Source of the DNA: Candidatus Aquidulcis sp.
GTDB taxonomy: Bacteria; Chloroflexota; Anaerolineae; Anaerolineales; UBA4823
Length of the DNA stretch: 58,437 nucleotides
Assembly (NCBI GenBank): GCA_020723385.1
Contig: DYIZ01000018.1
Coordinates: 1-58,437 of the forward strand
Reading direction: 5' to 3'
The translations under genes and the position numbers were made by a program. Positions 1 to 58,437 of this stretch are shown in pieces. The number at the start of each line of letters is the position of its first letter. Position 1 is the first letter of the stretch. The notes below the pieces were generated by a model. It had not been told where the DNA came from. It worked only from the letters and a program-made list of their open reading frames with translations, and did not search any database.

Positions 1-7
1 GCCGGGC

Positions 8-173
8 GGGATACAGCGCCAAACCGGGGGGATAGCGCAAGCGGGGGATGCAGTGCGCCGAGGGGGGAACTCATTTTGGGGGGATCGAGCCTGAGGGGGC
101 AAGGCCGGCGGGGGACAATTCGATTGGGGGATGGATTGCTTTATAGGGGCCGGACGCGTTGGAGCCATTGGGG
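8..173. repeat. Phased G-run array, unit about 17 bases
   Basis: About nine consecutive units of 15 to 24 bases, most opening with a run of four to six G followed by A. Runs begin at 8 (only three G), 26, 43, 62, 78, 95, 110, 126, 146 and 170. The DNA between the runs is not conserved. No convincing coding frame covers the region. The array may continue beyond the left window edge. On the minus strand, which is the coding strand of the glycosyltransferase ending at 337, it would be transcribed as phased C-runs. Function unknown; G-quadruplex formation or Rho loading on the C-rich transcript are possibilities. Confidence 0.5.
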
Positions 174-203
174 ATCAATGATTATAATATCCCCAATGGC
201 TCC
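161..203. repeat. Perfect inverted repeat with AT-rich loop
   Basis: Arms of 15 bases at 161-175 and 189-203 are perfect reverse complements (GGAGCCATTGGGGAT and its complement). The 13-base loop contains ATTATAAT. It lies 134 bases past the stop codon of the minus-strand glycosyltransferase. It has no T-tract on either side, so a terminator role is uncertain. Confidence 0.6.
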
Positions 204-275
204 GAGGGGGGAATTTTCGATGCACTCTCCAAACCTGCATCAAGCGGAACAAGCCAATTGCACAAAACACCCTTC

Positions 276-317
276 GACTACGCTCAGGGAACTTTTACAG
301 ACAGTCTGAGCGCAGTC
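276..317. repeat. Inverted repeat downstream of glycosyltransferase
   Basis: GACTACGCTCAG at 276-287 pairs with CTGAGCGCAGTC at 306-317 with one G-T wobble. The arms extend further with one mismatch (CTTC against AAAG). It begins 20 bases after the minus-strand stop at 337 and could act as the transcription end of that gene, although no U-tract follows. Confidence 0.5.
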
Positions 318-336
318 AAAGACAGTTGATCCCCGC

Positions 337-1725
337 TTACGTGTGTATCTTTCCAACCCGCCGCCTCAAGAAGAGATAGACGAACATCGAGCCGGCTGCG
401 GTTAACGCGGCGTACAGCCAGGTGCGCTGGGAGACGCGCCGCACTTTCTTGACCCGTGAAACCATCGAGACGGTTCTCTCAGCCAGCACACGGCGCACCT
501 GTCCCGGCGGCAGCAGGGCGATCATGCGGGCCAGGTGAATCCCGTCTATCGGGATGGTGGCATCCTGATCGTTCGCCAGATCCTCATAGGCTTCGGATGC
601 CATCGCCATCACGTTTCCCCAGTCGAGGTGCTGCACCCGCTGGCGGGCGTTCTGGCATAGGCGGTCGTATTCCACTTGTGAAAGGTTGCATATCCTTTCT
701 ACACGTCGCGCAAACTCGGCAGGGCTGGTTTCCTTTGGGAGACGGGCGCCGTTGGTATCGTCCACCAGCTCGTCAACCGTTTCATTCGACAAACCAATGA
801 CCGGCGTGCCCGAAGCCAGCGCCTCGATCACCACCAGGCTTTGGACTTCCATCTTCGAAGCCGAAACGACCACGTGCGATTGTTCGTAACGGCGGGGGAT
901 CTCACCGTGCTGGATTTCACCGGTGAATTCCACCCGGTCGAGCAGCCCTTGTTGTTGGGTGTATGTTTCGATCTCTTGCAGGTATTGGGGATCAATCGCC
1001 GTGCCGATGATGCGCAGCCGGTAATTGGCCGGCAGGTGGGAAAGCATCTCGATCAGGTATGCCTGGTTCTTGCGCCGGGTGATGAAGCCGATGAAACTCA
1101 GAATCTTTGTGCTTTGGGTCACATCGGCGGAGCGGCAAAGATCATATTTGCGAAGAAAGCGCCCATTTGGAATGGTGAAAATGCGGCCCGTGTAACCAAA
1201 GTCGCGAATGCTTTTACCGACGATTGGATTTAGTGCAATGACGGCGTCACAATTCCGGTAGAAGTCTTCCAAAAAACGCATCGTCACCGGCTCGGCGATG
1301 AAATCCAGCGGCAGCTTGATCACATCTTTTGTGCCGAACTCGAGGCTCTTCTGCGGGATGACGTGTGCTGTGTAAACGAACGGGATATGCGACATTTTCG
1401 CCCAGACCTGGCCGATCAACCCGAGCAGGGTGGGATCGTGGGCGTGAACGATGTCAGGCTGGAACTGGTCGAGCAGGGAGAATATTTGCTGGATGTTGCG
1501 TTGGGTGAACAGGGGGATACGGAGGCTGCCTGTGCCGGTAGATTTGACTGTGAAAATCCGCAGGTTGGTTTTGTTGGCGGGTGTCAGTTCGGTGCGGTCG
1601 CCGGGGCAGAGCAGGAGGACATCATACTGGCTGGCAAAGGTTTCGGCCATTTCGTGAGCGGCGCGCCCGTTGCCGCCGCCGTAGCCAGGATAAAAGGCCG
1701 ATATGTAAACGATACGTCGAGTCAT
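337..1725 (-). CDS. Glycosyltransferase family 4 with C-terminal membrane helix
   Basis: 462 residues, GT-B fold. The N-terminus has the glycine-rich acceptor-side loop (PGYGGGNGRAAHEMA, about residues 13-27), then a PDIVHAHDP motif near residue 90. The C-terminal half has the donor-side signature EALASGTPVIGL and a downstream VDELVDD acidic segment typical of GT4 enzymes such as those making exopolysaccharide or glycolipids. The last 25 residues form one hydrophobic helix (LYAALTAAGSMFVYLFL) followed by RRR, so the enzyme is probably anchored to the inner face of the membrane. The sugar donor and acceptor cannot be read from sequence. It follows the MFS gene by 84 bases on the same strand. 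A TATAAT on the minus strand at 1770-1775 could be its own promoter -10. Confidence 0.88.
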   Translation of the reverse strand: MTRRIVYISAFYPGYGGGNGRAAHEMAETFASQYDVLLLCPGDRTELTPANKTNLRIFTVKSTGTGSLRIPLFTQRNIQQIFSLLDQFQPDIVHAHDPTLLGLIGQVWAKMSHIPFVYTAHVIPQKSLEFGTKDVIKLPLDFIAEPVTMRFLEDFYRNCDAVIALNPIVGKSIRDFGYTGRIFTIPNGRFLRKYDLCRSADVTQSTKILSFIGFITRRKNQAYLIEMLSHLPANYRLRIIGTAIDPQYLQEIETYTQQQGLLDRVEFTGEIQHGEIPRRYEQSHVVVSASKMEVQSLVVIEALASGTPVIGLSNETVDELVDDTNGARLPKETSPAEFARRVERICNLSQVEYDRLCQNARQRVQHLDWGNVMAMASEAYEDLANDQDATIPIDGIHLARMIALLPPGQVRRVLAERTVSMVSRVKKVRRVSQRTWLYAALTAAGSMFVYLFLRRRVGKIHT

Positions 1726-1809
1726 TTCAGATTAACGCGCCGCTATTGACGGTCGCGCCTCCGGGGAGAATTATAACCGCGAAAGAGGCAGCGCCGTTGG
1801 AACAGGCGG

Positions 1810-2985
1810 TCACTCCTCGACTGGTTGACCAGCCAAGGAGGATCGGCTGGCTATCTGGGTGATGATGAAAACGCTGACGAGCAGAAGGGCTACAACGCCA
1901 TAAGCCAGCCGGATTCCCACCGCGTCGGCCAAACCTCCCAGCACCAGCGGGAGCGCCAGGATGGCGACACCCGACGCCAAAGTCGTGCGTTCGCTGGCCT
2001 GAATTGTGTTGTTAGGGGCTGTACCAATTGCTAAAGACTGGATCAATGGATACAAGCTGGCGACGCCCAACCCGGTAATGAACAAACCCGCCAACGCAAG
2101 CGGGGCGCTTTTCGCTGCCCAATAGATTGAAAATCCTGCGCCAGCCGTCAGGATGGAGAGCATGACCAGCTTATGGGTGGAAAATCGCTGCACTAGCTTG
2201 CTCCCGACCAATCGCCCCAGGATCATAGCGGCCAGGAACAGGCTGACGGCCTGGGCCGCGTTGGCCATCGGCATCCCGATTGCTTTTTCCAGGTACCCTG
2301 CGCTCCACGAGATCATACAGAATTCGACCGAGATCGCCAGGACGAGCGCTGTCCAATAAACCCAAAACAGGATCGGCAGGGGCTGCCGTTTTCGATGGGA
2401 TTCCTGCTCCGGCGAGGCCGCGGCGGGCGGGGGAGCAGCCTTTCGGAAAACCAGGCTCATCAACAAGGGTGTCAAAGCCGCCAGCGCCAGCGCTGTTCGC
2501 CACCCGCCGGGCAGGCGGGCAAACCACCCTACCAGCAGCGGAGCTGCGCTGGAGACTAGAGAGGCGATAACGTTGGCCTCCGAAAGGGCGACAGGGCGCA
2601 TCTCCCCGTGCTGGTCAGAGAGCGCCGAGGGGACAATAATCAGGATCAGGGAACCGACCAATCCCATCGAGAACGCGGCTCCCACGGTCACCGCCGGGGT
2701 TTGGCCTACCAACAGGAGCACGACGCTCACGCTCATCCCGAAAGCTCCCAGCCAGAGAGATCGCCAGCGCCCGATGCGGTTGATCACCCATCGCCCGCCC
2801 AATCCTACGATCAGGATGCCAACGGCAAACGCAGTGAAATACAAGCTGCCGACCGTGTAAGACAGATCGAGCTCGTCTTTTAAAAATGGTGTGATCGGGC
2901 CGAGGATATTGAGAAAAAAGCCATAGAAAGCCAGGAGCAGGTAGGCCAGCCAGGTAAAGGGATCCCGGCGAAAAGTTTTGGGCAT
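1810..2985 (-). CDS. Major facilitator superfamily transporter
   Basis: 391 residues with about 12 hydrophobic segments in two halves separated by a charged loop near residues 190-205 (PEQESHRKRQPL), the standard MFS layout. The first cytoplasmic loop carries GLGGRWVINRIGRWRSL, a good match to the MFS motif A (GxLaDrxGrr). The substrate is not evident. A purine-rich ribosome site (AAAAGGAAA) precedes the ATG at 2985. The gene is divergent from a DeoR-type regulator 152 bases away, which suggests that the regulator controls it in response to a sugar or sugar phosphate; that link is inferred from position only. Confidence 0.85.
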   Translation of the reverse strand: MPKTFRRDPFTWLAYLLLAFYGFFLNILGPITPFLKDELDLSYTVGSLYFTAFAVGILIVGLGGRWVINRIGRWRSLWLGAFGMSVSVVLLLVGQTPAVTVGAAFSMGLVGSLILIIVPSALSDQHGEMRPVALSEANVIASLVSSAAPLLVGWFARLPGGWRTALALAALTPLLMSLVFRKAAPPPAAASPEQESHRKRQPLPILFWVYWTALVLAISVEFCMISWSAGYLEKAIGMPMANAAQAVSLFLAAMILGRLVGSKLVQRFSTHKLVMLSILTAGAGFSIYWAAKSAPLALAGLFITGLGVASLYPLIQSLAIGTAPNNTIQASERTTLASGVAILALPLVLGGLADAVGIRLAYGVVALLLVSVFIITQIASRSSLAGQPVEE

Positions 2986-3011
2986 AAGTATTTTCCTTTT
3001 GATACATGATT

Positions 3012-3026
3012 GGCCGTTTCACGGCC
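3012..3026. repeat. Short palindrome in divergent promoter region
   Basis: GGCCGT and ACGGCC (3012-3017 and 3021-3026) flank a three-base loop between the MFS gene and the DeoR gene. It sits within the 5' leader of the MFS transcript. It could be an operator half or a leader hairpin; nothing further supports either reading. Confidence 0.3.
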
Positions 3027-3058
3027 TGGAGGAATAATCATCCCTCCTCGGATAATTG

Positions 3059-3067
3059 TGATATACT
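3059..3067 (+). promoter_or_regulatory. Extended -10 promoter for DeoR-type regulator
   Basis: TGATATACT is an extended -10 (TG-N-TATACT) 70 bases upstream of the regulator's start codon. No clear -35 is visible at the expected distance, as is common for extended -10 promoters. The region down to 3120 is strongly AT-rich compared with its surroundings. Confidence 0.4.
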
Positions 3068-3079
3068 TGCATTATAACA

Positions 3080-3117
3080 GCAAAAACAAGAAATATAAAG
3101 CATAACAACGCAAAAAC
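3080..3117. promoter_or_regulatory. Candidate DeoR operator, direct repeats
   Basis: GCAAAAAC occurs at 3080-3087 and again at 3110-3117, exactly 30 bases (about three helical turns) apart, with a related GCATAAC between them. DeoR-family repressors often bind phased direct repeats upstream of their own gene. This is a positional inference. Confidence 0.35.
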
Positions 3118-3137
3118 GTGCAATTCTTGGAGGCGTT

Positions 3138-3893
3138 ATGTTATCTGCTGAACGGCGTCAATACATTTTGGATGTTTTGAAACGCGATGGCCGCGTGGTC
3201 GTTCCAACTCTGGGAGAGGCGCTCGGGGTTTCGATTGACACCATCCGGCGGGATTTGCGCGACCTGGCAGCGGAGGGGCTGCTCCAGCGGGTGCACGGCG
3301 GAGCGCTGCCCGCCTCTCCGGCCAACACCAGCTTCGCTGACCGCCAGCGCAACCTGACTCCCGAAAAGGTATCTATCGCCGCAAGAGCCGCACAATTGGC
3401 GCAGCGCGGCATGGTGATCGCGATGGGGGGCGGCATCACCAACGTGCAGACTGCCCAGCATTTCCCATACGACTTGCAGGCGACGGTCATCACCCATAAT
3501 CCTCCGGTGGCGATCGCATTGGCGGACCATCCCGGTATCGAGGTGATCCTGGTTGGCGGGCGGTTATTCAAATATACGATGGTGACGGTTGGCGCGGAGA
3601 CGGTCAATGCGTTTGCCCAGGTGCGCGTCGATTTGTGTTTCCTGGGTGTGTGCAGCCTGCACCCCGAGATCGGCGTCAGCAATGTTCATTACGAGGAAGT
3701 GCAGGTGCAGAAGGCGATGATCGCCTGCGCGGGGGAAGTGGTAGCCCTGGCTTCTTCCGAAAAACTTGGCACGGCCTCACCCTTCGTGATTGGCCCGTTG
3801 AGCGATCTGAATTTGATGGTTACCGACCAGGGAATCAACGAGGAAGGCCTGGCGCCGTACCGGGCAGCGGGAATCGAGATTATACGAGTTTAG
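3138..3893 (+). CDS. DeoR-family transcriptional regulator
   Basis: 251 residues. The N-terminal HTH_DeoR domain covers residues 1-57: ERRQYILDVLKRDGRV, then the recognition helix segment VSIDTIRRDLRDL, then LLQRVHGGA, which are the classic family signatures. Residues 75-230 form the DeoRC sensor domain (related to ribose-5-phosphate isomerase), with the GGGITN phosphate-loop segment and the late GASE/ASSEKLG segment near residue 213. Such proteins are repressors released by phosphorylated sugars. A strong ribosome site (TTGGAGGCG) lies five bases before the ATG. Divergent from an MFS transporter; target inferred, effector unknown. Confidence 0.92.
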   Translation: MLSAERRQYILDVLKRDGRVVVPTLGEALGVSIDTIRRDLRDLAAEGLLQRVHGGALPASPANTSFADRQRNLTPEKVSIAARAAQLAQRGMVIAMGGGITNVQTAQHFPYDLQATVITHNPPVAIALADHPGIEVILVGGRLFKYTMVTVGAETVNAFAQVRVDLCFLGVCSLHPEIGVSNVHYEEVQVQKAMIACAGEVVALASSEKLGTASPFVIGPLSDLNLMVTDQGINEEGLAPYRAAGIEIIRV

Positions 3894-4228
3894 CTGGGGA
3901 TTGCGTTGCAGGGGATTTTAGGGAATAAATTCTGTAAGCGACACCAACCTCACAATTCGTCCGACTAATGAATAAGTTCGGCTCTCCCGCCGAAGACGGG
4001 AGAGCCATAAATTCATTAGGCGGTTGCAGTATTCCTGAGAAGCTATTTAACGAAACTGTCAGAATATTTCCGCAGATTAATACGGAATAAGATGTTATTA
4101 TAATTTCCATCTATGAGTAGAACAGTCAATCGAGCGGAAAAGCATGCGGGGTATTTCGAAATGCCTCGACCGGGTTGCAAGTAGCGCCTGCCTTATCAAA
4201 CCTCAGCCATCTAAGGAGAAAAGTGAAT
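3894..4228. other. Intergenic region, 335 bases
   Basis: AT-rich spacer between the DeoR gene and the giant secreted protein. Apart from the hairpin at 3965-4019 no gene is supported. Near 4094-4099 the sequence TTATTATAAT could serve as a -10 for the downstream gene, but no convincing -35 was found. The 54 bases before 4229 can be read in frame with the large protein but lie upstream of its ribosome site. Confidence 0.5.
3965..4019 (+). terminator. Bipartite hairpin after DeoR gene
   Basis: Inner stem GGCTCTCCCG (3980-3989) with CGGGAGAGCC (3997-4006) and outer stem CTAATGAAT (3965-3973) with ATTCATTAG (4011-4019). Both are perfect. There is no long T-tract, so it may be a weak or factor-assisted terminator for the regulator. 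Confidence 0.5.
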
Positions 4229-7200
4229 ATGTCACCGAATGCCTCAGGCAAGTCACGATCGAAGTTATTGGCCTCAATATTTTCATTCGCACTGATTTTG
4301 ATTCTGGCGCTCAACCTGTTACCTGTCTTGCCAGCCCAGGCGGAATCAGGCGGCCCGGATGTATTTGGATACATATTCGAGGACTCGACTGAGCCAGGCG
4401 GGCCAGCTTATACCTGGGAGGAAATCAGCGCCACCGGCTCCGAACTGACCGACAGCTCCAATTATGATGATTCCTACCTGGGGCCAATCCCCATTGGCTT
4501 CGATTTCACGTACTACGGGAATACTTACACCGACTTGTATGTGAGCAGCAACGGTTACATTTCTTTCGGAGCAGGCTATGGTACGATCCCGGGCGGGATG
4601 CTGCCCGATACCGGTGATCCCAACAATGCCATCATACCGTTGGGCTACGATAAATATATTCTCGGCGGGACGAGCCACGTCTATTACGAGACCTTGAGCA
4701 GCCCCAACCGTTTTGTGGTGGAATTCGTGGCTCTGGACGAATGCTGTGTCAGCGGGAATCGATCCACTTTCGAGATCATCCTCTATTCCGATGGCGTTAT
4801 TCTGACTCAATACCAGACGGTAACCGGCACTACCTCTGTTGTCGGCATCGAAAACGCCGACGGCACGGATGGCCTCAACTACCCGGCTGCAAATGTGGCG
4901 GATAACCTTGCCGTCCGTTACGCGCAAGCCAACCGCGTGTTTATGCTCCCATCATCGGATATGAGACGCGGTTTGCCTGGCAGCAGCGTGATCTTCAATC
5001 AAACGTTGTTTAACGACACCGGGGCCGACGACAGCTTCGACTTGTCTGTTTTCGGCAGCACCTGGCCGGTGACGCTGTCTATCACCAATACCGGCGTCAT
5101 ATCCAATAACGGCTCGATCACCTTCACTGTGGAAGTAGATATTCCCCCCCTGGCAGCCTTCGGTGATAGCGACGATTTCGATGTGATTGCTGCATCGGTG
5201 ACCGGCCCCGGCAACTACACAACCGCTGCCTCCCTCACGGTCTTGGCAGCTCGCCTGGGTTACGTTTTTGACTCCGGAAACGATGAGATTGTGGTTTTAG
5301 ATACGGCCAACCATACGGACACAGGCATCGTTATAGATATCACTCCCTATGGTCAAACGCCTTTCCGCGGCTCGCTCACGCCGGATGGTTCGCAGCTTTA
5401 TGTCAGCCTGTTGAACAGTGATAATGTGCTGATTGTGGATACAGCCACCAACACCCCTGTCACGACCCTCGATGTGGGCGACAGCCCGCATGGGATTGCC
5501 TTCAGCAGTGATGGCGCCTATGCTTTTGTCGCCAACCAGTATGGCGGCACGGTTTCGGTGATTGACACCAGCGTGCCCACTGTGACGCTCACCCTCCCGG
5601 TCGGCAACCGCCCATTGAGTGTCGCCTCCGTTCCCTGCCTGGACAAGGTGTATATCACCAACCGCAACGATAACACGGTCAGTGTGATTGATTCGACAAC
5701 GATGACCGTCACGCAGACGATTTACGGGTTCGCGTCCCCCTGGGACATCGTTGTTTCCCCCTTTGGTCACCGCGCCTATGTAACCAACCAGGATGATGGC
5801 TCGATTGGCGTCATTGATATTGCCAGTGATACCCTGGTGGATACCTGGGAAATCGGCGGTGAGTGGATCGCCGGCATGGATATTTCGCCCGATGGCCGCA
5901 CGCTCTATGTGGCCGATGCGAATACCGGGATGATGCATCTGGTTGATGCTTTTAGTGGGGATCTTCTCGACACCCTGCTGCTGGACTCAGAGGGTGAAAC
6001 CATTTGGGAAGTCGAAGCCTTTGCATCCGGCGCCGGCGATTATGTTTATGCCAGTTTGCCATATAGCTATGGCGTGGGGGTCGTTGATACCGTGACTCAT
6101 GACATGGTTGAAACCATCCCACTGGGCGTGGATAGTGAACCGCGCGGGTTTGCTCTTTTCCCGCCGGAAACAACCTGCCTCAGCGGGGTGATTGTGGCTC
6201 CGAGCGGCATTACTGAGATTGGGGCGCTCGGCAGCAGTGTGATTTTTGTAGAAAACGTATTCAACTTGACTGGCGCCGACGACAGCTTCGACCTGTCTAT
6301 TTCCGGTTATAGCTGGCCGGCAACTCTGTCTATCACAAACACCGGCACGATAATAGATGGCGGCTCGATCACTTTCACGGTACAGATGGATATTCCCGCA
6401 GGCGCTGTCGTTGGCGACAGCGATACTTTTGATGTAATGGCTGATTCGGTGAATTTTCCAGGAATCTTCACCGATGCGGCTGCCTTAACCGCTCGTGTTC
6501 CCCGCAATGGTTATGTCTTCGACTCGGACCTGGATTTGATCCACGTTGTGGATACCCTGGCGCACGAAGATTTACGCGCCCCGATTGACGTGACTCCCTT
6601 TGGTTCTATGCCTCTTCGGGGTTCGCTTACGCCGGATGGTTCGCAGCTCTATGTCAGCCTGATAAACAGTAATAATGTGCTGATTGTGGATACAGCCACC
6701 AACACTCCTGTCACGGCCCTCGATGTGGGCGACAGCCCGCATGGGATTGCCTTCAGCAATGATGGCGCGTATGCTTTTGTCGCCAACCAGGGCAGCGACA
6801 GTGTTTCAGTGATTGATACCAGCGTGCCTACGGTGACAGTCGCCATTCCGGTGAGTTATCGTCCGATAAGCGTCGCGGCTGTTCCCTGCCTGGACAAAGT
6901 TTACGTCACCAACAGGAATAATGACAGTGTCAGCGTGATTGATTCCACAACGATGACCGTCACGCAGACGATTTACGGGTTCGCGTATCCCTGGGATATC
7001 GTTGTTTCTCCCTACGGCTATCGCGCTTATGTGACCAACCAGGGGAACGGCTCAATCGGCGTGATTGATACGATCAACGACACATTGGTGGATACCTGGG
7101 ACGTTGGCGGCGAGTGGATCGCTGGCATGGACATCTCAGCCGATGGCCGCACGCTCTATGTGGCCGATGCCCGCGCTGGGGCTACGTATATTATAGATAC

Positions 7201-10200
7201 GTTAACCGGTGAACTGCTCGATACGATTGTGTCGGCGGAAGAAGATGCAGTCTGGGAAGTTGAAACATTTGCGGAAGGAGCTGGCGATTTTACTTATGTC
7301 AGTGTGCCTTATTATCATCGGATAGATGTCATTGATACCGTCACCAACAATATTATCGAAACCATCCCGGTGAGAGGTGAACCGCGCGGGTTTGCACTGT
7401 TCCCGCCAGAGACATCCTGTCTTGCGGGTGTGATCGTAGCCCCAACCAATGTCACACAATTTGGCATGCCTGGCGGCAGCGTGAGTTTCACGGAACACCT
7501 GATTAATCTCACCGGCGAAGCCGACAGTTTCGACCTGGCGCTTTCTGGCAACACCTGGGATGGCTCGCTCTCCATCACAAATACCGGAATGATTACCCCG
7601 GGGGGAATCGTCACTTTCACGGCCCAAATTGACATCCCACCCAGCGCCGTCGCCAGTGACAGGGATACGTTTACTGTAACGGCAGTCTCAGATGCTTTCC
7701 CACTGGTTTATTCGGATACCGCCAGGCTGACGGCTGGCGTCAGCACGCAAGGATATATCTTTTCTCCATCGGAAAACACGATCTATATTGTGGATCTGAT
7801 AACCCACCAGCTTACGGGTGATGTTATTCATGCGCCAGGCGATGTGCCATACCCCTGGCGCGGCGCTCTCAGCCCGGATGGACGCTGGCTGTATGTCAGC
7901 CTGCGTGCCGAGGAAGGCATCTTGGTGGTTGATACCAGCACCAATACGTCTGTGGATTTCATCGGCCTCAACGGCGCGCCCAATGGCATCGCATTCAGCC
8001 CCGATGGGCAGTTTGCCTTTGTTGCTATGTACTTGAGCACCGACAGCCCCGATGCTGTAGCGGTCATAGATACCGCATCACACACCATCACATCTACGAT
8101 TGGAGTTGGTCACTATCCTGTCAGCGTCGCCGCGACGCCCTGTTCCGACAAGGTTTATGTGACAAATCGAGACTCGGATAGCGTCAGTGTCATTGACCGC
8201 TCATCCCTTGCGGAGATTGCATCCATTCCCGGTTTTGATCAACCCTGGGATGTCGTTGTATCGCCGTATGGCGACCGCGCCTACGTCACCAATTACGGCG
8301 ATGGTACCCTCAGTGTCATCGAGACCGTCAGCGATACCGTGATAGATACCTGGGAGATTGGCGTTGCGTTGCAAGGGATGGATATTTCACCCGATGGCGC
8401 CTTTTTGTATGTTACGAATATCTCCGAGGGCGGCGGGGGCGGGCCATACGCCTCTCCCCAAGGCTTGCCAACGCCCATAGTAGAGCCAGGAACCCTTGTT
8501 GTGGATGCCATGACCGGCGAAGTTTTGGCATCGCTCCCCACCTCCAGCTTTTCATCCTGGGAGGTCGAGGTATTCCCGGAAGGGGCTGGCCCGTACGCCT
8601 ATGTCACCAATTTTTCGAATGGTGATGTATCGGTGTTGAATACAGCGACCAACACCATTCAGGACACAATTGCCCTGCCAGACCAGCCTATGCCGACGGG
8701 ATTGGCGTTGTTCCCGCCAACGACAATTTGCCGTGTGCCAGTTACCAATACCGCTCCAGTGCTCGATCTGATTGGGAACAAGATGATCAACGAGTTAGCT
8801 TCGTTGATCTTTACGGCGACTGCCAGCGACTCTGATATTCCAACCCAAACCTTGACCTTCACACTCGATGCGGGCGCGCCTTCCGGAGCGGCCATCACCC
8901 CGGCGGGCGTGTTCACCTGGACGCCGACCGAAATCCAGGGGCCAGGCGTGTACACCGTCACCGTGCGAGTGACCGACAACGGCACACCTGCGTTGGATGA
9001 CTTCGAGACCATCCAAATCACGGTCAACGAGGTCAATGCGGCTCCCATGCTCGACCCGGTTGGGAACAAGACGATCAATGAGCTGGCCTTGCTGACTTTC
9101 ACGGCGACTGCCAGTGACAGTGACATCCCCACGAATACTTTGACTTTCTCGTTGGATGCTGGTTACCCGTTGGGTGCGGCCATCACCCCGGCGGGTACCT
9201 TCACCTGGACGCCGACCGAAATTCAGGGGCCGGGCGTGTACACCGTCACCGTGCGCGTGACCGACGACGGCACACCGAACCTGAGCGACTTCGAGACCAT
9301 CCAAATCACGGTCAACGAGGTCAATGTGTCTCCGGTGCTCGACCCGATTGGGAACAAGACGATCAATGAGCTGGCCTTGCTGACTTTCACGGCGACTGCC
9401 AGTGACAGTGACATCCCCACGAATACTTTGACTTTCTCGTTGGATGCTGGTTACCCGTTGGGTGCGGCCATCACCCCGGCGGGTACCTTCACCTGGACGC
9501 CGACCGAAATTCAGGGGCCGGGCGTGTACACCGTCACCGTGCGCGTGACCGACGACGGCACACCGAACCTGAGCGACTTCGAGACCATCCAGATCACGGT
9601 CAATGAGGTCAATCTCGCGCCGCAGGCCGTGGATGACGAGTATACCGTCCCCGAAGATGGCGTGTTGAGCGTTACCGCTCCGGGCGTGACGGACAATGAC
9701 AGCGACCCCGACCTGCCTGCCAATGTGTTATCTGTAGCGATGGATGTTTTCCCGGCTCATGGTTTCGTCAATCTCGAACCGGATGGCGCTTTCGTCTATA
9801 CCCCCACGGCCAATTACAATGGGCCAGACAGCTTTATCTATCTCCTCAGCGATGGTGTGCTTACGGATACTGCGGTGGTTTTGATCACTGTCTCACCCGT
9901 CAACGATCCTCCCGTCGTGGATGCCGGGCCGGATCAGGGTGTGGCAGATGGAACGCCGGTTATCTTTAGCGGCAGCTTCACCGATCCCGACCTGGGCGAC
10001 AGCCACACCATCCTTTGGGATTTTGGCGACGGCATCACGCTCACCGGCGATCTCGTCCCAACCCATCTCTACGCCGGAGCCGGCATCTTCACCGCCACCC
10101 TGACCGTCACCGATGGGCAGGAAGCATCCGATTCTGATACCCTGATTGTCACCATTATCCCCAACTTACAAGCCGACCTGGCGATTGCCAAATCCGCCTC

Positions 10201-11167
10201 GCCTGATCCGGTGTTGGCGGGTGCGGACCTGGTTTACAGCCTGACGGTCACCAACCTGGGGCCGGACGTTGCCAGCGGTGTCACGATCACTGACCCGCTG
10301 CCTGCGGCAGTAACTTTTGTCTCCGCATCTGCGGGATGTGATGAAACCGCTGGTTTGGTGACCTGCAACGTGGGCGACCTGGCCGATGGCGGCAGCGCAA
10401 CCGTCAGCATAACCGTCACCGTAGATGTCACTTACCTCGGTGAGCTTGCCAATACCGCCGGAGTGTCAGCTAACGAGGCTGATCCTGTCACGGAAAACAA
10501 TTCCGCGACGACAACGGTCACTGTTGTGGATACTTTGGTAATCCTGGACGATGATTTCGATGATGAGCCAAGCGATCCGTGGTGTACAGTGATTACGACG
10601 ACTTCGCCAAGCGGTGAGATTTTCCTGGGTGAGTTCAACAACGAAACAACCTGCGTGATCTTTACCGGCTTACCCACTCATGGCGCGGTGACGTTCTCCT
10701 TCGATCTGTACTTGCTCCGCTCCTGGGATGGCAACCAGATTTTATGGCCGCCCGAGGCGGCAGCTATGGCGCCGGGTTTCGCCAATGCCACCGTCGGCCC
10801 GGATCACTGGAGCGTCTCGGTGGATGGGCATGACTTGCTGAACACGACCTTCTCGAACTGGGATATCTACAATTTCCACCAGGCCTACCCCGGCTCATTC
10901 CCCGGCGGTGATTACCCCGCTCGCTATGGGGCAGTCGCGAACAACAGCCTCGGATATACCTTCGGCGACTACTCGGTCGATTCGATCTATCACCTGACTT
11001 TCACTATCCCCCACACCGGCGGCGATCTGCGCATTGACTTTACCGGTTGGGGCCTGCAAGCCATTGATGACGAAAGTTGGGGCCTGGATAACGTCACCAT
11101 CGCTGTGCTGGCCGCAGAGCCGGTGATTGCCCCTTACAAAGTCTACTTGCCGATCGTGGTTCGTTAG
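4229..11167 (+). CDS. Giant secreted multidomain protein: YVTN propellers, cadherin-like, PKD, DUF11
   Basis: 2,312 residues from the ATG at 4229, chosen because AAGGAGA lies nine bases upstream and a signal peptide follows directly (hydrophobic core, cleavage after AQA at residue 38). Order of parts: nidogen-like N-domain (about 40-235); three modules of about 417 residues, each an Ig-like NEW3-type domain plus a seven-bladed propeller rich in YVTN and VIDT strands (about 238-645, 645-1065, 1065-1500); three cadherin/He_PIG-like domains of exactly 96 residues (about 1510-1796); a VCBS/Big-type domain; a PKD domain (WDFGDG); a DUF11 domain (DPLPAAVTFVSAS); a C-terminal sandwich domain of unknown type. 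It ends KVYLPIVVR. Expected to be exported and held at the cell surface, probably as an adhesin or S-layer-like protein. Function not assignable more precisely. Confidence 0.9.
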   Translation: MSPNASGKSRSKLLASIFSFALILILALNLLPVLPAQAESGGPDVFGYIFEDSTEPGGPAYTWEEISATGSELTDSSNYDDSYLGPIPIGFDFTYYGNTYTDLYVSSNGYISFGAGYGTIPGGMLPDTGDPNNAIIPLGYDKYILGGTSHVYYETLSSPNRFVVEFVALDECCVSGNRSTFEIILYSDGVILTQYQTVTGTTSVVGIENADGTDGLNYPAANVADNLAVRYAQANRVFMLPSSDMRRGLPGSSVIFNQTLFNDTGADDSFDLSVFGSTWPVTLSITNTGVISNNGSITFTVEVDIPPLAAFGDSDDFDVIAASVTGPGNYTTAASLTVLAARLGYVFDSGNDEIVVLDTANHTDTGIVIDITPYGQTPFRGSLTPDGSQLYVSLLNSDNVLIVDTATNTPVTTLDVGDSPHGIAFSSDGAYAFVANQYGGTVSVIDTSVPTVTLTLPVGNRPLSVASVPCLDKVYITNRNDNTVSVIDSTTMTVTQTIYGFASPWDIVVSPFGHRAYVTNQDDGSIGVIDIASDTLVDTWEIGGEWIAGMDISPDGRTLYVADANTGMMHLVDAFSGDLLDTLLLDSEGETIWEVEAFASGAGDYVYASLPYSYGVGVVDTVTHDMVETIPLGVDSEPRGFALFPPETTCLSGVIVAPSGITEIGALGSSVIFVENVFNLTGADDSFDLSISGYSWPATLSITNTGTIIDGGSITFTVQMDIPAGAVVGDSDTFDVMADSVNFPGIFTDAAALTARVPRNGYVFDSDLDLIHVVDTLAHEDLRAPIDVTPFGSMPLRGSLTPDGSQLYVSLINSNNVLIVDTATNTPVTALDVGDSPHGIAFSNDGAYAFVANQGSDSVSVIDTSVPTVTVAIPVSYRPISVAAVPCLDKVYVTNRNNDSVSVIDSTTMTVTQTIYGFAYPWDIVVSPYGYRAYVTNQGNGSIGVIDTINDTLVDTWDVGGEWIAGMDISADGRTLYVADARAGATYIIDTLTGELLDTIVSAEEDAVWEVETFAEGAGDFTYVSVPYYHRIDVIDTVTNNIIETIPVRGEPRGFALFPPETSCLAGVIVAPTNVTQFGMPGGSVSFTEHLINLTGEADSFDLALSGNTWDGSLSITNTGMITPGGIVTFTAQIDIPPSAVASDRDTFTVTAVSDAFPLVYSDTARLTAGVSTQGYIFSPSENTIYIVDLITHQLTGDVIHAPGDVPYPWRGALSPDGRWLYVSLRAEEGILVVDTSTNTSVDFIGLNGAPNGIAFSPDGQFAFVAMYLSTDSPDAVAVIDTASHTITSTIGVGHYPVSVAATPCSDKVYVTNRDSDSVSVIDRSSLAEIASIPGFDQPWDVVVSPYGDRAYVTNYGDGTLSVIETVSDTVIDTWEIGVALQGMDISPDGAFLYVTNISEGGGGGPYASPQGLPTPIVEPGTLVVDAMTGEVLASLPTSSFSSWEVEVFPEGAGPYAYVTNFSNGDVSVLNTATNTIQDTIALPDQPMPTGLALFPPTTICRVPVTNTAPVLDLIGNKMINELASLIFTATASDSDIPTQTLTFTLDAGAPSGAAITPAGVFTWTPTEIQGPGVYTVTVRVTDNGTPALDDFETIQITVNEVNAAPMLDPVGNKTINELALLTFTATASDSDIPTNTLTFSLDAGYPLGAAITPAGTFTWTPTEIQGPGVYTVTVRVTDDGTPNLSDFETIQITVNEVNVSPVLDPIGNKTINELALLTFTATASDSDIPTNTLTFSLDAGYPLGAAITPAGTFTWTPTEIQGPGVYTVTVRVTDDGTPNLSDFETIQITVNEVNLAPQAVDDEYTVPEDGVLSVTAPGVTDNDSDPDLPANVLSVAMDVFPAHGFVNLEPDGAFVYTPTANYNGPDSFIYLLSDGVLTDTAVVLITVSPVNDPPVVDAGPDQGVADGTPVIFSGSFTDPDLGDSHTILWDFGDGITLTGDLVPTHLYAGAGIFTATLTVTDGQEASDSDTLIVTIIPNLQADLAIAKSASPDPVLAGADLVYSLTVTNLGPDVASGVTITDPLPAAVTFVSASAGCDETAGLVTCNVGDLADGGSATVSITVTVDVTYLGELANTAGVSANEADPVTENNSATTTVTVVDTLVILDDDFDDEPSDPWCTVITTTSPSGEIFLGEFNNETTCVIFTGLPTHGAVTFSFDLYLLRSWDGNQILWPPEAAAMAPGFANATVGPDHWSVSVDGHDLLNTTFSNWDIYNFHQAYPGSFPGGDYPARYGAVANNSLGYTFGDYSVDSIYHLTFTIPHTGGDLRIDFTGWGLQAIDDESWGLDNVTIAVLAAEPVIAPYKVYLPIVVR
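8755..9618 (+). repeat. Three 288-base tandem repeats inside giant protein
   Basis: Three head-to-tail copies of exactly 288 bases (96 codons) at about 8755-9042, 9043-9330 and 9331-9618. Copies two and three are identical over 244 bases (9060-9303 against 9348-9591), including all synonymous sites. Copy one is clearly diverged. This indicates a recent duplication or gene conversion. Confidence 0.9.
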
Positions 11168-11192
11168 AATTTCTCGTTGATCTTCCAGATAA

Positions 11193-11225
11193 GACACCTC
11201 CCGGTTATTTTGTCCGGGAGGTGTC
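11193..11225 (+). terminator. Hairpin after giant secreted protein
   Basis: GACACCTCCCGG (11193-11204) pairs perfectly with CCGGGAGGTGTC (11214-11225) around a nine-base AT-rich loop, 26 bases past the stop codon. There is no T-tract (ATCGCTT follows), so efficiency as an intrinsic terminator is uncertain. Confidence 0.55.
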
Positions 11226-11339
11226 ATCGCTTAACCCCGGCCCCTACGCCCATTTATTCCTGAGCCTGTAAAAATCCATTCCCCCTCCGCGCCCTCCGTG
11301 AATCCGCGTAATATCCGCTGCCGACCTCCTTTCTGGCGG

Positions 11340-11345
11340 TATAAT
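11340..11345 (+). promoter_or_regulatory. TATAAT nine bases before start codon
   Basis: A perfect -10 hexamer ends nine bases before the ATG at 11355, and no Shine-Dalgarno sequence intervenes. Transcription would begin about two bases before the start codon, giving a near-leaderless mRNA. The same arrangement recurs at three other genes in the window. Confidence 0.5.
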
Positions 11346-11354
11346 AACCCTCGC

Positions 11355-13145
11355 ATGAAAACATTACTCAAAACCATCCTGATCGCCGCGCTGCTCCTCT
11401 CCGCTTGCACCGTTGGAACGCGCACCCCGACCAGCACACCCCTCGATCCGACTCAGCCCGCGGGCAGCTCGACGGCTACCGTGAGCGCATCTCGTTTGCA
11501 GGATACTCCCGCTGCTTCGCCGGATCCGTATTTGCCCCCTGGGGCGGTCCCGCCCGTTGAGCCGCCTCCCGCGACCTCCGAGCTGGCAGAGACGTTGCCA
11601 GCCGGGGCCTATCCGCCGCCCGATGCGACCGCCACGACCGCCCAGGGTGATGCCCGCCCGACTTCCACCGCAACGATCAACCGGAGCGCTGTCACACCCT
11701 CTCTCACGGCAACGACGCCGTCAGACTCATCCCTCCCTACGCCAACGGCCACGGTTAATTCCCCATTCGGTGAAACTGCGGTCATCCCCACGTCTACCGG
11801 CGCGGCGAATCCCTACCCTGGGCCGGGCACCCCCTCCGGGCCAGGCGCGACCCCTACGGCTTCAGCCACGCTCGGCGGGCAGACACCCTCCCCGAGCGCT
11901 ACATCGCCCGCGGGAACAGCCATCCCAACAGCCAGCGCCACTTCGCCTGCTGGAACTGTCATCCCAACTCCCACCGAAGTCATCACCCCGACTCCCACCG
12001 AAAAGCCGAACCTGCCGCTCGAAACGCCTCCGCCCATCGCCGGGACCGTGACGTTGTGGCATTCGTGGGGCGAGACCGAGACTCTGGCGCTCGAAACCAT
12101 CATCGAAGCTTTCCAGGATACTTATCCCGATGTGCGCTTCGATGTGCTCTACGTGCCTCACGACAACCTGCTCGACCGCTTCGAGACGGCCGCCTACACC
12201 GGCGGCGGCCCGGCGTTGCTGCTCGGCCCGGCTGATTGGGGGCCGGGGCTGTTTGATCAGGATTTTCTCACTGATCTGACGCCATTTTCTACCGCCCAAT
12301 TCCTGGCGACGATCAACCCGGCTGCCCTCGGCTCGGGACGCTATCACGGCGCGTTGATCGGGCTGCCCTACGCTCAGCGCGGCGTGGTGCTATACCGCAA
12401 TAAAACGATCATCCCCAACGCTTCGGCCTCATGGGACGATTTGCGGGCCGCCGCCCAGGCGGCCACTACCGGTGGGAAGGTGGGAGCATTCTTCGAGCGC
12501 AGCTCCTTTTTCTCAGCGGCGCATCTCAATGGGATTGGCGGTTATCTCATGGACGCCAACGGCAATCCCACGTTCAACAACGCCTCCGGGGTCGAATGGC
12601 TCGATCTGCTCTCGGCCTTCGACGATCTTGGCGCGACGACTTTCAACAGCGACCGCGATGTTCAGCTTTTCAAGGAAGGCAAGGCGGGGCTGATCATCGA
12701 GGCAAGCTGGCGGCGCTTCGAGCTGGCTGAAGCTATCGGCGCGGACAACCTGGCGATTGACCCCTGGCCTGCTTACGGCAACGGCCACCTCTCCGGGTTT
12801 GTCCAGACCGACAACCTGTTCTTGAATGCCAATACCGATGAGGATGACCAGCTTGCCGCGCTGCGCTTCATCGGATTTTTACTGGCCCCCGAAGTGCAGG
12901 CGCGCCTGGCCGAGGCGGGATTCATCCCCTCGGTGAGCGGCGTCACCGTGACTGACCCGTTCATCCAGTCGGCGGCGGCGGCCTTCGAGCGGGGCACGCC
13001 TTATCCGCTGGTGGTCAGCAGCGACGATCTGCCCATTTACTGGACCGCCCTCGACGCCGCCATCGCCGACGTGATTAACTACGGCGCTGACCCGGTCGCA
13101 GCCTTGCAGCAGGCATACGAAACGATTACCGCCAACTTGCCGTAG
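11355..13145 (+). CDS. ABC-type extracellular substrate-binding lipoprotein with long PST stalk
   Basis: 596 residues. Lipoprotein signal with lipobox LLSAC (Cys18 would be lipidated). Residues 19 to about 230 are a low-complexity stalk almost entirely of Pro, Thr, Ser, Ala and Gly, an unusually long tether. The globular domain begins near residue 230 with VTLWHSWGETE and has the shape of family-1 (sugar/maltose type) solute-binding proteins: LLDRFETAAYTGGGPALLLG, GLPYAQRGVVLYRNK, a late SGFVQTDNLFLN strand and AAL(RF)IGFLL near the C-terminus. No ABC permease or ATPase gene is adjacent, so it is either an orphan binding protein or paired with distant genes. The neighbouring GH13 enzyme suggests an oligosaccharide ligand; this is inference. 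Confidence 0.85.
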   Translation: MKTLLKTILIAALLLSACTVGTRTPTSTPLDPTQPAGSSTATVSASRLQDTPAASPDPYLPPGAVPPVEPPPATSELAETLPAGAYPPPDATATTAQGDARPTSTATINRSAVTPSLTATTPSDSSLPTPTATVNSPFGETAVIPTSTGAANPYPGPGTPSGPGATPTASATLGGQTPSPSATSPAGTAIPTASATSPAGTVIPTPTEVITPTPTEKPNLPLETPPPIAGTVTLWHSWGETETLALETIIEAFQDTYPDVRFDVLYVPHDNLLDRFETAAYTGGGPALLLGPADWGPGLFDQDFLTDLTPFSTAQFLATINPAALGSGRYHGALIGLPYAQRGVVLYRNKTIIPNASASWDDLRAAAQAATTGGKVGAFFERSSFFSAAHLNGIGGYLMDANGNPTFNNASGVEWLDLLSAFDDLGATTFNSDRDVQLFKEGKAGLIIEASWRRFELAEAIGADNLAIDPWPAYGNGHLSGFVQTDNLFLNANTDEDDQLAALRFIGFLLAPEVQARLAEAGFIPSVSGVTVTDPFIQSAAAAFERGTPYPLVVSSDDLPIYWTALDAAIADVINYGADPVAALQQAYETITANLP

Positions 13146-13152
13146 AACGTTA

Positions 13153-13218
13153 TCACCACAAAGGCCACAAAGTAACACGAAGGGAAAATATTGTAGCCCT
13201 TTGTGCCCTTTGTGGTGA
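13153..13218. repeat. Inverted repeat between lipoprotein and GH13 genes
   Basis: Twenty-base arms at 13153-13172 and 13199-13218 are reverse complements with one mismatch, built from CCACAAAGG/CACAAAG units. The element starts eight bases after the lipoprotein stop codon. It looks like a short interspersed intergenic repeat and may also terminate transcription. Confidence 0.6.
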
Positions 13219-13265
13219 AGTGTTTTAAGTCAACCAATTTTTCATTTTTTTCCAAAGGAAAACCT

Positions 13266-14663
13266 ATGACCGTCCCCGACTGGGTTCAAGACGCGATTTT
13301 CTACCAAATCTTCCCGGATCGTTTTGCCAACGGCAACCCGGCCAACGACCCGGCCAACGTTCAACCCTGGGGGTCTGCTCCTACTGTTTGGGGCTTCCAG
13401 GGCGGCGATTTGCCCGGCATCATCCAGAAATTCGATTATCTGCTCGATTTGGGCATCAACGCCATCTACCTGACCCCAATTTTTCAAGCGACCACCAACC
13501 ATCGCTATAACGCGACGGACTATTTCAAGATAGACAATAAGCTTGGCACGCTGGATGATTTCCATGCGCTGATTAATATCGCCCACGAGCATGGGATTCG
13601 CGTAATTCTCGATGGGGTTTTCAACCACTGCGGGCGAGGTTTCTTCGCCTTCAACGATATTCTCGAAAACCAGGAGCATTCCCCGTACTTGCGCTGGTTC
13701 CATGTCAGTCACTTCCCGGTGGACGCCTACACCTGGGGCGACGCCCGCGATTACCTGGGCTGGTGGGGAATGAAGAGTCTGCCTAAATTCAACACCAATT
13801 TTCCCCCTGTTCGCCGCTACCTGCTGGATGTAGCCCGCTATTGGATCGAGCAAGGCGCAGACGGCTGGCGTCTGGATGTGCCCAACGAGATTGACGATGA
13901 CAGCTTCTGGGCCGAGTTCCGTCACGTGGTCAAACAGGCTAACCCCGAGGCGTACATCCTCGGCGAGATCTGGACCGCCGACCCGCGTTGGGTGGGGGAT
14001 GGTCATTTCGACGGGTTGATGAACTACCCTGTACGCGATGCTGTGCTGCGTTTGTTGTTTGCCGGCACGCTGGACATCCCGCATTTCGCAGAAAAGATGA
14101 CTGGCTTGTTGGGCCTCTACCCCCGCGACAACCTTCATGCTATGTATGTGACCCTCGGTTCGCACGATACCGAGCGCCTGCTGACCAAAGTGGATAACAG
14201 CCTCGAGAAGGCGAAGCTCGCCTACCAGTTTATTTTTGCCTACCCCGGAGCGCCTGCTATCTACTACGGCGATGAAATTGGGCTGATGGGGGGCAAAGAC
14301 CCCGAGTGCCGCGCCGCCTTCCCGTGGGACGAATCCCGCTGGAATCACGACTTGCGAAATTGGTTGAAAACCCTCATCGCCGAGCGCAAACAGCGCGCCG
14401 TACTGCGCCGCGGCAACTGTGAGTGTCTGTGCATGGACAGCGCCAACGGCTGCCTGGCTTTTGCCCGCATCCTGGGCGATGAAAAGCTCGTCGTAGTGAT
14501 GAATGCCGGGCCGGAAGACCATCCGCTCGATATCCCGGTGGGGAAACTGGGATGGGAAGATGGGCGAGTGATCCATAATATCCTCGGCAAGCAAGAATTC
14601 ACCGTTGAACAGGGAAATTTGTCAGTTGTCATCCCTCCCTGGAGCGGGATGTGGCTGGTGTAA
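13266..14663 (+). CDS. GH13 alpha-amylase family enzyme (cyclomaltodextrinase/neopullulanase-like)
   Basis: 465 residues from the ATG at 13266, preceded by AAAGGAA at a good distance. The four GH13 regions are present: DGVFNH (116-121), GWRLDVPNE (200-208, nucleophile Asp204), GEIW (233-236, acid/base Glu234) and LGSHDTER (297-304, transition-state stabiliser Asp301). The N-terminal DAIFYQIFPDRFANG is typical of the GH13_20-type maltogenic group. There is no N-terminal N-domain and no signal peptide, so it should act in the cytoplasm on maltodextrins or cyclodextrins. It follows a sugar-type binding lipoprotein, consistent with uptake then hydrolysis. Exact specificity cannot be decided. Confidence 0.92.
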   Translation: MTVPDWVQDAIFYQIFPDRFANGNPANDPANVQPWGSAPTVWGFQGGDLPGIIQKFDYLLDLGINAIYLTPIFQATTNHRYNATDYFKIDNKLGTLDDFHALINIAHEHGIRVILDGVFNHCGRGFFAFNDILENQEHSPYLRWFHVSHFPVDAYTWGDARDYLGWWGMKSLPKFNTNFPPVRRYLLDVARYWIEQGADGWRLDVPNEIDDDSFWAEFRHVVKQANPEAYILGEIWTADPRWVGDGHFDGLMNYPVRDAVLRLLFAGTLDIPHFAEKMTGLLGLYPRDNLHAMYVTLGSHDTERLLTKVDNSLEKAKLAYQFIFAYPGAPAIYYGDEIGLMGGKDPECRAAFPWDESRWNHDLRNWLKTLIAERKQRAVLRRGNCECLCMDSANGCLAFARILGDEKLVVVMNAGPEDHPLDIPVGKLGWEDGRVIHNILGKQEFTVEQGNLSVVIPPWSGMWLV

Positions 14664-14717
14664 GGAGAGATATTGAACCATTTGCTCTGTCAGGCAGTAA
14701 GTCAATCGTAACATTCA

Positions 14718-14748
14718 GACCTCACAGGTTTTAATAACCTGTGAGGTC
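14718..14748 (+). terminator. Hairpin between GH13 and SRPBCC-PDZ-DinB genes
   Basis: A perfect 13-base stem, GACCTCACAGGTT (14718-14730) with AACCTGTGAGGTC (14736-14748), and a five-base loop, followed by TTC. It lies 54 bases past the GH13 stop. It looks like an interspersed palindrome that can double as a weak terminator. Confidence 0.55.
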
Positions 14749-14781
14749 TTCAACCAGTGCCCTTTCACAGGAGGAAAAGCT

Positions 14782-15993
14782 ATGCCCCCCAGAACTCAAA
14801 TCGTAATTGTCGAGCAATTCGTCAAAACGCCGCCCGCGCAGGTTTATCGTGCCTTCACGAATGCCACTGTTTTGCGTGAATGGTTGTGCGACGTTGCAAC
14901 CGTGGCTCCCAAGCCCGGCGGGCGGATGTACTTGTGGTGGAACGGCGATTACTATTCCAGCGGTGAGTACGTTGCTCTCAAGCCGGACAAGAAAATCGTC
15001 TTCAAGTGGTTTGGCCGCGGTGAAGCAAAGCCCACGCCGGTCACCATTACCCTGAAGAAGCAAAATGGCGGGACGCACATCACATTGGCGCATAAAATCC
15101 CCACCGGCAAGCAGTGGCAAGGCTCAGCGGATGGATTCAAGAACGAGTGGGTCGTCAGCCTGGAAAACCTGGCTTCGGTGCTGGAAACCGGAAAAGATTT
15201 GCGCATCTTCAATCGTCCGATGTTGGGCATCGCCATTGGCGATTTCACGGCAGAACAAGCTGCCAACCTGGGCGTGCCGGTGACCGTCGGAATGCGGCTG
15301 GATGCGACGCTCGAAAATATGGGCGCCTACGCCGCTGGGCTGCGCGGGAACGATGTGATCGTTAATTTCAACGGCCACCCTATCACTGATTTTTCCAGTC
15401 TGGTGGTGGCTTTGCAGGGCAAGAAAGGCGGCGACCGGGTGGAAGTCGAGTTCTATCGCGGGCCGGAGAAGAAAACGGTCACGATGGAATTGTCCCGCCG
15501 GCCAACGCCTGAGGTCATCTGGGAGCCGAAAGAGCTGGCCAAGCGGTTGCAGGCGCGCTACGACGAGGATCAAACTTTACTCGAAAAAGCCTTCGAAGGC
15601 GTCAGCGAGATTGAAGCTGGTACACCGCCCGCGCCCGGTGAATGGAGCGCCAAAGAAGTGCTGGCGCATTTGATCCTTGGCTATCAGTTCAATCCCAATT
15701 TTTACGCCCAGGCATTCACTGGCTCTGAGCCTTGGACGGATGATTTCGGAGGCAATTCCCACGAGCTGACGCATGCCGTCGTGGTCGCGTTTCCCACTCT
15801 CCCGGAATTGTTCGCCGAGATGCGACATCTCGCCCGGCTGATGGTTGCTTTTGTCGAAGCCTGGCCTCCGGAATTTGTCGCCAATAAGAGCACTTATTTC
15901 CGCCTCGCCTGGCCGCTCCTCGAGGGACAGACGCATACGCAATCGCACGCCGAACAGATCAAAGCTGCTATCGCCGCAGCTCGTAAAGGTTAG
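14782..15993 (+). CDS. SRPBCC/AHSA1 - PDZ - DinB three-domain fusion protein
   Basis: 403 residues with no signal peptide. Residues about 1-130 are an AHSA1-type SRPBCC domain (FVKTPPAQVYRAFTNATVLREW, then GGRMYLWWNGDYYSSGEYVALKP). Residues about 135-232 are a PDZ domain (RPMLGIAIGD as the carboxylate-binding loop, AAGLRGNDVIVNFNG as the family core, GDRVEVEFYRG). Residues about 245-403 are a DinB/MDMPI-like four-helix domain (PPAPGEWSAKEVLAHLI with its first putative metal-site His, and QTHTQSHAEQI near the end). SRPBCC domains bind hydrophobic ligands, PDZ domains bind peptide termini, DinB-like domains include metal-dependent thiol transferases. The combination is unusual. AGGAGG precedes the start. 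Substrate unknown. Confidence 0.85.
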   Translation: MPPRTQIVIVEQFVKTPPAQVYRAFTNATVLREWLCDVATVAPKPGGRMYLWWNGDYYSSGEYVALKPDKKIVFKWFGRGEAKPTPVTITLKKQNGGTHITLAHKIPTGKQWQGSADGFKNEWVVSLENLASVLETGKDLRIFNRPMLGIAIGDFTAEQAANLGVPVTVGMRLDATLENMGAYAAGLRGNDVIVNFNGHPITDFSSLVVALQGKKGGDRVEVEFYRGPEKKTVTMELSRRPTPEVIWEPKELAKRLQARYDEDQTLLEKAFEGVSEIEAGTPPAPGEWSAKEVLAHLILGYQFNPNFYAQAFTGSEPWTDDFGGNSHELTHAVVVAFPTLPELFAEMRHLARLMVAFVEAWPPEFVANKSTYFRLAWPLLEGQTHTQSHAEQIKAAIAAARKG

Positions 15994-16052
15994 TCCTGAC
16001 GGTTCACCTTCTCCCTTTGTAATTTCTCCCCTATAGAGAAGAGACAACAACA

Positions 16053-16107
16053 CCGAAAAATGGATGTGTGATTGGGACGTAGCCCCAATCACACATCCAT
16101 TTTTCGG
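16053..16107 (+). terminator. Long perfect hairpin terminator
   Basis: Arms of 24 bases at 16053-16076 and 16084-16107 are perfectly complementary, with an A-tract at the 5' foot and a T-tract (ATTTTTCGG) at the 3' foot. This gives intrinsic terminator geometry on both strands. It ends the transcript of the SRPBCC-PDZ-DinB gene. Two hairpins of the same design lie at 22715 and 27696. Confidence 0.85.
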
Positions 16108-16203
16108 GCTTTCTCCTTTCTCCGGATGGGAAGGCAGCCGGGGAGATACGATGTAATCATAAATAACAACGACTGCCGATTGCATCCCGGCAGTCGTTTG
16201 ATT

Positions 16204-16209
16204 TATAAT
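16204..16209 (+). promoter_or_regulatory. TATAAT six bases before start codon (leaderless)
   Basis: A perfect -10 hexamer ends exactly six bases before the ATG at 16216. With normal sigma-70 geometry the transcript would start at or next to the A of ATG, so the mRNA would be leaderless. No ribosome binding site is present. Confidence 0.6.
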
Positions 16210-16215
16210 GGTTTC

Positions 16216-17022
16216 ATGTCCAAAACCAAACCTGCCGCCAAAATATCGGTCACTGAAATCTTATCCACACTCGCCCCAGGTCAACTCGCTGGCGCTTTCG
16301 AGAGTGTCGAACAGTTCATCGCCCGCCAGGCCAGCCATCCAACCGAGCAAATCGCCGAGCTGATCGGCGGGTTGAAAGGCGTGCTGTCTACCGGGGATGA
16401 GAAAGCCAAGGCTGCCCTTCACGCGCTGCTGTGTGAGGAGAAGAGCGACCTGCGCGAGATGGCCGAGCAAGCCCTGGGCAGCGGGGCGAAGACGGCGGTA
16501 GCGCTGCTCGTTCCGGCGTTGATCGCTCAGTTCGCCCTGGCTCCGGCGATTGCGATTGCAGTCGCTACCCTGGCGGTCAAGGCGCTTGCCAGCAAAAGCC
16601 GCGAGAAATTGTGCGCCAGCCTGGCTGAGTATGCCAATCCAGATAAAAAGCCTGCGCGGGCGCGCAAAACGACAGCGCCTCGCGCCAAACCTAATACAGC
16701 CAAAACCTCCACCACCAAAAAGCCTGCATCAAAACCGAAGGCGGTCAAAAACAAGGTCGCTGAAGGTGCAAAATCTGCGAAGAGCGCTGCCAAACCGAAG
16801 GCAGCTAAAGCCAAGCCCGCTAAGGAAGCAAAGCCAGCAAAGCGCGCCGCCAAGCCGAAAGCGGCAAAACCTGAACCAGTAAAGTCAACTTCCCCGAAGG
16901 CCACCTCGAAAAAGCCCCCCTCGGGGAGTGCGGTCACCCGGCAGCCAGAGGCCGGCCGGGCTGGCGCGTCGAAAACCAAAACTCCCGCCAAAAAGACAAA
17001 ACCCAAAGCGGCAAAGCCGTGA
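16216..17022 (+). CDS. Histone H1-like protein with Lys/Ala/Pro-rich tail
   Basis: 268 residues. Residues 1 to about 135 are a helical domain with a hydrophobic helix pair (TAVALLVPALIAQFALAPAIAIAVATLAVKAL). From about residue 140 to the end the chain is almost entirely Lys, Ala, Pro, Ser and Thr in KPKAAK/KPAKxAK repeats, like the C-terminal tails of eukaryotic linker histone H1 and bacterial AlgP/HctB-type proteins. Such tails bind DNA non-specifically. The N-terminal domain was not recognised and may associate with membrane or with itself. The gene overlaps the DUF58 gene by four bases (GTGA), so the two are probably translationally coupled. The start is set by the leaderless promoter. Confidence 0.75.
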   Translation: MSKTKPAAKISVTEILSTLAPGQLAGAFESVEQFIARQASHPTEQIAELIGGLKGVLSTGDEKAKAALHALLCEEKSDLREMAEQALGSGAKTAVALLVPALIAQFALAPAIAIAVATLAVKALASKSREKLCASLAEYANPDKKPARARKTTAPRAKPNTAKTSTTKKPASKPKAVKNKVAEGAKSAKSAAKPKAAKAKPAKEAKPAKRAAKPKAAKPEPVKSTSPKATSKKPPSGSAVTRQPEAGRAGASKTKTPAKKTKPKAAKP

Positions 17023-18317
17023 TCACCAAACTCCGCCTCAATTCCCGCCTCCTTCCCATCCTCGTCGGGGTGGTGCTTTTCATGCAGATCGCCAACCCCT
17101 CGCGGGTCTGGTCCGTTTTGCTGGTAGGATTGGCCGGAACCTGGCTGCTTTGCTTTCTATGGGCAAGATCGTTAGCGCGCTCACTGACTTTCACACGCGA
17201 AATGCGCTATGGCTGGATGCAGGTTGGCGACCGGCTGGAGGAGCGCTTTACCCTCGTCAACAGCGGCGTTGCTCCGGCGATGTGGGTCGAAATCTCCGAC
17301 CATTCCGATCTGCCGGGGTATACCGCCAGCCAGGTGACCGGGGTGGGCAGTTCCGGTCGCAACCAGTGGCACACCCGGGGGATGTGCAGTCGGCGCGGGC
17401 TGTACACACTTGGCCCGACCACGCTGACCACCGGCGACCCGCTGGGCATCTACACCGTCACGCTGCACAACCCCGCTTCGACAACCTTGATGGTCATGCC
17501 GCCCATCGTCCCGCTGCCGGTAATTGACGTGGCCCCCGGCGGGCGCAGCGGTGAGGGCCGCCCGCGCGCCAATGCTCCCGAGCGCACCATCAGCGCCGCC
17601 AGCGTGCGCGAGTACACGCCCGGCGACAGCCTGCGCTGGATTCACTGGCGCACCTTTGCGCGGCGGGACAAGCCTTTCGTGCGCATCCTGGATGGCACGC
17701 CGGCCGGCGACTGGTGGATCGTGCTCGATCTCGACCGCACGGCTCAGGTGGGGCAGGGCTGGGATTCAACCGAGGAGCACGGTGTGATCCTGGCGGCTTC
17801 GCTGGCTGACCGGGGGCTGCGGCTGCGCCGCTCGGTGGGGCTGGTCGCCTCCGGGCAAGAATTGACATGGCTTTCCCCCGAGCACAGCGAAGCCCACCGG
17901 TGGAAGATCCTGCGCGCCCTGGCGCTCATCAATCCCGGTGAAACCTCGTTGGCCGAATTGCTCTCACGCAACCAATCCTCCATCGGACGGCAGTCCAGCC
18001 TCGTCATCATCACCCCCACCATGCGCAGCGATTGGATCGAGGCGCTCATCCCTATGCTGTGGCGCGGCGTCATCGCTACTGTACTGCTGCTCGACCCGGT
18101 TTCATTTGGCGCAGACCCGGCGGCAGCCAGCACCCAGGCCGTCGCCGCCACCCTGGCCGATTTGGGCGTGGCGCGGCATATCATCACCCGTGAGCTGCTC
18201 AACCGCCCGGAGGCGCGTCCCGGTCACGCTGGCGAGTGGGAATGGCGCATCACCCCCACCGGCCGCGCTATCGCCGTCCGCTCGCCGGGCAATACGGCGT
18301 GGAGAACGTTGGCATGA
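17019..18317 (+). CDS. DUF58 domain membrane protein
   Basis: 432 residues. Starts with GTG overlapping the previous stop codon. Two N-terminal transmembrane helices (about 12-52) are followed by a beta-rich region (NSGVAPAMWVEISDHS). The DUF58 core has the signature REYTPGDSLRWIHWRTFARRDKPFVR near residues 195-225, then a von Willebrand A-like part (WWIVLDLDRTAQ, a degenerate MIDAS DLD). DUF58 proteins nearly always sit with a MoxR AAA ATPase and a TgpA-type transglutaminase and are thought to act in envelope protein maturation. Here the transglutaminase is present two genes downstream but no MoxR gene is seen in the window. Confidence 0.88.
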   Translation: MITKLRLNSRLLPILVGVVLFMQIANPSRVWSVLLVGLAGTWLLCFLWARSLARSLTFTREMRYGWMQVGDRLEERFTLVNSGVAPAMWVEISDHSDLPGYTASQVTGVGSSGRNQWHTRGMCSRRGLYTLGPTTLTTGDPLGIYTVTLHNPASTTLMVMPPIVPLPVIDVAPGGRSGEGRPRANAPERTISAASVREYTPGDSLRWIHWRTFARRDKPFVRILDGTPAGDWWIVLDLDRTAQVGQGWDSTEEHGVILAASLADRGLRLRRSVGLVASGQELTWLSPEHSEAHRWKILRALALINPGETSLAELLSRNQSSIGRQSSLVIITPTMRSDWIEALIPMLWRGVIATVLLLDPVSFGADPAAASTQAVAATLADLGVARHIITRELLNRPEARPGHAGEWEWRITPTGRAIAVRSPGNTAWRTLA

Positions 18318-19330
18318 TGTCTTTCACTGGTTTGTTCATTTCAGGTTGGAAGTGTATTTGGAAAAATAGGCTGGTTTGGCTGTTCAGTGTAGTTTATGCG
18401 GCTTCATCCTGGCTAATGGTTTATTCCCCATTCGATGGGGATTTGGAGTTTGCCAATTGGTCGTTTTGGGGCGTCGGTATCATTCTCTATTACTTCGGAC
18501 TGGCAGGTTATCTCACAGTTGTCAGCAGCCTCGTAAATGGCAACTCGTTATCGCTTTGTGCGGTCCCCGGTTCATCTCGTAAAAATAGGAAAATCAGACG
18601 GCTGACAGGTCAGCGCTCGCACACCCAGGTTGCGATCAAGGTGCAGCGTCGGCTCACGCCTCGATTCCGTCGTAAAAACATCACGTTCCATTTCGATAAA
18701 CCGCCAGAAAGGATTTCGCTGGTCAGCGAATCCATTGTTCGGGCATGGCCTATCATTAAGGAGAATGTAGGGAAAGTATTCGTTATATCTTTTATATTTG
18801 CGATCGTTTCCTTCCTTGTGCGATTGGCCTCTCTTATACTCGGAGGCTTGTTCGCAGGCCCATTCTTATTGGCAGATACTTTTGATGAGCGTGTGCTTAG
18901 GCTAGTGTGGGTTGAATCAGCCAGCGTCATCACGGGATTATTAATCGTGCCGCCGTTTCAGTATATTTATTGCTATTTCCTCATCAATTCCAGAAAAGTA
19001 GGTGATTCCATATTCCAGGGATGGGCTTTGTTTCGTAAGAATTTTAGCGATTCAATGAAAATCAGCCTTGGGTTGACAGGCATCAAGTGGTTAGGCGTTG
19101 CGATGCTGTTATTGATCGCTTTGGTCACTCGTCAGGGATTCGGTATCGAGACTATTCGTACCTTCAACTACGATACTTATCTGTCCTTGATGACCCCGTT
19201 GTATCGAATCATGGTTTCTGTCGAGATGGTACTTTGGATTCCTTGGAGTTTCGCCGTCTTTGCCTTCGCTTTTGTCAAGTTTACTCGCTCGGAGACAGCA
19301 GGCAGTTCCCCCATGCTGATTTCGCATTGA
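18314..19330 (+). CDS. Polytopic membrane protein of unknown function
   Basis: 338 residues from the ATG at 18314, which overlaps the DUF58 stop codon (ATGA). Five or six hydrophobic segments: about residues 15-36, 45-70, 150-180, 200-225, 255-275 and 300-325. The N-terminal FISGWKCIWKNRLVWLFSV resembles the start of the integral-membrane proteins that accompany DUF58/transglutaminase operons. Base composition is visibly less GC-rich than the genes on either side, with many A/T third positions, hinting at a different origin or a relaxed constraint. No enzymatic motif is seen. Role inferred only from operon position. Confidence 0.75.
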   Translation: MMSFTGLFISGWKCIWKNRLVWLFSVVYAASSWLMVYSPFDGDLEFANWSFWGVGIILYYFGLAGYLTVVSSLVNGNSLSLCAVPGSSRKNRKIRRLTGQRSHTQVAIKVQRRLTPRFRRKNITFHFDKPPERISLVSESIVRAWPIIKENVGKVFVISFIFAIVSFLVRLASLILGGLFAGPFLLADTFDERVLRLVWVESASVITGLLIVPPFQYIYCYFLINSRKVGDSIFQGWALFRKNFSDSMKISLGLTGIKWLGVAMLLLIALVTRQGFGIETIRTFNYDTYLSLMTPLYRIMVSVEMVLWIPWSFAVFAFAFVKFTRSETAGSSPMLISH

Positions 19331-19358
19331 GCCATTGGTTCACTGAGAGCGCATCGAA

Positions 19359-21734
19359 ATGTTACGATGGCTAATCCATAGGGTAGGTGTTTCAAATCTG
19401 CTGGCGATGATGCTGCTGGCAGCTATATCCACTACGGTTGTTCTCGGGCTGGATTCCATCACCTACCGGATGGATGTCGGTCTCTTGCTTTCAGTGGCAA
19501 CCCTGGCCTGGCTGGCCGGGTGGGCGCTGGATAAAACCCGCTGGCGCGCAGGCATAACTCTCCCCTTGGGGATCGTCGTTGGCTTCGGCGGGATCGCCTA
19601 CCGCCTTGGGCAGATGGGTGTTGTGATTGGTGAAACGCTCCGGGCAGGTATTTCTTTATTGTGGCAGACGCGCCTTTGGCCCTTCGTCGCCCGCGTGGAC
19701 GGCCAGCCGCTTCAGGATGCACTATCGAAGGCTTGGGAAATCCTGGCTGTGCTGGCGACGCGGCTTTATGACTGGCTGGCCGGGCTTTTGGCCGGTAAGG
19801 ATACTTTCGACCCGGTGGCGGCCAACCTGGCCTGGGGATTGGTTTTCTGGCTGGTGTTCCTGTGGGCCGGGTGGGCGGTTTTCCGCCGCAGGCAGCCGCT
19901 GGCGGGTGTGCTTCCCGCCGCGGCGCTGCTGGCCGGCAGCTTGAATTACGTCTACGGCGACGCGCTGTATCTGCTCCCGGTTATTGCCGCAGTGTTGATG
20001 TTGATGGCGCTGGCTCGCTTCGACGCTCGCTTGCAATCCTGGCTGGAGCGGCGTGTGGATTATGCAGAAGACATTTCGATGGATGTGGTCATTGTGGTTG
20101 TGCCGCTGGTCATGGTTATCACCGCCGCGGCTGCGGTTGCGCCCAGCCTTTCCATCCGGGCCATCGCCGAATTCAGCTACCGCATCACCCATCCCGAAAG
20201 CGTTGACCAGGACGCCGCCGCCCGCGCTCTCGGCTTCGAGTGGCAGCCCGCGCCCGCCGACGTTTTCGCCGGGGTGCGCGCCCCCGGACTGCCGCGCGCA
20301 CATTTACTCGGCGCAGGGCCGGAGTTGTCGAAAAGACTGGTTTTTACGGTCGCGGTGGAGTCCGCCCCCGATGCCAGCGGTGCGCCAACACCCCAACCGG
20401 GCGTCACTCCCTCGGAGCCGCCGCCTGTCTATTATTGGCGCTCGGTCACTTACGATGTCTACACCGGGCGCGGCTGGTTGAGCAGCCCGACCAACGGCGT
20501 CAAATATTCGCCCAGCCAGCCAGCTTTCACTATACCGCTGCCGTACCACAAGCTCGTTGTGCAAACGATCACCCCTGTGGAAGACCTGGGGGAACTGCTA
20601 TACGCCACAGGTGTGCTCGTCGCGGCTGATCGGGAGTATGAGATCGCCTGGCGCGCCGCCCCCACTGATGGCAGCGCCGCCAGCGCTGATCCGTTCGGGG
20701 CAACCCTCGCCGCCAAATCGTATACAGCCCAATCGCTGACGCCCTCGGTCAGCGTCGCGGGCCTGCGCGCTGCTCCGCCCGATTATCCCGGTTGGGTAAC
20801 GCAGCGCTATCTGCAACTGCCCGAAAGCGTTCCGCAGCGGGTGTTGGGCCTGGCGCGTGACTTGACCGCCGCCGCTCCCACGCCATACGACCGGGCTGTC
20901 GCCATCGAAACCCACCTGCGCAACACCTTTCCCTATACCCTCGATGTCGGCCTGCCCCCCGGCGGCGACCTGGCCGATTATTTTCTGTTTGATCTCAAAA
21001 AGGGTTTTTGCGATTATTTCGCCACCTCGATGGTGGTGCTGGCGCGCGCCGCCGGGCTGCCTGCCCGGATGGTAAGCGGTTATGCCAGCGGAACGTATGA
21101 CACGACAAGCCAGCTTTATCTCGTCACCGAGGCTGACGCGCACTCGTGGGTCGAAATCTATTTTTCGGGGATTGGATGGGTGGAATTCGAGCCGACAGCG
21201 GCCCGCGCCCCGTTTGATCGCCCCGACGAGACGGCGGCGGGCGACGATTTGGCGGCCATCCCTGGGCCGGAGGGGATGCGCCCTGCCGCGGGGTGGGCGT
21301 TGATCCGGCAGTATGGCCCGCTGGGATTGATCGTCATCGCGTTTCTGTGGGCGGTTCTGTTTCTGGGGTACAATCTCTATCAGACGGTTGACGGGCTGAT
21401 CCTGGGGTTGCGGCCGCCGGCGAGCGTTATTGCCCGGTTGTACCGGCGTCTGTTCCGCGCCGGGCGGCGGCTGACCGGCTCTCTGCCGGGCGGTGTGACC
21501 CCCCACGAGTTTGCTGCCGCCCTGCAATTCCAGGTCGAATCCCGCAAGAAGCGCGCCCGCTTTCGGGCACGGTTAGCGCCTGCGAGCGAGGAAATCCGCC
21601 GGTTGGTTGATCTCTACGCCCGCACCGTTTATAGTGAACATCTTCCCACCTCCGCTGAACGGTCGCAAGCCATTCAGTTATGGCAATCGCTGCGCGGGCG
21701 GTTGTGGTGGGCCAGGTTAGCGAAGAAGGAGTAG
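19359..21734 (+). CDS. TgpA-like membrane transglutaminase
   Basis: 791 residues. The N-terminal third has about six transmembrane helices. A large extracytoplasmic loop holds the transglutaminase-like cysteine protease fold: Cys551 in KGFCDYFATSMVVLARAAGLPARMV (nucleophile) and His595 in DAHSWVEIYF. The third catalytic position falls in WVEFEPT, with Glu where many homologues have Asp (VDPT). One further helix (about 650-672) leads to a cytoplasmic DUF4129-like tail with FAAALQFQ and a helical end. The protein matches the TgpA/YebA architecture known from DUF58-MoxR operons. It follows the membrane protein by 28 bases and is three bases from the aldo/keto reductase. Confidence 0.88.
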   Translation: MLRWLIHRVGVSNLLAMMLLAAISTTVVLGLDSITYRMDVGLLLSVATLAWLAGWALDKTRWRAGITLPLGIVVGFGGIAYRLGQMGVVIGETLRAGISLLWQTRLWPFVARVDGQPLQDALSKAWEILAVLATRLYDWLAGLLAGKDTFDPVAANLAWGLVFWLVFLWAGWAVFRRRQPLAGVLPAAALLAGSLNYVYGDALYLLPVIAAVLMLMALARFDARLQSWLERRVDYAEDISMDVVIVVVPLVMVITAAAAVAPSLSIRAIAEFSYRITHPESVDQDAAARALGFEWQPAPADVFAGVRAPGLPRAHLLGAGPELSKRLVFTVAVESAPDASGAPTPQPGVTPSEPPPVYYWRSVTYDVYTGRGWLSSPTNGVKYSPSQPAFTIPLPYHKLVVQTITPVEDLGELLYATGVLVAADREYEIAWRAAPTDGSAASADPFGATLAAKSYTAQSLTPSVSVAGLRAAPPDYPGWVTQRYLQLPESVPQRVLGLARDLTAAAPTPYDRAVAIETHLRNTFPYTLDVGLPPGGDLADYFLFDLKKGFCDYFATSMVVLARAAGLPARMVSGYASGTYDTTSQLYLVTEADAHSWVEIYFSGIGWVEFEPTAARAPFDRPDETAAGDDLAAIPGPEGMRPAAGWALIRQYGPLGLIVIAFLWAVLFLGYNLYQTVDGLILGLRPPASVIARLYRRLFRAGRRLTGSLPGGVTPHEFAAALQFQVESRKKRARFRARLAPASEEIRRLVDLYARTVYSEHLPTSAERSQAIQLWQSLRGRLWWARLAKKE

Positions 21735-21737
21735 CCA

Positions 21738-22703
21738 ATGGAATATCGCAAGCTGGGCAAGACGAATTTACTCGTTTCCGAGTTGTGCATGGGAACGATG
21801 CAGTTTGGCTGGACCGCCGATGAAGCGCTGTCTTTCAAAATTCTATCGGCGGCGTACGAAGCCGGTATCAATTTCATTGACACGGCAGATATTTACTCAC
21901 GCTGGGCGCCGGGCAATCCCGGCGGCGTGGCCGAAACCATCATCGGCAAGTGGCTCAAACAATCCGGCATCCCCCGCGACAAGATCGTAATCGCCACCAA
22001 AGTGCGCGGGCGTATGGGCGACGGCCCCGACGATGAAGGGCTGGGTCGGGCGCATATCTTGAAAGCTGTGGATGCTTCGCTGCGCCGCCTGCAGACCGAT
22101 GTGATTGACCTTTACCAGACCCATTTTTACGATGAAGCTGTGCCCATCGAGGAATCGCTGGCTGCGCTGGACGAGCTGGTGCGGCAGGGTAAGGTTCGAT
22201 ACCTGGGTTGTTCGAATTACCCCGCCTGGCGGCTGATGCAGGCGTTATGGGCTTCCGACAAGCATGGTTGGGCGCGCTTCGACTCGATCCAACCGCATTA
22301 CAGTCTGGTGCATCGAGGGGAGTTCGAGCGTGAGCTGGCAGAAGTGTGCCGGGTCTACGAGCTGGGCGTGATTCCCTATAGCCCGCTGGCAGGAGGCTTC
22401 CTCACCGGCAAATATCGCCGCGACCATGCGGTTGAGAGCGCCCGGCTGGGCGGCGTGCGCCGCTATTTCACCGAGCGCAACTGGGCTTTGTTGGACAAGA
22501 TGGAAACCTTGGGGCGTGTGAAAGGGGGGTGCAGTGTGTCGCAAATCGCCCTGGCCTGGCAGCTTTCCAACCCCGTTATTACCAGTCCTATCATCGGCCC
22601 GCGCACGCTGGATCAGTTGCACGACAATCTTGGGGCTGCCGGCCTGCGCCTGTCCTCGGATGAGAAGCATCTGTTGGACGAGGCCAGCACATGGGATGAG
22701 TGA
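21738..22703 (+). CDS. Aldo/keto reductase
   Basis: 321 residues, full-length (beta/alpha)8 barrel. The catalytic tetrad is visible: Asp and Tyr in [11 protein letters not shown], Lys in VIATKVRG, His in YQTHFYDE. The NADPH-binding end has [15 protein letters not shown]. The N-terminal [24 protein letters not shown] is typical of the AKR11/12-like (YajO/Gre3-like) group of general aldehyde reductases. Three bases separate it from the transglutaminase, so it is likely the last gene of that transcript, although its chemistry has no obvious link to the others. A perfect bidirectional hairpin ends the unit. Confidence 0.92.
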
Positions 22704-22714
22704 GGCAAGGAATC

Positions 22715-22765
22715 CGAAAATTGGATGGTTGACCGTGCGAAGCACGGTCAACCATCCAATTTTCG
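22715..22765. terminator. Long perfect bidirectional terminator
   Basis: Arms of 24 bases at 22715-22738 and 22742-22765 are perfectly complementary around a GAA loop. CGAAAA forms the left foot and TTTTCG the right foot. It separates the convergent aldo/keto reductase and SLC13 genes and fits intrinsic termination on both strands. Confidence 0.88.
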
Positions 22766-22769
22766 ATTC

Positions 22770-24572
22770 TTATAATCCCCAAAAGACGCGCAGCCCGACG
22801 AGGATGACCAACGCGATGATCGCTGTCAGCGGCCCGCCTACGCGGAGAAAATCGCGAAACGTATAACCGCCGGAACTCATCACCATCACGTTGACCGGAT
22901 GGCCGAAGGGGGTGAGAAAACCCAGCGAGCAGCCGAGCGCCACTGCCATCCCCATACTGCGCGCTTCGACTCCCATCGTCTGCGCGGCTGCCAGCGCCAG
23001 CGGGGCCAGCACCAGCGATGCGACTTGCCCGCCCATGAGCTGTGTCAGCAGAATGGCGATGCCCAACAGGATCGCGGCCATCGCCAGCGGCGGCAGGCCG
23101 CTCCACAGGGTCAAGATGCCGCCCATAAGCTGCTCGGCCAGCCCGCTCGACCGGATGGCCGTGCTGAGCGGCCACATCCCCGCGATCAAGAAAATCGCTT
23201 TCCATTCGATGGCGCGGTAGGCATCGTCCATGCTCAGGCAGCGCAGCAGCAGCATGGCCGCCGCGCCTACCAGCGCCACTTGCGCCACCGGCAGCCAGCC
23301 CAATGCCGCCACAAACAGCGTCGCCAGGGTGATACCAAGCGCCAACCGCAGGCGACCTGGCTCGATCACGGGGTCGGGATCTTCCTCTAGCACGATGTAA
23401 TCGCGCTCGGCGCGCAGCAGTCGCAGCCGGGCGGCAGGCCCCTGTACCAGCAGGGCGTCGCCAACTGCCAGCGATAACTCGGCCAGCCCCGATTGAATAG
23501 GCTGCCCTTGCCGCCAGATCGCCAGCACGTTGAAACCATACTTCTCTCTGAAATGGATGTCTTTGAGGCATTTGCCGATGAGGGTGGTGTGTGGGGCCAG
23601 CACGACCTCGGCCAACACCACGCTTTCATCGGTCACCCGGTTGGGGAGGCTCGGCTGCTGGATGCGCCTCAGACCATAATAATCCAACGCTTCGTGGGCC
23701 GGCGATCCCTGGGCCAAAATTGTATCCCCTTCACGGATGATCTCATCTCGGCTTGGGGCCATGTGCAAGTGCCCTTCGTGCAGCAGCCCGACCACGGTTA
23801 AACCGAGGGCCTCGGCCCAATGGCCGGCTCGCACACTCTGGCCTGCCATTCCGGAGCCAGGCTGAACCAGCACGCAGCACAAACTTTTCTCGATTTCGTA
23901 AATCTTTGCCAGCTCTCCCATACCGGGCTGGGCCGCAGCGATCTCGCTGGCCGGGCGGCGTGTGGGCAGCAGCCGCCGCCCCAACAACGCCAGGTAGGTT
24001 GTGCCGATGGCGATGATCGGAATGCCGATTGGCAGGAAGTCGAGCAGGCCGAAGGGGGTGAACCCGGCATCTTTGAGCGCCCCGCTGACGATGATATTGG
24101 AGGTGGTGAGTAAGGTCGCCATGCCGCCGAGCAGGGTGCCGAACGCCAGCGGCATCAGCAGGCGGGATGGGACGATTTTCGTCTGCCGGGAGAGACTCAT
24201 CACCGCCGGGAGCAGCACGCCCACCGCGGCGATGTTATTCATCAGCAGTGAGAGCGCCGCCGAGGTGAGCGTCGTCACCAGAATGAGCTTCCACTCCGAC
24301 TGCCCGCCAATGCGCCGCATGATGCGCCCCAGCCGGTGCGTGACACCGGTCTTGTGCAGACCCTCTGAGATGATAGAAATTGCCAAAATCGTCATCACCG
24401 CCGACCCGCTGAAACCGGCAAAAGTCTCGGTTGGCGTGACCGTGCGGGTCAGCCCGAGGACGATCAACACCAGCAGCGCGATCAAATCCGGTCGCAGCCG
24501 CTCGCTGATGAGCAGGGCCGCCGCGACGATGGTGATGGTGAGGGAGACGATGGCGGGAAAGTTGATGATCAT
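22770..24572 (-). CDS. SLC13-family permease with two RCK (TrkA-C) domains
   Basis: 600 residues. About five N-terminal transmembrane helices (NFPAIVSLTITIVAAALLI, SEWKLILVTTLTSAALSLLMNN with the conserved MNN turn, ATLLTTSNIIVSGAL) precede two TrkA-C/RCK modules at about residues 215-300 and 305-385 (WAEALGLTVVGLLHEGHLHMAPSR; KYGFNVLAIWRQGQ, VGDALLVQGPA). The second membrane half follows. This is the standard layout of the SLC13-like divalent anion or carboxylate/sulfate transporters with regulatory RCK inserts. The start codon overlaps the stop of the truncated Doc gene (TAATG), so translation may be coupled to the antitoxin transcript. Confidence 0.88.
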   Translation of the reverse strand: MIINFPAIVSLTITIVAAALLISERLRPDLIALLVLIVLGLTRTVTPTETFAGFSGSAVMTILAISIISEGLHKTGVTHRLGRIMRRIGGQSEWKLILVTTLTSAALSLLMNNIAAVGVLLPAVMSLSRQTKIVPSRLLMPLAFGTLLGGMATLLTTSNIIVSGALKDAGFTPFGLLDFLPIGIPIIAIGTTYLALLGRRLLPTRRPASEIAAAQPGMGELAKIYEIEKSLCCVLVQPGSGMAGQSVRAGHWAEALGLTVVGLLHEGHLHMAPSRDEIIREGDTILAQGSPAHEALDYYGLRRIQQPSLPNRVTDESVVLAEVVLAPHTTLIGKCLKDIHFREKYGFNVLAIWRQGQPIQSGLAELSLAVGDALLVQGPAARLRLLRAERDYIVLEEDPDPVIEPGRLRLALGITLATLFVAALGWLPVAQVALVGAAAMLLLRCLSMDDAYRAIEWKAIFLIAGMWPLSTAIRSSGLAEQLMGGILTLWSGLPPLAMAAILLGIAILLTQLMGGQVASLVLAPLALAAAQTMGVEARSMGMAVALGCSLGFLTPFGHPVNVMVMSSGGYTFRDFLRVGGPLTAIIALVILVGLRVFWGL

Positions 24573-24682
24573 TAATCTGATTGGAGCAATCCAATATCCA
24601 ATATGCCGTGTTGTCCCCCGGTTTCAGCGATCAGGCGGGCATGAATGAATAGCACCTGCTCGACAGTCAGGTATTCCGTCAT
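24572..24682 (-). pseudogene. Truncated Doc toxin (36 residues)
   Basis: A 36-codon frame begins with an ATG that overlaps the antitoxin stop (ATGA), the classic spacing of antitoxin-doc operons. It encodes LTVEQVLFIHARLI and ETGGQHGILDIGLLQS, an excellent match to the first 35 residues of death-on-curing (Doc/Fic) proteins. It then stops (TAA) exactly where homologues continue into the helix carrying the catalytic HPFxxGNKR motif. The active site is absent, so this fragment cannot be a Fic-type kinase. The stop codon overlaps the start of the SLC13 gene. Confidence 0.8.
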
Positions 24683-24924
24683 TTCGACAAGGCTTTCAGC
24701 GCAGGCCGGTATTCTTCGATGAATTCGGCGACTTGGCGGGCATAAGTTTCGTCAGTTCCTGCGATTGCTAGCGGTAATGATTTTGGTTGAACGATTATTT
24801 TTCGGTTCTCACGATCCAATTCAATCGAAACTTCGCCTCCCTCAGTGACACCCAAGAAATCGAGGACTTCTTTCGGGAGTGAAACGACCAGGCTGTTGCC
24901 AGTTTTGAAAATTTTCCGTAACAT
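24679..24924 (-). CDS. AbrB/MazE-type antitoxin
   Basis: 81 residues from the ATG at 24924. The N-terminal swapped-hairpin AbrB fold is clear: LRKIFKTGNSLVVSLPKEVL, then GVTEGGEVSIELDRENRKIIVQP. The C-terminal tail (FIEEYRPALKALSK) is the usual flexible toxin-binding segment. It acts as a DNA-binding antitoxin that represses its own operon. Its partner toxin immediately downstream is truncated, so it is an orphan antitoxin, perhaps kept for regulation of the SLC13 gene or as protection against a related toxin elsewhere. An upstream in-frame ATG at 24966 is less likely because the AbrB fold starts at 24924. Confidence 0.85.
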   Translation of the reverse strand: MLRKIFKTGNSLVVSLPKEVLDFLGVTEGGEVSIELDRENRKIIVQPKSLPLAIAGTDETYARQVAEFIEEYRPALKALSK

Positions 24925-25062
24925 GGTGTGTCTCCGGGTTTTGTGCTGACAGTGTCGGTACAACATGGACTCTATTTGTCAGGATTTTACCAGAATATCC
25001 ACCGCTTTTCTTGCCGCCGGAAGCCTGACTTTTAGAAGACTGTGAGAAAACTCTCCCTGCCA

Positions 25063-25091
25063 TTGACGCTCGTTGGCGTACCTGATAAAAT
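25063..25091 (+). promoter_or_regulatory. Sigma-70-type promoter for Fe-S protein gene
   Basis: TTGACG (25063-25068), a 17-base spacer and TAAAAT (25086-25091) make a good housekeeping promoter. The expected start near 25098 leaves a leader of about 93 bases before the ATG at 25191. Confidence 0.6.
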
Positions 25092-25190
25092 CTATCCGAT
25101 TTGGAAATAACGGTTCTTTCGGCTCGAGCGTGAAAATCATTCACATCGAATCCGGAAGAACCGATACATTATCGAAGCATGGAGTATTCA

Positions 25191-25595
25191 ATGACGACAC
25201 TGGATCAAACCCAAACCGAACAAATAGCCGAACAAATCGCCCTCACCGAATCAGCCGCGACCGCCGTGCAAGACCTGATGGCCCGGCGCAACCTGGCTGA
25301 TCACGCGCTGCGCGTTTTCGTCTCCGGCGGCGGCTGCTCGGGTTTGCAATATGGCATGGCCTTCGAGGGGCGGGTGCGTGACGAAGATACCATTTTCGAG
25401 CAGCATGGGGTCAAGATCGTCGTGGACGAGGTTTCGATCAATTACTTGCGCGGCGCAACGGTGGATTATGTCGAAGAGATGATGGGCAGCGGGTTCAAAA
25501 TAAGCAACCCCAATGCTGTCTCCACCTGCGGCTGCGGTCAATCTTTCCGCACAGATAAAAACAGCGGCTCACCCGAAGGCTGTTCCTGCGGATAA
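25191..25595 (+). CDS. IscA/ErpA-type iron-sulfur cluster protein
   Basis: 134 residues from the ATG at 25191, selected because GGAG lies seven bases upstream. A-type carrier fold: LTESAATAVQDLMARR, LRVFVSGGGCSGLQYGMAF (first conserved Cys), GVKIVVDEVSINYLRGATVDYVE, and STCGCGQSF (the CxC pair). These three cysteines ligate an Fe-S cluster or iron for transfer to apo-proteins. The C-terminus has an additional EGCSCG tail, giving extra cysteines beyond the usual three. It stands alone with its own promoter; no isc or suf genes are nearby. Confidence 0.92.
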   Translation: MTTLDQTQTEQIAEQIALTESAATAVQDLMARRNLADHALRVFVSGGGCSGLQYGMAFEGRVRDEDTIFEQHGVKIVVDEVSINYLRGATVDYVEEMMGSGFKISNPNAVSTCGCGQSFRTDKNSGSPEGCSCG

Positions 25596-25603
25596 TCATC
25601 CCC

Positions 25604-26239
25604 CTAACGACCTCTGAAGACCGAGATCAACAACGAAACCAGCAGCCCGAACAGGCCAATGGCGCCCAATCCAGCGATGAGATAGATCATCGGCGCTCGG
25701 TTGCTTTCTTCTACTACCGGAGCGATGGCGTTGTACGTCGGGACGATCAACGGCTGCGGGGGGGTGAACGTGGGCAGGCGGGTGGGGCGCGGCTCGACGA
25801 CGAACTGCGCCGCCAGCGTGGGGTCAATTGTGGGGGTGATGCGCGGCGTGGGCGAGGGCGGCGGCTCGACGATGGGCAGCTCACCACCCGTGATCGTGAC
25901 CAGATAAGTGTATACCCAGGCCACACCCTCCGGCGCGCTTGGGTAAGCAATCTGCACCCAATCGCCGCCCAGCGAGCGGCCCAGCGCAGGGACTGTCTGG
26001 CCGGGGAGCAGTTCGCCCAGGCGGGTGTAATCTGAACCGGGGCCGGCGCGCACGTTGATCTTCTCTTGATCGGCGTTGACGGTGGCGAAGATGCCGCGCG
26101 GGCCGCGCGTCGCGGTGGGGGAAATCGTCCCATCCGGTTGGGCGGGCGCTTCCGCACGGGCTGAGTAAATCCCGGCGAGCAGAATCCCACTCAGCAGCAG
26201 AAAAATCACGCCGGTCACGGCAATCGTCCAACGTCGCAT
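25604..26239 (-). CDS. SH3b-domain membrane protein (copy 2)
   Basis: 211 residues. An N-terminal signal-anchor (IAVTGVIFLLLSGILLAGI) is followed by a bacterial SH3 domain (about 50-120: ATVNADQEKINVRAGPGSDYTRLGELLPGQ, GGDWVQIAYP, GVAWVYTYLV). Then comes a Pro/Thr stalk with the motif TPTIDPTLAAQF, and a C-terminal transmembrane helix (LIAGLGAIGLFGLLVSLLI) with an RGR end. SH3b domains commonly bind peptidoglycan. It is a tandem paralogue of the gene at 26244, separated by four bases; its ribosome site overlaps the upstream stop. It ends only eight bases from the convergent Fe-S gene. Confidence 0.82.
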   Translation of the reverse strand: MRRWTIAVTGVIFLLLSGILLAGIYSARAEAPAQPDGTISPTATRGPRGIFATVNADQEKINVRAGPGSDYTRLGELLPGQTVPALGRSLGGDWVQIAYPSAPEGVAWVYTYLVTITGGELPIVEPPPSPTPRITPTIDPTLAAQFVVEPRPTRLPTFTPPQPLIVPTYNAIAPVVEESNRAPMIYLIAGLGAIGLFGLLVSLLISVFRGR

Positions 26240-26243
26240 TAAA

Positions 26244-26870
26244 TCACCTGCCTCTCAGGATCGCAATCACCGCCCCAAACAGCCCAATCACGGCCAACCC
26301 GATAATGAAAAATCCCATCGGCACACGCGTTGGCGCTGAGGCAGACCCTCCGGCGGCAAAGGTTGGGATTGTCAGTGGGGCTGGCTGGGTGAAGGTGGGC
26401 ATCTGAGTCGGCCCAAATTCGATAACGAATTGCGCTGCCAGGGTGGGATCAATCGTGGGGGTAACGCGCGGCGTGGGGGTCGGCGGGGGTTTGACGAGCG
26501 GCAAACTGCCATTCACGCTGACCAATGGGGCATACACCCATCCGACGCCGCCGGTCACACCGGGGTAGGCTATTTTCACGTAGAAATCCAGCCCATCACC
26601 TTGGGATCGCCCGAGCGCCGGGACGACTTGCCCGGCGACCAGGATACCGATGCGCGGGTAATCGGAGCCTGGCCCGGCCCACACGTAGATGATCTCCCGC
26701 TCGAAATTGACGGAAGCCATTGGCCCGCTGGGGCTGCCGGTCACCGTGGGGATGCTGCCCGTGGGCTGCTGGGCGGAAACATCAGCCCGCGCCGAAGAAA
26801 CCTGGCTCAACCATAAACCGCCAATCAACAAACATACCAGCGCTCCGAGCTTGAATTTCAATCGTGTCAT
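26244..26870 (-). CDS. SH3b-domain membrane protein (copy 1)
   Basis: 208 residues with the same layout as its downstream neighbour: signal-anchor (LGALVCLLIGGLWLSQVSSARA), SH3b domain (ASVNFEREIIYVWAGPGSDYPRIG, VKIAYPGVTGGVGWVYAPLV), stalk containing TPTIDPTLAAQFVIE, and a C-terminal helix (FFIIGLAVIGLFGAVIAIL) ending RGR. The two copies keep the identical stalk motif but have diverged through the SH3b core. It is probably exposed outside the membrane and wall-associated. First gene of a two-gene unit. Confidence 0.82.
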   Translation of the reverse strand: MTRLKFKLGALVCLLIGGLWLSQVSSARADVSAQQPTGSIPTVTGSPSGPMASVNFEREIIYVWAGPGSDYPRIGILVAGQVVPALGRSQGDGLDFYVKIAYPGVTGGVGWVYAPLVSVNGSLPLVKPPPTPTPRVTPTIDPTLAAQFVIEFGPTQMPTFTQPAPLTIPTFAAGGSASAPTRVPMGFFIIGLAVIGLFGAVIAILRGR

Positions 26871-26937
26871 TATTCCGAAACCTTGCCAGGGATCAAACGT
26901 AAGTATTTTCAGTCAATTACGAATCTTGTTGGCAGCC

Positions 26938-26951
26938 GGCGCTTTAGCGCC
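26938..26951. repeat. Palindrome GGCGCT-TT-AGCGCC
   Basis: A compact palindrome in the 227-base divergent spacer between the SH3b pair and the zinc-ribbon gene, followed by a second GCGCTAAAATGCG imperfect repeat. It may be an interspersed repeat or an operator; no further evidence. Confidence 0.3.
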
Positions 26952-27043
26952 CGATTTTGCGCTAAAATGCGCATGACAAACCCAAACCCAAATATTTTTT
27001 GGATTTTTATGACATCGCTATCCCTGGTTTTGGCAAGGCCGAT

Positions 27044-27049
27044 TATAAT
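27044..27049 (+). promoter_or_regulatory. TATAAT -10 for zinc-ribbon gene
   Basis: A perfect -10 hexamer 48 bases upstream of the ATG at 27098. No good -35 was found. A ribosome site (AGGAG) lies nine bases before the start codon, so this gene has a normal leader. Confidence 0.4.
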
Positions 27050-27097
27050 CTACCCGACAGCCAATTTCGCGATGTCTCATTGACAGGAGTGAACAGC

Positions 27098-27682
27098 ATG
27101 GATCCTCGCATCTTCCACGGTAACATTTCCCCAACGGATATTGCTCGCGCCCTGGTCGCCAGATTCAACCGCGGCAACCTGCGCGCCCAACAGTATGGCG
27201 ATGCCAGCAAAGCGATCGTGCAAATCGCCACACATGAACGGGCATCTTCGGGTGGAACAACGGCGCTAACCGTTACGGCTCAAAAGGTGGAGGACGGGGT
27301 TGCGGTGCAAATCGGCACCCAAAACTGGCTCGGAGTAGCTGCCAGCCTGGGCCAGACTGCATTCTCTACGCTGCTCAATCCGTTGAACATCCTCGGCCGG
27401 TTGGATGACCTGGCCCAGGATATCGAGAACCTGAAACTGAACGATGAGGTTTGGGAGACGATTACGCAGGTAGCGCGCGGCGCAGGGGCCTCGGCGGCTC
27501 TATCGGAGCGGCTGCGCCGGTTGGTTTGCGATTATTGCAACACAGCCAACCCGGTGGGTGAGCCGGCCTGTATCGCTTGCGGCGCCCCGTTGGGCAGCTC
27601 GCAGCCGCGCACGTGCCTGAAGTGTGGGTTCGTGGTGCGCTCGAATGAAGGCGTCTGTCCGAATTGCCGCCAGCCGCTGTAG
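27098..27682 (+). CDS. Double zinc-ribbon protein of unknown function
   Basis: 194 residues from the ATG at 27098 (AGGAG upstream). The N-terminal two thirds carry a short globular part with SPTDIARALVARFNRGNLRAQQYGD, TALTVTAQKVEDGVAVQIG and a hydrophobic segment around LGVAASLGQTAFSTLLNPL. The C-terminal 55 residues hold two zinc ribbons: CDYC...CIAC and CLKC...CPNC, each with CxxC pairs. Such zinc ribbons appear in many small regulatory or scaffold proteins. The N-terminal part was not recognised. A long hairpin terminator follows. Confidence 0.72.
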   Translation: MDPRIFHGNISPTDIARALVARFNRGNLRAQQYGDASKAIVQIATHERASSGGTTALTVTAQKVEDGVAVQIGTQNWLGVAASLGQTAFSTLLNPLNILGRLDDLAQDIENLKLNDEVWETITQVARGAGASAALSERLRRLVCDYCNTANPVGEPACIACGAPLGSSQPRTCLKCGFVVRSNEGVCPNCRQPL

Positions 27683-27695
27683 TTCAGGGGAAATG

Positions 27696-27748
27696 CCAAA
27701 AAAACGGGTTTCGGATGAGCAGTGCTCATCCGAAACCCGTTTTTTTGG
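27696..27748. terminator. Long perfect bidirectional terminator
   Basis: Arms of 25 bases at 27696-27720 and 27724-27748, perfectly complementary, three-base loop, seven A in the left foot and seven T in the right foot. It lies between the convergent zinc-ribbon gene and the HEAT-like gene and fits strong intrinsic termination in both directions. Confidence 0.92.
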
Positions 27749-27758
27749 TTAATGATTT

Positions 27759-28451
27759 TTATTGCAATCGCAGCGCAGCCAGCGCAGCCTGGATGGGCTG
27801 CAGCAGGCTGGTCTCGTCTGGTTCATTGGGTGGGGCAAAGGGCATTGTTGTCTGGCCGGTGAGCCGGGCTTCCAGGCGGGTGACCAGGCGCTCCATTGCC
27901 GGGATGGCGTCCAGGTATCCGACTTTGCCGATGAAATGGATCGCCATGCGCCGCACCGCCAGGGGATTTTTGCGTTCAGAAAGGATAGACGCCAGATGGT
28001 TGCCGGCATAAGGGGATGAACTGAGCAGATGGATTATGTTCGATTCCAGATCGGGGTATGCTGCCGCGACTTCCAATAAACTAAAAATTTGCCGGGTGCG
28101 CATCTGGGATAGATAAGCTCTCAAGTGGCGGCGAACCGGCTCAGGGGCAATTTGTTGGTTTGAATCAGCTACGAACAGACCCCCCAGGGCTTTAACAATC
28201 TTGCCTCGCACGCCAATATCCGGGTCGGTGATACGTGTGGCGAGTAAATACGATACCAACGGTGACAGTCGTGGCGCACCCAATTCCAAAAGACGGTCGA
28301 GGGACGCCCGGCGCAGGTCTACCTCGGGAGAGGTCAGTCCTTCGGCGGCGCTCCACACAGCCGGAAACAGCTCGGCTGTACCGGTAGCCGTCTCGGACAC
28401 CTCGAAGAGGAGGGGTTGTTCGATATGGATGTCGTAAAGGGAAGGTTCCAT
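27759..28451 (-). CDS. HEAT-repeat-like helical protein
   Basis: 230 residues without signal peptide or membrane segments. Several helix pairs with the spacing of HEAT repeats are visible: VDLRRASLDRLLELGAPRLSPLVSYLLATRI, DIGVRGKIVKALGGLF, LAVRRMAIHFIGKVGYLDAIPAMERLV. HEAT proteins are usually protein-binding scaffolds. The N-terminal 40 residues (YDIHIEQPLLFEVSE) are distinct. No catalytic residues are evident and the partner is unknown. It is preceded by the small unknown gene on the same strand, 68 bases away. Confidence 0.7.
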   Translation of the reverse strand: MEPSLYDIHIEQPLLFEVSETATGTAELFPAVWSAAEGLTSPEVDLRRASLDRLLELGAPRLSPLVSYLLATRITDPDIGVRGKIVKALGGLFVADSNQQIAPEPVRRHLRAYLSQMRTRQIFSLLEVAAAYPDLESNIIHLLSSSPYAGNHLASILSERKNPLAVRRMAIHFIGKVGYLDAIPAMERLVTRLEARLTGQTTMPFAPPNEPDETSLLQPIQAALAALRLQ

Positions 28452-28519
28452 ACGTCGCTGCCTTTCTTTGGCGAGGTGAGTATACCGCGAATACCGAGGC
28501 TCGTCACACCGATTTTCTG

Positions 28520-28930
28520 CTATCCAGGCAAGAACTGTCTCACGTACTCAAAGTACCCACGCCGACCGCCCTCCTTGTTCCACAACTCGATCGAGCGGCG
28601 GATGCGCTTCAGGCAGGCTACGATCTCAGGAATAGTGACCGGATCATTAATGGCGAGCGGGTTGCCTTGTTGGCTTTCCATCGTTACCCGCCCCAGCCGC
28701 CATTCGCACATGAATTGCATCTGATCGTAGGCTGCTTGCGTTAAACCGTTCATTGACGGCGGTGATTTCAACCGCCCTTCGGCCTCGAATTGGTAAGTGC
28801 GAGCCAGCTTTTCCACGGCGGCCATGGCGGTGTAGTCGGTCATATCGGGGTTGTCCTGATAGATGCTCACCAGCGCCGCTTCGATGTTTTGCAATACATC
28901 GAGATATTCTTCTTCGTTGAATTCCGGCAT
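28520..28930 (-). CDS. Conserved small protein, function unknown
   Basis: 136 residues from the ATG at 28930. GAGGAG, which overlaps the stop codon of the E1 gene, is its ribosome site, so the two genes are probably translationally coupled. Mostly helical: FNEEEYLDVLQNIEAALVSIYQDNP, MAAVEKLARTYQFEA, VTIPEIVACLKRIRRSIELWNKEGGRRGYFEYVRQFL. No family was recognised and there are no cysteines or histidines in a metal-site pattern. Its coupling to the E1 gene could mean a partner or stability factor; that is speculative. Confidence 0.7.
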   Translation of the reverse strand: MPEFNEEEYLDVLQNIEAALVSIYQDNPDMTDYTAMAAVEKLARTYQFEAEGRLKSPPSMNGLTQAAYDQMQFMCEWRLGRVTMESQQGNPLAINDPVTIPEIVACLKRIRRSIELWNKEGGRRGYFEYVRQFLPG

Positions 28931-28941
28931 GGTACATCTCC

Positions 28942-30969
28942 TCAATATTCGAGCAGCGCCGTTATTTTAGCACGGATGCGCTCGACCGATGGTAAAACTG
29001 CGTCCATCATAGGGATATTGTAGGGTATGAGTACATCTGGCGTTGCCAGCCGCTCGATTGGGGCGTCCAGGTCGGTGAAGGCTTCAGCGGCGATGACCGC
29101 AGCAATTTCTGCGCCGAACCCGCCGGTGAGTGTGTCCTCGTGGACGAGGAGAACCTTCCCGGTTTTGCGGACGCTTTCGAGCACGGCAGACTGATCCCAC
29201 GGGCTGATGGTGCGCAAATCGAGCAGAGCGACGCGCCCCTCGAATTGGCGGGCGGCCTCCACGCAGCGGGGAACCATTGCCCCCCAGGTGACCACCGTCA
29301 GCGAGTCGCCCTCCGTGAGGTGGGCGGCCACCCCGAAGGGCAGGCCAAAATCGTCGCCGGGGTAGGGGCGGCGGCCTTCGGGCGTGTCGAGCAGGGCGCG
29401 GTGCTCGAAGAAGAACGCGGGATCATCGCCGCGCAGGGCAGTGCGCAGCAGCCCGACCGCATCTTCGGCATTCGATGGAAACGCCAGCCGCCAGCCGATC
29501 AAATGCGCATAGGCAGCTTCATTGGTGACGGAATGCCAGGGGTCGCCGGTCTTTTTGCCGAAGCCGACCGGGATGCGAACCACCACCGGCGCGGCGAAGT
29601 TGTTGGCCGTGCGCCAGCGCAGCGTGCCCAGGTCGGTGAGTTGTTCGTGGGCGGGGTCGGCGTATTTGCGGAACTGTATTTCGGGCACGGGCAGCAGGCC
29701 GGCCAGAGCCATGCCCACCGCGCGCCCGATAATGCCGTCTTCGTTGAGGGAGGTGTCGAAGACCCGTTCGACGCCGAAGCGTTTCTGCATATCGAGGGTA
29801 GCGCCATGCACGCCGCCTTTCACGCCCACATCTTCTCCGAAGACGAGCATGCGCGGATTGCGGCTCATTTCCACTTCGAGCGTGCGGCGCACTGCGTCGA
29901 GGAAGTTGATGCGCGGGCCGGAAGGGCGCGGATCGTTGGGGCCGGGCGTGAGCAGGGCGTTCTCCGGGCGGAGGCCGCCCTGCCGGGGCGCCGTTCCCCC
30001 GTACAATCGGTGAGTCGCGGCCGAGGCCGGGTCAGGCTGTGGGAGCGCCTCCGCCTCGCTGAGAGCGGCGCTTAACTCGCTCGCCACATCTTCTTCCAGC
30101 TTTTGCCACTCATCGGGTTTGAACAGAGCTTGCAAGCGGGGCAGGGGGTCACGCGCAGCTTCGTCGGCGCGGATTTCGGGGGATTTGTAAGCCTGGTCGT
30201 CAACGAAGGTGTGGCCGAGCAGGCGGGGGACGCGCAGCCGCAGCAGGCAGGGGCCTTCGCCGGAACGGACGTATTCGACCGCGCTACGGATGGACACCCA
30301 GGCTTCCGCGGGATCGCTGCCGTCGCCGTTGCGGGTACACAGCGGGCCGTAGCAGCTCAGGTTGGAGACGATGTCGCCGCCGGGGGTCTGGTAGATGGAG
30401 GGGACGGACAACCCGAAAGCGTTGTCCTCGATGAAAAAGAGCATGGGCAGGCGTTGGGTGGTCGCAACGTTGAGGGCGGCCCAAAAGCCGTTGGCGGCGA
30501 CGCTGCCCTCACCGCCGCAAGCCACGGCAATCGCGTTCTGCCATTCGGCCTCGCCGAGCACGCTGGCGCGGTAGCGGGCGGACTGCGCCCAGCCTGCGGC
30601 GGGGGTATACTGCGCGCCTACGTCGCCCGAGGCGGGCAGCAGGGTGGCGCGGCTGCGGCGCGGCAGGTTGTACATGACGCCGGTATCGCGTCCCATCGTC
30701 AACCCAACGGCGCGCGCCAGGCCTGAGCCGAGCGCTTCGACGACGGTAAGCCCGCAGGCCAAGGCAAAGGGGCGCGAGCGATAATAGGTGGTGGCGGCGT
30801 CGTGTGGGTGATCGAGGGCGTGCGCCAGCAGGACTTGCGCCAGCTCGTGACCCATAGATGAAAATTGATATTTGATCTTGCCCTGCGGGGTGAGGGTGTT
30901 CACTTCCAGCTCGTCGAGACGGCGGGAGAGGAGGACGGTGTGAGCGATTTGATTCCAGTTGGGGGACAT
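28942..30969 (-). CDS. Fused E1 alpha/beta subunit of 2-oxoacid dehydrogenase
   Basis: 675 residues joining both halves of a thiamine-diphosphate E1. Residues 1 to about 330 are the alpha part: GHELAQV, TYYRSRPFALACG, and the cofactor motif beginning GGEGSVAANG and ending EDN (Gly-Glu-Gly where most homologues have GDG). Residues about 350-675 are the beta part: INFLDAVRRTLEVEM, LVFGEDVGVKGGVHG, PVPEIQFRKYADPA, and a C-terminal transketolase domain (VALLDLRTISPWDQ, KVLLVHEDTLTGGFGAEIAA). Such fusions decarboxylate branched-chain 2-oxoacids or pyruvate for an E2/E3 complex. No E2 or E3 gene lies in the window. A TATCAGT-type repeat ends two bases before the start codon and no ribosome site is visible. 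Confidence 0.9.
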   Translation of the reverse strand: MSPNWNQIAHTVLLSRRLDELEVNTLTPQGKIKYQFSSMGHELAQVLLAHALDHPHDAATTYYRSRPFALACGLTVVEALGSGLARAVGLTMGRDTGVMYNLPRRSRATLLPASGDVGAQYTPAAGWAQSARYRASVLGEAEWQNAIAVACGGEGSVAANGFWAALNVATTQRLPMLFFIEDNAFGLSVPSIYQTPGGDIVSNLSCYGPLCTRNGDGSDPAEAWVSIRSAVEYVRSGEGPCLLRLRVPRLLGHTFVDDQAYKSPEIRADEAARDPLPRLQALFKPDEWQKLEEDVASELSAALSEAEALPQPDPASAATHRLYGGTAPRQGGLRPENALLTPGPNDPRPSGPRINFLDAVRRTLEVEMSRNPRMLVFGEDVGVKGGVHGATLDMQKRFGVERVFDTSLNEDGIIGRAVGMALAGLLPVPEIQFRKYADPAHEQLTDLGTLRWRTANNFAAPVVVRIPVGFGKKTGDPWHSVTNEAAYAHLIGWRLAFPSNAEDAVGLLRTALRGDDPAFFFEHRALLDTPEGRRPYPGDDFGLPFGVAAHLTEGDSLTVVTWGAMVPRCVEAARQFEGRVALLDLRTISPWDQSAVLESVRKTGKVLLVHEDTLTGGFGAEIAAVIAAEAFTDLDAPIERLATPDVLIPYNIPMMDAVLPSVERIRAKITALLEY

Positions 30970-30971
30970 GG

Positions 30972-31190
30972 CAGTAATCAGTTATCAGTGAGCAGTTGGC
31001 AGTTGACGGTTGGTAGTTGGCGGTTGACTATGAAGGGTGCGAAGCTCCCGCTGGAAGATAGACCGGCGGACTGTCGTCCACCTTGAGCAAGTATTGGGAT
31101 GGGCGCTATCTCGATGGCCATTTGCTTCCGCCGGTTGAACGTCCGGCGGATTGTTGTCCGCCTTGGGCAATTATTGGAATGGGTGCAAAT
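30972..31190. repeat. Intergenic repeat cluster (TATCAGT type plus 80-base direct repeat)
   Basis: 30972-31028 is a run of ATCAGT/CAGTTG/CGGTTGAC units. Its first 20 bases match 19 of 20 positions of the reverse strand inside leuS at 57570-57589. 31061-31109 and 31141-31190 form an imperfect direct repeat with an 80-base period. Each copy contains a palindrome of the GGCGGAC-N4-GTCCGCC type (31065-31082 and 31145-31162). No gene is supported in this 220-base spacer. Confidence 0.75.
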
Positions 31191-31672
31191 TACACTGTGG
31201 AGATTGTTGTTGGCATCTTGTTCAGCTCATCGAAGAAGATTTTGCGGTCTTCATCCTCTTTAATCGCTTCGCCGCGGGCTTTGGCGATGGTGTAATGCCT
31301 GGCGTGCAGGTCAGCATCGCCGAGGATGGCTGCGGCAAAGGCGATTTCGGCGTGAGCGAAGGCCAGGTCCCAATCGGCGCAATCGTTGTGCTCGAAAAAG
31401 TCCAGGCAGCGGCGGGCGCAGGCCAGCGCCATCTCGCCGTGACCCAGCGTCGAGAGGGCGTGCGCCAGGGTCTGGTCGGCGCGGGCGTCGTTGAGCGGTT
31501 GGCCGACTTTCGACCAATGGTAGGCAGCCGCGTAAGCAACGGCGAGCAGCTCGCGGTCTTCGGCGGGCGTGCGGCTGGACTGGGATGCCAGATCCCAGGC
31601 GCGGTTATTGCACTCGACGGCGAACCAGCGCTGCATCCGGCTGATCGTTTCGGGGGAGGGTGATTCGGACAT
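31190..31672 (-). CDS. Helical TPR-like protein, function unknown
   Basis: 160 residues, no signal peptide. AAAGGAG lies a few bases before the ATG. Consecutive amphipathic helices resemble TPR pairs: ELLAVAYAAAYHWSKVG, ADQTLAHALSTLGHGEMALACARRCLDFF, WDLAFAHAEIAFAAAILGDADLHARHYTIAKARG. The motif around AAYHW and the conserved CA-x-W-D pairs are found in uncharacterised proteins of similar length. It shares its strand with the MATE-like gene 44 bases upstream. No enzyme activity is evident. Confidence 0.68.
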   Translation of the reverse strand: MSESPSPETISRMQRWFAVECNNRAWDLASQSSRTPAEDRELLAVAYAAAYHWSKVGQPLNDARADQTLAHALSTLGHGEMALACARRCLDFFEHNDCADWDLAFAHAEIAFAAAILGDADLHARHYTIAKARGEAIKEDEDRKIFFDELNKMPTTISTV

Positions 31673-31716
31673 AGAAAGCTCCTTTGGCAGGGGATTTGGA
31701 GCAATTATATCTGATT

Positions 31717-33042
31717 TTACAACCCTTCAATCGTTTTATCATCAATTTGCCTCATCACTCCCCGGCTGCGCACCCACAACCAGACGGTTTGTGCCAGGGT
31801 GGCCAGAGTGAGTACCCCCAGACCAACATACAGGCCAGTTGTCTGCCCCCAGGCTACGCCAGCGCCCGCCAATATGGCGTAAACGATCAAATAAATTATC
31901 ACCGACTCTGTGAGGCCGCCTGTGCGTCGCCCATGCAGGATAGCTCCCTGGTACCAGGATTGCATCACGCTCAACGCGGGCAGCGGCAGGGCGAACCATA
32001 ATCCTATCTTCGCTAACTCTGCCAGGTCTGGCCTGAGCGCGGATAAGTTCCCAAACCATACCATCGAAAGGGGCGTGGCTGCCATAAGCAGGAGCAAGCC
32101 GGTGGTCGCCAAAGCCAGCAGTGTGGTAAAACGCCGTAACTGATGTGCTGCCTCCGGCTCATCGAGCAGCGCCACCACCACCTCGTTGTAAGCGATGCCC
32201 ATACTGCGGAATATGAAAATCAGACCGGTAAGCGGCGCCCAGGCGGCCAGCGATGCCAGCGCCTGCGGCATACGACTGAGTGACGCGCTCCCTAAGGGAT
32301 TCGCCAGCAGCATAATGAGCGAGGTCAACGCCAACGGGATATAGAACGCGAAGAAAGCGCGCAGAGTCAGCGGCGGCTCGACTGGAGGGGCTTCTCGCAG
32401 CCCACCCTTCAACACCGGGCGCACGATTAAACCGATGAAGACAGCCTCACAAATGACGCCAGCGGCGACCGCCGCAGTCGCTACAGCTATCCCCGGCAGT
32501 GTGTGGATTGCATACCCGGCCGCCAATACGAGTAGATCGGCTCCCAGGCGGATGACTGTGCCCACGCTGACCGCTTGGCTGCGCCCGAAGCGGATCAACA
32601 CGCCTTGGTGGAAGCGCCGGTAGGCGATGGACCACGTCCAGGGGGTCATCAACATCAACCCGATTCGCCCTGGCTCGAGGGTCGCCTCGGGCGCGCCCAG
32701 AAGCTCCCGGGCGACGATATCGTACAGCGGCGTGAACGCTACCAACACATGTATGGCTGTCAAGATGGCGCTGGTTATCATCATGAAGCGATAACCCAAC
32801 CGGTACGAGGCCCAATCTTTACTCAAAGCGGTGGAGGCTGCCAGCAGCATAATGATGGGCGACTCGAAGATCAATGCCAACGGGAAGACGATGCCTCCAT
32901 AAGCTGCCAGGTGAGCTTCAGGCTCGGCCAGCCGGGCAATGACCGCGCTCAAGGCGGGTAGCTCGGCGGCCATCAGTAGCCAGCTTGCGGCCAACGGCCA
33001 CCAGACAGCGACGATACGGCGAAGCGAGAGCGGTGTCAACAT
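31717..33042 (-). CDS. MATE-like (MOP superfamily) multi-pass transporter
   Basis: 441 residues from the ATG at 33042, chosen because TATAAT sits seven bases upstream and the earlier in-frame ATG at 33072 lies in the promoter. About twelve hydrophobic segments are arranged as two six-helix halves (PLALIFESPIIMLLAASTAL in the first, AFYIPLALTSLIMLLANPLGSASLSRM in the second), which is the MATE/MOP pattern of cation-coupled exporters. It lacks well-conserved MATE signature residues that would fix the substrate. A drug, lipid or polysaccharide export role is possible. Confidence 0.72.
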   Translation of the reverse strand: MLTPLSLRRIVAVWWPLAASWLLMAAELPALSAVIARLAEPEAHLAAYGGIVFPLALIFESPIIMLLAASTALSKDWASYRLGYRFMMITSAILTAIHVLVAFTPLYDIVARELLGAPEATLEPGRIGLMLMTPWTWSIAYRRFHQGVLIRFGRSQAVSVGTVIRLGADLLVLAAGYAIHTLPGIAVATAAVAAGVICEAVFIGLIVRPVLKGGLREAPPVEPPLTLRAFFAFYIPLALTSLIMLLANPLGSASLSRMPQALASLAAWAPLTGLIFIFRSMGIAYNEVVVALLDEPEAAHQLRRFTTLLALATTGLLLLMAATPLSMVWFGNLSALRPDLAELAKIGLWFALPLPALSVMQSWYQGAILHGRRTGGLTESVIIYLIVYAILAGAGVAWGQTTGLYVGLGVLTLATLAQTVWLWVRSRGVMRQIDDKTIEGL

Positions 33043-33049
33043 AGCTGCC

Positions 33050-33055
33050 ATTATA
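33050..33055 (-). promoter_or_regulatory. TATAAT seven bases before start codon (leaderless)
   Basis: On the minus strand a perfect -10 hexamer is separated by seven bases (GGCAGCT) from the ATG at 33042. The transcript would begin within a base or two of the start codon. No ribosome binding site is present. Confidence 0.55.
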
Positions 33056-33228
33056 CCGTTCGGTGGATGCAAGTGTACCCCCGTCGGCGGGTTGGCGCCT
33101 CAGCCGGGTTAAAATGACATCCGGTCGAGGATCACCGATGGGCGGCCTCGTCCCATTTGGCCGCGATGGCGTCAAAGGCACGCAAGAAGCTGCTGGTTGA
33201 AAGAGCAGCTCTATCTCTGGGTTTCGAA

Positions 33229-33660
33229 TCAACGTCCGGTGATGTAGCTGGTCAGATGGTCAATCATAAAACTTTGTTCTTCAATGATGGCTTTGACCAC
33301 GTCGCCGATGGAGATGACGCCCATGATTTCGTAATCATCTATCACGGGCAGGTGACGGATGTGTTTATCCGTCATCAGCGCCATGCACTCCTCGACGGTG
33401 GTTTTGGGATGAACGGCGATTACTTTGGCTGTCATAATCTCACGAACGAAAGTATCCTTCGATGATTTGCCTTCCAGGATGATCTTGCGGGCATAATCCC
33501 GCTCAGAAAGGATGCCGATGACTTGCCCGGCCTGCATCACCAGCACTGCGCCGATTTCCTTATCGGCCATCAGTTGCAGCGCCTCGAAAACGGTGGCATT
33601 TGGCTCGATAGCCCAAATGTGTGTGCCTTTGGTGCGTAAGATTTGGTTGACGGTTTTCAT
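33229..33660 (-). CDS. CBS-domain-pair protein
   Basis: 143 residues made entirely of two CBS motifs (about 10-62 and 74-130): TVFEALQLMADKEIGAVLVMQAGQVIGILSERDYAR and TVEECMALMTDKHIRHLPVIDDYEIMGVISIGDVV. CBS pairs (Bateman modules) bind adenine nucleotides such as AMP, ATP or S-adenosylmethionine and act as energy sensors. With nothing attached, the protein must work by binding another protein. GAGGAAACA precedes the ATG as ribosome site. The gene stands alone. Confidence 0.92.
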   Translation of the reverse strand: MKTVNQILRTKGTHIWAIEPNATVFEALQLMADKEIGAVLVMQAGQVIGILSERDYARKIILEGKSSKDTFVREIMTAKVIAVHPKTTVEECMALMTDKHIRHLPVIDDYEIMGVISIGDVVKAIIEEQSFMIDHLTSYITGR

Positions 33661-33702
33661 TGTTTCCTCGCTTGATTTACCTGTAAATATGATAGGTTCA
33701 GT

Positions 33703-33723
33703 CCAGTATCAATAGGATACTGG
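33703..33723. repeat. Small inverted repeat upstream of CBS gene
   Basis: CCAGTATC (33703-33710) and GATACTGG (33716-33723) form an eight-base stem with a five-base loop. It lies about 45 bases upstream of the CBS gene and 50 bases past the peptidase remnant. It may be a promoter-region operator or a weak terminator. Confidence 0.35.
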
Positions 33724-33770
33724 AAAAACGGCATCCCGGCAAGGGGGAAATTCGAAAGGCAAAATCAGGC

Positions 33771-34013
33771 TTATTTACCCCATCCCTGGCGGACGGCGCG
33801 CAGTGCATTTTCGCCCAGGATTTTCTTGATGAGCGTTTCACTATGGCCGTCAATGACCAGGCGCTGTGTCAGCCGGTACATATACGAGACATTGTCGAGA
33901 TCCTCGGGTGGTGTGGTAAAGCCGTCGAAATCGGTGCCGAGCGCGGCCACATCCTCGCCGCCAGTCTCGATGAGATATTGGAGATGCTGTGAGATGAAGT
34001 TATCTCCAGCTTT
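33771..34013 (-). pseudogene. C-terminal remnant of membrane dipeptidase (peptidase M19)
   Basis: An 80-codon frame with no start codon near its beginning, opened by an in-frame TAA at 34014-34016. It encodes EDVAALGTDFDGF, which matches the conserved late M19 (renal dipeptidase) segment with the metal-proximal SDFDG-type motif, then LTQRLVIDGHSETLIKKILGENALR, the usual C-terminal end of that family, and a normal stop. The first three quarters of the enzyme, including the zinc-binding HxD motif, are missing, replaced by the unknown gene at 34022. It is a decayed gene. Confidence 0.75.
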
Positions 34014-34021
34014 TTACCTTG

Positions 34022-35191
34022 TCAAAGCGGCCCGCTGGGTATCCGGCCAGCCTTGATTTCAGTAACCTGATCGGGTGAGAACGGCGGCCCCAATAAATCC
34101 GGCGTTTCCTCGTAGCAGCGAAACAAATCTACGATGAAATGGAGCCGGTCGGGCAAGTCGGCCCAATCAGCCGCGCCTGACTCGCTCAGGCTGTCAGGGG
34201 TAGGATCAATCTGATCCAGAAGGATGCACAAATCGGGACTGGTAATCTGCCGGAGAACTTCGGGGAATCCGGCGCTCAAATCATCGCCCAGCCGGAGGCG
34301 GATCCCATGCGGGAGGTTTAGCAACATCATGTGCTCGGTCAACAACCAGCGGACTTGCTGCCGTGCGACGGCGATAAGCCGGCTGATGGCGGTATCGAAT
34401 TGGGTGGATTGTTTGAGAATGCGCCTGATTATTAAAAGGGCATAGACAAGCCAACTGCGATAAGGGAAAAGGAGACCGATCAGGCGGCGCGTAAACTGCT
34501 CGGGATCAACCAGCCAGGCGTCGAGCGCTTCGGCGATTTCTGGCTGCAAACGGGTCTGTTCGTGAAACCCGATTTCAAGGTTGGCGAGCAGCATCAGCTC
34601 GACGCGTGTTTTTGCCTCGGTCTCGAAGAACGCCTGATAGTAGCGCATGAAAGCCTGTCGCAGGTAGCGCTGTCCATCGGGTGGATCGCCTGGTTGCAGG
34701 GCAGCGCAAAAGCGAGCGATGTTGTCGGGATCGAAAGCCGCGTCATCCCGACAGGCGGCGATGAAGCGGGCAAACTCGCGCCCGATCTCCGCAAACACTT
34801 TCTGGTTGCCCCGTGCGACTGCCGCGCTGGCTCGATCAATCGCAGCCAGGGGATTCATCGCTTCCCATGCCTTTTGGCGGATCTGGTCAACATCTTGCCG
34901 GACGCTAATCTGTCGGGCTGTGCTGGCGACGTCTGCTGACGCAGCCATTGTGGCTGGCGCGGTCGCCAGGGCGGCTTCCAATGCTCGCTTGAGATCCTCC
35001 TTGCGAATCGTTTGCCCGGCTTGTTTGGAGGCCCAGGTTGCGAAGGTACACCAGTTGGCGTCATTGCAGGTACGCTGAGCCATCGCTAACGACAGCTCAT
35101 GATAGCATTGCGTGATTTGCAGGTTGCGAGAGACCGGATCACTCAACAGCGCGATCCGATCAACCTCAATCACTGACGGGATATGATCCAT
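34022..35191 (-). CDS. Conserved protein of unknown function
   Basis: 389 residues, no signal peptide, mostly helical. The N-terminal motif [20 protein letters not shown] and the following [22 protein letters not shown] are highly characteristic; similar segments are, from memory, found in uncharacterised proteins of actinobacteria and other phyla. Further features: [22 protein letters not shown] (helical), [32 protein letters not shown], and a C-terminal [18 protein letters not shown]. The [10 protein letters not shown] segment with nearby acidic residues could be a metal or substrate site. The gene has displaced the 5' part of the M19 peptidase gene. A TATAAT on the minus strand at 35286-35291 is a possible -10. 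Confidence 0.72.
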
Positions 35192-35360
35192 TCAGGTAAA
35201 ACCTCATCGCCATAAAATCAAGCTGTGCGCGGACGAGCGCGGTAACGCGGAGAACTGGCTTAAGAGATGGTATAAGGCATGGCTTATTATAAAGCAACCT
35301 GATCGGCTTCAGATCATCCGGCGCAGAAAGCCCCGCTTTCCCCCGTTCGAGATGAACCGA

Positions 35361-36695
35361 TCACAGCGCGTCGGGAATCTCTGTCTCGAGGTGGCGTATG
35401 CGGGGGGTTAGAAAGACGATTGCGCTGACGACAATTCCCACCGCGCCAGCAGTGACAAACATCAATCCAATGCCGCGCCCGCTTCCAACGCCAAGTATGG
35501 TACCAAAGATCGAACTTGCCAGCGCGCCGCCCTCTCGCATCAACGGCTCGAAAATCTTATCGGCTAGAAGACCTGACGTCAAGAAAGCGATCGGCATCAT
35601 CGAGCGTGAAATCAGCGCACGCATGGCAAAGACCCGTCCCTGCACCTCGGGGGCGACTTTGGTTTGGAAGATCGCCTGGCTCATACTCGAGGCCATGGGG
35701 ATGAACAACATCAGTAAAAAGAAGCCAACCGCGGGGAAAGCCAGATAGTCGTTCAGACCAGCGATCAAAACCCCGATGGTGGAAATTGTAATGCAGCCGA
35801 TCAGCGTCGGAACACGATTTTGCTTGGGGCCGCCCCAGGTCGAGATGAGAAAACTGCCGAGCAGAAGGCCGATGCCGACCATGGTCTGCACAAAACCGAG
35901 AGAACTGGCCGAATGCGTTGACAGAATCATCGGGCCGGTCAATACGGACGCAAAATTCAGCACAAAGTTGACCATCGCGAAATACCAGACCAGCCAGAAC
36001 AGCCCGCGGCGCGCACGCAAATAATTCCAGCCAACAACCATATCCTGCCACATCTGGCCTTTTTGTTTCTGCTCTTGTTCAGAAAGAGCTGGCTGCGGGA
36101 TGCGCACGATAATTAGAGCGCCGATGGCAAAGAAGTAGGTGACGAAATCAATCATGATGATGCCGCGCATCCCAATGGCGACGAATAGCCCGCCTGCGAT
36201 GAACGGTGTGATGATGGACTCGACCGCCTGTGCGGTTTGGGCGATACCGTTGGCGCGGGTCAGGTCTTTTTTGGGAACAATCATGCTGATGGAAGCGGTA
36301 TAGGCCGGCTCCTGGAAAGCCGAAAAGGTCGCACCGATAATGACCAGCAAGTAGATGTGCCAGGTTTGCAAGTCTCCCCCCAGCAGCAGGATGAATAACG
36401 CCAGTGTGGTGATGGCGTTTCCCGTATCGCCAAGGATCATCAGCGCCTTGCGGTTCCATCGGTCGGCCAGCGACCCGGCCAGGGGCAAAAGCAGCAGGCG
36501 CGGCAGCGATCCCGCCAGAATGGTCAGCGCAAAGGGTGTCGCCTGACCGGTTTTCTGGAAAATCCACACCCCGATGGCGAAACTGGTCAAGCCCGATCCG
36601 AGCATCGAGATGAACTGCCCGGCCCAAATGGTGAGAAAGACACGCAAATCTTTCGGCTGCGTCATAGGCACGTTTTGTAAGGTAGTTTCAGCCAT
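35361..36695 (-). CDS. MFS exporter (MFS_3 type)
   Basis: 444 residues with about twelve transmembrane segments. The first loop carries GSLADRWNRKALMILGD, a clear MFS motif A, and SAFQEPAYTASISMIVPKKDLTRANG is typical of the DHA3-like group that includes macrolide and other drug exporters. The start overlaps the end of the ArsR-type regulator by eight bases, so both are on one transcript and the regulator probably controls the exporter. Substrate unknown, most likely a toxic small molecule. Confidence 0.88.
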   Translation of the reverse strand: MAETTLQNVPMTQPKDLRVFLTIWAGQFISMLGSGLTSFAIGVWIFQKTGQATPFALTILAGSLPRLLLLPLAGSLADRWNRKALMILGDTGNAITTLALFILLLGGDLQTWHIYLLVIIGATFSAFQEPAYTASISMIVPKKDLTRANGIAQTAQAVESIITPFIAGGLFVAIGMRGIIMIDFVTYFFAIGALIIVRIPQPALSEQEQKQKGQMWQDMVVGWNYLRARRGLFWLVWYFAMVNFVLNFASVLTGPMILSTHSASSLGFVQTMVGIGLLLGSFLISTWGGPKQNRVPTLIGCITISTIGVLIAGLNDYLAFPAVGFFLLMLFIPMASSMSQAIFQTKVAPEVQGRVFAMRALISRSMMPIAFLTSGLLADKIFEPLMREGGALASSIFGTILGVGSGRGIGLMFVTAGAVGIVVSAIVFLTPRIRHLETEIPDAL

Positions 36696-37299
36696 TGGGG
36701 GTTTCCTCGAAGTAAAAGTTCGGGTAAAAGGCGACCATTATGGCGTACGCGCGCGTTTCTGGGGCGCCGGGAGGGGATTCGGCATCAGTGAAATCTTTAA
36801 GCAAGGTCTCCAATCGCTCCTGGAATTCAGTGACGCGCGTTTCGGGGATGCGTCTCACCTGCCGGGTGAGCATCATCCGGCGCGGTTGAGCCGGCGCGCC
36901 TTGCTCCAACTGGAAGTACCGCGCCTGCAGGCTGCGCAAAATATCATCGCGTGTGGCGTCAATTGTGCTGACGATGGCCTCGTTCACCGCCGCCTTACCT
37001 TCATCCGTGCTGGTGGTGAGCAAGCCGGGAGCCAATTCAAAGCAGGATGCGACAGCCTGATAGCTTCTTTCCATGAGATTGGAGACCATCCGCGTCTCCA
37101 TCACCTTGAGTAAGCCGTGTTTTTCGAGCAAATTGAAATGATAATACAGCTTACTGGGGGCTAACCCAAGCTTATCAGCCACTTGTTTGATCGTTTGCGG
37201 CGAATCAATCAATAGCTCGATGATCTGATGCCGCAGGGGATCGGCCATCACTTTGAGCGTCTCGCGATCCTGGATGATGAAAGGATTCTTGTCGTCCAT
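36688..37299 (-). CDS. ArsR-type winged-helix regulator
   Basis: 203 residues from the ATG at 37299 (GGAGA upstream). The N-terminal winged helix is plain: VMADPLRHQIIELLIDSPQTIKQVADKLGLAPSKLYYHFNLLEKHGLLKVMETR, with the recognition helix SKLYYHFNLLEKHG. The remaining 120 residues are a helical ligand or dimerisation domain. No metal-binding cysteine pair is seen, so the inducer is probably not a metal. It precedes and overlaps the MFS exporter; autoregulation is likely because a palindrome overlaps its leader. Confidence 0.88.
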   Translation of the reverse strand: MDDKNPFIIQDRETLKVMADPLRHQIIELLIDSPQTIKQVADKLGLAPSKLYYHFNLLEKHGLLKVMETRMVSNLMERSYQAVASCFELAPGLLTTSTDEGKAAVNEAIVSTIDATRDDILRSLQARYFQLEQGAPAQPRRMMLTRQVRRIPETRVTEFQERLETLLKDFTDAESPPGAPETRAYAIMVAFYPNFYFEETPNG

Positions 37300-37316
37300 T
37301 AAAATTCTCCAGAGCA

Positions 37317-37332
37317 TTAAAAATAATTTTAA
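37317..37332. promoter_or_regulatory. Candidate operator of ArsR-type regulator
   Basis: TTAAAA and TTTTAA half-sites separated by ATAA form a 16-base interrupted palindrome between the -10 and the start codon of the regulator. The position, just downstream of the promoter, fits autorepression. Inference from position and symmetry. Confidence 0.45.
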
Positions 37333-37343
37333 CGATGAATGAA

Positions 37344-37371
37344 AGTATAACAGAGATTCCCTTTATGTCAA
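37344..37371 (-). promoter_or_regulatory. Sigma-70-type promoter of regulator-exporter operon
   Basis: On the minus strand TTGACA (37371-37366), a 16-base spacer and TATACT (37349-37344). It is the best consensus promoter in the window and drives the ArsR/MFS pair. Confidence 0.75.
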
Positions 37372-37511
37372 GCTCAAAGCAGTTTACGACTCACTCCGAC
37401 TGGGAGTATCGCGTAAAACTACTGGCGGCAGCAGAGACTCCCGGAGTTATTGAACCCCCGGGGGCTTACCCAATGGTTTTCCGATGCACTTCCCAGATTG
37501 GATGACGTTTG

Positions 37512-37520
37512 TGCTATACT
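37512..37520 (+). promoter_or_regulatory. Extended -10 promoter of nucleotidyl cyclase gene
   Basis: TGCTATACT (TG-N-TATACT) 52 bases before the ATG at 37573. No strong -35 is present. It diverges from the regulator-exporter promoter by about 140 bases. Confidence 0.45.
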
Positions 37521-37572
37521 CAGATTTAGATTTTTGCGATTAAACCGTTCAGCCAGCCTCGGGAGAAAACCA

Positions 37573-38193
37573 ATGGACGAACATTCACCCAGCCTGTTTC
37601 AAGATTTATTGCTCGCCTACTCGCAGCAAACCGATCCCGATGACCGCCATCGCACCGAGAAGTTATTGTGGGAAGAATTTGGCGCGGAGTATGCTGTTTT
37701 CGTGCTGGATATGTCGGGCTTTTCGCTGCTCTCGCGCAAATACGGCATTGTTCATTATCTCTCGATGGTGCGGCGGATGCAGTTGACGGCTGCCCCGGTG
37801 GTGAAGAGCCACGGCGGAAGAGTGGTCAAGTTCGAAGCCGACAACTGCTTCGCCGTCTTCCCGGAGCCGCATTCTGCCATCCGGGCCGCGATTGCCATGC
37901 AGTTGGCTTTCGACGCGGCCAACCTGCTGACCCCCGACGAGCTGGATATCCGCATCTCGTGCGGGATTGATTTCGGCAGGATATTGATCGTGGGCCAGCA
38001 AGATTGTTTTGGCGATGCAGTCAACCGGGCTTGCAAGATGGGGGAAGATATTGGCAACGCGGGCGAAATCCTCGTCACTCAGGAAGCGATGAAGCGCATC
38101 CCCCCCGAGGCCGGCGTTAAATCCCGGGAAATCACCCTGTCCCTTGCGGGCCTCACCATCCCCATCAGCGTGATCGAGTACCGCGGGGAGTGA
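37573..38193 (+). CDS. Class III adenylate/guanylate cyclase-type protein
   Basis: 206 residues from the ATG at 37573 (GGGAGAAAACC upstream). A single cyclase homology domain: VFVLDMSGFS with metal-ligand Asp46, KFEADNCFAVFP with the second metal Asp90 (preceded by Ala rather than the usual Gly), GIDFGRILIVG, and DAVNRACKMGE with the transition-state Asn. Both metal aspartates are kept, so catalysis is plausible. The substrate-specifying Lys/Asp pair cannot be assigned with certainty. There is no sensor domain and no membrane segment. A free-standing cyclase of this size probably works as a dimer. Confidence 0.85.
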   Translation: MDEHSPSLFQDLLLAYSQQTDPDDRHRTEKLLWEEFGAEYAVFVLDMSGFSLLSRKYGIVHYLSMVRRMQLTAAPVVKSHGGRVVKFEADNCFAVFPEPHSAIRAAIAMQLAFDAANLLTPDELDIRISCGIDFGRILIVGQQDCFGDAVNRACKMGEDIGNAGEILVTQEAMKRIPPEAGVKSREITLSLAGLTIPISVIEYRGE

Positions 38194-38225
38194 TCCATCT
38201 ACTAGCTTGCCTTGATAAATAGTTA

Positions 38226-38254
38226 TTGCTTTCGACGTTTTTTTCCTGTATCAT
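38226..38254 (+). promoter_or_regulatory. Possible promoter of metzincin-like gene
   Basis: TTGCTT (38226-38231), 17 bases, TATCAT (38249-38254). Moderate match to a sigma-70 promoter, 75 bases upstream of the ribosome site. The surrounding spacer is AT-rich relative to neighbouring genes. Confidence 0.35.
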
Positions 38255-38329
38255 CAAAGTAGAGGAGCATCTCAGACAGCATCGTAATAACGCCGATGTA
38301 ATCTTTGCTTACAAATAGGGAGGTGGATG

Positions 38330-41300
38330 ATGGTTGCGAAAGGGAAATACCTTCGATGCTTGATCGCCCTCGCCGGAATATTGGTTTCATCGGGTTTATT
38401 TCCCTCAGCCTCGGGCATCGCACAACAACCGCCCACCCCCACCCCGTATTACATCCCAAGCCAAATTCTAGCCACCTATAGCGTTGATATTCCCGCGTGT
38501 TATGGTAAGGTTTACTATCCGCAGGAAGGATGGCTGCCGTGTAACGCGCCTTCCGGCACACCCGTGCAGACCCTCGAGGCGATCTGGCCCGATACGATCC
38601 GCACCTACGAATTTTCGCTCCCGGCTGAAACCTGGCTGGCGCTCGAAATTCATCGGGTAATGGACGATATTTATCCGGGAACCCTTGGCGTTGTCGTTCA
38701 ACAGCTCGACGCGGCCGGTAAATGGAATTCCCTGAATGTGCCGTCCACAGGCACAACAACCAAAAAAGGTATTCTGGAAGGACCGCCGTTCGATCCTCAA
38801 TGGGCAAGCAAAGTTCCATACAATAGCGGCTGGGCTGCCTGGCCAGCCGGGCAATATCGCATCTTCGCCTGGGGTCAGGATGTTTACTTCGATGGCGCGT
38901 TATATGGGTATTGGCCTTCCAAAGGAACGATCACCGTCTATGCCTTCGATAATAGCCCTCTGCCCACAGAGACTCCTGCCCCGACGAATAAGCCGGCTCC
39001 TACCGAGACGCCAACGGCGACCTTGCGGCCCGGCGAGACCCCGGTCTCAGGAGATCTATCCATCGAGAATGCTGTTATTCTGCTCCAGGCGGTGCAAGGC
39101 GGCAAACTGATCAGTGGGCGGGATGTGGCCTTGGTGGTCAAACCCTATTGGGTTGGGCCACCTCCCTACGGCCCAACGGAGATCGGATGCCAGTTGTCCA
39201 TCACGGTAGACGGCTTGTTCACCGCTCAGAAAACCGATAGGGTTGGACCGGCCATCGAATTCGTCTTGCCGGCCTCGCTTTTCCCCGAGGGAAATACGAC
39301 TGAGCATACGATTTCCCTTCACGCCGAGACAGTCGGCGCGCCGGTGGACGATCTCAACCTGCTCAACGATCGCATAGATTTATCTTTCACCACTTATGCC
39401 TCCCGCCCCATGCGGCTTTTGTTCACGCGCGTCTGGCCCGGCGGTGCCAGCGTCATCGGCATCTCCGAGTTGAACAAATTCGCTGGCGAGGCAGTTCAGT
39501 ACTTGCAGCAAGTTTACCCGGTGCCACGGGTGGCGCGCGTGGGCGGCAGTTACCTGGTTTTGCCGGGTACATCCAGCAAAATTTCGGTCAGCGTGGCGGT
39601 TGCTAAAACTCTGACTCAATTTAACAACAACCGCTGCCGGGAGGCCCTGCCCAATGGCGACACGCGTCCCATTGTCCCCTGCAACGCGCCGCGCGCCGAT
39701 ATGGCTGTAGGCGTATTTCCCGACCATACCTTTGGCAGCAGCACCGAAGGCTGGCTGTACGGGCGCGGCTCGAAAACCTGGTTGAAATGGATGGACTGGA
39801 CTTCCGAAGGGTTTGGCTGGATCTCGGGAGGCCGCGCCGAGCTGGACCGTGCGGCCATAACCTCAGCCGAAAATTTCATCAACACCGCCCATGAGATCGG
39901 CCACCATTTCGACCGCAATGATGAGTACGATGATAACCTCGGCATTTTAATTCAGTCCACGTTGATTTGGCAAAATGGAAAGATATTCGATCCGCAGGCG
40001 GTCACCGGCAAAGCCCAAAGAGAATATTACAACTTCATGGGTAACGCTGGTCTGGGTTATCCGGCCACCCAATATTGGGTGAACGCCGACACCTGGAATG
40101 CTATTCTGGATCGCCTCACTCAGCAGGGGAGGGTTGCCCACCCGGTAGAGGTGGCCAGCCTGAATGATATTCCCAAAACACAAGAGGTTGCACCAACCGA
40201 GATGGATGGCCCTGCCCTGTTGGTGATGGGCTATCTCGATGCGCAAGGCAATGCCGTTATCCAGACCGTAGACCGCTTAAGCCATTTCGATATACCTTCC
40301 AGCGCCGCCGGCGAATACCGCCTCGAAGCGCTCGACAACCTGGGCAATAGCGCCGGTATGGTGGAGTTCAACACTTACCCCCTCGATATTGACCAGCAGG
40401 TGCCTTTCCTGGTTACGATCCCGTTGGAAGGCCCTGGTAATGTCTTCAACCTTGTTCACGAAGTTCGCCTGAGCCGCGCCGGCGTCAGTTTAGCCAGCCT
40501 TGGACGTTCTCCGAATTCCCCCGAAATAACCTTACCGGTTGTGCCCGATCTGTCTGCCGCCACGATTTCGTTGAGTTGGTCGGCTCAGGATGCTGATGGC
40601 GACGCACTGCGTTCGTCGGTCTACTACACTGGGGATGGCGGGCAAACGTGGCAGGTGCTCGCCCAGGATTTGACCGCCTCCCAGATCGAGATCGAACCAG
40701 CGCTTTTGCCCGGCGGCAATGCCCAGTTCCGGGTCGTCGTCAGTGATGGGCTGAACGAAGCCTCGGTTGCCTCAAATCCCATCGCAGCGCCAAACCGCCC
40801 GCCGGAAGTCGCTGTTTATTTGCCCTGGGGGACGGCGTTTACTGAAACCCAGCCGGTGATCCTCTCGGCTTATGGCTACGACCCGGAGGAGGGCGATCTG
40901 CCTGATACTGCCCTGGTCTGGAGCGATGAATCCGGGCAACAAGTGGGCCAGGGAAGGCTTCTGAAAGCTTATCTGGCTCCTGGCGCACATACGCTGACTG
41001 TCACCGGGCGGGATGCTCAAGGCCAATCGGCCAGCGCCTCGGGCATGGTCACCGTGGAAAAAGAAACACCTCCGGTCGTGAGCCAGCCAAATTCGGCTAT
41101 TTGGATTTATCTCGCGGGAGGGGCGATTGCATTGGTTGGGCTGGCGGGAGCGGGCTGGAGTGTTTTCCTGGCGCTGCGCCCGGTCGAAAGCTCGCTGGCC
41201 GCGGTGCAGAATGAAGGGCGGGTCTGGCAGCAGCGCTTCCAGGCGGGCCAGCTTCAGCCCAATATGCTGGCGCAAGTCCAGCAGCGCCTGCAAGCTCGTG

Positions 41301-41494
41301 ACCGGCGCGGCAATCTGTGGTCATTCGATCCGACGCGCGGGCAATGGCTGCGATGGGATGGCAGGTTCTGGCGCAGTTCTGCGCCGCCCCAAAATCTAAA
41401 CCGTCTCGGGCGGATTGGTTGTGGAGTTTTGATGCTGGCGGTCAGTGTGGCGGCGATCATTCTGGCTGTAATGATCGTTTGGTTCCAGGGTTGA
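38330..41494 (+). CDS. Membrane-anchored metzincin-like protein with PT stalk
   Basis: 1,054 residues from the ATG at 38330 (GGGAGG six bases upstream; a second ATG lies at 38327). Signal peptide, then a beta-rich domain (about 35-205), a Pro/Thr stalk (ETPAPTNKPAPTETPTAT), a CARDB/Ig-like domain (about 235-340), then a putative protease domain. It holds HEIGHHFDRND at residues 521-531, matching HExxHxxxxxD with Asp as third zinc ligand as in snapalysin, and NFMG at about 568-571 as a possible Met-turn. Ig-like domains follow (SWSAQDADGDALRSSVYYT). A transmembrane helix near 925-948, a cytoplasmic part with NLWSFDPTRGQWLRWDGRFW, and a second C-terminal helix end the chain. Probably a cell-surface protease; the assignment rests on motifs only. 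Confidence 0.75.
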   Translation: MVAKGKYLRCLIALAGILVSSGLFPSASGIAQQPPTPTPYYIPSQILATYSVDIPACYGKVYYPQEGWLPCNAPSGTPVQTLEAIWPDTIRTYEFSLPAETWLALEIHRVMDDIYPGTLGVVVQQLDAAGKWNSLNVPSTGTTTKKGILEGPPFDPQWASKVPYNSGWAAWPAGQYRIFAWGQDVYFDGALYGYWPSKGTITVYAFDNSPLPTETPAPTNKPAPTETPTATLRPGETPVSGDLSIENAVILLQAVQGGKLISGRDVALVVKPYWVGPPPYGPTEIGCQLSITVDGLFTAQKTDRVGPAIEFVLPASLFPEGNTTEHTISLHAETVGAPVDDLNLLNDRIDLSFTTYASRPMRLLFTRVWPGGASVIGISELNKFAGEAVQYLQQVYPVPRVARVGGSYLVLPGTSSKISVSVAVAKTLTQFNNNRCREALPNGDTRPIVPCNAPRADMAVGVFPDHTFGSSTEGWLYGRGSKTWLKWMDWTSEGFGWISGGRAELDRAAITSAENFINTAHEIGHHFDRNDEYDDNLGILIQSTLIWQNGKIFDPQAVTGKAQREYYNFMGNAGLGYPATQYWVNADTWNAILDRLTQQGRVAHPVEVASLNDIPKTQEVAPTEMDGPALLVMGYLDAQGNAVIQTVDRLSHFDIPSSAAGEYRLEALDNLGNSAGMVEFNTYPLDIDQQVPFLVTIPLEGPGNVFNLVHEVRLSRAGVSLASLGRSPNSPEITLPVVPDLSAATISLSWSAQDADGDALRSSVYYTGDGGQTWQVLAQDLTASQIEIEPALLPGGNAQFRVVVSDGLNEASVASNPIAAPNRPPEVAVYLPWGTAFTETQPVILSAYGYDPEEGDLPDTALVWSDESGQQVGQGRLLKAYLAPGAHTLTVTGRDAQGQSASASGMVTVEKETPPVVSQPNSAIWIYLAGGAIALVGLAGAGWSVFLALRPVESSLAAVQNEGRVWQQRFQAGQLQPNMLAQVQQRLQARDRRGNLWSFDPTRGQWLRWDGRFWRSSAPPQNLNRLGRIGCGVLMLAVSVAAIILAVMIVWFQG

Positions 41495-41509
41495 TCCCGA
41501 TCCCCTGTT

Positions 41510-42433
41510 TTATACCCGCGCTCGATGCACGTAGCGGCTCATCCCCGCTCGCTTGCGAACGTGGATCAGTTGCACATCCCGGTATCCGGCTTCTCTCAGC
41601 CAGGGGGAAATATCCTGCTCGGTCAGATAGACTGCCTGTGGAGCCAGCTCTGCGGCGTGGGCCAGTAATGGCAGCAAGCTGGCTTTATCCATCTTTTCCA
41701 GAAATCGCCCGTAGGGTAAATCGGTGACAATGGCATCGGCCGCGCCGTGGTGCTCGATCATATCTCCCTGTTCAACAATCGCCGAGTAGCCGAAGTGCGC
41801 CAGGTTGCGGCGGGTCATGCCGGCCATCTTCGGATTCGAGTCCACCCCGCGCGCCGGCAGCCCGAAGGCGCACGCTTCGAGCAGGATCGAGCCGGTGCCG
41901 CAAAAGGGATCGAGAATCGTCTGGGCCGGAGGGGAAACCAGGTTGACCAGGGCGCGCGCCAGCCGGGAGGGCATCGAGCTGGAAGTGCGATATGGCTTAT
42001 CAGCGTGGCGCTGATACGAATGTGCGTTCTCGGCCAGAATTTCGCCGAACAGGAAACCTTTTTCGCGAGCGACAACCAGGAAGCGGTGGGCGGGAGCATC
42101 GAGATTAGGATTGGCGTCGAGTGCATTCGCCACAGCCAGGATGGCTTCCGGCTTGCGCACCGGCAGGCGCGGCGACAGTCGCAGAAATTCAACTCGGAAA
42201 CCCTCTGCGGGGGTATTCGTGCGCGCAATCGTGTTGGTCAGCTCGCCGAGAGTTTCCCCCTCAGCCAGGCAGCGCAGCCCGGTGGTAACATAGGCCGCGC
42301 GGGGAATGAGATCGAGCCGCTGGCAAATGGCAATCCCCTCCGAGTCAGGCCGCCCGCCAGTGAGATTTTCGCACTCGGCGGCGATTAGATCATTGTCCGC
42401 CAGCCGGGCGCAGATGGCGAGGAGGGTGTTCAT
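41510..42433 (-). CDS. Trm11-like RNA/DNA methyltransferase
   Basis: 307 residues. The C-terminal half is a Rossmann methyltransferase: LDPFCGTGSILLEACAFG (SAM-binding motif I), GVDSNPKMAGMTRRNL, and TDLPYGRF (the (D/N)PPY-type catalytic motif in the form DLPY). The HADKPYRTSSSMPSRLARALVNL segment directly before motif I is characteristic of UPF0020/Trm11 enzymes, which make N2-methylguanosine in tRNA. The N-terminal 110 residues are where a THUMP-type RNA-binding domain would be, but the match is weak. tRNA guanosine methylation is the best guess. It is convergent with the metzincin-like gene with a 15-base gap. Confidence 0.82.
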   Translation of the reverse strand: MNTLLAICARLADNDLIAAECENLTGGRPDSEGIAICQRLDLIPRAAYVTTGLRCLAEGETLGELTNTIARTNTPAEGFRVEFLRLSPRLPVRKPEAILAVANALDANPNLDAPAHRFLVVAREKGFLFGEILAENAHSYQRHADKPYRTSSSMPSRLARALVNLVSPPAQTILDPFCGTGSILLEACAFGLPARGVDSNPKMAGMTRRNLAHFGYSAIVEQGDMIEHHGAADAIVTDLPYGRFLEKMDKASLLPLLAHAAELAPQAVYLTEQDISPWLREAGYRDVQLIHVRKRAGMSRYVHRARV

Positions 42434-42483
42434 GGGAATATTCGTCTGGCTCCTTAGGGCTTGCTGCGACCTTAGTGCTCCAA

Positions 42484-42499
42484 GGGGACGATAGTCCCC
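42484..42499. repeat. Palindrome with GATA loop (copy 1)
   Basis: GGGGAC and GTCCCC flank GATA. It shares the loop and inner stem with the palindrome at 42539-42560, 55 bases away, in the 156-base spacer between the methyltransferase and gltX. Confidence 0.6.
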
Positions 42500-42538
42500 G
42501 CCGATTGGCGCTTACTGATCGTTTTCACTCGATTATAA

Positions 42539-42560
42539 GTGGCGGACGATAGTCCGCCAC
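42539..42560. repeat. Palindrome with GATA loop (copy 2)
   Basis: Nine-base arms GTGGCGGAC and GTCCGCCAC around GATA. It starts 29 bases after the gltX stop codon (gltX ends at 42590 on the minus strand), so it may serve as its terminator. The GGCGGAC/GTCCGCC arms recur in the spacer repeats at 31065 and 31145. Confidence 0.65.
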
Positions 42561-42589
42561 GAGCATCGGCGATCACCGCTGGCCTTGTC

Positions 42590-44059
42590 TCATCCGAGCT
42601 GTTCCAACAGCCCAATCGCCTGCCTCACCCGCTCGACCACTTTCTCTTTCCCGATGATGGCCATGCTCTCGAAGAGCGGCGGGCTGACGGTCTGGCCGGT
42701 GACGGCGACACGTAGGATGCCAAATACCTGCCCGGCGCTGAGACCTGTTTCTTCGACCAGCGCTCGCAGCGGCGGCTCGGCGGTCTCGTGGCTGACATTG
42801 GGGAGGGATTCGATGATGGAGAGACACTTCCGGGCGACCGCGGCCCCTTCGGCGGGGGTCATGCCCTTGGGGGTCAGGTCGGCCACGGAGGGTGTGACCG
42901 TCTCCCGGAAGAAGAAGCCCGCCCATTGGGGCGCATCATCCAGCGTCACCAACCGCTCGCGGATGATGGGGGCAATTTTCTGGAGCGTGGCGAGGTCGCC
43001 TTCTGGCAAATAGGGCTGGATGCGCCGCGCTAATTCATCAACCGGCAGGGCGCGGATGTGCAGGCCGTTGAAATAGTCGAGCTTGGTGAAATTGATCGCC
43101 GCGGGGGAGGGGTTGAGATGCTCGATGCTGAATTTTTCGATGAGGTCCGGCATAGTGAAAAATTCAGCGGCGTCATCGTAGCTCCAGCCCATCAGGGCAA
43201 TCCAGTTGACGACGCCCTCGGGGGTATAACCCAGGTCTCGTAGGTCCTTGATATAGATCGAATGCCCGTCCTGCATGGCGGCGGCGGTGTCGCGTTTGCT
43301 CATCTTGCCCTTACCGCTGGGTTTGAGCAGGATCGAAAGGTGGACGAATTCCGGCGGCGTCCAGCCGAAGGCGCGGATGATGTGCCCGTGCAATGGGAAT
43401 GTGGACAGCCACTCGGAGCCGCGAAAGACGTGGGTGATGCCCATGAGTTGATCGTCCACCATGGCCGCCAGGTGATACACCGCCAGCCCATCGGATTTGA
43501 TCAGCACGCTGTCGTCCAGCATGGCGTTCTCGACGGTGATGTCGCCGCGCAGCCGGTCGCGGACGGTGATCGAGCCGTCTTTGGGCATCTTGAAGCGCAC
43601 GACGTGGCGCTCGCCGTTTGCCACTCGCCGGGCAGCTTCGCCGGGGTCGAGGTTGCGGCAGAAGCCATCGTAATGCGGCGTCTCTTTGCGCTGCTGCTGC
43701 GCCTGGCGGACTTTTTCCAGCCGGTCGGGGGTGCAGAAGCAATAAAAGGCCTGCCCTTGCTCGATCAACTGGCGGGCATATTGTTGGTAGATTTCGCGCC
43801 GGCCGGTCTGGTAGTATGGCGCGTAGGGGCCGCCCACATCGGGGCCTTCGTCCCATTCGAGGCCTAGCCAGCGCAGGCTGTCCATCAATTCTTGCTCTGA
43901 GCCGGGGACGTAGCGTTTCTGGTCGGTGTCTTCGATGCGCAGGATGAACTGGCCTCCGGTCTGGCGGGCCAGCAGGTAGTTGTAGAGTGCGGTGCGCCCG
44001 CTGGCGAGGTGGGTGCGGCCAGTGGGGGAGGGGGCGAAGCGAACGCGGACGGGGGTCAT
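42590..44059 (-). CDS. gltX: Glutamyl-tRNA synthetase
   Basis: 489 residues from the ATG at 44059 (GGAG upstream). Class I synthetase: RFAPSPTG at the N-terminus, the HIGH-box region (residues 17-20, HLAS), RIEDTDQKRYVPGSEQ, FKMPKDGSITVRDRLRG, DDQLMGITHVFRGSEW, and the KMSKS box as GKMSKRDTA near residue 250. The C-terminal helical anticodon-binding domain is complete. It charges tRNA-Glu, and possibly tRNA-Gln if the host uses the transamidation route. The odd point is HLAS: the third position of the HIGH box is Ala (codon GCC) where Gly is nearly universal. It lies 45 bases from the stalked membrane protein gene. Confidence 0.95.
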   Translation of the reverse strand: MTPVRVRFAPSPTGRTHLASGRTALYNYLLARQTGGQFILRIEDTDQKRYVPGSEQELMDSLRWLGLEWDEGPDVGGPYAPYYQTGRREIYQQYARQLIEQGQAFYCFCTPDRLEKVRQAQQQRKETPHYDGFCRNLDPGEAARRVANGERHVVRFKMPKDGSITVRDRLRGDITVENAMLDDSVLIKSDGLAVYHLAAMVDDQLMGITHVFRGSEWLSTFPLHGHIIRAFGWTPPEFVHLSILLKPSGKGKMSKRDTAAAMQDGHSIYIKDLRDLGYTPEGVVNWIALMGWSYDDAAEFFTMPDLIEKFSIEHLNPSPAAINFTKLDYFNGLHIRALPVDELARRIQPYLPEGDLATLQKIAPIIRERLVTLDDAPQWAGFFFRETVTPSVADLTPKGMTPAEGAAVARKCLSIIESLPNVSHETAEPPLRALVEETGLSAGQVFGILRVAVTGQTVSPPLFESMAIIGKEKVVERVRQAIGLLEQLG

Positions 44060-44104
44060 AAGTGTGCTCCAGTGCAACAGTGATTCGGCGATACGGTGAT
44101 GCGG

Positions 44105-44944
44105 TCAGGGGTTGGCGATAAAGGTACGGACGCTCATCTCGAAAACAGGCATGCGATCATCGAAAACCTCCTTGCCTGTCGTAAAACCAAGTAGCCAGAT
44201 ATTGCTTCCAGATTGAAGCGCGTAGAGTGCGAATTTTACTTCCACCCTTATCTCATCTACGATGAGGGGATGTTCGACGAAAAGACGCCCGACTTCGCGT
44301 TGATCCAGAATCAGGGTTCTGCGGTCAACAACGTAATTATCAGTTGGCAAACCATTCGATATTTCTGTCAGCAGAGAATCCAACGAATAGTCGAGATCTC
44401 TCACAGGCTCACTCATAATCCGCACAATCGTATACACGTAAGTATTGCCCATGTTCGAATCAATGGCCCATATAGCGTTGGTCGCTGCCCCGAACAATTG
44501 AACTTCCCAATATCCTTCATCCATCTCGAAATCTGCCCCCAAACCCTCGATCTGCTGAAGAATGGCCTGTTTATCCGTGCTGGGATTGCCGCCAATGTAA
44601 CTCTCAGGCAGCCAAATCGCAGCGCCGCCGCCCTCAAGCTTCTTCCAACCCGGAATCGGTGTGGGCGAAGGGAGTGGGGTTGGCGTTGGACTGGGAGGAG
44701 GGGTAAGGGTAGGGGTAGAGGCATCAGTGGGAACTTGCGTAGCATTCGCCTGAGCTATTGCTGTGGGCGGTTTGACCTCGCTCGAAGGGGGAGCGCTAAC
44801 TGAAACGTACAGCCATACGCCAACGGCGCAAACGCATACCAGCGCCAGCGCCATACTTGCAAGAATAGAGATTTGAGCGCCGGTCATTCCAAGATAAGTG
44901 GGATTGCGCTTTCGAACTTCGCGTCGCGGCGTATATGAATACAT
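44105..44944 (-). CDS. Single-pass membrane protein with PT stalk
   Basis: 279 residues from the ATG at 44944, with GGAGG six bases upstream (the adjacent ATG at 44947 is too close to it). A basic cytoplasmic N-terminus (RREVRKRNPTYLG) and one transmembrane helix (ISILASMALALVCVCAVGVWLYV) are followed by a stalk rich in Pro and Thr (about 50-97), then a globular extracytoplasmic domain of about 180 residues beginning GWKKLEGGGAAIWLPESYIGG. That domain resembles PsbP/DcrB-like folds in its opening (AIWLP, then alternating strands) but is not assigned. It directly follows the Ser/Thr kinase, 33 bases away, so it may be its sensor partner or target. Confidence 0.72.
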   Translation of the reverse strand: MYSYTPRREVRKRNPTYLGMTGAQISILASMALALVCVCAVGVWLYVSVSAPPSSEVKPPTAIAQANATQVPTDASTPTLTPPPSPTPTPLPSPTPIPGWKKLEGGGAAIWLPESYIGGNPSTDKQAILQQIEGLGADFEMDEGYWEVQLFGAATNAIWAIDSNMGNTYVYTIVRIMSEPVRDLDYSLDSLLTEISNGLPTDNYVVDRRTLILDQREVGRLFVEHPLIVDEIRVEVKFALYALQSGSNIWLLGFTTGKEVFDDRMPVFEMSVRTFIANP

Positions 44945-44977
44945 CATGTTCCTCCGAGTGGCTGGATCGCACTGTCA

Positions 44978-46453
44978 CTAAACTGGCTTTTTCTCGATTA
45001 AAAACACACAGGCAGGGTCGCCTTTGGCGCGGCACTCTGTCTCGACGATGCGAAAATTCATGCCATCCGATCCCCAGGCGATTTCTGCCTGGAGATACCC
45101 GATCCATGAATAGCACACCGAATCCTTCGTCTTCCAGCCCCAGCAGTTTGGACAATAGCGAACACGCCAGATCCAGTGGGTGTCTGTCTCATCGGTTTCG
45201 ATGCCCTGGTCGGGGAAAATTCGCGCCAGGAATTTGAGGCCGGTGCGCACCTTTTCTTCGAGCGGCATCATTTTAAGCAGCGCCTGGGCAGCCTGTCGCC
45301 GGATTTTGCCTACGGGCGTCGTTATCGAGTGAAAGTGAACGCCCTCGCCGGCCATTCGTCCAACTGCCCGCAGACCGCGTGAGCCGTATATCTCGTAGAT
45401 AGCGTGCCAGAGCTGGCTGTATTTCTCGACCGGGAAATTGAGCTTCAGGTCGTCTGGGGGGAGGCATTCAATAAATTCTTCCAGCCCCGCCACGATTAGG
45501 ATACCGTTGAATTGTTCTGTTCCAAGCACATCTTTGGCAGCCAGTAAGTTCAGGCGCATGTGCTCGCAAGAGAAAAATGGCGGCTGGATCGCCGATGGGG
45601 GCGAGATAGGTGTGATATTGAAACGCGAGCCAGCCTCGACCGCCGCTGCTAAATCGTCGGCTAATGAACCGGCGCTGGCATAACGCTGCGCGGGCGACTT
45701 TGCCAGCGCCGTGTTGATTACGCTTTGTACAGCTTCGGGCAGGTCAGGGCGTTTGCCGATCACATTGGGTATGGGGGCGTTCGCATGGGCCAGCAGCACA
45801 CCCATCGGCGTGTCAGCCCGGAATGGCAATTCTCCCGTCAACATCTGGTAGAGTGTGACTCCCAGGGCGTAGATATCCACCGTCGGCGAGTCGCCGCCCC
45901 CGGCGGTCCAATCGGGAGCGATGTAATCGGGGGTGCCAATGATCCCGGAGACCGTAAGCTGGTGACTCTGGCTAGATTTGGCTAATCCAAAATCGGCCAG
46001 GTAAACGTTGCCTGGCGCGTCGAGCAGAACGTTGCCGGGTTTGAAATCCCGATGGATCACCCCTTGCTGGTGAGCATAATCTAACGCCTCGGCCATCTGG
46101 CGGATCATCCGCACGACTTCGCTGATCCGCATCTGTTTCTGTTGGCGGATATAGTCTGCCAGCGTCCCCCAACCCATGTAACCCATCACGATGTACGGCG
46201 CGCCGTCGCTCTCACCGAAATCATAGACCGGCAAGATGTATGGGTGTTGAAGGTGAGCGACGATTTGCGCCTCACGGAAGAATCGCTCCAGGAACGTTTT
46301 ATCCTGTTCGATCAGGCTGCGGTGAAGGATTTTAATGGCTACCTCGCGGCCCATCGAGACCTGTTCGGCGCGATAGATGGTTGCCATCCCGCCGCGGCCG
46401 ACTTCGTCTCGTATCCGGTACGGTCCGATTTCTTTGCCGGTCAAATCCACCAT
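44978..46453 (-). CDS. Ser/Thr protein kinase with C-terminal V4R-like domain
   Basis: 491 residues from the ATG at 46453. Kinase domain about 12-275: glycine loop GRGGMATIY (19-27), Lys41 in VAIKIL, Glu61 in REAQ, HRDFKPGN (134-141), DFG (154-156), and an APD triplet (179-181) in place of the usual APE. It is the PknB-type soluble kinase core but without a transmembrane segment or PASTA repeats. Residues about 290-491 are a V4R/XylR-N-like sensor: helical dimerisation part, then CPNCWGWKTKDSVCYSWIGYL and VETECRAKGDPACVFLI, with the conserved Cys and Glu of 4VR domains. It lies 22 bases after rodA at the end of the cell-shape cluster, suggesting a role in wall or division control. Confidence 0.88.
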   Translation of the reverse strand: MVDLTGKEIGPYRIRDEVGRGGMATIYRAEQVSMGREVAIKILHRSLIEQDKTFLERFFREAQIVAHLQHPYILPVYDFGESDGAPYIVMGYMGWGTLADYIRQQKQMRISEVVRMIRQMAEALDYAHQQGVIHRDFKPGNVLLDAPGNVYLADFGLAKSSQSHQLTVSGIIGTPDYIAPDWTAGGGDSPTVDIYALGVTLYQMLTGELPFRADTPMGVLLAHANAPIPNVIGKRPDLPEAVQSVINTALAKSPAQRYASAGSLADDLAAAVEAGSRFNITPISPPSAIQPPFFSCEHMRLNLLAAKDVLGTEQFNGILIVAGLEEFIECLPPDDLKLNFPVEKYSQLWHAIYEIYGSRGLRAVGRMAGEGVHFHSITTPVGKIRRQAAQALLKMMPLEEKVRTGLKFLARIFPDQGIETDETDTHWIWRVRYCPNCWGWKTKDSVCYSWIGYLQAEIAWGSDGMNFRIVETECRAKGDPACVFLIEKKPV

Positions 46454-46475
46454 TTTAGCCTCTTCACCCAATATG

Positions 46476-47579
46476 CTAAAACTCCAACGATTTGTGCCTT
46501 AAAATGACGGATTCCACCAATCCAATCCCCAACAGCAAGGATAACAGCGAACTGCCGCCGTAGCTGATGAACGGTAGCGGCAGTCCGGTGGCGGGCAGCA
46601 GCTTGAGATTGACGCCGATGTTGACGATGCCCTGGAAAGCCAGCAAAGTAGCCACCCCGTAGCAGATTAGCGCGCCATAGGTGTCGCGTGACAGGCGCGC
46701 CGCCCGCAGGCAGCGATACACCACGAACAGCAGCAGCGCAAACATCACCATGATACCCACAAAACCAAATTCTTGCGCCATGGCCGAGAAAATAAAATCG
46801 GACCAGCGCACCTTCAGAAACCGTAACTGCACCTGCGTGCCGAAGCCATAGCCCTGCCCGAACCATCCCCCCGACCCGATGCTGATCAACGCCTGCTCGA
46901 TATTGTAAGTGTCGCCGTGGCGGGCGTTGGGATCGGGCAGAATAAAGTTGATAATGCGTTTTTGCTGATATTCCTGCATGAACGGGTAGCCGGCAATCGG
47001 AGAAATCACCCCCAGCACGGCAAACAGGATCAGATGTTTGACTTTCAGCCCCGCTGCCCACAGCAGGGCAAACCACAGCACCATGATGACGATGGATGTG
47101 CTCAGATTGGGCTGGAGCACGATCCAGATGGCGATGCCGATGGTGTAAGCCAGGCTGAGAGCGATCCAGCGCAGGTCGCCGATCCTGGCCTGGTAGCGGG
47201 TGAAAAAGTCGGCCAGCACCAGGATGACGACGATTTTTGCCAGTTCGGAGGGTTGAATGAGAATCACCCCGGTGTCGAACCAGCGCGCCGAGCCATACAG
47301 CGCCTGCCCGGCGATGGTCAGCACGCCCAGAAACACGGCTGTGATGATATACATCGGCCCGCTGATCGAAGACCACAGGTGGTAATCCACCGCCGCGACA
47401 ATGAAAATGACGATGAACCCAACCACCGCGAAGATCAACTGCCGCTGCGGCAGGTTGGCCTCAGTCAGCTCGATATTCCCGGCTACCGTGGAGTTGATCA
47501 TGGCGATGCCAAAAATCGTCAGGATCGCCACCGCCCCCAACAGCCAAAAATCGAAATGTCGCCAGTTGGAAGTGGACAA
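46476..47579 (-). CDS. rodA: Rod shape-determining protein RodA (SEDS glycosyltransferase)
   Basis: 367 residues with ten hydrophobic segments, TTG start. SEDS signatures are present: GSARWFDTGVILIQPSELAK, IVLQPNLSTSIVI, the large loop with QQKRIINFILPDPNARHGDTYNIEQALISIGSGGWFGQGYG, DFIFSAMAQEFGFVG and LPATGLPLPFISYGGSS near the C-terminus. RodA polymerises lipid II into glycan strands together with PBP2. The order minE then rodA, nine bases apart, places it in the min operon and downstream of mrdA. Confidence 0.95.
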   Translation of the reverse strand: MSTSNWRHFDFWLLGAVAILTIFGIAMINSTVAGNIELTEANLPQRQLIFAVVGFIVIFIVAAVDYHLWSSISGPMYIITAVFLGVLTIAGQALYGSARWFDTGVILIQPSELAKIVVILVLADFFTRYQARIGDLRWIALSLAYTIGIAIWIVLQPNLSTSIVIMVLWFALLWAAGLKVKHLILFAVLGVISPIAGYPFMQEYQQKRIINFILPDPNARHGDTYNIEQALISIGSGGWFGQGYGFGTQVQLRFLKVRWSDFIFSAMAQEFGFVGIMVMFALLLFVVYRCLRAARLSRDTYGALICYGVATLLAFQGIVNIGVNLKLLPATGLPLPFISYGGSSLLSLLLGIGLVESVILRHKSLEF

Positions 47580-47588
47580 GCGCGGCTT

Positions 47589-47861
47589 TTACCCTCTCCG
47601 CCTGCGCTGGGCGGCGGCTCGTAGAGGAATATCCGCGATCAACCGCTGCTGGCGGCCTTCCTGCTCCATCTCGACCCGCACGGCATCCGGCTCGATCTCG
47701 ACATAGCGCGAAATGACGGCGATCAGCTCGTCTTTGAGCGCTTCCAGCTTGCCGGGGGCCAGATCGGTGCGGTCGTGAACCAGCACCAGCTTGAGACGTT
47801 CTTTGGCCTGGTTGGCGCTGCGGTGGTCCTTCCCCATCAATCGGTCGAGAAAACCAGACAT
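47589..47861 (-). CDS. minE: Cell division topological specificity factor MinE
   Basis: 90 residues. The N-terminal membrane and MinD-binding part (SGFLDRLMGKDHRSANQAKERLKLVLVHDRTDL) and the C-terminal dimer domain (LEALKDELIAVISRYVEIEPDAVRVEME) match MinE. The tail ends in five arginines (RRRRG-type). MinE stimulates the MinD ATPase and restricts MinC to the poles. One base separates it from minD. Confidence 0.95.
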   Translation of the reverse strand: MSGFLDRLMGKDHRSANQAKERLKLVLVHDRTDLAPGKLEALKDELIAVISRYVEIEPDAVRVEMEQEGRQQRLIADIPLRAAAQRRRRG

Positions 47862-47862
47862 A

Positions 47863-48666
47863 TCAGTCGCCTCCTGGCCGGAACAGGCCCTTGATGCGCC
47901 CTAAGAGACCGCCTTGGTTATCCAGCTCGAGAAAAGGCACAGAGTCTCCCTGTAAACGGCGCGCAATGTTGCGAAAAGCCTGTCCTGCCAGGCTCTTCCC
48001 ATCCAGAACGATCGGCGTGCCGCGATTGGTGCTTACCACCACCCGTTCGTCTTCTGGCACGATCCCCAACAAATCTATCGCCAACAGCTCCAGCACATCC
48101 TCGGTGGTCAGCATCTCGCCGCGCCGCACCATCTCTGGTTTGATGCGGTTGATGATCAGGCGCGCCGGACCTTTTTCCTCGGCTTCTACCAGCCCGATCA
48201 CGCGGTCGGCGTCGCGCACCGCCGAGACTTCGGGGTTGGTGATCACCACCACGATGTCGGCGGGCGCAATAGCGTTGCGGAACCCCCGCTCGATGCCCGC
48301 TGGCGAATCGATCAAAATCCAATCCGAGTCGGTGCGCAGATCATCGCACAGGCGCACCATGTCGCTGGGTGAGACCGCATTCTTGTCACGCGTCTGCGCC
48401 GCCGGGATCAGGTAAAGCTCCGGGAGACGTTTATCCCGGATCATCGCCTGCCGCAATCGGCAGCGGCCTTCCACCACGTCTACAATATCGTAAACGATCC
48501 GATTTTCCAATCCCATGACGACATCCAGATTGCGCAATCCAATGTCGCCATCAATACAAACAACTTTCTGCCCGCCGGCAGCCAGCGCGGCGGCCATATT
48601 GGCAGTGGCGGTCGTTTTGCCAACGCCGCCCTTGCCAGAACTGACTGTTACAACTTTAGCGACCAT
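47863..48666 (-). CDS. minD: Septum site-determining ATPase MinD
   Basis: 267 residues. Deviant Walker A SGKGGVGKTT at about residues 9-18, GDIGLRNLDVVMGLENRIVYDIVDVVEG, the IDSPAGIERGF switch segment and INRIKPEMV. The C-terminal amphipathic membrane helix (GLLGRIKGLFRPGG) that recruits MinD to the membrane on ATP binding is present. It oscillates or polarises with MinE and carries MinC. Middle gene of minCDE. Confidence 0.97.
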   Translation of the reverse strand: MVAKVVTVSSGKGGVGKTTATANMAAALAAGGQKVVCIDGDIGLRNLDVVMGLENRIVYDIVDVVEGRCRLRQAMIRDKRLPELYLIPAAQTRDKNAVSPSDMVRLCDDLRTDSDWILIDSPAGIERGFRNAIAPADIVVVITNPEVSAVRDADRVIGLVEAEEKGPARLIINRIKPEMVRRGEMLTTEDVLELLAIDLLGIVPEDERVVVSTNRGTPIVLDGKSLAGQAFRNIARRLQGDSVPFLELDNQGGLLGRIKGLFRPGGD

Positions 48667-48675
48667 GCTCCAGCC

Positions 48676-49350
48676 CTACTTTCCAGGATTCCAGGTTTCA
48701 GCAATCACATGCCCATCAACCCAGCGTGCTATCTCCGGCAGGGGTTTGCCCCGCCGCTGAGGGGTGATGGCGATATTTCCGGCGATGCGCAACTGAGTGG
48801 GAGATAAATCCAGCGCGCAGACCACCGATTGTAAGTTGCCCTCCGCCCCGGCGTGAACCGTCCCGCGCAGCCTGCCCCACACAACCACATCTCCCCCGGC
48901 GACGATCTCCGCCCCAGGGTTGACATCGCCGATGACGATCACGTGGCCGGGATGTTGCAGCTTGATGCCGGAGCGCAGGGTGCGGCGCACCAAAATGGCG
49001 GCTTCTCCATCGAGCGTGGTATCCACCGAGGGCGCTGGCCGTTCGGGGTGTGGCTTGAAAAGGCGGGTCGCCAGCCCGAGGGTTTGTGCGGTCTGCTCGG
49101 TGGTGGGCGAGTTGCTCAACACCGCCCACAAGGCGATGCCCTGCTCAGAGAGCATATCCCGCAGCCGGGAAAGCTCGACGGCGTGAAGGATCTGGTTCCC
49201 CACATCCAGCGCGACGCGCGCCCCGCGGAAAAAATCAACCCGATGCTGGATATTCTCCACCAACGTGCTTTGCAATTCAGGCCACTCCCCCTCCCCTAAG
49301 GTGACCAATAATCCTTCACGGATGCCTTTGATCTCGACTTTCGGACGCAT
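48676..49350 (-). CDS. minC: Septum site-determining protein MinC
   Basis: 224 residues. The N-terminal FtsZ-inhibiting domain (VEIKGIREGLLVTLGEGEWPELQSTLVENI) and the C-terminal beta-helix dimer domain (LRSGIKLQHPGHVIVIGDVNPGAEIVAGGDVVVWGRLRGTVHAGAEG) that binds MinD are both complete. The beta-helix sequence with GDVNPGAEI is diagnostic. First gene of min operon, with its own promoter whose -10 lies six bases before the start codon. Confidence 0.96.
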   Translation of the reverse strand: MRPKVEIKGIREGLLVTLGEGEWPELQSTLVENIQHRVDFFRGARVALDVGNQILHAVELSRLRDMLSEQGIALWAVLSNSPTTEQTAQTLGLATRLFKPHPERPAPSVDTTLDGEAAILVRRTLRSGIKLQHPGHVIVIGDVNPGAEIVAGGDVVVWGRLRGTVHAGAEGNLQSVVCALDLSPTQLRIAGNIAITPQRRGKPLPEIARWVDGHVIAETWNPGK

Positions 49351-49356
49351 GTTCGG

Positions 49357-49365
49357 ATTATAGCA
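49357..49365 (-). promoter_or_regulatory. Extended -10 six bases before minC start (leaderless)
   Basis: TGCTATAAT on the minus strand (49365-49357) is a perfect extended -10. Six bases (CCGAAC) separate it from the ATG at 49350, so transcription would begin at the start codon. This would give minCDE-rodA a promoter separate from the mre-mrdA genes upstream. Confidence 0.6.
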
Positions 49366-49448
49366 TAGGCGAGCGCAAGACGGCGCAAAACGGGCGCAAG
49401 GCCCTAGACTACGATTGGTGCATGTAGCCTAGCCCCTTGTGGGCGGAC

Positions 49449-51575
49449 TCACGGCCTCTCCGCTGCCGCATCAATCGCCTTTAGCTCGAAATAGGATTGC
49501 AATACCATGCGCACGATCGGCCCGGCGACCGGCGCGCCTTCGTTGCCGTTGTACACGAAAGCCACCACGGCGATTTCCGGGTCTTCGAAAGGCGCATAAG
49601 CCACCGTCCAGGCATGAGAAGGCCATTTGCCGTAGTCGCACAAGCCTTTGGCGAAGGCGTATTTGTCGCAATACTCAGCCGTGCCGGTCTTGCCGGCTGC
49701 CGATACCGGCAGCTTGTCGAACCCCGATACGTTGTCGGACAGGTCGCCCAGGGTGCCGACGCCGGTTGCAAGGTGCATCCCCTCTTGCACAACCTGAAAG
49801 ACCCACGGCTCGATGGTTTTCTTTTCGCCGGTCGTCTCGCAGCCGCGCAGGCTGTCGGTCGAAAAAACGTCAATGACCGCATCCTGGGTGAGATCCCACC
49901 GCAGATTGGGAATAAACGGCTGTATGACATTGCCTTCACTGTCCAGGATTTCTTTGACGATGGTGGGTTCCATCAGTTTGCCGTTATTGGCAATTGTTGC
50001 TGCCGACATGAGCACTTGCAGCGGGGTGGCAATCACGAAGCCCTGGCCCACACTCGAAATGTAGGTATCGCCGGTGGCCCAGCTCTCCCCCTGGGTGATG
50101 CGTTTCCAGGTGGGGTCCGGGATCAGCCCGTTGATTCGGTCAGGCAGGGTGATATCGGGCGCGTCGCCGTAACCCAAGGCGCGGGCGTAAGTTCCAAGAC
50201 GGCAAATTCCCAATCCCCCGTTAGGGACTTCGTCTTCATAGCCGCCGCCGACTTTGTAGAAGAACACGTTGCTCGAAAAGGCGATCCCGTGGAAAATGTC
50301 CAGTTCTCTGAATCCCTCGGGAGCCGCGCCATCCTTGTAGATCCAATCCACAAAATCACGCGACCGCCCCGGATCGTTGGGGAAATATTTGTTCGCAATC
50401 GTTATCTTGCCAGGGGTCGTGATGATGTCATCGGGTGTGACGACGCCCTCGTTCAACGCGCCCGTCGCCGTGACCAGCTTGAACACCGATCCCGCAGGCA
50501 GCCGGTCGCCAACGGCGTGGTTGAGCAGAGGATTGCGCGCGTCTTGTATCAATTGTTCGTAGTAGTAGAATGGAATTTCGCGAGCCATGCGGTTGTTCTC
50601 ATAGGTCGGGTACGACACCATCGCCAGGATTTCGCCGGTTTTGGGATTCATGGCGATGACTACACCGCTGGTCATCAATTTATCATCGAAGATAACGCGC
50701 TGGTTGAAATAATTGAGCTGATCAATCAAGATCGCCTCGGCAGCTTGCTGGAGGCGGGTATCAATGGTCAGGCGAACATTGTCGCCCGGTTTGGCAGGAA
50801 CTGGCTCGCGGGCGTTGCGCATAACCTGCCCGGCGCCATCAACTTCCACGGTGAGCAGACCATTATGGCCTCCCAGTTCATTCTGAAATTCCACCTCGAT
50901 GCCGGCGTAGCCCACCTTGTCGCGGTTTTCTTGAAATCCCAGGGCCACATAGCGCTCCTTATTTTCAGGGTTGATCGGGCCGAGATACCCCACGATGTTG
51001 GCGGTCAGCGACCCGGTGGGGTAATCTCGGATGGGAGTCACATCCACCCCAACGCCTGGCCAATCCACAGATTTCTCCTGAATGATCTGGGCGATCTTGC
51101 GGTTCACGTCGCAGGCAACTTTCACCGGGCTGAATGGCGCGGAGGTTTCCCCGTATTCGACGATTTGGATGATGCCGTGGTCGGATTTGCACTCGACGTA
51201 TGGGTCGAGCTGAGGGTCTACAATCCCCTGGCTGAGCGGTGTCCCGGTGAGAACGGCCAGCTCGCGAAAGATGCGCTGATCCTCGCTGATATCATCGGGC
51301 AGGTTGGCGGGGGTGATGATGATATTGTACGAGGGGATATTCTGCGCCAGGATGACGCCATTCCGGTCGTAAATGATGCCGCGCTCGGCAGGCACGTTGA
51401 TCTCGCGGATGCGGTTTTCCTCCGCCTGGGCGGCGTATTCTTGATAATTGACCACTTGCAAGAGGAATAAACGACCGATATAAACCAGGAATACCAATCC
51501 GATGACGATCAGGAATGCCGTGATGCGCCAGGGATTTAGATTATTATGTAAGGTAGACGAACCATTCTCGTTCAT
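49449..51575 (-). CDS. mrdA: Penicillin-binding protein 2
   Basis: 708 residues. One N-terminal transmembrane helix (about 17-40), then the pedestal with the conserved opening NVPAERGIIYDRNGVILAQN and IRDYPTGSLTANIVGYLG. The transpeptidase domain has SVFK (nucleophile Ser363, Lys366), SSN in IAFSSNVFFYK and KTG in AAGKTGTAEY. It is a class B PBP, the elongation-specific transpeptidase partner of RodA. The ATG overlaps the mreD stop codon (ATGA), so the two are translationally coupled. The 98 bases after its stop hold the minC promoter. Confidence 0.94.
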   Translation of the reverse strand: MNENGSSTLHNNLNPWRITAFLIVIGLVFLVYIGRLFLLQVVNYQEYAAQAEENRIREINVPAERGIIYDRNGVILAQNIPSYNIIITPANLPDDISEDQRIFRELAVLTGTPLSQGIVDPQLDPYVECKSDHGIIQIVEYGETSAPFSPVKVACDVNRKIAQIIQEKSVDWPGVGVDVTPIRDYPTGSLTANIVGYLGPINPENKERYVALGFQENRDKVGYAGIEVEFQNELGGHNGLLTVEVDGAGQVMRNAREPVPAKPGDNVRLTIDTRLQQAAEAILIDQLNYFNQRVIFDDKLMTSGVVIAMNPKTGEILAMVSYPTYENNRMAREIPFYYYEQLIQDARNPLLNHAVGDRLPAGSVFKLVTATGALNEGVVTPDDIITTPGKITIANKYFPNDPGRSRDFVDWIYKDGAAPEGFRELDIFHGIAFSSNVFFYKVGGGYEDEVPNGGLGICRLGTYARALGYGDAPDITLPDRINGLIPDPTWKRITQGESWATGDTYISSVGQGFVIATPLQVLMSAATIANNGKLMEPTIVKEILDSEGNVIQPFIPNLRWDLTQDAVIDVFSTDSLRGCETTGEKKTIEPWVFQVVQEGMHLATGVGTLGDLSDNVSGFDKLPVSAAGKTGTAEYCDKYAFAKGLCDYGKWPSHAWTVAYAPFEDPEIAVVAFVYNGNEGAPVAGPIVRMVLQSYFELKAIDAAAERP

Positions 51576-52072
51576 ACTTCCATCTCTTCAGGGTATAGCC
51601 ATTTTGCCAGGTCGCCGATAAGCACATACATTGGCACTGCCAGCAAGATATTGAGCAACAGGCTGGGAAGCGTAATCAGGTTGAGCGAATCGAATAATGG
51701 GCGCGGCATTCCCACGAACCATAACGTCAGTAGAGTTAATCCGTGGGAAACCATCGTGCCAGCAAATACTACCACGAACATCGCCAGGATGGGCGCTCGC
51801 CAAACCCGCTGGCGGAGCAGGTGCGCCAGCAGGACCATGAGCAGGTAGGCCGCCGGGAACACCCCGAAAGGCACACCTGATGGTATCGCCATTGCCAACC
51901 CGCCGATGACGGCCCAATGCCAGTGCGTGGTCACTCGACTATGGAGCGCCCACGCGGCTATCGCCAGGAGCACCAGATCAGCCGTGCCTTGCAGCATTGG
52001 CATCCGGCTGACGATGGCCGATTGGACGACGGTCAGCCCGCCGAGAATCAGGAAACCCAGGAGGATTGGCAT
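51572..52072 (-). CDS. mreD: Rod shape-determining protein MreD
   Basis: 166 residues, five hydrophobic segments (GFLILGGLTVVQSAIV, LVLLAIAAWAL, MAIPSGVPFGVFPAAYLLMVLLAHLL, ILAMFVVVFAGTMV, LLLNILLAVPMYVLI). Sequence conservation in MreD is low; the assignment rests on size, topology and position between mreC and mrdA. It links MreB and MreC to the wall synthases in the membrane. It overlaps mrdA by four bases. Confidence 0.88.
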   Translation of the reverse strand: MPILLGFLILGGLTVVQSAIVSRMPMLQGTADLVLLAIAAWALHSRVTTHWHWAVIGGLAMAIPSGVPFGVFPAAYLLMVLLAHLLRQRVWRAPILAMFVVVFAGTMVSHGLTLLTLWFVGMPRPLFDSLNLITLPSLLLNILLAVPMYVLIGDLAKWLYPEEMEV

Positions 52073-52088
52073 GGGTGGTCAGCCAGCT

Positions 52089-52940
52089 TCATGGTGCGGA
52101 AGGTGTGGGAAGCAGGGGGGTGATATCAATCGGGCGGAAATTGGTGATGACCAGCACAATGCGCAATTGAGTGAAATCTACCACCGGCTGTACGGATGCC
52201 GTTTGGAATAACGCCGCTTCAACCTGCCGCACGCCTGAAACCTGCCCGATGAGCAAATTCTCCGGGTACTCGCCGCCCAAACCGGAAGTCAGAACCAGAT
52301 CGCCCACTTGAACCGAATCGCTTTGCGGTATCAGATCCAACATCAATTCGCCGGTCAGGCTGCCCATCAGCACCGCATCCGCTTCGGATTGCTGCAGGCG
52401 GATATTGATGCTGGACGAAGGATCCGTGATAAGCTGAACCCGCGCCGCCCCCGGCGACACGGCGGCTATCCGCCCGACCAATCCCTGCTGAGTGATCACT
52501 GGCATACCGCGCACCAGCCCATTGTCAGAACCGCGGTTGATGATGACATACCGCATGAACGGGCTGGTATCCCGCCCAATGACCGAAGCGGTTACATACT
52601 CATTTTGTGGGTTGGCGCGCACATAATCGAGCAGGGTGGACAAAACCTGGTATTCAGCGATTTGCTGTTGAAGCTCGATTACCTGGGCCTGCAGGCGGGC
52701 GTTATCGGCTTCAAGCTCGGCGTTCCGCAGGCGTAGCCGGGCCAGGTCGCTGGGCGTGGTGATGAAATCCTGGATTGCCTGGTAGCGCGTCGACAGCCAG
52801 GTTTGCGCAGCGATGATGGGATTCAGAACGAGGCGGGTGATTGGAGCCAGGTAGCCGCTCAACGCCATGACGATCAGGCCAATCGCCAGCAGCGCGATGA
52901 CGAACGTGAGTACAGAGCGGGTAGAGGTGAACTTCCACAT
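52089..52940 (-). CDS. mreC: Rod shape-determining protein MreC
   Basis: 283 residues. One N-terminal membrane helix (VLTFVIALLAIGLIVMALSGYL), a coiled coil (about 60-95: RLRLRNAELEADNARLQAQVIELQQQIAEY), and two beta-barrel subdomains typical of MreC: ASVIGRDTSPFMRYVIINRGSDNGLVRGMPV and GDLVLTSGLGGEYPENLLIGQV. It forms an extracytoplasmic scaffold for PBP2. No obvious ribosome site is seen before the ATG; the gene lies 62 bases after mreB. Confidence 0.95.
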   Translation of the reverse strand: MWKFTSTRSVLTFVIALLAIGLIVMALSGYLAPITRLVLNPIIAAQTWLSTRYQAIQDFITTPSDLARLRLRNAELEADNARLQAQVIELQQQIAEYQVLSTLLDYVRANPQNEYVTASVIGRDTSPFMRYVIINRGSDNGLVRGMPVITQQGLVGRIAAVSPGAARVQLITDPSSSINIRLQQSEADAVLMGSLTGELMLDLIPQSDSVQVGDLVLTSGLGGEYPENLLIGQVSGVRQVEAALFQTASVQPVVDFTQLRIVLVITNFRPIDITPLLPTPSAP

Positions 52941-53002
52941 GTGAGGTTCGAAAGAAGCCGCCAGTCATTCGGGCTGGCCGACTTCGGAAAGTCTAGCAGC
53001 GG

Positions 53003-54079
53003 TTACTTCTTCTTCGACCCGCGCGAATTACTCCGCTCCAGGCCGACCAGCAACCGGTTCAAGTGATCGTAATCTTCCAGCACCATGCCGGCGCCGCGCG
53101 CCACGCAGCTCATCGGATCATCGGCGACCCACACGCGGATGCGCAGCTCATCGTTCAAGCGGCGGTCGAGGCCCTGGAGCATTCCACCGCCCCCGGCCAG
53201 GCAGACGCCTGTGTCCATCAGGTCGGCAATGATCTCTGGGGGCGTCTCGTCCAGCGCATCCTTGATCGTATCTACAATCGTTTCCACCGATCCCGAGATC
53301 GCCTCGCGAATCTCAACCGATGAGACTTCGATGGCCTCCGGAAGGCCGGATACCAGATTGCGGCCTCGCAGCACCACCGTTTTCTCCTCCGGCAGGTGAT
53401 AGGCCGATCCGACAGCTATTTTGGCTTGCTCGGCGATACGCTCGCCGATGAGCAAATTGTATTTGTTGCGGATATATTGAACGATATCCATATCCATTTC
53501 GTCGCCCGCCACACGCAAAGAGCGTGAGACGACGATGCCCCCCATCGAGATGACAGCCACCTCGGAGGTGCCGCCGCCGATGTCAACCACCATGCTGCCG
53601 CGTACCTCGTTCACCGGCAGCCCCGCGCCCAGCGCGGCAGCCTTCGGTTCTTCGATCAGCCCCACCTCGCGCGCGCCTGCCGACATAGCCGCATCATACA
53701 CGGCGCGTTTTTCGACTTCTGTCGCCCCGGAGGGGATGCCAATGACAACGCGCGGGCGCGGCACCGGTACGATGCTTTGCGCGTGCGCTTTGCCGATGAA
53801 ATATTCCAACATAGCCTGAGTGATCTCGAATTCTGAAATCACCCCATCACGCAATGGGCGAATGGCAATCACATTGGCCGGCGTGCGGCCCATCATTTGT
53901 TTTGCCTCGGCCCCAATTGCCAGCGGCTGGCGAGTGCGTTTGTCAATAGCCACCCACGATGGTTCGTTGATGACGATGCCTTTGCCGCGTACATTGACCA
54001 GTGTGTTGGCGGTGCCCAGGTCAATGCCTATGTCGAGTGAGAAAAACCCCAGAAGCCAGTTGAGGGGATTGAAAGCCAA
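53003..54079 (-). CDS. mreB: Rod shape-determining actin homologue MreB
   Basis: 358 residues, TTG start with GGGAG upstream. Actin-fold signatures: LDIGIDLGTANTLVNVRGKGIV (phosphate 1), PRVVIGIPSGATEVEKRAV, GSMVVDIGGGTSEVAVIS (phosphate 2), and TGVCLAGGGGMLQGLDRRL (adenosine). The C-terminus ends with a lysine-rich stretch (RGSKKK). First gene of the shape cluster. It is divergent from a methyltransferase gene, with the shared promoter region between 54080 and 54158. Confidence 0.97.
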   Translation of the reverse strand: MAFNPLNWLLGFFSLDIGIDLGTANTLVNVRGKGIVINEPSWVAIDKRTRQPLAIGAEAKQMMGRTPANVIAIRPLRDGVISEFEITQAMLEYFIGKAHAQSIVPVPRPRVVIGIPSGATEVEKRAVYDAAMSAGAREVGLIEEPKAAALGAGLPVNEVRGSMVVDIGGGTSEVAVISMGGIVVSRSLRVAGDEMDMDIVQYIRNKYNLLIGERIAEQAKIAVGSAYHLPEEKTVVLRGRNLVSGLPEAIEVSSVEIREAISGSVETIVDTIKDALDETPPEIIADLMDTGVCLAGGGGMLQGLDRRLNDELRIRVWVADDPMSCVARGAGMVLEDYDHLNRLLVGLERSNSRGSKKK

Positions 54080-54158
54080 GTGAGACTCCCATCATTGCCC
54101 GGTAGTTTGGCAGGTTATAATGCAGATAATTCGATTATACCATGCCGGTTTGAACCTC

Positions 54159-54743
54159 ATGCCCACCCACGATGCTGCCCGCTGGAACGCCCGCTACCGG
54201 GCCGACAACGAACATTTGGACGGGATGCGTACCTCATTCGAGCGCCCGCGTCCCTTTTTGGTCGAAAACAGTCCCTACCTTCCCGCGTCCGGCCTGGCGC
54301 TGGATGCCGCCATGGGGTTGGGCGGCAACGCCGGGTTCCTCATCGAGCGCGGGCTGCGCGTGGCAGGTGTGGACATCTCCGATCTAGCCGTGCGCTGCGC
54401 CAAAGCCCGCTTGCCATCCCTGCAAGCCGTGATCGCCGATCTGACGTGCTTCTCCCTGCCCCCGGCAGCCTTCGACTTAATCGTGAATTTCTACTATTTG
54501 CAGCGCGATCTGTGGCCTCAGTACATCCGCGCTTTGAAGCCTGGCGGCGTGTTGATCTTCGAGACATTGACTCAAGAGATGATGACACTTCGCCCGGATA
54601 TCGAACCGGTCTATTTGTTGGCGCCTGGGGAGTTGAGAAAAGCCTTCGCAGAGCTTGAGATCATCGTCTATCGAGAGGGGTGGGTCAACCCCCACGGGAA
54701 ACATCCCCGCGCCGTCGCCAGCCTGGTGGCGCGCAAACCGTGA
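54159..54743 (+). CDS. SAM-dependent methyltransferase, TehB-like
   Basis: 194 residues from the ATG at 54159, giving the common opening AARWNARYRADN. Motif I is LALDAAMGLGGNAGFLIERGLRVAGVDIS, motif II region FDLIVNFYYLQRDLW, motif III LKPGGVLIFETLT. The size and motifs resemble TehB/tellurite-resistance-type class I methyltransferases; the substrate is unknown. No ribosome site is obvious. TATAAT at 54116-54121 and TATACC at 54136-54141 precede it, suggesting a short leader. An ATG at 54120 is possible but lies inside the TATAAT. Confidence 0.82.
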   Translation: MPTHDAARWNARYRADNEHLDGMRTSFERPRPFLVENSPYLPASGLALDAAMGLGGNAGFLIERGLRVAGVDISDLAVRCAKARLPSLQAVIADLTCFSLPPAAFDLIVNFYYLQRDLWPQYIRALKPGGVLIFETLTQEMMTLRPDIEPVYLLAPGELRKAFAELEIIVYREGWVNPHGKHPRAVASLVARKP

Positions 54744-54767
54744 ATAGCCCGATTCGCGTAACTTGTT

Positions 54768-54846
54768 AACGCAGAGTCGCAGAGATGCAGAGCCGCAGAG
54801 AGATGATAAATCACACTGAGCCTTTGCGACTCTGCGACTCTGCGTT
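54768..54846. repeat. Inverted GCAGAG repeat overlapping methyltransferase 3' end
   Basis: A 17-base arm at 54768-54784 (AACGCAGAGTCGCAGAG) is perfectly complementary to 54830-54846, with further GCAGAG units between. The last twelve codons of the minus-strand methyltransferase (stop at 54811) are read from the right-hand arm. Looks like an interspersed palindromic repeat that landed at the gene's 3' end. Confidence 0.75.
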
Positions 54847-55605
54847 GACTCTTTTTCGCGCCACCACAACCATCCGCCGCGACTCGGACGAAAGCGGCGC
54901 ACCATCCCATCCGCCGCACAGGCGATCAACTTCCAGCCCGGCGCGTTCCAACCAATCGTGGATTTCGGTCGGGTTGTATAACCGGATGATGAACGGCTTG
55001 TCTTTGCGTGTTCCATCCCGGATGACAATCCGCCGGTTAGTCATCTTCCCGGTAAGGGGGTCGAACGTCATACGGTCAATCATCAGGTTGCCCTCTTTTT
55101 CGGTGACGAAACTGGGGCGGAAACCTACCAACGCCGTGTCGCGGTTTTGAACATCGAATATCAATAGCCCGCCAGGTTTTAGGGCACGCGCACAGTTCTG
55201 TAATACTCGCAGGTTGTCCTCATCATCGAAATACCCGAATGCTGTGAACAGCAGGAACACCCGCTCGAAGGCGGCCTCGAAGTCGAGCTGGCGCATGTCG
55301 CCCTGGCGGTAGTCCACCGTCACCCCGCGGGCGGCGGCATCCTTGCGGGCCAAATCGAGAAAACCCGGCATCAGGTCAACTCCGGTCATCGTGTATCCCA
55401 TCTGTGCCAGGCGGTTGGTGTGCCGCCCGAAGCCGCACGCCAGGTCGAGGATGGTCATGCCCGGCTTCAGCTCGGCCAGCGTGACAATTGCTGCCACTTC
55501 AGTTTCTGTGCGCTCGTCGGTCAGCGATTCGCTGTAGAAATACAGGTAATCATCCACCTCGAAAACCGCATCGAAGTCGAAAGTTGGAGAAGTATCCTCG
55601 TTCAT
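54811..55605 (-). CDS. Class I SAM-dependent methyltransferase
   Basis: 264 residues. An N-terminal lid region (FDAVFEVDDYLYFYSESLTDERTETEV) precedes motif I (MTILDLACGFGRHTNRLAQMGYTMTGVDLMPGFL), motif II (FERVFLLFTAFGYFDDEDN) and motif III (LKPGGLLIFDVQNRD). C-terminal strands (IRLYNPTEIHDWLERAGLEV) complete the fold. It belongs to the broad UbiE/Methyltransf_25 group; substrate unknown. The final residues VNAESQSRKGSV come from an interspersed repeat and are probably not part of the ancestral protein. It lies 51 bases after leuS. Confidence 0.85.
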   Translation of the reverse strand: MNEDTSPTFDFDAVFEVDDYLYFYSESLTDERTETEVAAIVTLAELKPGMTILDLACGFGRHTNRLAQMGYTMTGVDLMPGFLDLARKDAAARGVTVDYRQGDMRQLDFEAAFERVFLLFTAFGYFDDEDNLRVLQNCARALKPGGLLIFDVQNRDTALVGFRPSFVTEKEGNLMIDRMTFDPLTGKMTNRRIVIRDGTRKDKPFIIRLYNPTEIHDWLERAGLEVDRLCGGWDGAPLSSESRRMVVVARKRVNAESQSRKGSV

Positions 55606-55624
55606 GTCATCCTCGCTTTGCTGC

Positions 55625-55661
55625 GGCGAGACCGGCCATCGGTCTACCGTCCACGGTCATC
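55625..55661. repeat. GGTC/CCGTCCAC repeat at leuS 3' end
   Basis: The segment CGGTCTACCGTCCAC followed by GGTCATC overlaps the leuS stop codon (55657-55659) and fills the spacer to the methyltransferase. It is closely related to the in-frame insert inside leuS at 56147-56200 (CGGTCTTCCGTCCACAGTC). Confidence 0.6.
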
Positions 55662-58326
55662 TCTTCGTCACAATATTCAATATCTTGCCAGGCACGTACA
55701 CCACGCGGGCAATCTCCCGCCCGGAGGTGAATTGCTGCACTTTCGGGTTGGTGAAAGCCAGCGATTGCACTTCGTCCTGGCTGGCTCCGGCGGGGACTTC
55801 GATTGTCGTTCGCACTCTGCCATCCACGGTGACGGGGATGCTGGCGATTTCGTCGCGTGCCAGCTCGGGATCGAACGCCGGCCACGGCTGTTGATGGATG
55901 CTGCCGGTATGCCCGGTGAGCTGCCACAATTCCTCGGTGATGTGCGGCGCGGCGGGGGCCAGAAGCACCAGCAGGGTTTCCAGCGCCCGGTGGTAGGCGG
56001 GCGTTTGCCAGTTCCCGGAGCGACGGGCTTCCCCGAGGGTGTTGACGAATTCCATCAGCGCCGAGACCATCGTGTTAAAGCGGAAGCTGGCGATGCGCTC
56101 CCCGACGCGCCGGATGGTCTGATGCCGCAGCTTTTCCAGCCCATCATCATCGGTCATCGGTTCACCGTCGCCGGTCTTCCGTCCACAGTCCTCGGTCATC
56201 TTTTCTGCATACAGATTCCACACCCGGTTGAGGAAGCGCCGCGCCCCGTTGATGCCCTCCGCACTCCAGGCAATATCCTGGTCGAAGGGAGCCATGAACA
56301 TCTCGTAGATGCGCAGCGCGTCGGCGCCGTAGCTCTCCACCATGCTGTCAGGCGTGATCACGTTGCCGCGGCTTTTCGACATGCGCTGGCCGTCCGGGCC
56401 GAGCAACTGCCCCTGGTTCATCAGCTTGCTGAACGGCTCGCGGAACGGGACGATCCCGGCATCGGCCATGACTTTGACCCAGAAACGGGCGTACAGCAGG
56501 TGCAGCACAGCGTGTTCTGCGCCGCCCACGTACAGATCAACCGGCGACCAGTAGCGCATGGCCTGGGGGTCGAAGGGGCCGCCGGAATAATGCGGGCTGG
56601 CGAAACGCAGGAAGTACCACGATGAGCAGGCGAAGCCGCCCATCGTGTCGGTCTCGCGCTGGGCGGAGCCGCCGCACTGCGGGCAGGTAGTGTTGACGAA
56701 TTCGGGCAGGCGCGCCAGGGGAGATCGTCCAGACCCGTCGGGCTGGAAATCATCCATGCGGGGCAGCAGCACCGGGAGTTGATCCTCGGGCACGGGAACT
56801 TCGCCGCATGCCGGGCAGTGGATGATGGGAATCGGCGTGCCCCAATAGCGCTGGCGCGAGATCAGCCAGTCGCGCATCCGGTATTGCACGGTGCGTTTGC
56901 CCATCCCGTTGGCCTCGATGAACTCGCCGATGCGCCGGATGCCTTCCTCGTTGGGCAGGCCGTTGAATTGGCCGGAATTGACCATAATCCCGCTGCCGGT
57001 GTACGCCTCGGTCAATTCCGTGGGAACGCCCACAATGTCATCTGCCGCCGTTGTAGAGAGGCCCGGCGGGGTAGAGACGCCCGGCGGGGTGGAGACGCCC
57101 GGCGGGGTGGAGACGCCCCGGCGGGGCGTCTCTACGGCCGGGTCTGGGGATATCACAACCCTCACCGGCAATTGGAATTTCCGGGCAAATTCGAAATCCC
57201 GCTGGTCGTGGGCCGGGACGCCCATCACCGCTCCGGAACCGTAGGATGCCAGCACGTAATCAGCAACCCAAACGGGCACGCGTTCACCATTCAACGGGTT
57301 CAGTACATACCCGCCGGTGAAGACGCCCGTCTTCGGGCGGCTTTCGGCCATGCGGTCTACCTCGCTCATGCGGGCCGCGGCAGCCCGGTAGGCTTCGACT
57401 TCGGCGCGCCTCTCGGGCGTGGTGATCTGGTTGACCAGCGGATGCTCCGGCGCCAGCACAAAGAATGTCACGCCGAAAATCGTATCGGGGCGAGTTGTGA
57501 AGCAAGTTATCCGTGAACTCCCGAACGAAGTTCGGGAGTGATCAGTTATCAGTAACGACTGTTCACTATTCACTGACAACTGATTACTGATCACTGATAA
57601 CTGATCACTGAATACTGGAAACTGGATCTCCACCCCTTCCGACCGCCCAATCCAGTTGCGCTGCATGGTTTTGATCGGATCGGGCCAGTCTACCGTATCC
57701 AGCCCGGTGATCAGCTCGTCGGCATAAGCGGTGATCTTGAAATACCAGGCCGGAATCTCGCGCTTGACCAGCCCGGTGTGGCCGCGCCAGCAAACGCCGC
57801 CTGTGGCCTCGTGGGATGAGAGTGTTGTCTGACAGGTGGGGCACCACCACTGCCAGTTGGTGTCACGGTAAGCCAGGCCGCGCTTGTACAGCATCAGGAA
57901 AAACCACTGCGTCCAGCGATAATATTCAGGGTTGGAAGAATCGATCTCGCGGCTCCAGTCATACGACGCACCGATGATCGTCATCTGGCGGCGATAATTG
58001 GCCGTGTTGCGGTCGGTGGTGACGCGCGGGTGGACGCCGCTGCGGATGGCGTACTGCTCCGCTGGCTCGCCGAAGGCATCCCAGCCCATTGGGTGGAGCA
58101 CGTTGTAGCCTTTCATGCGATAAAAACGCGAGATGACATCTGTCGGGACGTAATTCCGGCAGTGTCCGACGTGCAGTCCTTCACCGGAGGGGTAGGGGAA
58201 GAAATCCAGGCAGTAGAACTTGGGCCGGTCGCCGCCCTCCGATGCGTGATAAATGCCGGTTTGCTCCCAAATCTGCTGCCATTTGGGCTCGATGGTTTGG
58301 GGATGATAGGGGGAAATCATAGACAC
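55657..58326 (-). CDS. leuS: Leucyl-tRNA synthetase with three repeat-derived inserts
   Basis: 889 residues. HIGH box HVGH (52-55) after FPYPSGEGL; zinc-binding CPTC...C region near 155-180; the CP1 editing domain with FTTRPDTIFG and a GVPAHDQRDFEFA segment; WLISRQRYWGTPIP; KMSKS box as RMSKS near residue 648; anticodon domain with FRFNTMVSALMEF; and a C-terminal VDGRVRTTIEVPAGAS domain. It charges tRNA-Leu and edits misacylated norvaline or isoleucine. Three stretches do not belong to the family: about residues 237-270, 397-424 and 709-726. Each corresponds to repeat DNA at the nucleotide level. The frame stays open throughout, so the protein is probably functional with long loops at tolerated sites. 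Confidence 0.95.
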   Translation of the reverse strand: MSMISPYHPQTIEPKWQQIWEQTGIYHASEGGDRPKFYCLDFFPYPSGEGLHVGHCRNYVPTDVISRFYRMKGYNVLHPMGWDAFGEPAEQYAIRSGVHPRVTTDRNTANYRRQMTIIGASYDWSREIDSSNPEYYRWTQWFFLMLYKRGLAYRDTNWQWWCPTCQTTLSSHEATGGVCWRGHTGLVKREIPAWYFKITAYADELITGLDTVDWPDPIKTMQRNWIGRSEGVEIQFPVFSDQLSVISNQLSVNSEQSLLITDHSRTSFGSSRITCFTTRPDTIFGVTFFVLAPEHPLVNQITTPERRAEVEAYRAAAARMSEVDRMAESRPKTGVFTGGYVLNPLNGERVPVWVADYVLASYGSGAVMGVPAHDQRDFEFARKFQLPVRVVISPDPAVETPRRGVSTPPGVSTPPGVSTPPGLSTTAADDIVGVPTELTEAYTGSGIMVNSGQFNGLPNEEGIRRIGEFIEANGMGKRTVQYRMRDWLISRQRYWGTPIPIIHCPACGEVPVPEDQLPVLLPRMDDFQPDGSGRSPLARLPEFVNTTCPQCGGSAQRETDTMGGFACSSWYFLRFASPHYSGGPFDPQAMRYWSPVDLYVGGAEHAVLHLLYARFWVKVMADAGIVPFREPFSKLMNQGQLLGPDGQRMSKSRGNVITPDSMVESYGADALRIYEMFMAPFDQDIAWSAEGINGARRFLNRVWNLYAEKMTEDCGRKTGDGEPMTDDDGLEKLRHQTIRRVGERIASFRFNTMVSALMEFVNTLGEARRSGNWQTPAYHRALETLLVLLAPAAPHITEELWQLTGHTGSIHQQPWPAFDPELARDEIASIPVTVDGRVRTTIEVPAGASQDEVQSLAFTNPKVQQFTSGREIARVVYVPGKILNIVTKR
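56147..56200 (-). repeat. Repeat-derived insert 3 in leuS (linker before anticodon domain)
   Basis: Read on the minus strand as ATGACCGAGGACTGTGG and continuing to CCGATGACCGATGATG, it codes for TEDCGRKTGDGEPMTDDDG between the catalytic core and the anticodon-binding helices. A related copy is present at 55625-55661 just after leuS. Confidence 0.65.
57053..57135 (-). repeat. Repeat-derived insert 2 in leuS (18-base minisatellite plus palindrome)
   Basis: Four tandem 18-base units (GTAGAGACGCCCGGCGGG and variants) start at 57053, 57071, 57089 and 57107. The last runs into a near-perfect palindrome (GTGGAGACGCCCC to GGGGCGTCTCTAC) ending at 57135. On the coding strand this gives repeated GVSTPP residues in the editing domain. 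Confidence 0.85.
57517..57615 (-). repeat. Repeat-derived insert 1 in leuS (TATCAGT inverted repeat plus hairpin)
   Basis: Two adjoining elements. A hairpin has arms ACTCCCGAAC (57517-57526) and GTTCGGGAGT (57530-57539). A TATCAGT-type element has perfect 15-base inverted ends, TGATCAGTTATCAGT (57539-57553) and its complement (57593-57607). Part of it matches the intergenic repeat at 30972-30991 at 19 of 20 positions. It codes for SDQLSVISNQLSVNSEQ in LeuRS. Confidence 0.85.
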
Positions 58327-58437
58327 CTGCCTCGTAAAAGCACTATCGTCATTACCGAGAAATCTAGATTCTCTTTGGAAGGTAGGAAACCAGGAATAAT
58401 TCCGGGTCTTTGGGACTTGCCGTGATGCACCGCCAGC

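Follow-up and report, generated by a model that had tools for sequence, protein, structure and literature searches.

Leucyl-tRNA synthetase (LeuRS) of Candidatus Aquidulcis sp. carries, in frame, an insert made of palindromic 7-base repeat DNA, and heptad repeats of several kinds fill the same turn of the enzyme in many genomes of the class. We consider it probable, at roughly 75%, that this insert is a copy of a palindrome dispersed in the genome and that the LeuRS turn has been filled repeatedly from each lineage's own heptads. The gene, LeuRS-B, lies in the window, by which we mean the whole 58,437-nucleotide stretch of DNA that was analysed. Features are collected in Table 1, where G numbers denote genomes and C numbers denote contigs of this genome.

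Table 1. Window features, other genes of this genome with in-frame heptads, and genomes of the class with repeat-filled LeuRS loops
Feature	Location	Strand	Basis or remark
LeuRS-B, leucyl-tRNA synthetase, 889 aa	55657-58326	-	TIGR00396, 977 bits; ORF
Insert 1, 33 codons (F239-S271), heptad palindrome and hairpin, first turn of CP1 editing domain	57514-57612	-	alignments
Facing heptad arms within insert 1 (CAGTNNN / NNNACTG units)	57537-57609	.	inverted repeats and arrays
10-base-arm hairpin ACTCCCGAAC GAA GTTCGGGAGT beside heptads	57517-57539	.	sequence
Insert 2, 28 codons (V398-T425), GTAGAGACG...CGTCTCTAC palindrome, 18-bp tandem copies	57052-57135	-	alignments
One-arm intergenic heptad array	30972-31030	+	2 nt upstream of ATG of minus-strand ORF 28942-30969
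Second LeuRS	C80		in-frame heptads
DEAD/DEAH helicase	C51		in-frame heptads, within Pfam domain envelope
Alcohol dehydrogenase / Gfo-Idh-MocA fusion	C170		in-frame heptads
Histidine kinase	C88		in-frame heptads, within Pfam domain envelope
Hydantoinase A	C210		in-frame heptads, within Pfam domain envelope
PurL	C223		in-frame heptads
RlmI-like methyltransferase	C190		in-frame heptads
FAD-linked oxidase	C183		in-frame heptads
HypF	C183		in-frame heptads
Heavy-metal P-type ATPase	C125		in-frame heptads, within Pfam domain envelope
Cytidylyltransferase	C72		in-frame heptads
PriA-like helicase	C221		one-arm array, 35-42 nt
Fe-S oxidoreductase	C233		one-arm array, 35-42 nt
Type III restriction protein	C98		one-arm array, 35-42 nt
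TATCAGT-type loops	G000 (twice), G040, G073, G466, G293, G225, G299, G439, G136, G444
ATTCAGT-type loops	G214, G118, G348
GGAATTA loops	G256, G309
CAGGAGN / GTCAGNN loops	G270, G257, G208, G383
GTGGACA loop	G331
AATACCC loop	G226
CGTCAAT loop	G314
GATTTCG loop	G176
Palindromes without period 7	G092, G138

A palindromic insert in the editing domain of LeuRS

An initial sequence-only reading had placed about 30 residues of in-frame repeat at 57517-57615, between GVEIQFPV and ITCFTTRPD. The insert is confirmed, with slightly shifted limits, as the 33 codons of Table 1, which follow GVEIQFPV and precede RITCFTTRPD. Alignment places a five-residue turn, EGKEV, at this position in the Thermus thermophilus enzyme, and the turn is likewise short, without the insert, in all eight B-type relatives that cover the site (G031, G022, G027, G015, G012, G001, G016 and G033). 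Thus, the residues are not shared by close relatives in ordinary, non-repeat DNA. The HVGH, MSKS and TTRPDT motifs are all retained in LeuRS-B.

At the DNA level, the insert forms an imperfect palindrome built of 7-base units, in which a CAGTNNN arm faces an NNNACTG arm, with a hairpin nested in it. Of the structure first described as a 10-base-arm hairpin plus 15-base inverted ends, the hairpin stands, and the arms prove to be 17 nt long (57537-57553 and 57579-57595) and 94% complementary. As single-stranded DNA, the insert folds better than all of 200 shuffled sequences (z -6.5). An Rfam search of positions 56900-57800 at the gathering threshold returned no matches.

A structural model of the CP1 domain (288 residues, built from 59 sequences, the alignment using 58 of 79 usable relatives) has a mean pLDDT of 82.8, with 185 of the 288 residues at 90 or more. 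Model residues 54-63 and 200-225, which lie in or next to insert 1 and a second insert (insert 2, below), fall below 50. The best structural matches are LeuRS structures, including the isolated Streptococcus pneumoniae editing domain (4k47, TM 0.93 by its own length). Mapped in this way, as had been proposed from the sequence, insert 1 falls at a CP1 turn; the core fold is predicted to be kept, and in the model the inserts are loose excursions from it. The idea that the palindrome encodes a beta-hairpin was rejected, as the modelled strand reaches only the edge of the insert and is followed by low-confidence helix and coil.

The heptad repeat is dispersed through the genome

Searched genome-wide with at most one mismatch, CAGTNATCAGTNATCAG has 589 matches (289 + 300), and the reversed-pattern control has one. 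Within the window, CAGTTATCAGT at the same stringency has 8 matches versus 0.29 expected, and BLAST of a 109-base query against the genome returned at least 92 matches (40 of 127 candidate regions scored). The repeat thus occurs well beyond LeuRS, and the early description of dispersed palindromic DNA lying in frame within a conserved gene holds. The non-coding copy noticed at 30972-30991 is real and part of an array that extends to about 31030; the adjacent ORF encodes a 675-residue, dehydrogenase E1-like protein.

Most of the copies fetched from this genome pair a GTNATCA array with a downstream TGATNAC array, and runs of GTTATCA / TGATAAC are present, for example in elements L004 and L002. 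The number of units, their spacing and their variants differ from copy to copy, and no constant element ends were seen among the fetched copies. Six loci were skipped in one step of the analysis: five were duplicates read on the opposite strand, and one was the window copy itself. The genome has six Y1_Tnp matches, with no link to the repeats seen. The hairpin core CCCGAACGAAGTTCGGG was rejected as a dispersed family in its own right, with 8 matches at up to two mismatches versus 3 in the control; a degenerate copy occurs in one other gene, the cytidylyltransferase on C72, in the same setting.

A search of this genome and 80 relatives found exact copies of the repeat in 13 of the 81 and, among the 37 other genomes of the same family, in G014 alone. 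Four plasmid records match insert 1, two from Microcystis, one from Fischerella and one from Mycetohabitans.

Intergenic elements not spanned by an ORF (L002-L030 and L093-L107) occupy gaps between genes. Element ends lie near an ATG start in 26 of 70 cases and near a stop in 20 of 70, compared with 7% and 3% under random placement. A role as start-codon regulators was rejected, since stops are nearly as frequent at the ends and there is no preference for starts (P 0.46).

Heptad arrays are in frame in many other genes

Searching with peptides and reading fetched stretches of this genome brought to light 14 other genes of recognisable family that contain an in-frame heptad array. An open frame is present in each of the 13 in-gene elements that were scored versus 2 of 35 others, a contrast that is partly built in. 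In those 35 elements, which lack a spanning ORF, 2 of 210 frames are open versus 17.5% for shuffled sequence (elements of at least 40 nt, with gene-borne and duplicate loci excluded from the unspanned set). A very long, secreted-looking ORF on contig C124 (L096) holds more than one in-frame heptad array.

The arms differ in how readily they can be translated. For some variants, the CAGTNNN arm is stop-free in all three frames, with GTTATCA read as (SVISYQL)n and GTCATCA likewise. The facing NNNACTG arm produces TGA in each frame every three units, so that it persists within genes only if short or if another triplet, often TGT, has replaced the in-phase TGA. Insert 1 of LeuRS-B aligns with the C72 cytidylyltransferase insert over about 100 nt, hairpin included, and this common block suggests copying.

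A second palindrome family

LeuRS-B contains a second insert. The region spans 53 residues in the window protein versus 17-20 in six parsed B-type relatives, and in the alignment the stretch is short in all eight. Besides the LeuRS copy, loci of the GTAGAGACG...CGTCTCTAC family in the genome include L062-L067 and L072-L082. Of 17 other places examined (two of them 38 bp apart), 13 fall within ORFs of at least 200 aa, some of which are spurious in this GC-rich genome; 9 of 10 tested ORFs with the palindrome have Pfam domains.

The family is in frame in eight other recognisable genes. It lies inside a domain in HMG-CoA reductase, a CoxM-type FAD domain protein and heparinase. In a GAF histidine kinase, MetH, an LUD protein, a lipoyl/hexapeptide protein and an amylase, its position is between domains or next to one. 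In Mfd/TRCF, the palindrome occupies the very beginning of the open frame and may not belong to the protein. A-type LeuRS of many relatives (L045, L047, L051, L054, L060, L090 and L108) have about 100 extra residues at the place of insert 2. We rejected the identification of insert 2 as a GTAG-tagged REP, as its GTAG pairs with CTAC in GTAGAGACGCCCCGCCGGGGCGTCTCTAC and so sits in the stem rather than forming an unpaired tag.

A second LeuRS gene

The genome encodes a second LeuRS, LeuRS-A, which is 49-55% identical to the window copy by segment. LeuRS-A, too, bears a heptad insert at this turn. In six relatives (G001, G012, G015, G022, G027 and G031), the two divergent genes lie close together on a single contig, separated by about 0.1 to 1.7 kb (L108 and L109), whereas this genome has them on separate contigs. 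The suggestion that an essential gene had been invaded is left unsupported by this finding: because a second LeuRS is encoded, the window copy may be dispensable.

A rival reading is that insert 1 arrived by a short gene conversion from LeuRS-A, with no separate insertion. The DNA just before insert 1 is 80-84% identical to LeuRS-A, although the genes are 59% identical overall, and 23-73% identical to LeuRS-B's own relatives. However, the cluster of A-like residues in LeuRS-B is not significant at any of four window sizes (115, 436, 806 and 1595 of 2000 permutations), and the nested hairpin is absent from LeuRS-A and common to LeuRS-B and another gene. We regard such a conversion as possible but doubtful.

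It is extremely improbable that the insert is an artefact, either of a contig misassembled at the repeat or of LeuRS-B decaying as a pseudogene. The gene does lie close to a contig end (58326 of 58437), repeats can mislead assemblers, and a second LeuRS exists, but both flanks of insert 1 are of B type, no stop interrupts the 889 codons, and many other genomes and genes present a like picture.

The same LeuRS turn is filled across the class

The loop of the second LeuRS was searched against 396 genomes of the class, 362 of which had a match, and loops were read at the 30 best loci and in 20 further stretches, with unit names assigned by eye. At least about 23 of the 362 matching genomes carry a heptad loop by this reading, and the period-7 loops at the turn are built of about seven unrelated units (Table 1). 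What had seemed an odd single event instead involves two repeat families in frame in many genes of one genome, and a LeuRS turn filled in many genomes of the class.

Period-7 DNA (p<0.01 against codon shuffles) was detected in 26 of 46 expanded loops versus 7 of 600 control windows in LeuRS genes; 26 of 46 is not a rate, because the choice of loops was guided by their length or their resemblance to a heptad loop. Loops of at least 48 nt were scored, and the shorter TATCAGT-type loops of G439 and G444 were named by eye. Among LeuRS of named genomes from many phyla, one heptad loop (L223, Anaerolineaceae) was found in 80 loci, 65 parsed and 14 loosely read, with loops shorter than 17 residues counted but not displayed. 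Other GC-rich repeats are present in LeuRS loops of G061, G073 and G092 (L039, L032 and L167), giving peptides such as SPLPMGEG or SPVLRERGTGGEG.

On a 60-row LeuRS tree built without the loop columns, the TATCAGT-type state requires a minimum of 10 changes, and the presence of heptads a minimum of 9, with gains and losses not told apart. The loop states on this tree were judged by eye (G241 being set to 'none', although its loop scored as period 7), G136 is on a very long branch, and duplicate or partial rows were left out (L031_1, L108_1, L109_1, L040_2 and L037_2). LeuRS-B of the window and its eight insert-free relatives form a clade of nine with 100% support.

These patterns bear on whether the turn was filled repeatedly or once. 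Under a single old insertion, inherited vertically, the content would later have been overwritten by gene conversion with local heptads or by slippage. This could be envisaged because relatives share the site but differ in unit: the position is the same throughout, neighbours in families f12, f18, f45 and f53 have different units at that site, and G073, G256 and G309 have common flanking codons (ASD/ASE) around different units. However, LeuRS-B of this genome (G000) sits among eight relatives without the insert, G053 lacks a heptad at the turn despite belonging to the same genus as G040, and many LeuRS between carriers on the tree have a short turn. We consider a single old insertion unlikely.

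An adaptive role of the insert, for instance in adjusting editing or contacting a partner of LeuRS, would fit the recurrence at one turn that is near the TTRPDT editing motif in sequence. It is nonetheless very improbable, given that insert sequence and length turn over between relatives, that the insert is modelled at low confidence, and that many unrelated proteins contain these repeats in frame.

CAGT-type loop units match the units dispersed in the same genome

In each of the 10 genomes whose LeuRS loop is of TATCAGT type, CAGTNATCAGTNATCAG occurs as exact copies, numbering between 8 (G040) and 270 (G000). Across the class, 103 of 396 genomes have any exact copy and 43 of 396 have 8 or more. 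Taking genomes as independent, which, being related, they are not, this match would have a probability of 1e-6 for any copy and of 8e-11 for at least 8 copies, the latter cutoff having been chosen after the data were seen; within family f12, the probability is 0.003. Likewise, copies of CAGTNTTCAGTNTTCAG number 275, 127 and 124 in the three genomes whose loops are of ATTCAGT type and 0-19 in the 17 others tested. For CAGT-type units, the loop unit is thus the genome-wide unit. The GGAATTA unit is in small excess, with 8 and 3 matches versus 0-3; LeuRS itself accounts for 2 of the 8 and 1 of the 3.

The most copies were found in G276 (1428) and G261 (943), in both of which the loop-query match is weak; by this search, abundance alone seems not to fill the site. 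The LeuRS loop looks like a favoured landing place for each genome's own repeats. More tentatively, and with considerable doubt, the turn may be a true docking site in this class, at which a process that recognises the site, or short CAGT...ACTG seeds within its codons, would time and again install, and afterwards exchange, whichever heptad palindrome the genome is amplifying; the site would then stay conserved as its content changes. In this reading, the two unrelated palindrome families of the window's genome would act as invaders of proteins, with many in-frame copies.

How the turn may be filled

In the reading that we prefer, insert 1 would be a copy of a 7-base-unit palindrome that multiplied in this genome. 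Copies would be tolerated at permissive surface turns, of which the first turn of the LeuRS editing domain would be one, and lineages would repeatedly fill this turn with the heptad family dispersed in their own genomes. The copies probably came from other loci, by template switching, recombination between dispersed copies or other mobility, and slippage or gene conversion could contribute beside copying. The repeat was at first described as apparently mobile or copied. The composite block and the unit match suggest copying, and mobility is not supported, no transposase link or constant ends having been seen. Most copies are presumably neutral, and the enzyme probably works.

In one genome of a phylum other than that of Rickettsia, two palindrome families lie inside many conserved proteins, and an aminoacyl-tRNA synthetase loop shows which repeat has been amplified in a lineage. 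This offers a natural test system for the spread of short repeats, the gain of protein loops, and the growth of period-7 arrays by slippage versus copying.

Comparison with known repeat systems

In-frame palindromic repeats are best known from Rickettsia, where such elements lie within genes of presumably functional proteins, and TAACTGA-type heptads are known from intergenic DNA. The TAACTGA unit and the in-frame palindromes of Rickettsia are, therefore, known already. Heptads inside LeuRS, or these repeats inside Chloroflexota proteins, were not found among the open-licence literature matches listed.

The closest relative of the heptads in sequence, as far as the available portions of the source extend, is the TAACTGA heptamer repeat of Beggiatoaceae, a Thiocystis, Cyanobacteria and Bacteroidetes (MacGregor 2015, PMC4679880). 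There, the repeats are described as direct, with one inverted case, mostly intergenic, situated mainly at the ends of proteins where they are translated, and forming arrays just upstream of start codons in the Guaymas genome; the forward strand reads LITDN-stop and the reverse LSVISYQ without a stop. The word Chloroflexi is absent from those portions of the text. The unit here is the same, TAACTGA being a rotation of TGATAAC and seen in the runs of GTTATCA / TGATAAC, and it has the same reading. However, direct arrays are reported there, whereas arrays here face each other and lie in conserved domains of several proteins, one site has units that change between lineages, and start codons are not preferred.

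The GGGAATC heptamers of Xanthomonas and GGGGATT heptamers of Nostoc are, in the available text, arrays of 7-base units of variable length, some inverted and enriched intergenically, with polymerase slippage discussed as their cause (PMC4692102). The repeats here are likewise 7-base arrays, some inverted, and some of them lie in frame inside genes. GTAG-tagged REP repeats, stated in the accessible part of the source to be present in Chloroflexi (PMC3733652), resemble insert 2 as short GC-rich palindromes starting with GTAG; their tag is unpaired, whereas the GTAG of insert 2 is paired, and most examined copies of the insert 2 family are in long ORFs. MITEs have constant terminal inverted repeats, a target duplication and a cognate transposase; no constant ends were seen among the heptad copies here, and the six Y1_Tnp matches show no tie to the heptads.

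The resemblance to Rickettsia repeat elements, drawn from the sequence alone, is apt as an analogy, as palindromes lie in frame in conserved genes here too. The accessible part of one source likewise describes in-frame insertion of the Rickettsia elements in ORFs (PMC3733652). The likeness consists of in-frame insertion in genes for conserved proteins. The Rickettsia elements have one element sequence of set length, whereas those in this other phylum are made of a variable count of 7-base units, and at one and the same site the unit differs by lineage.
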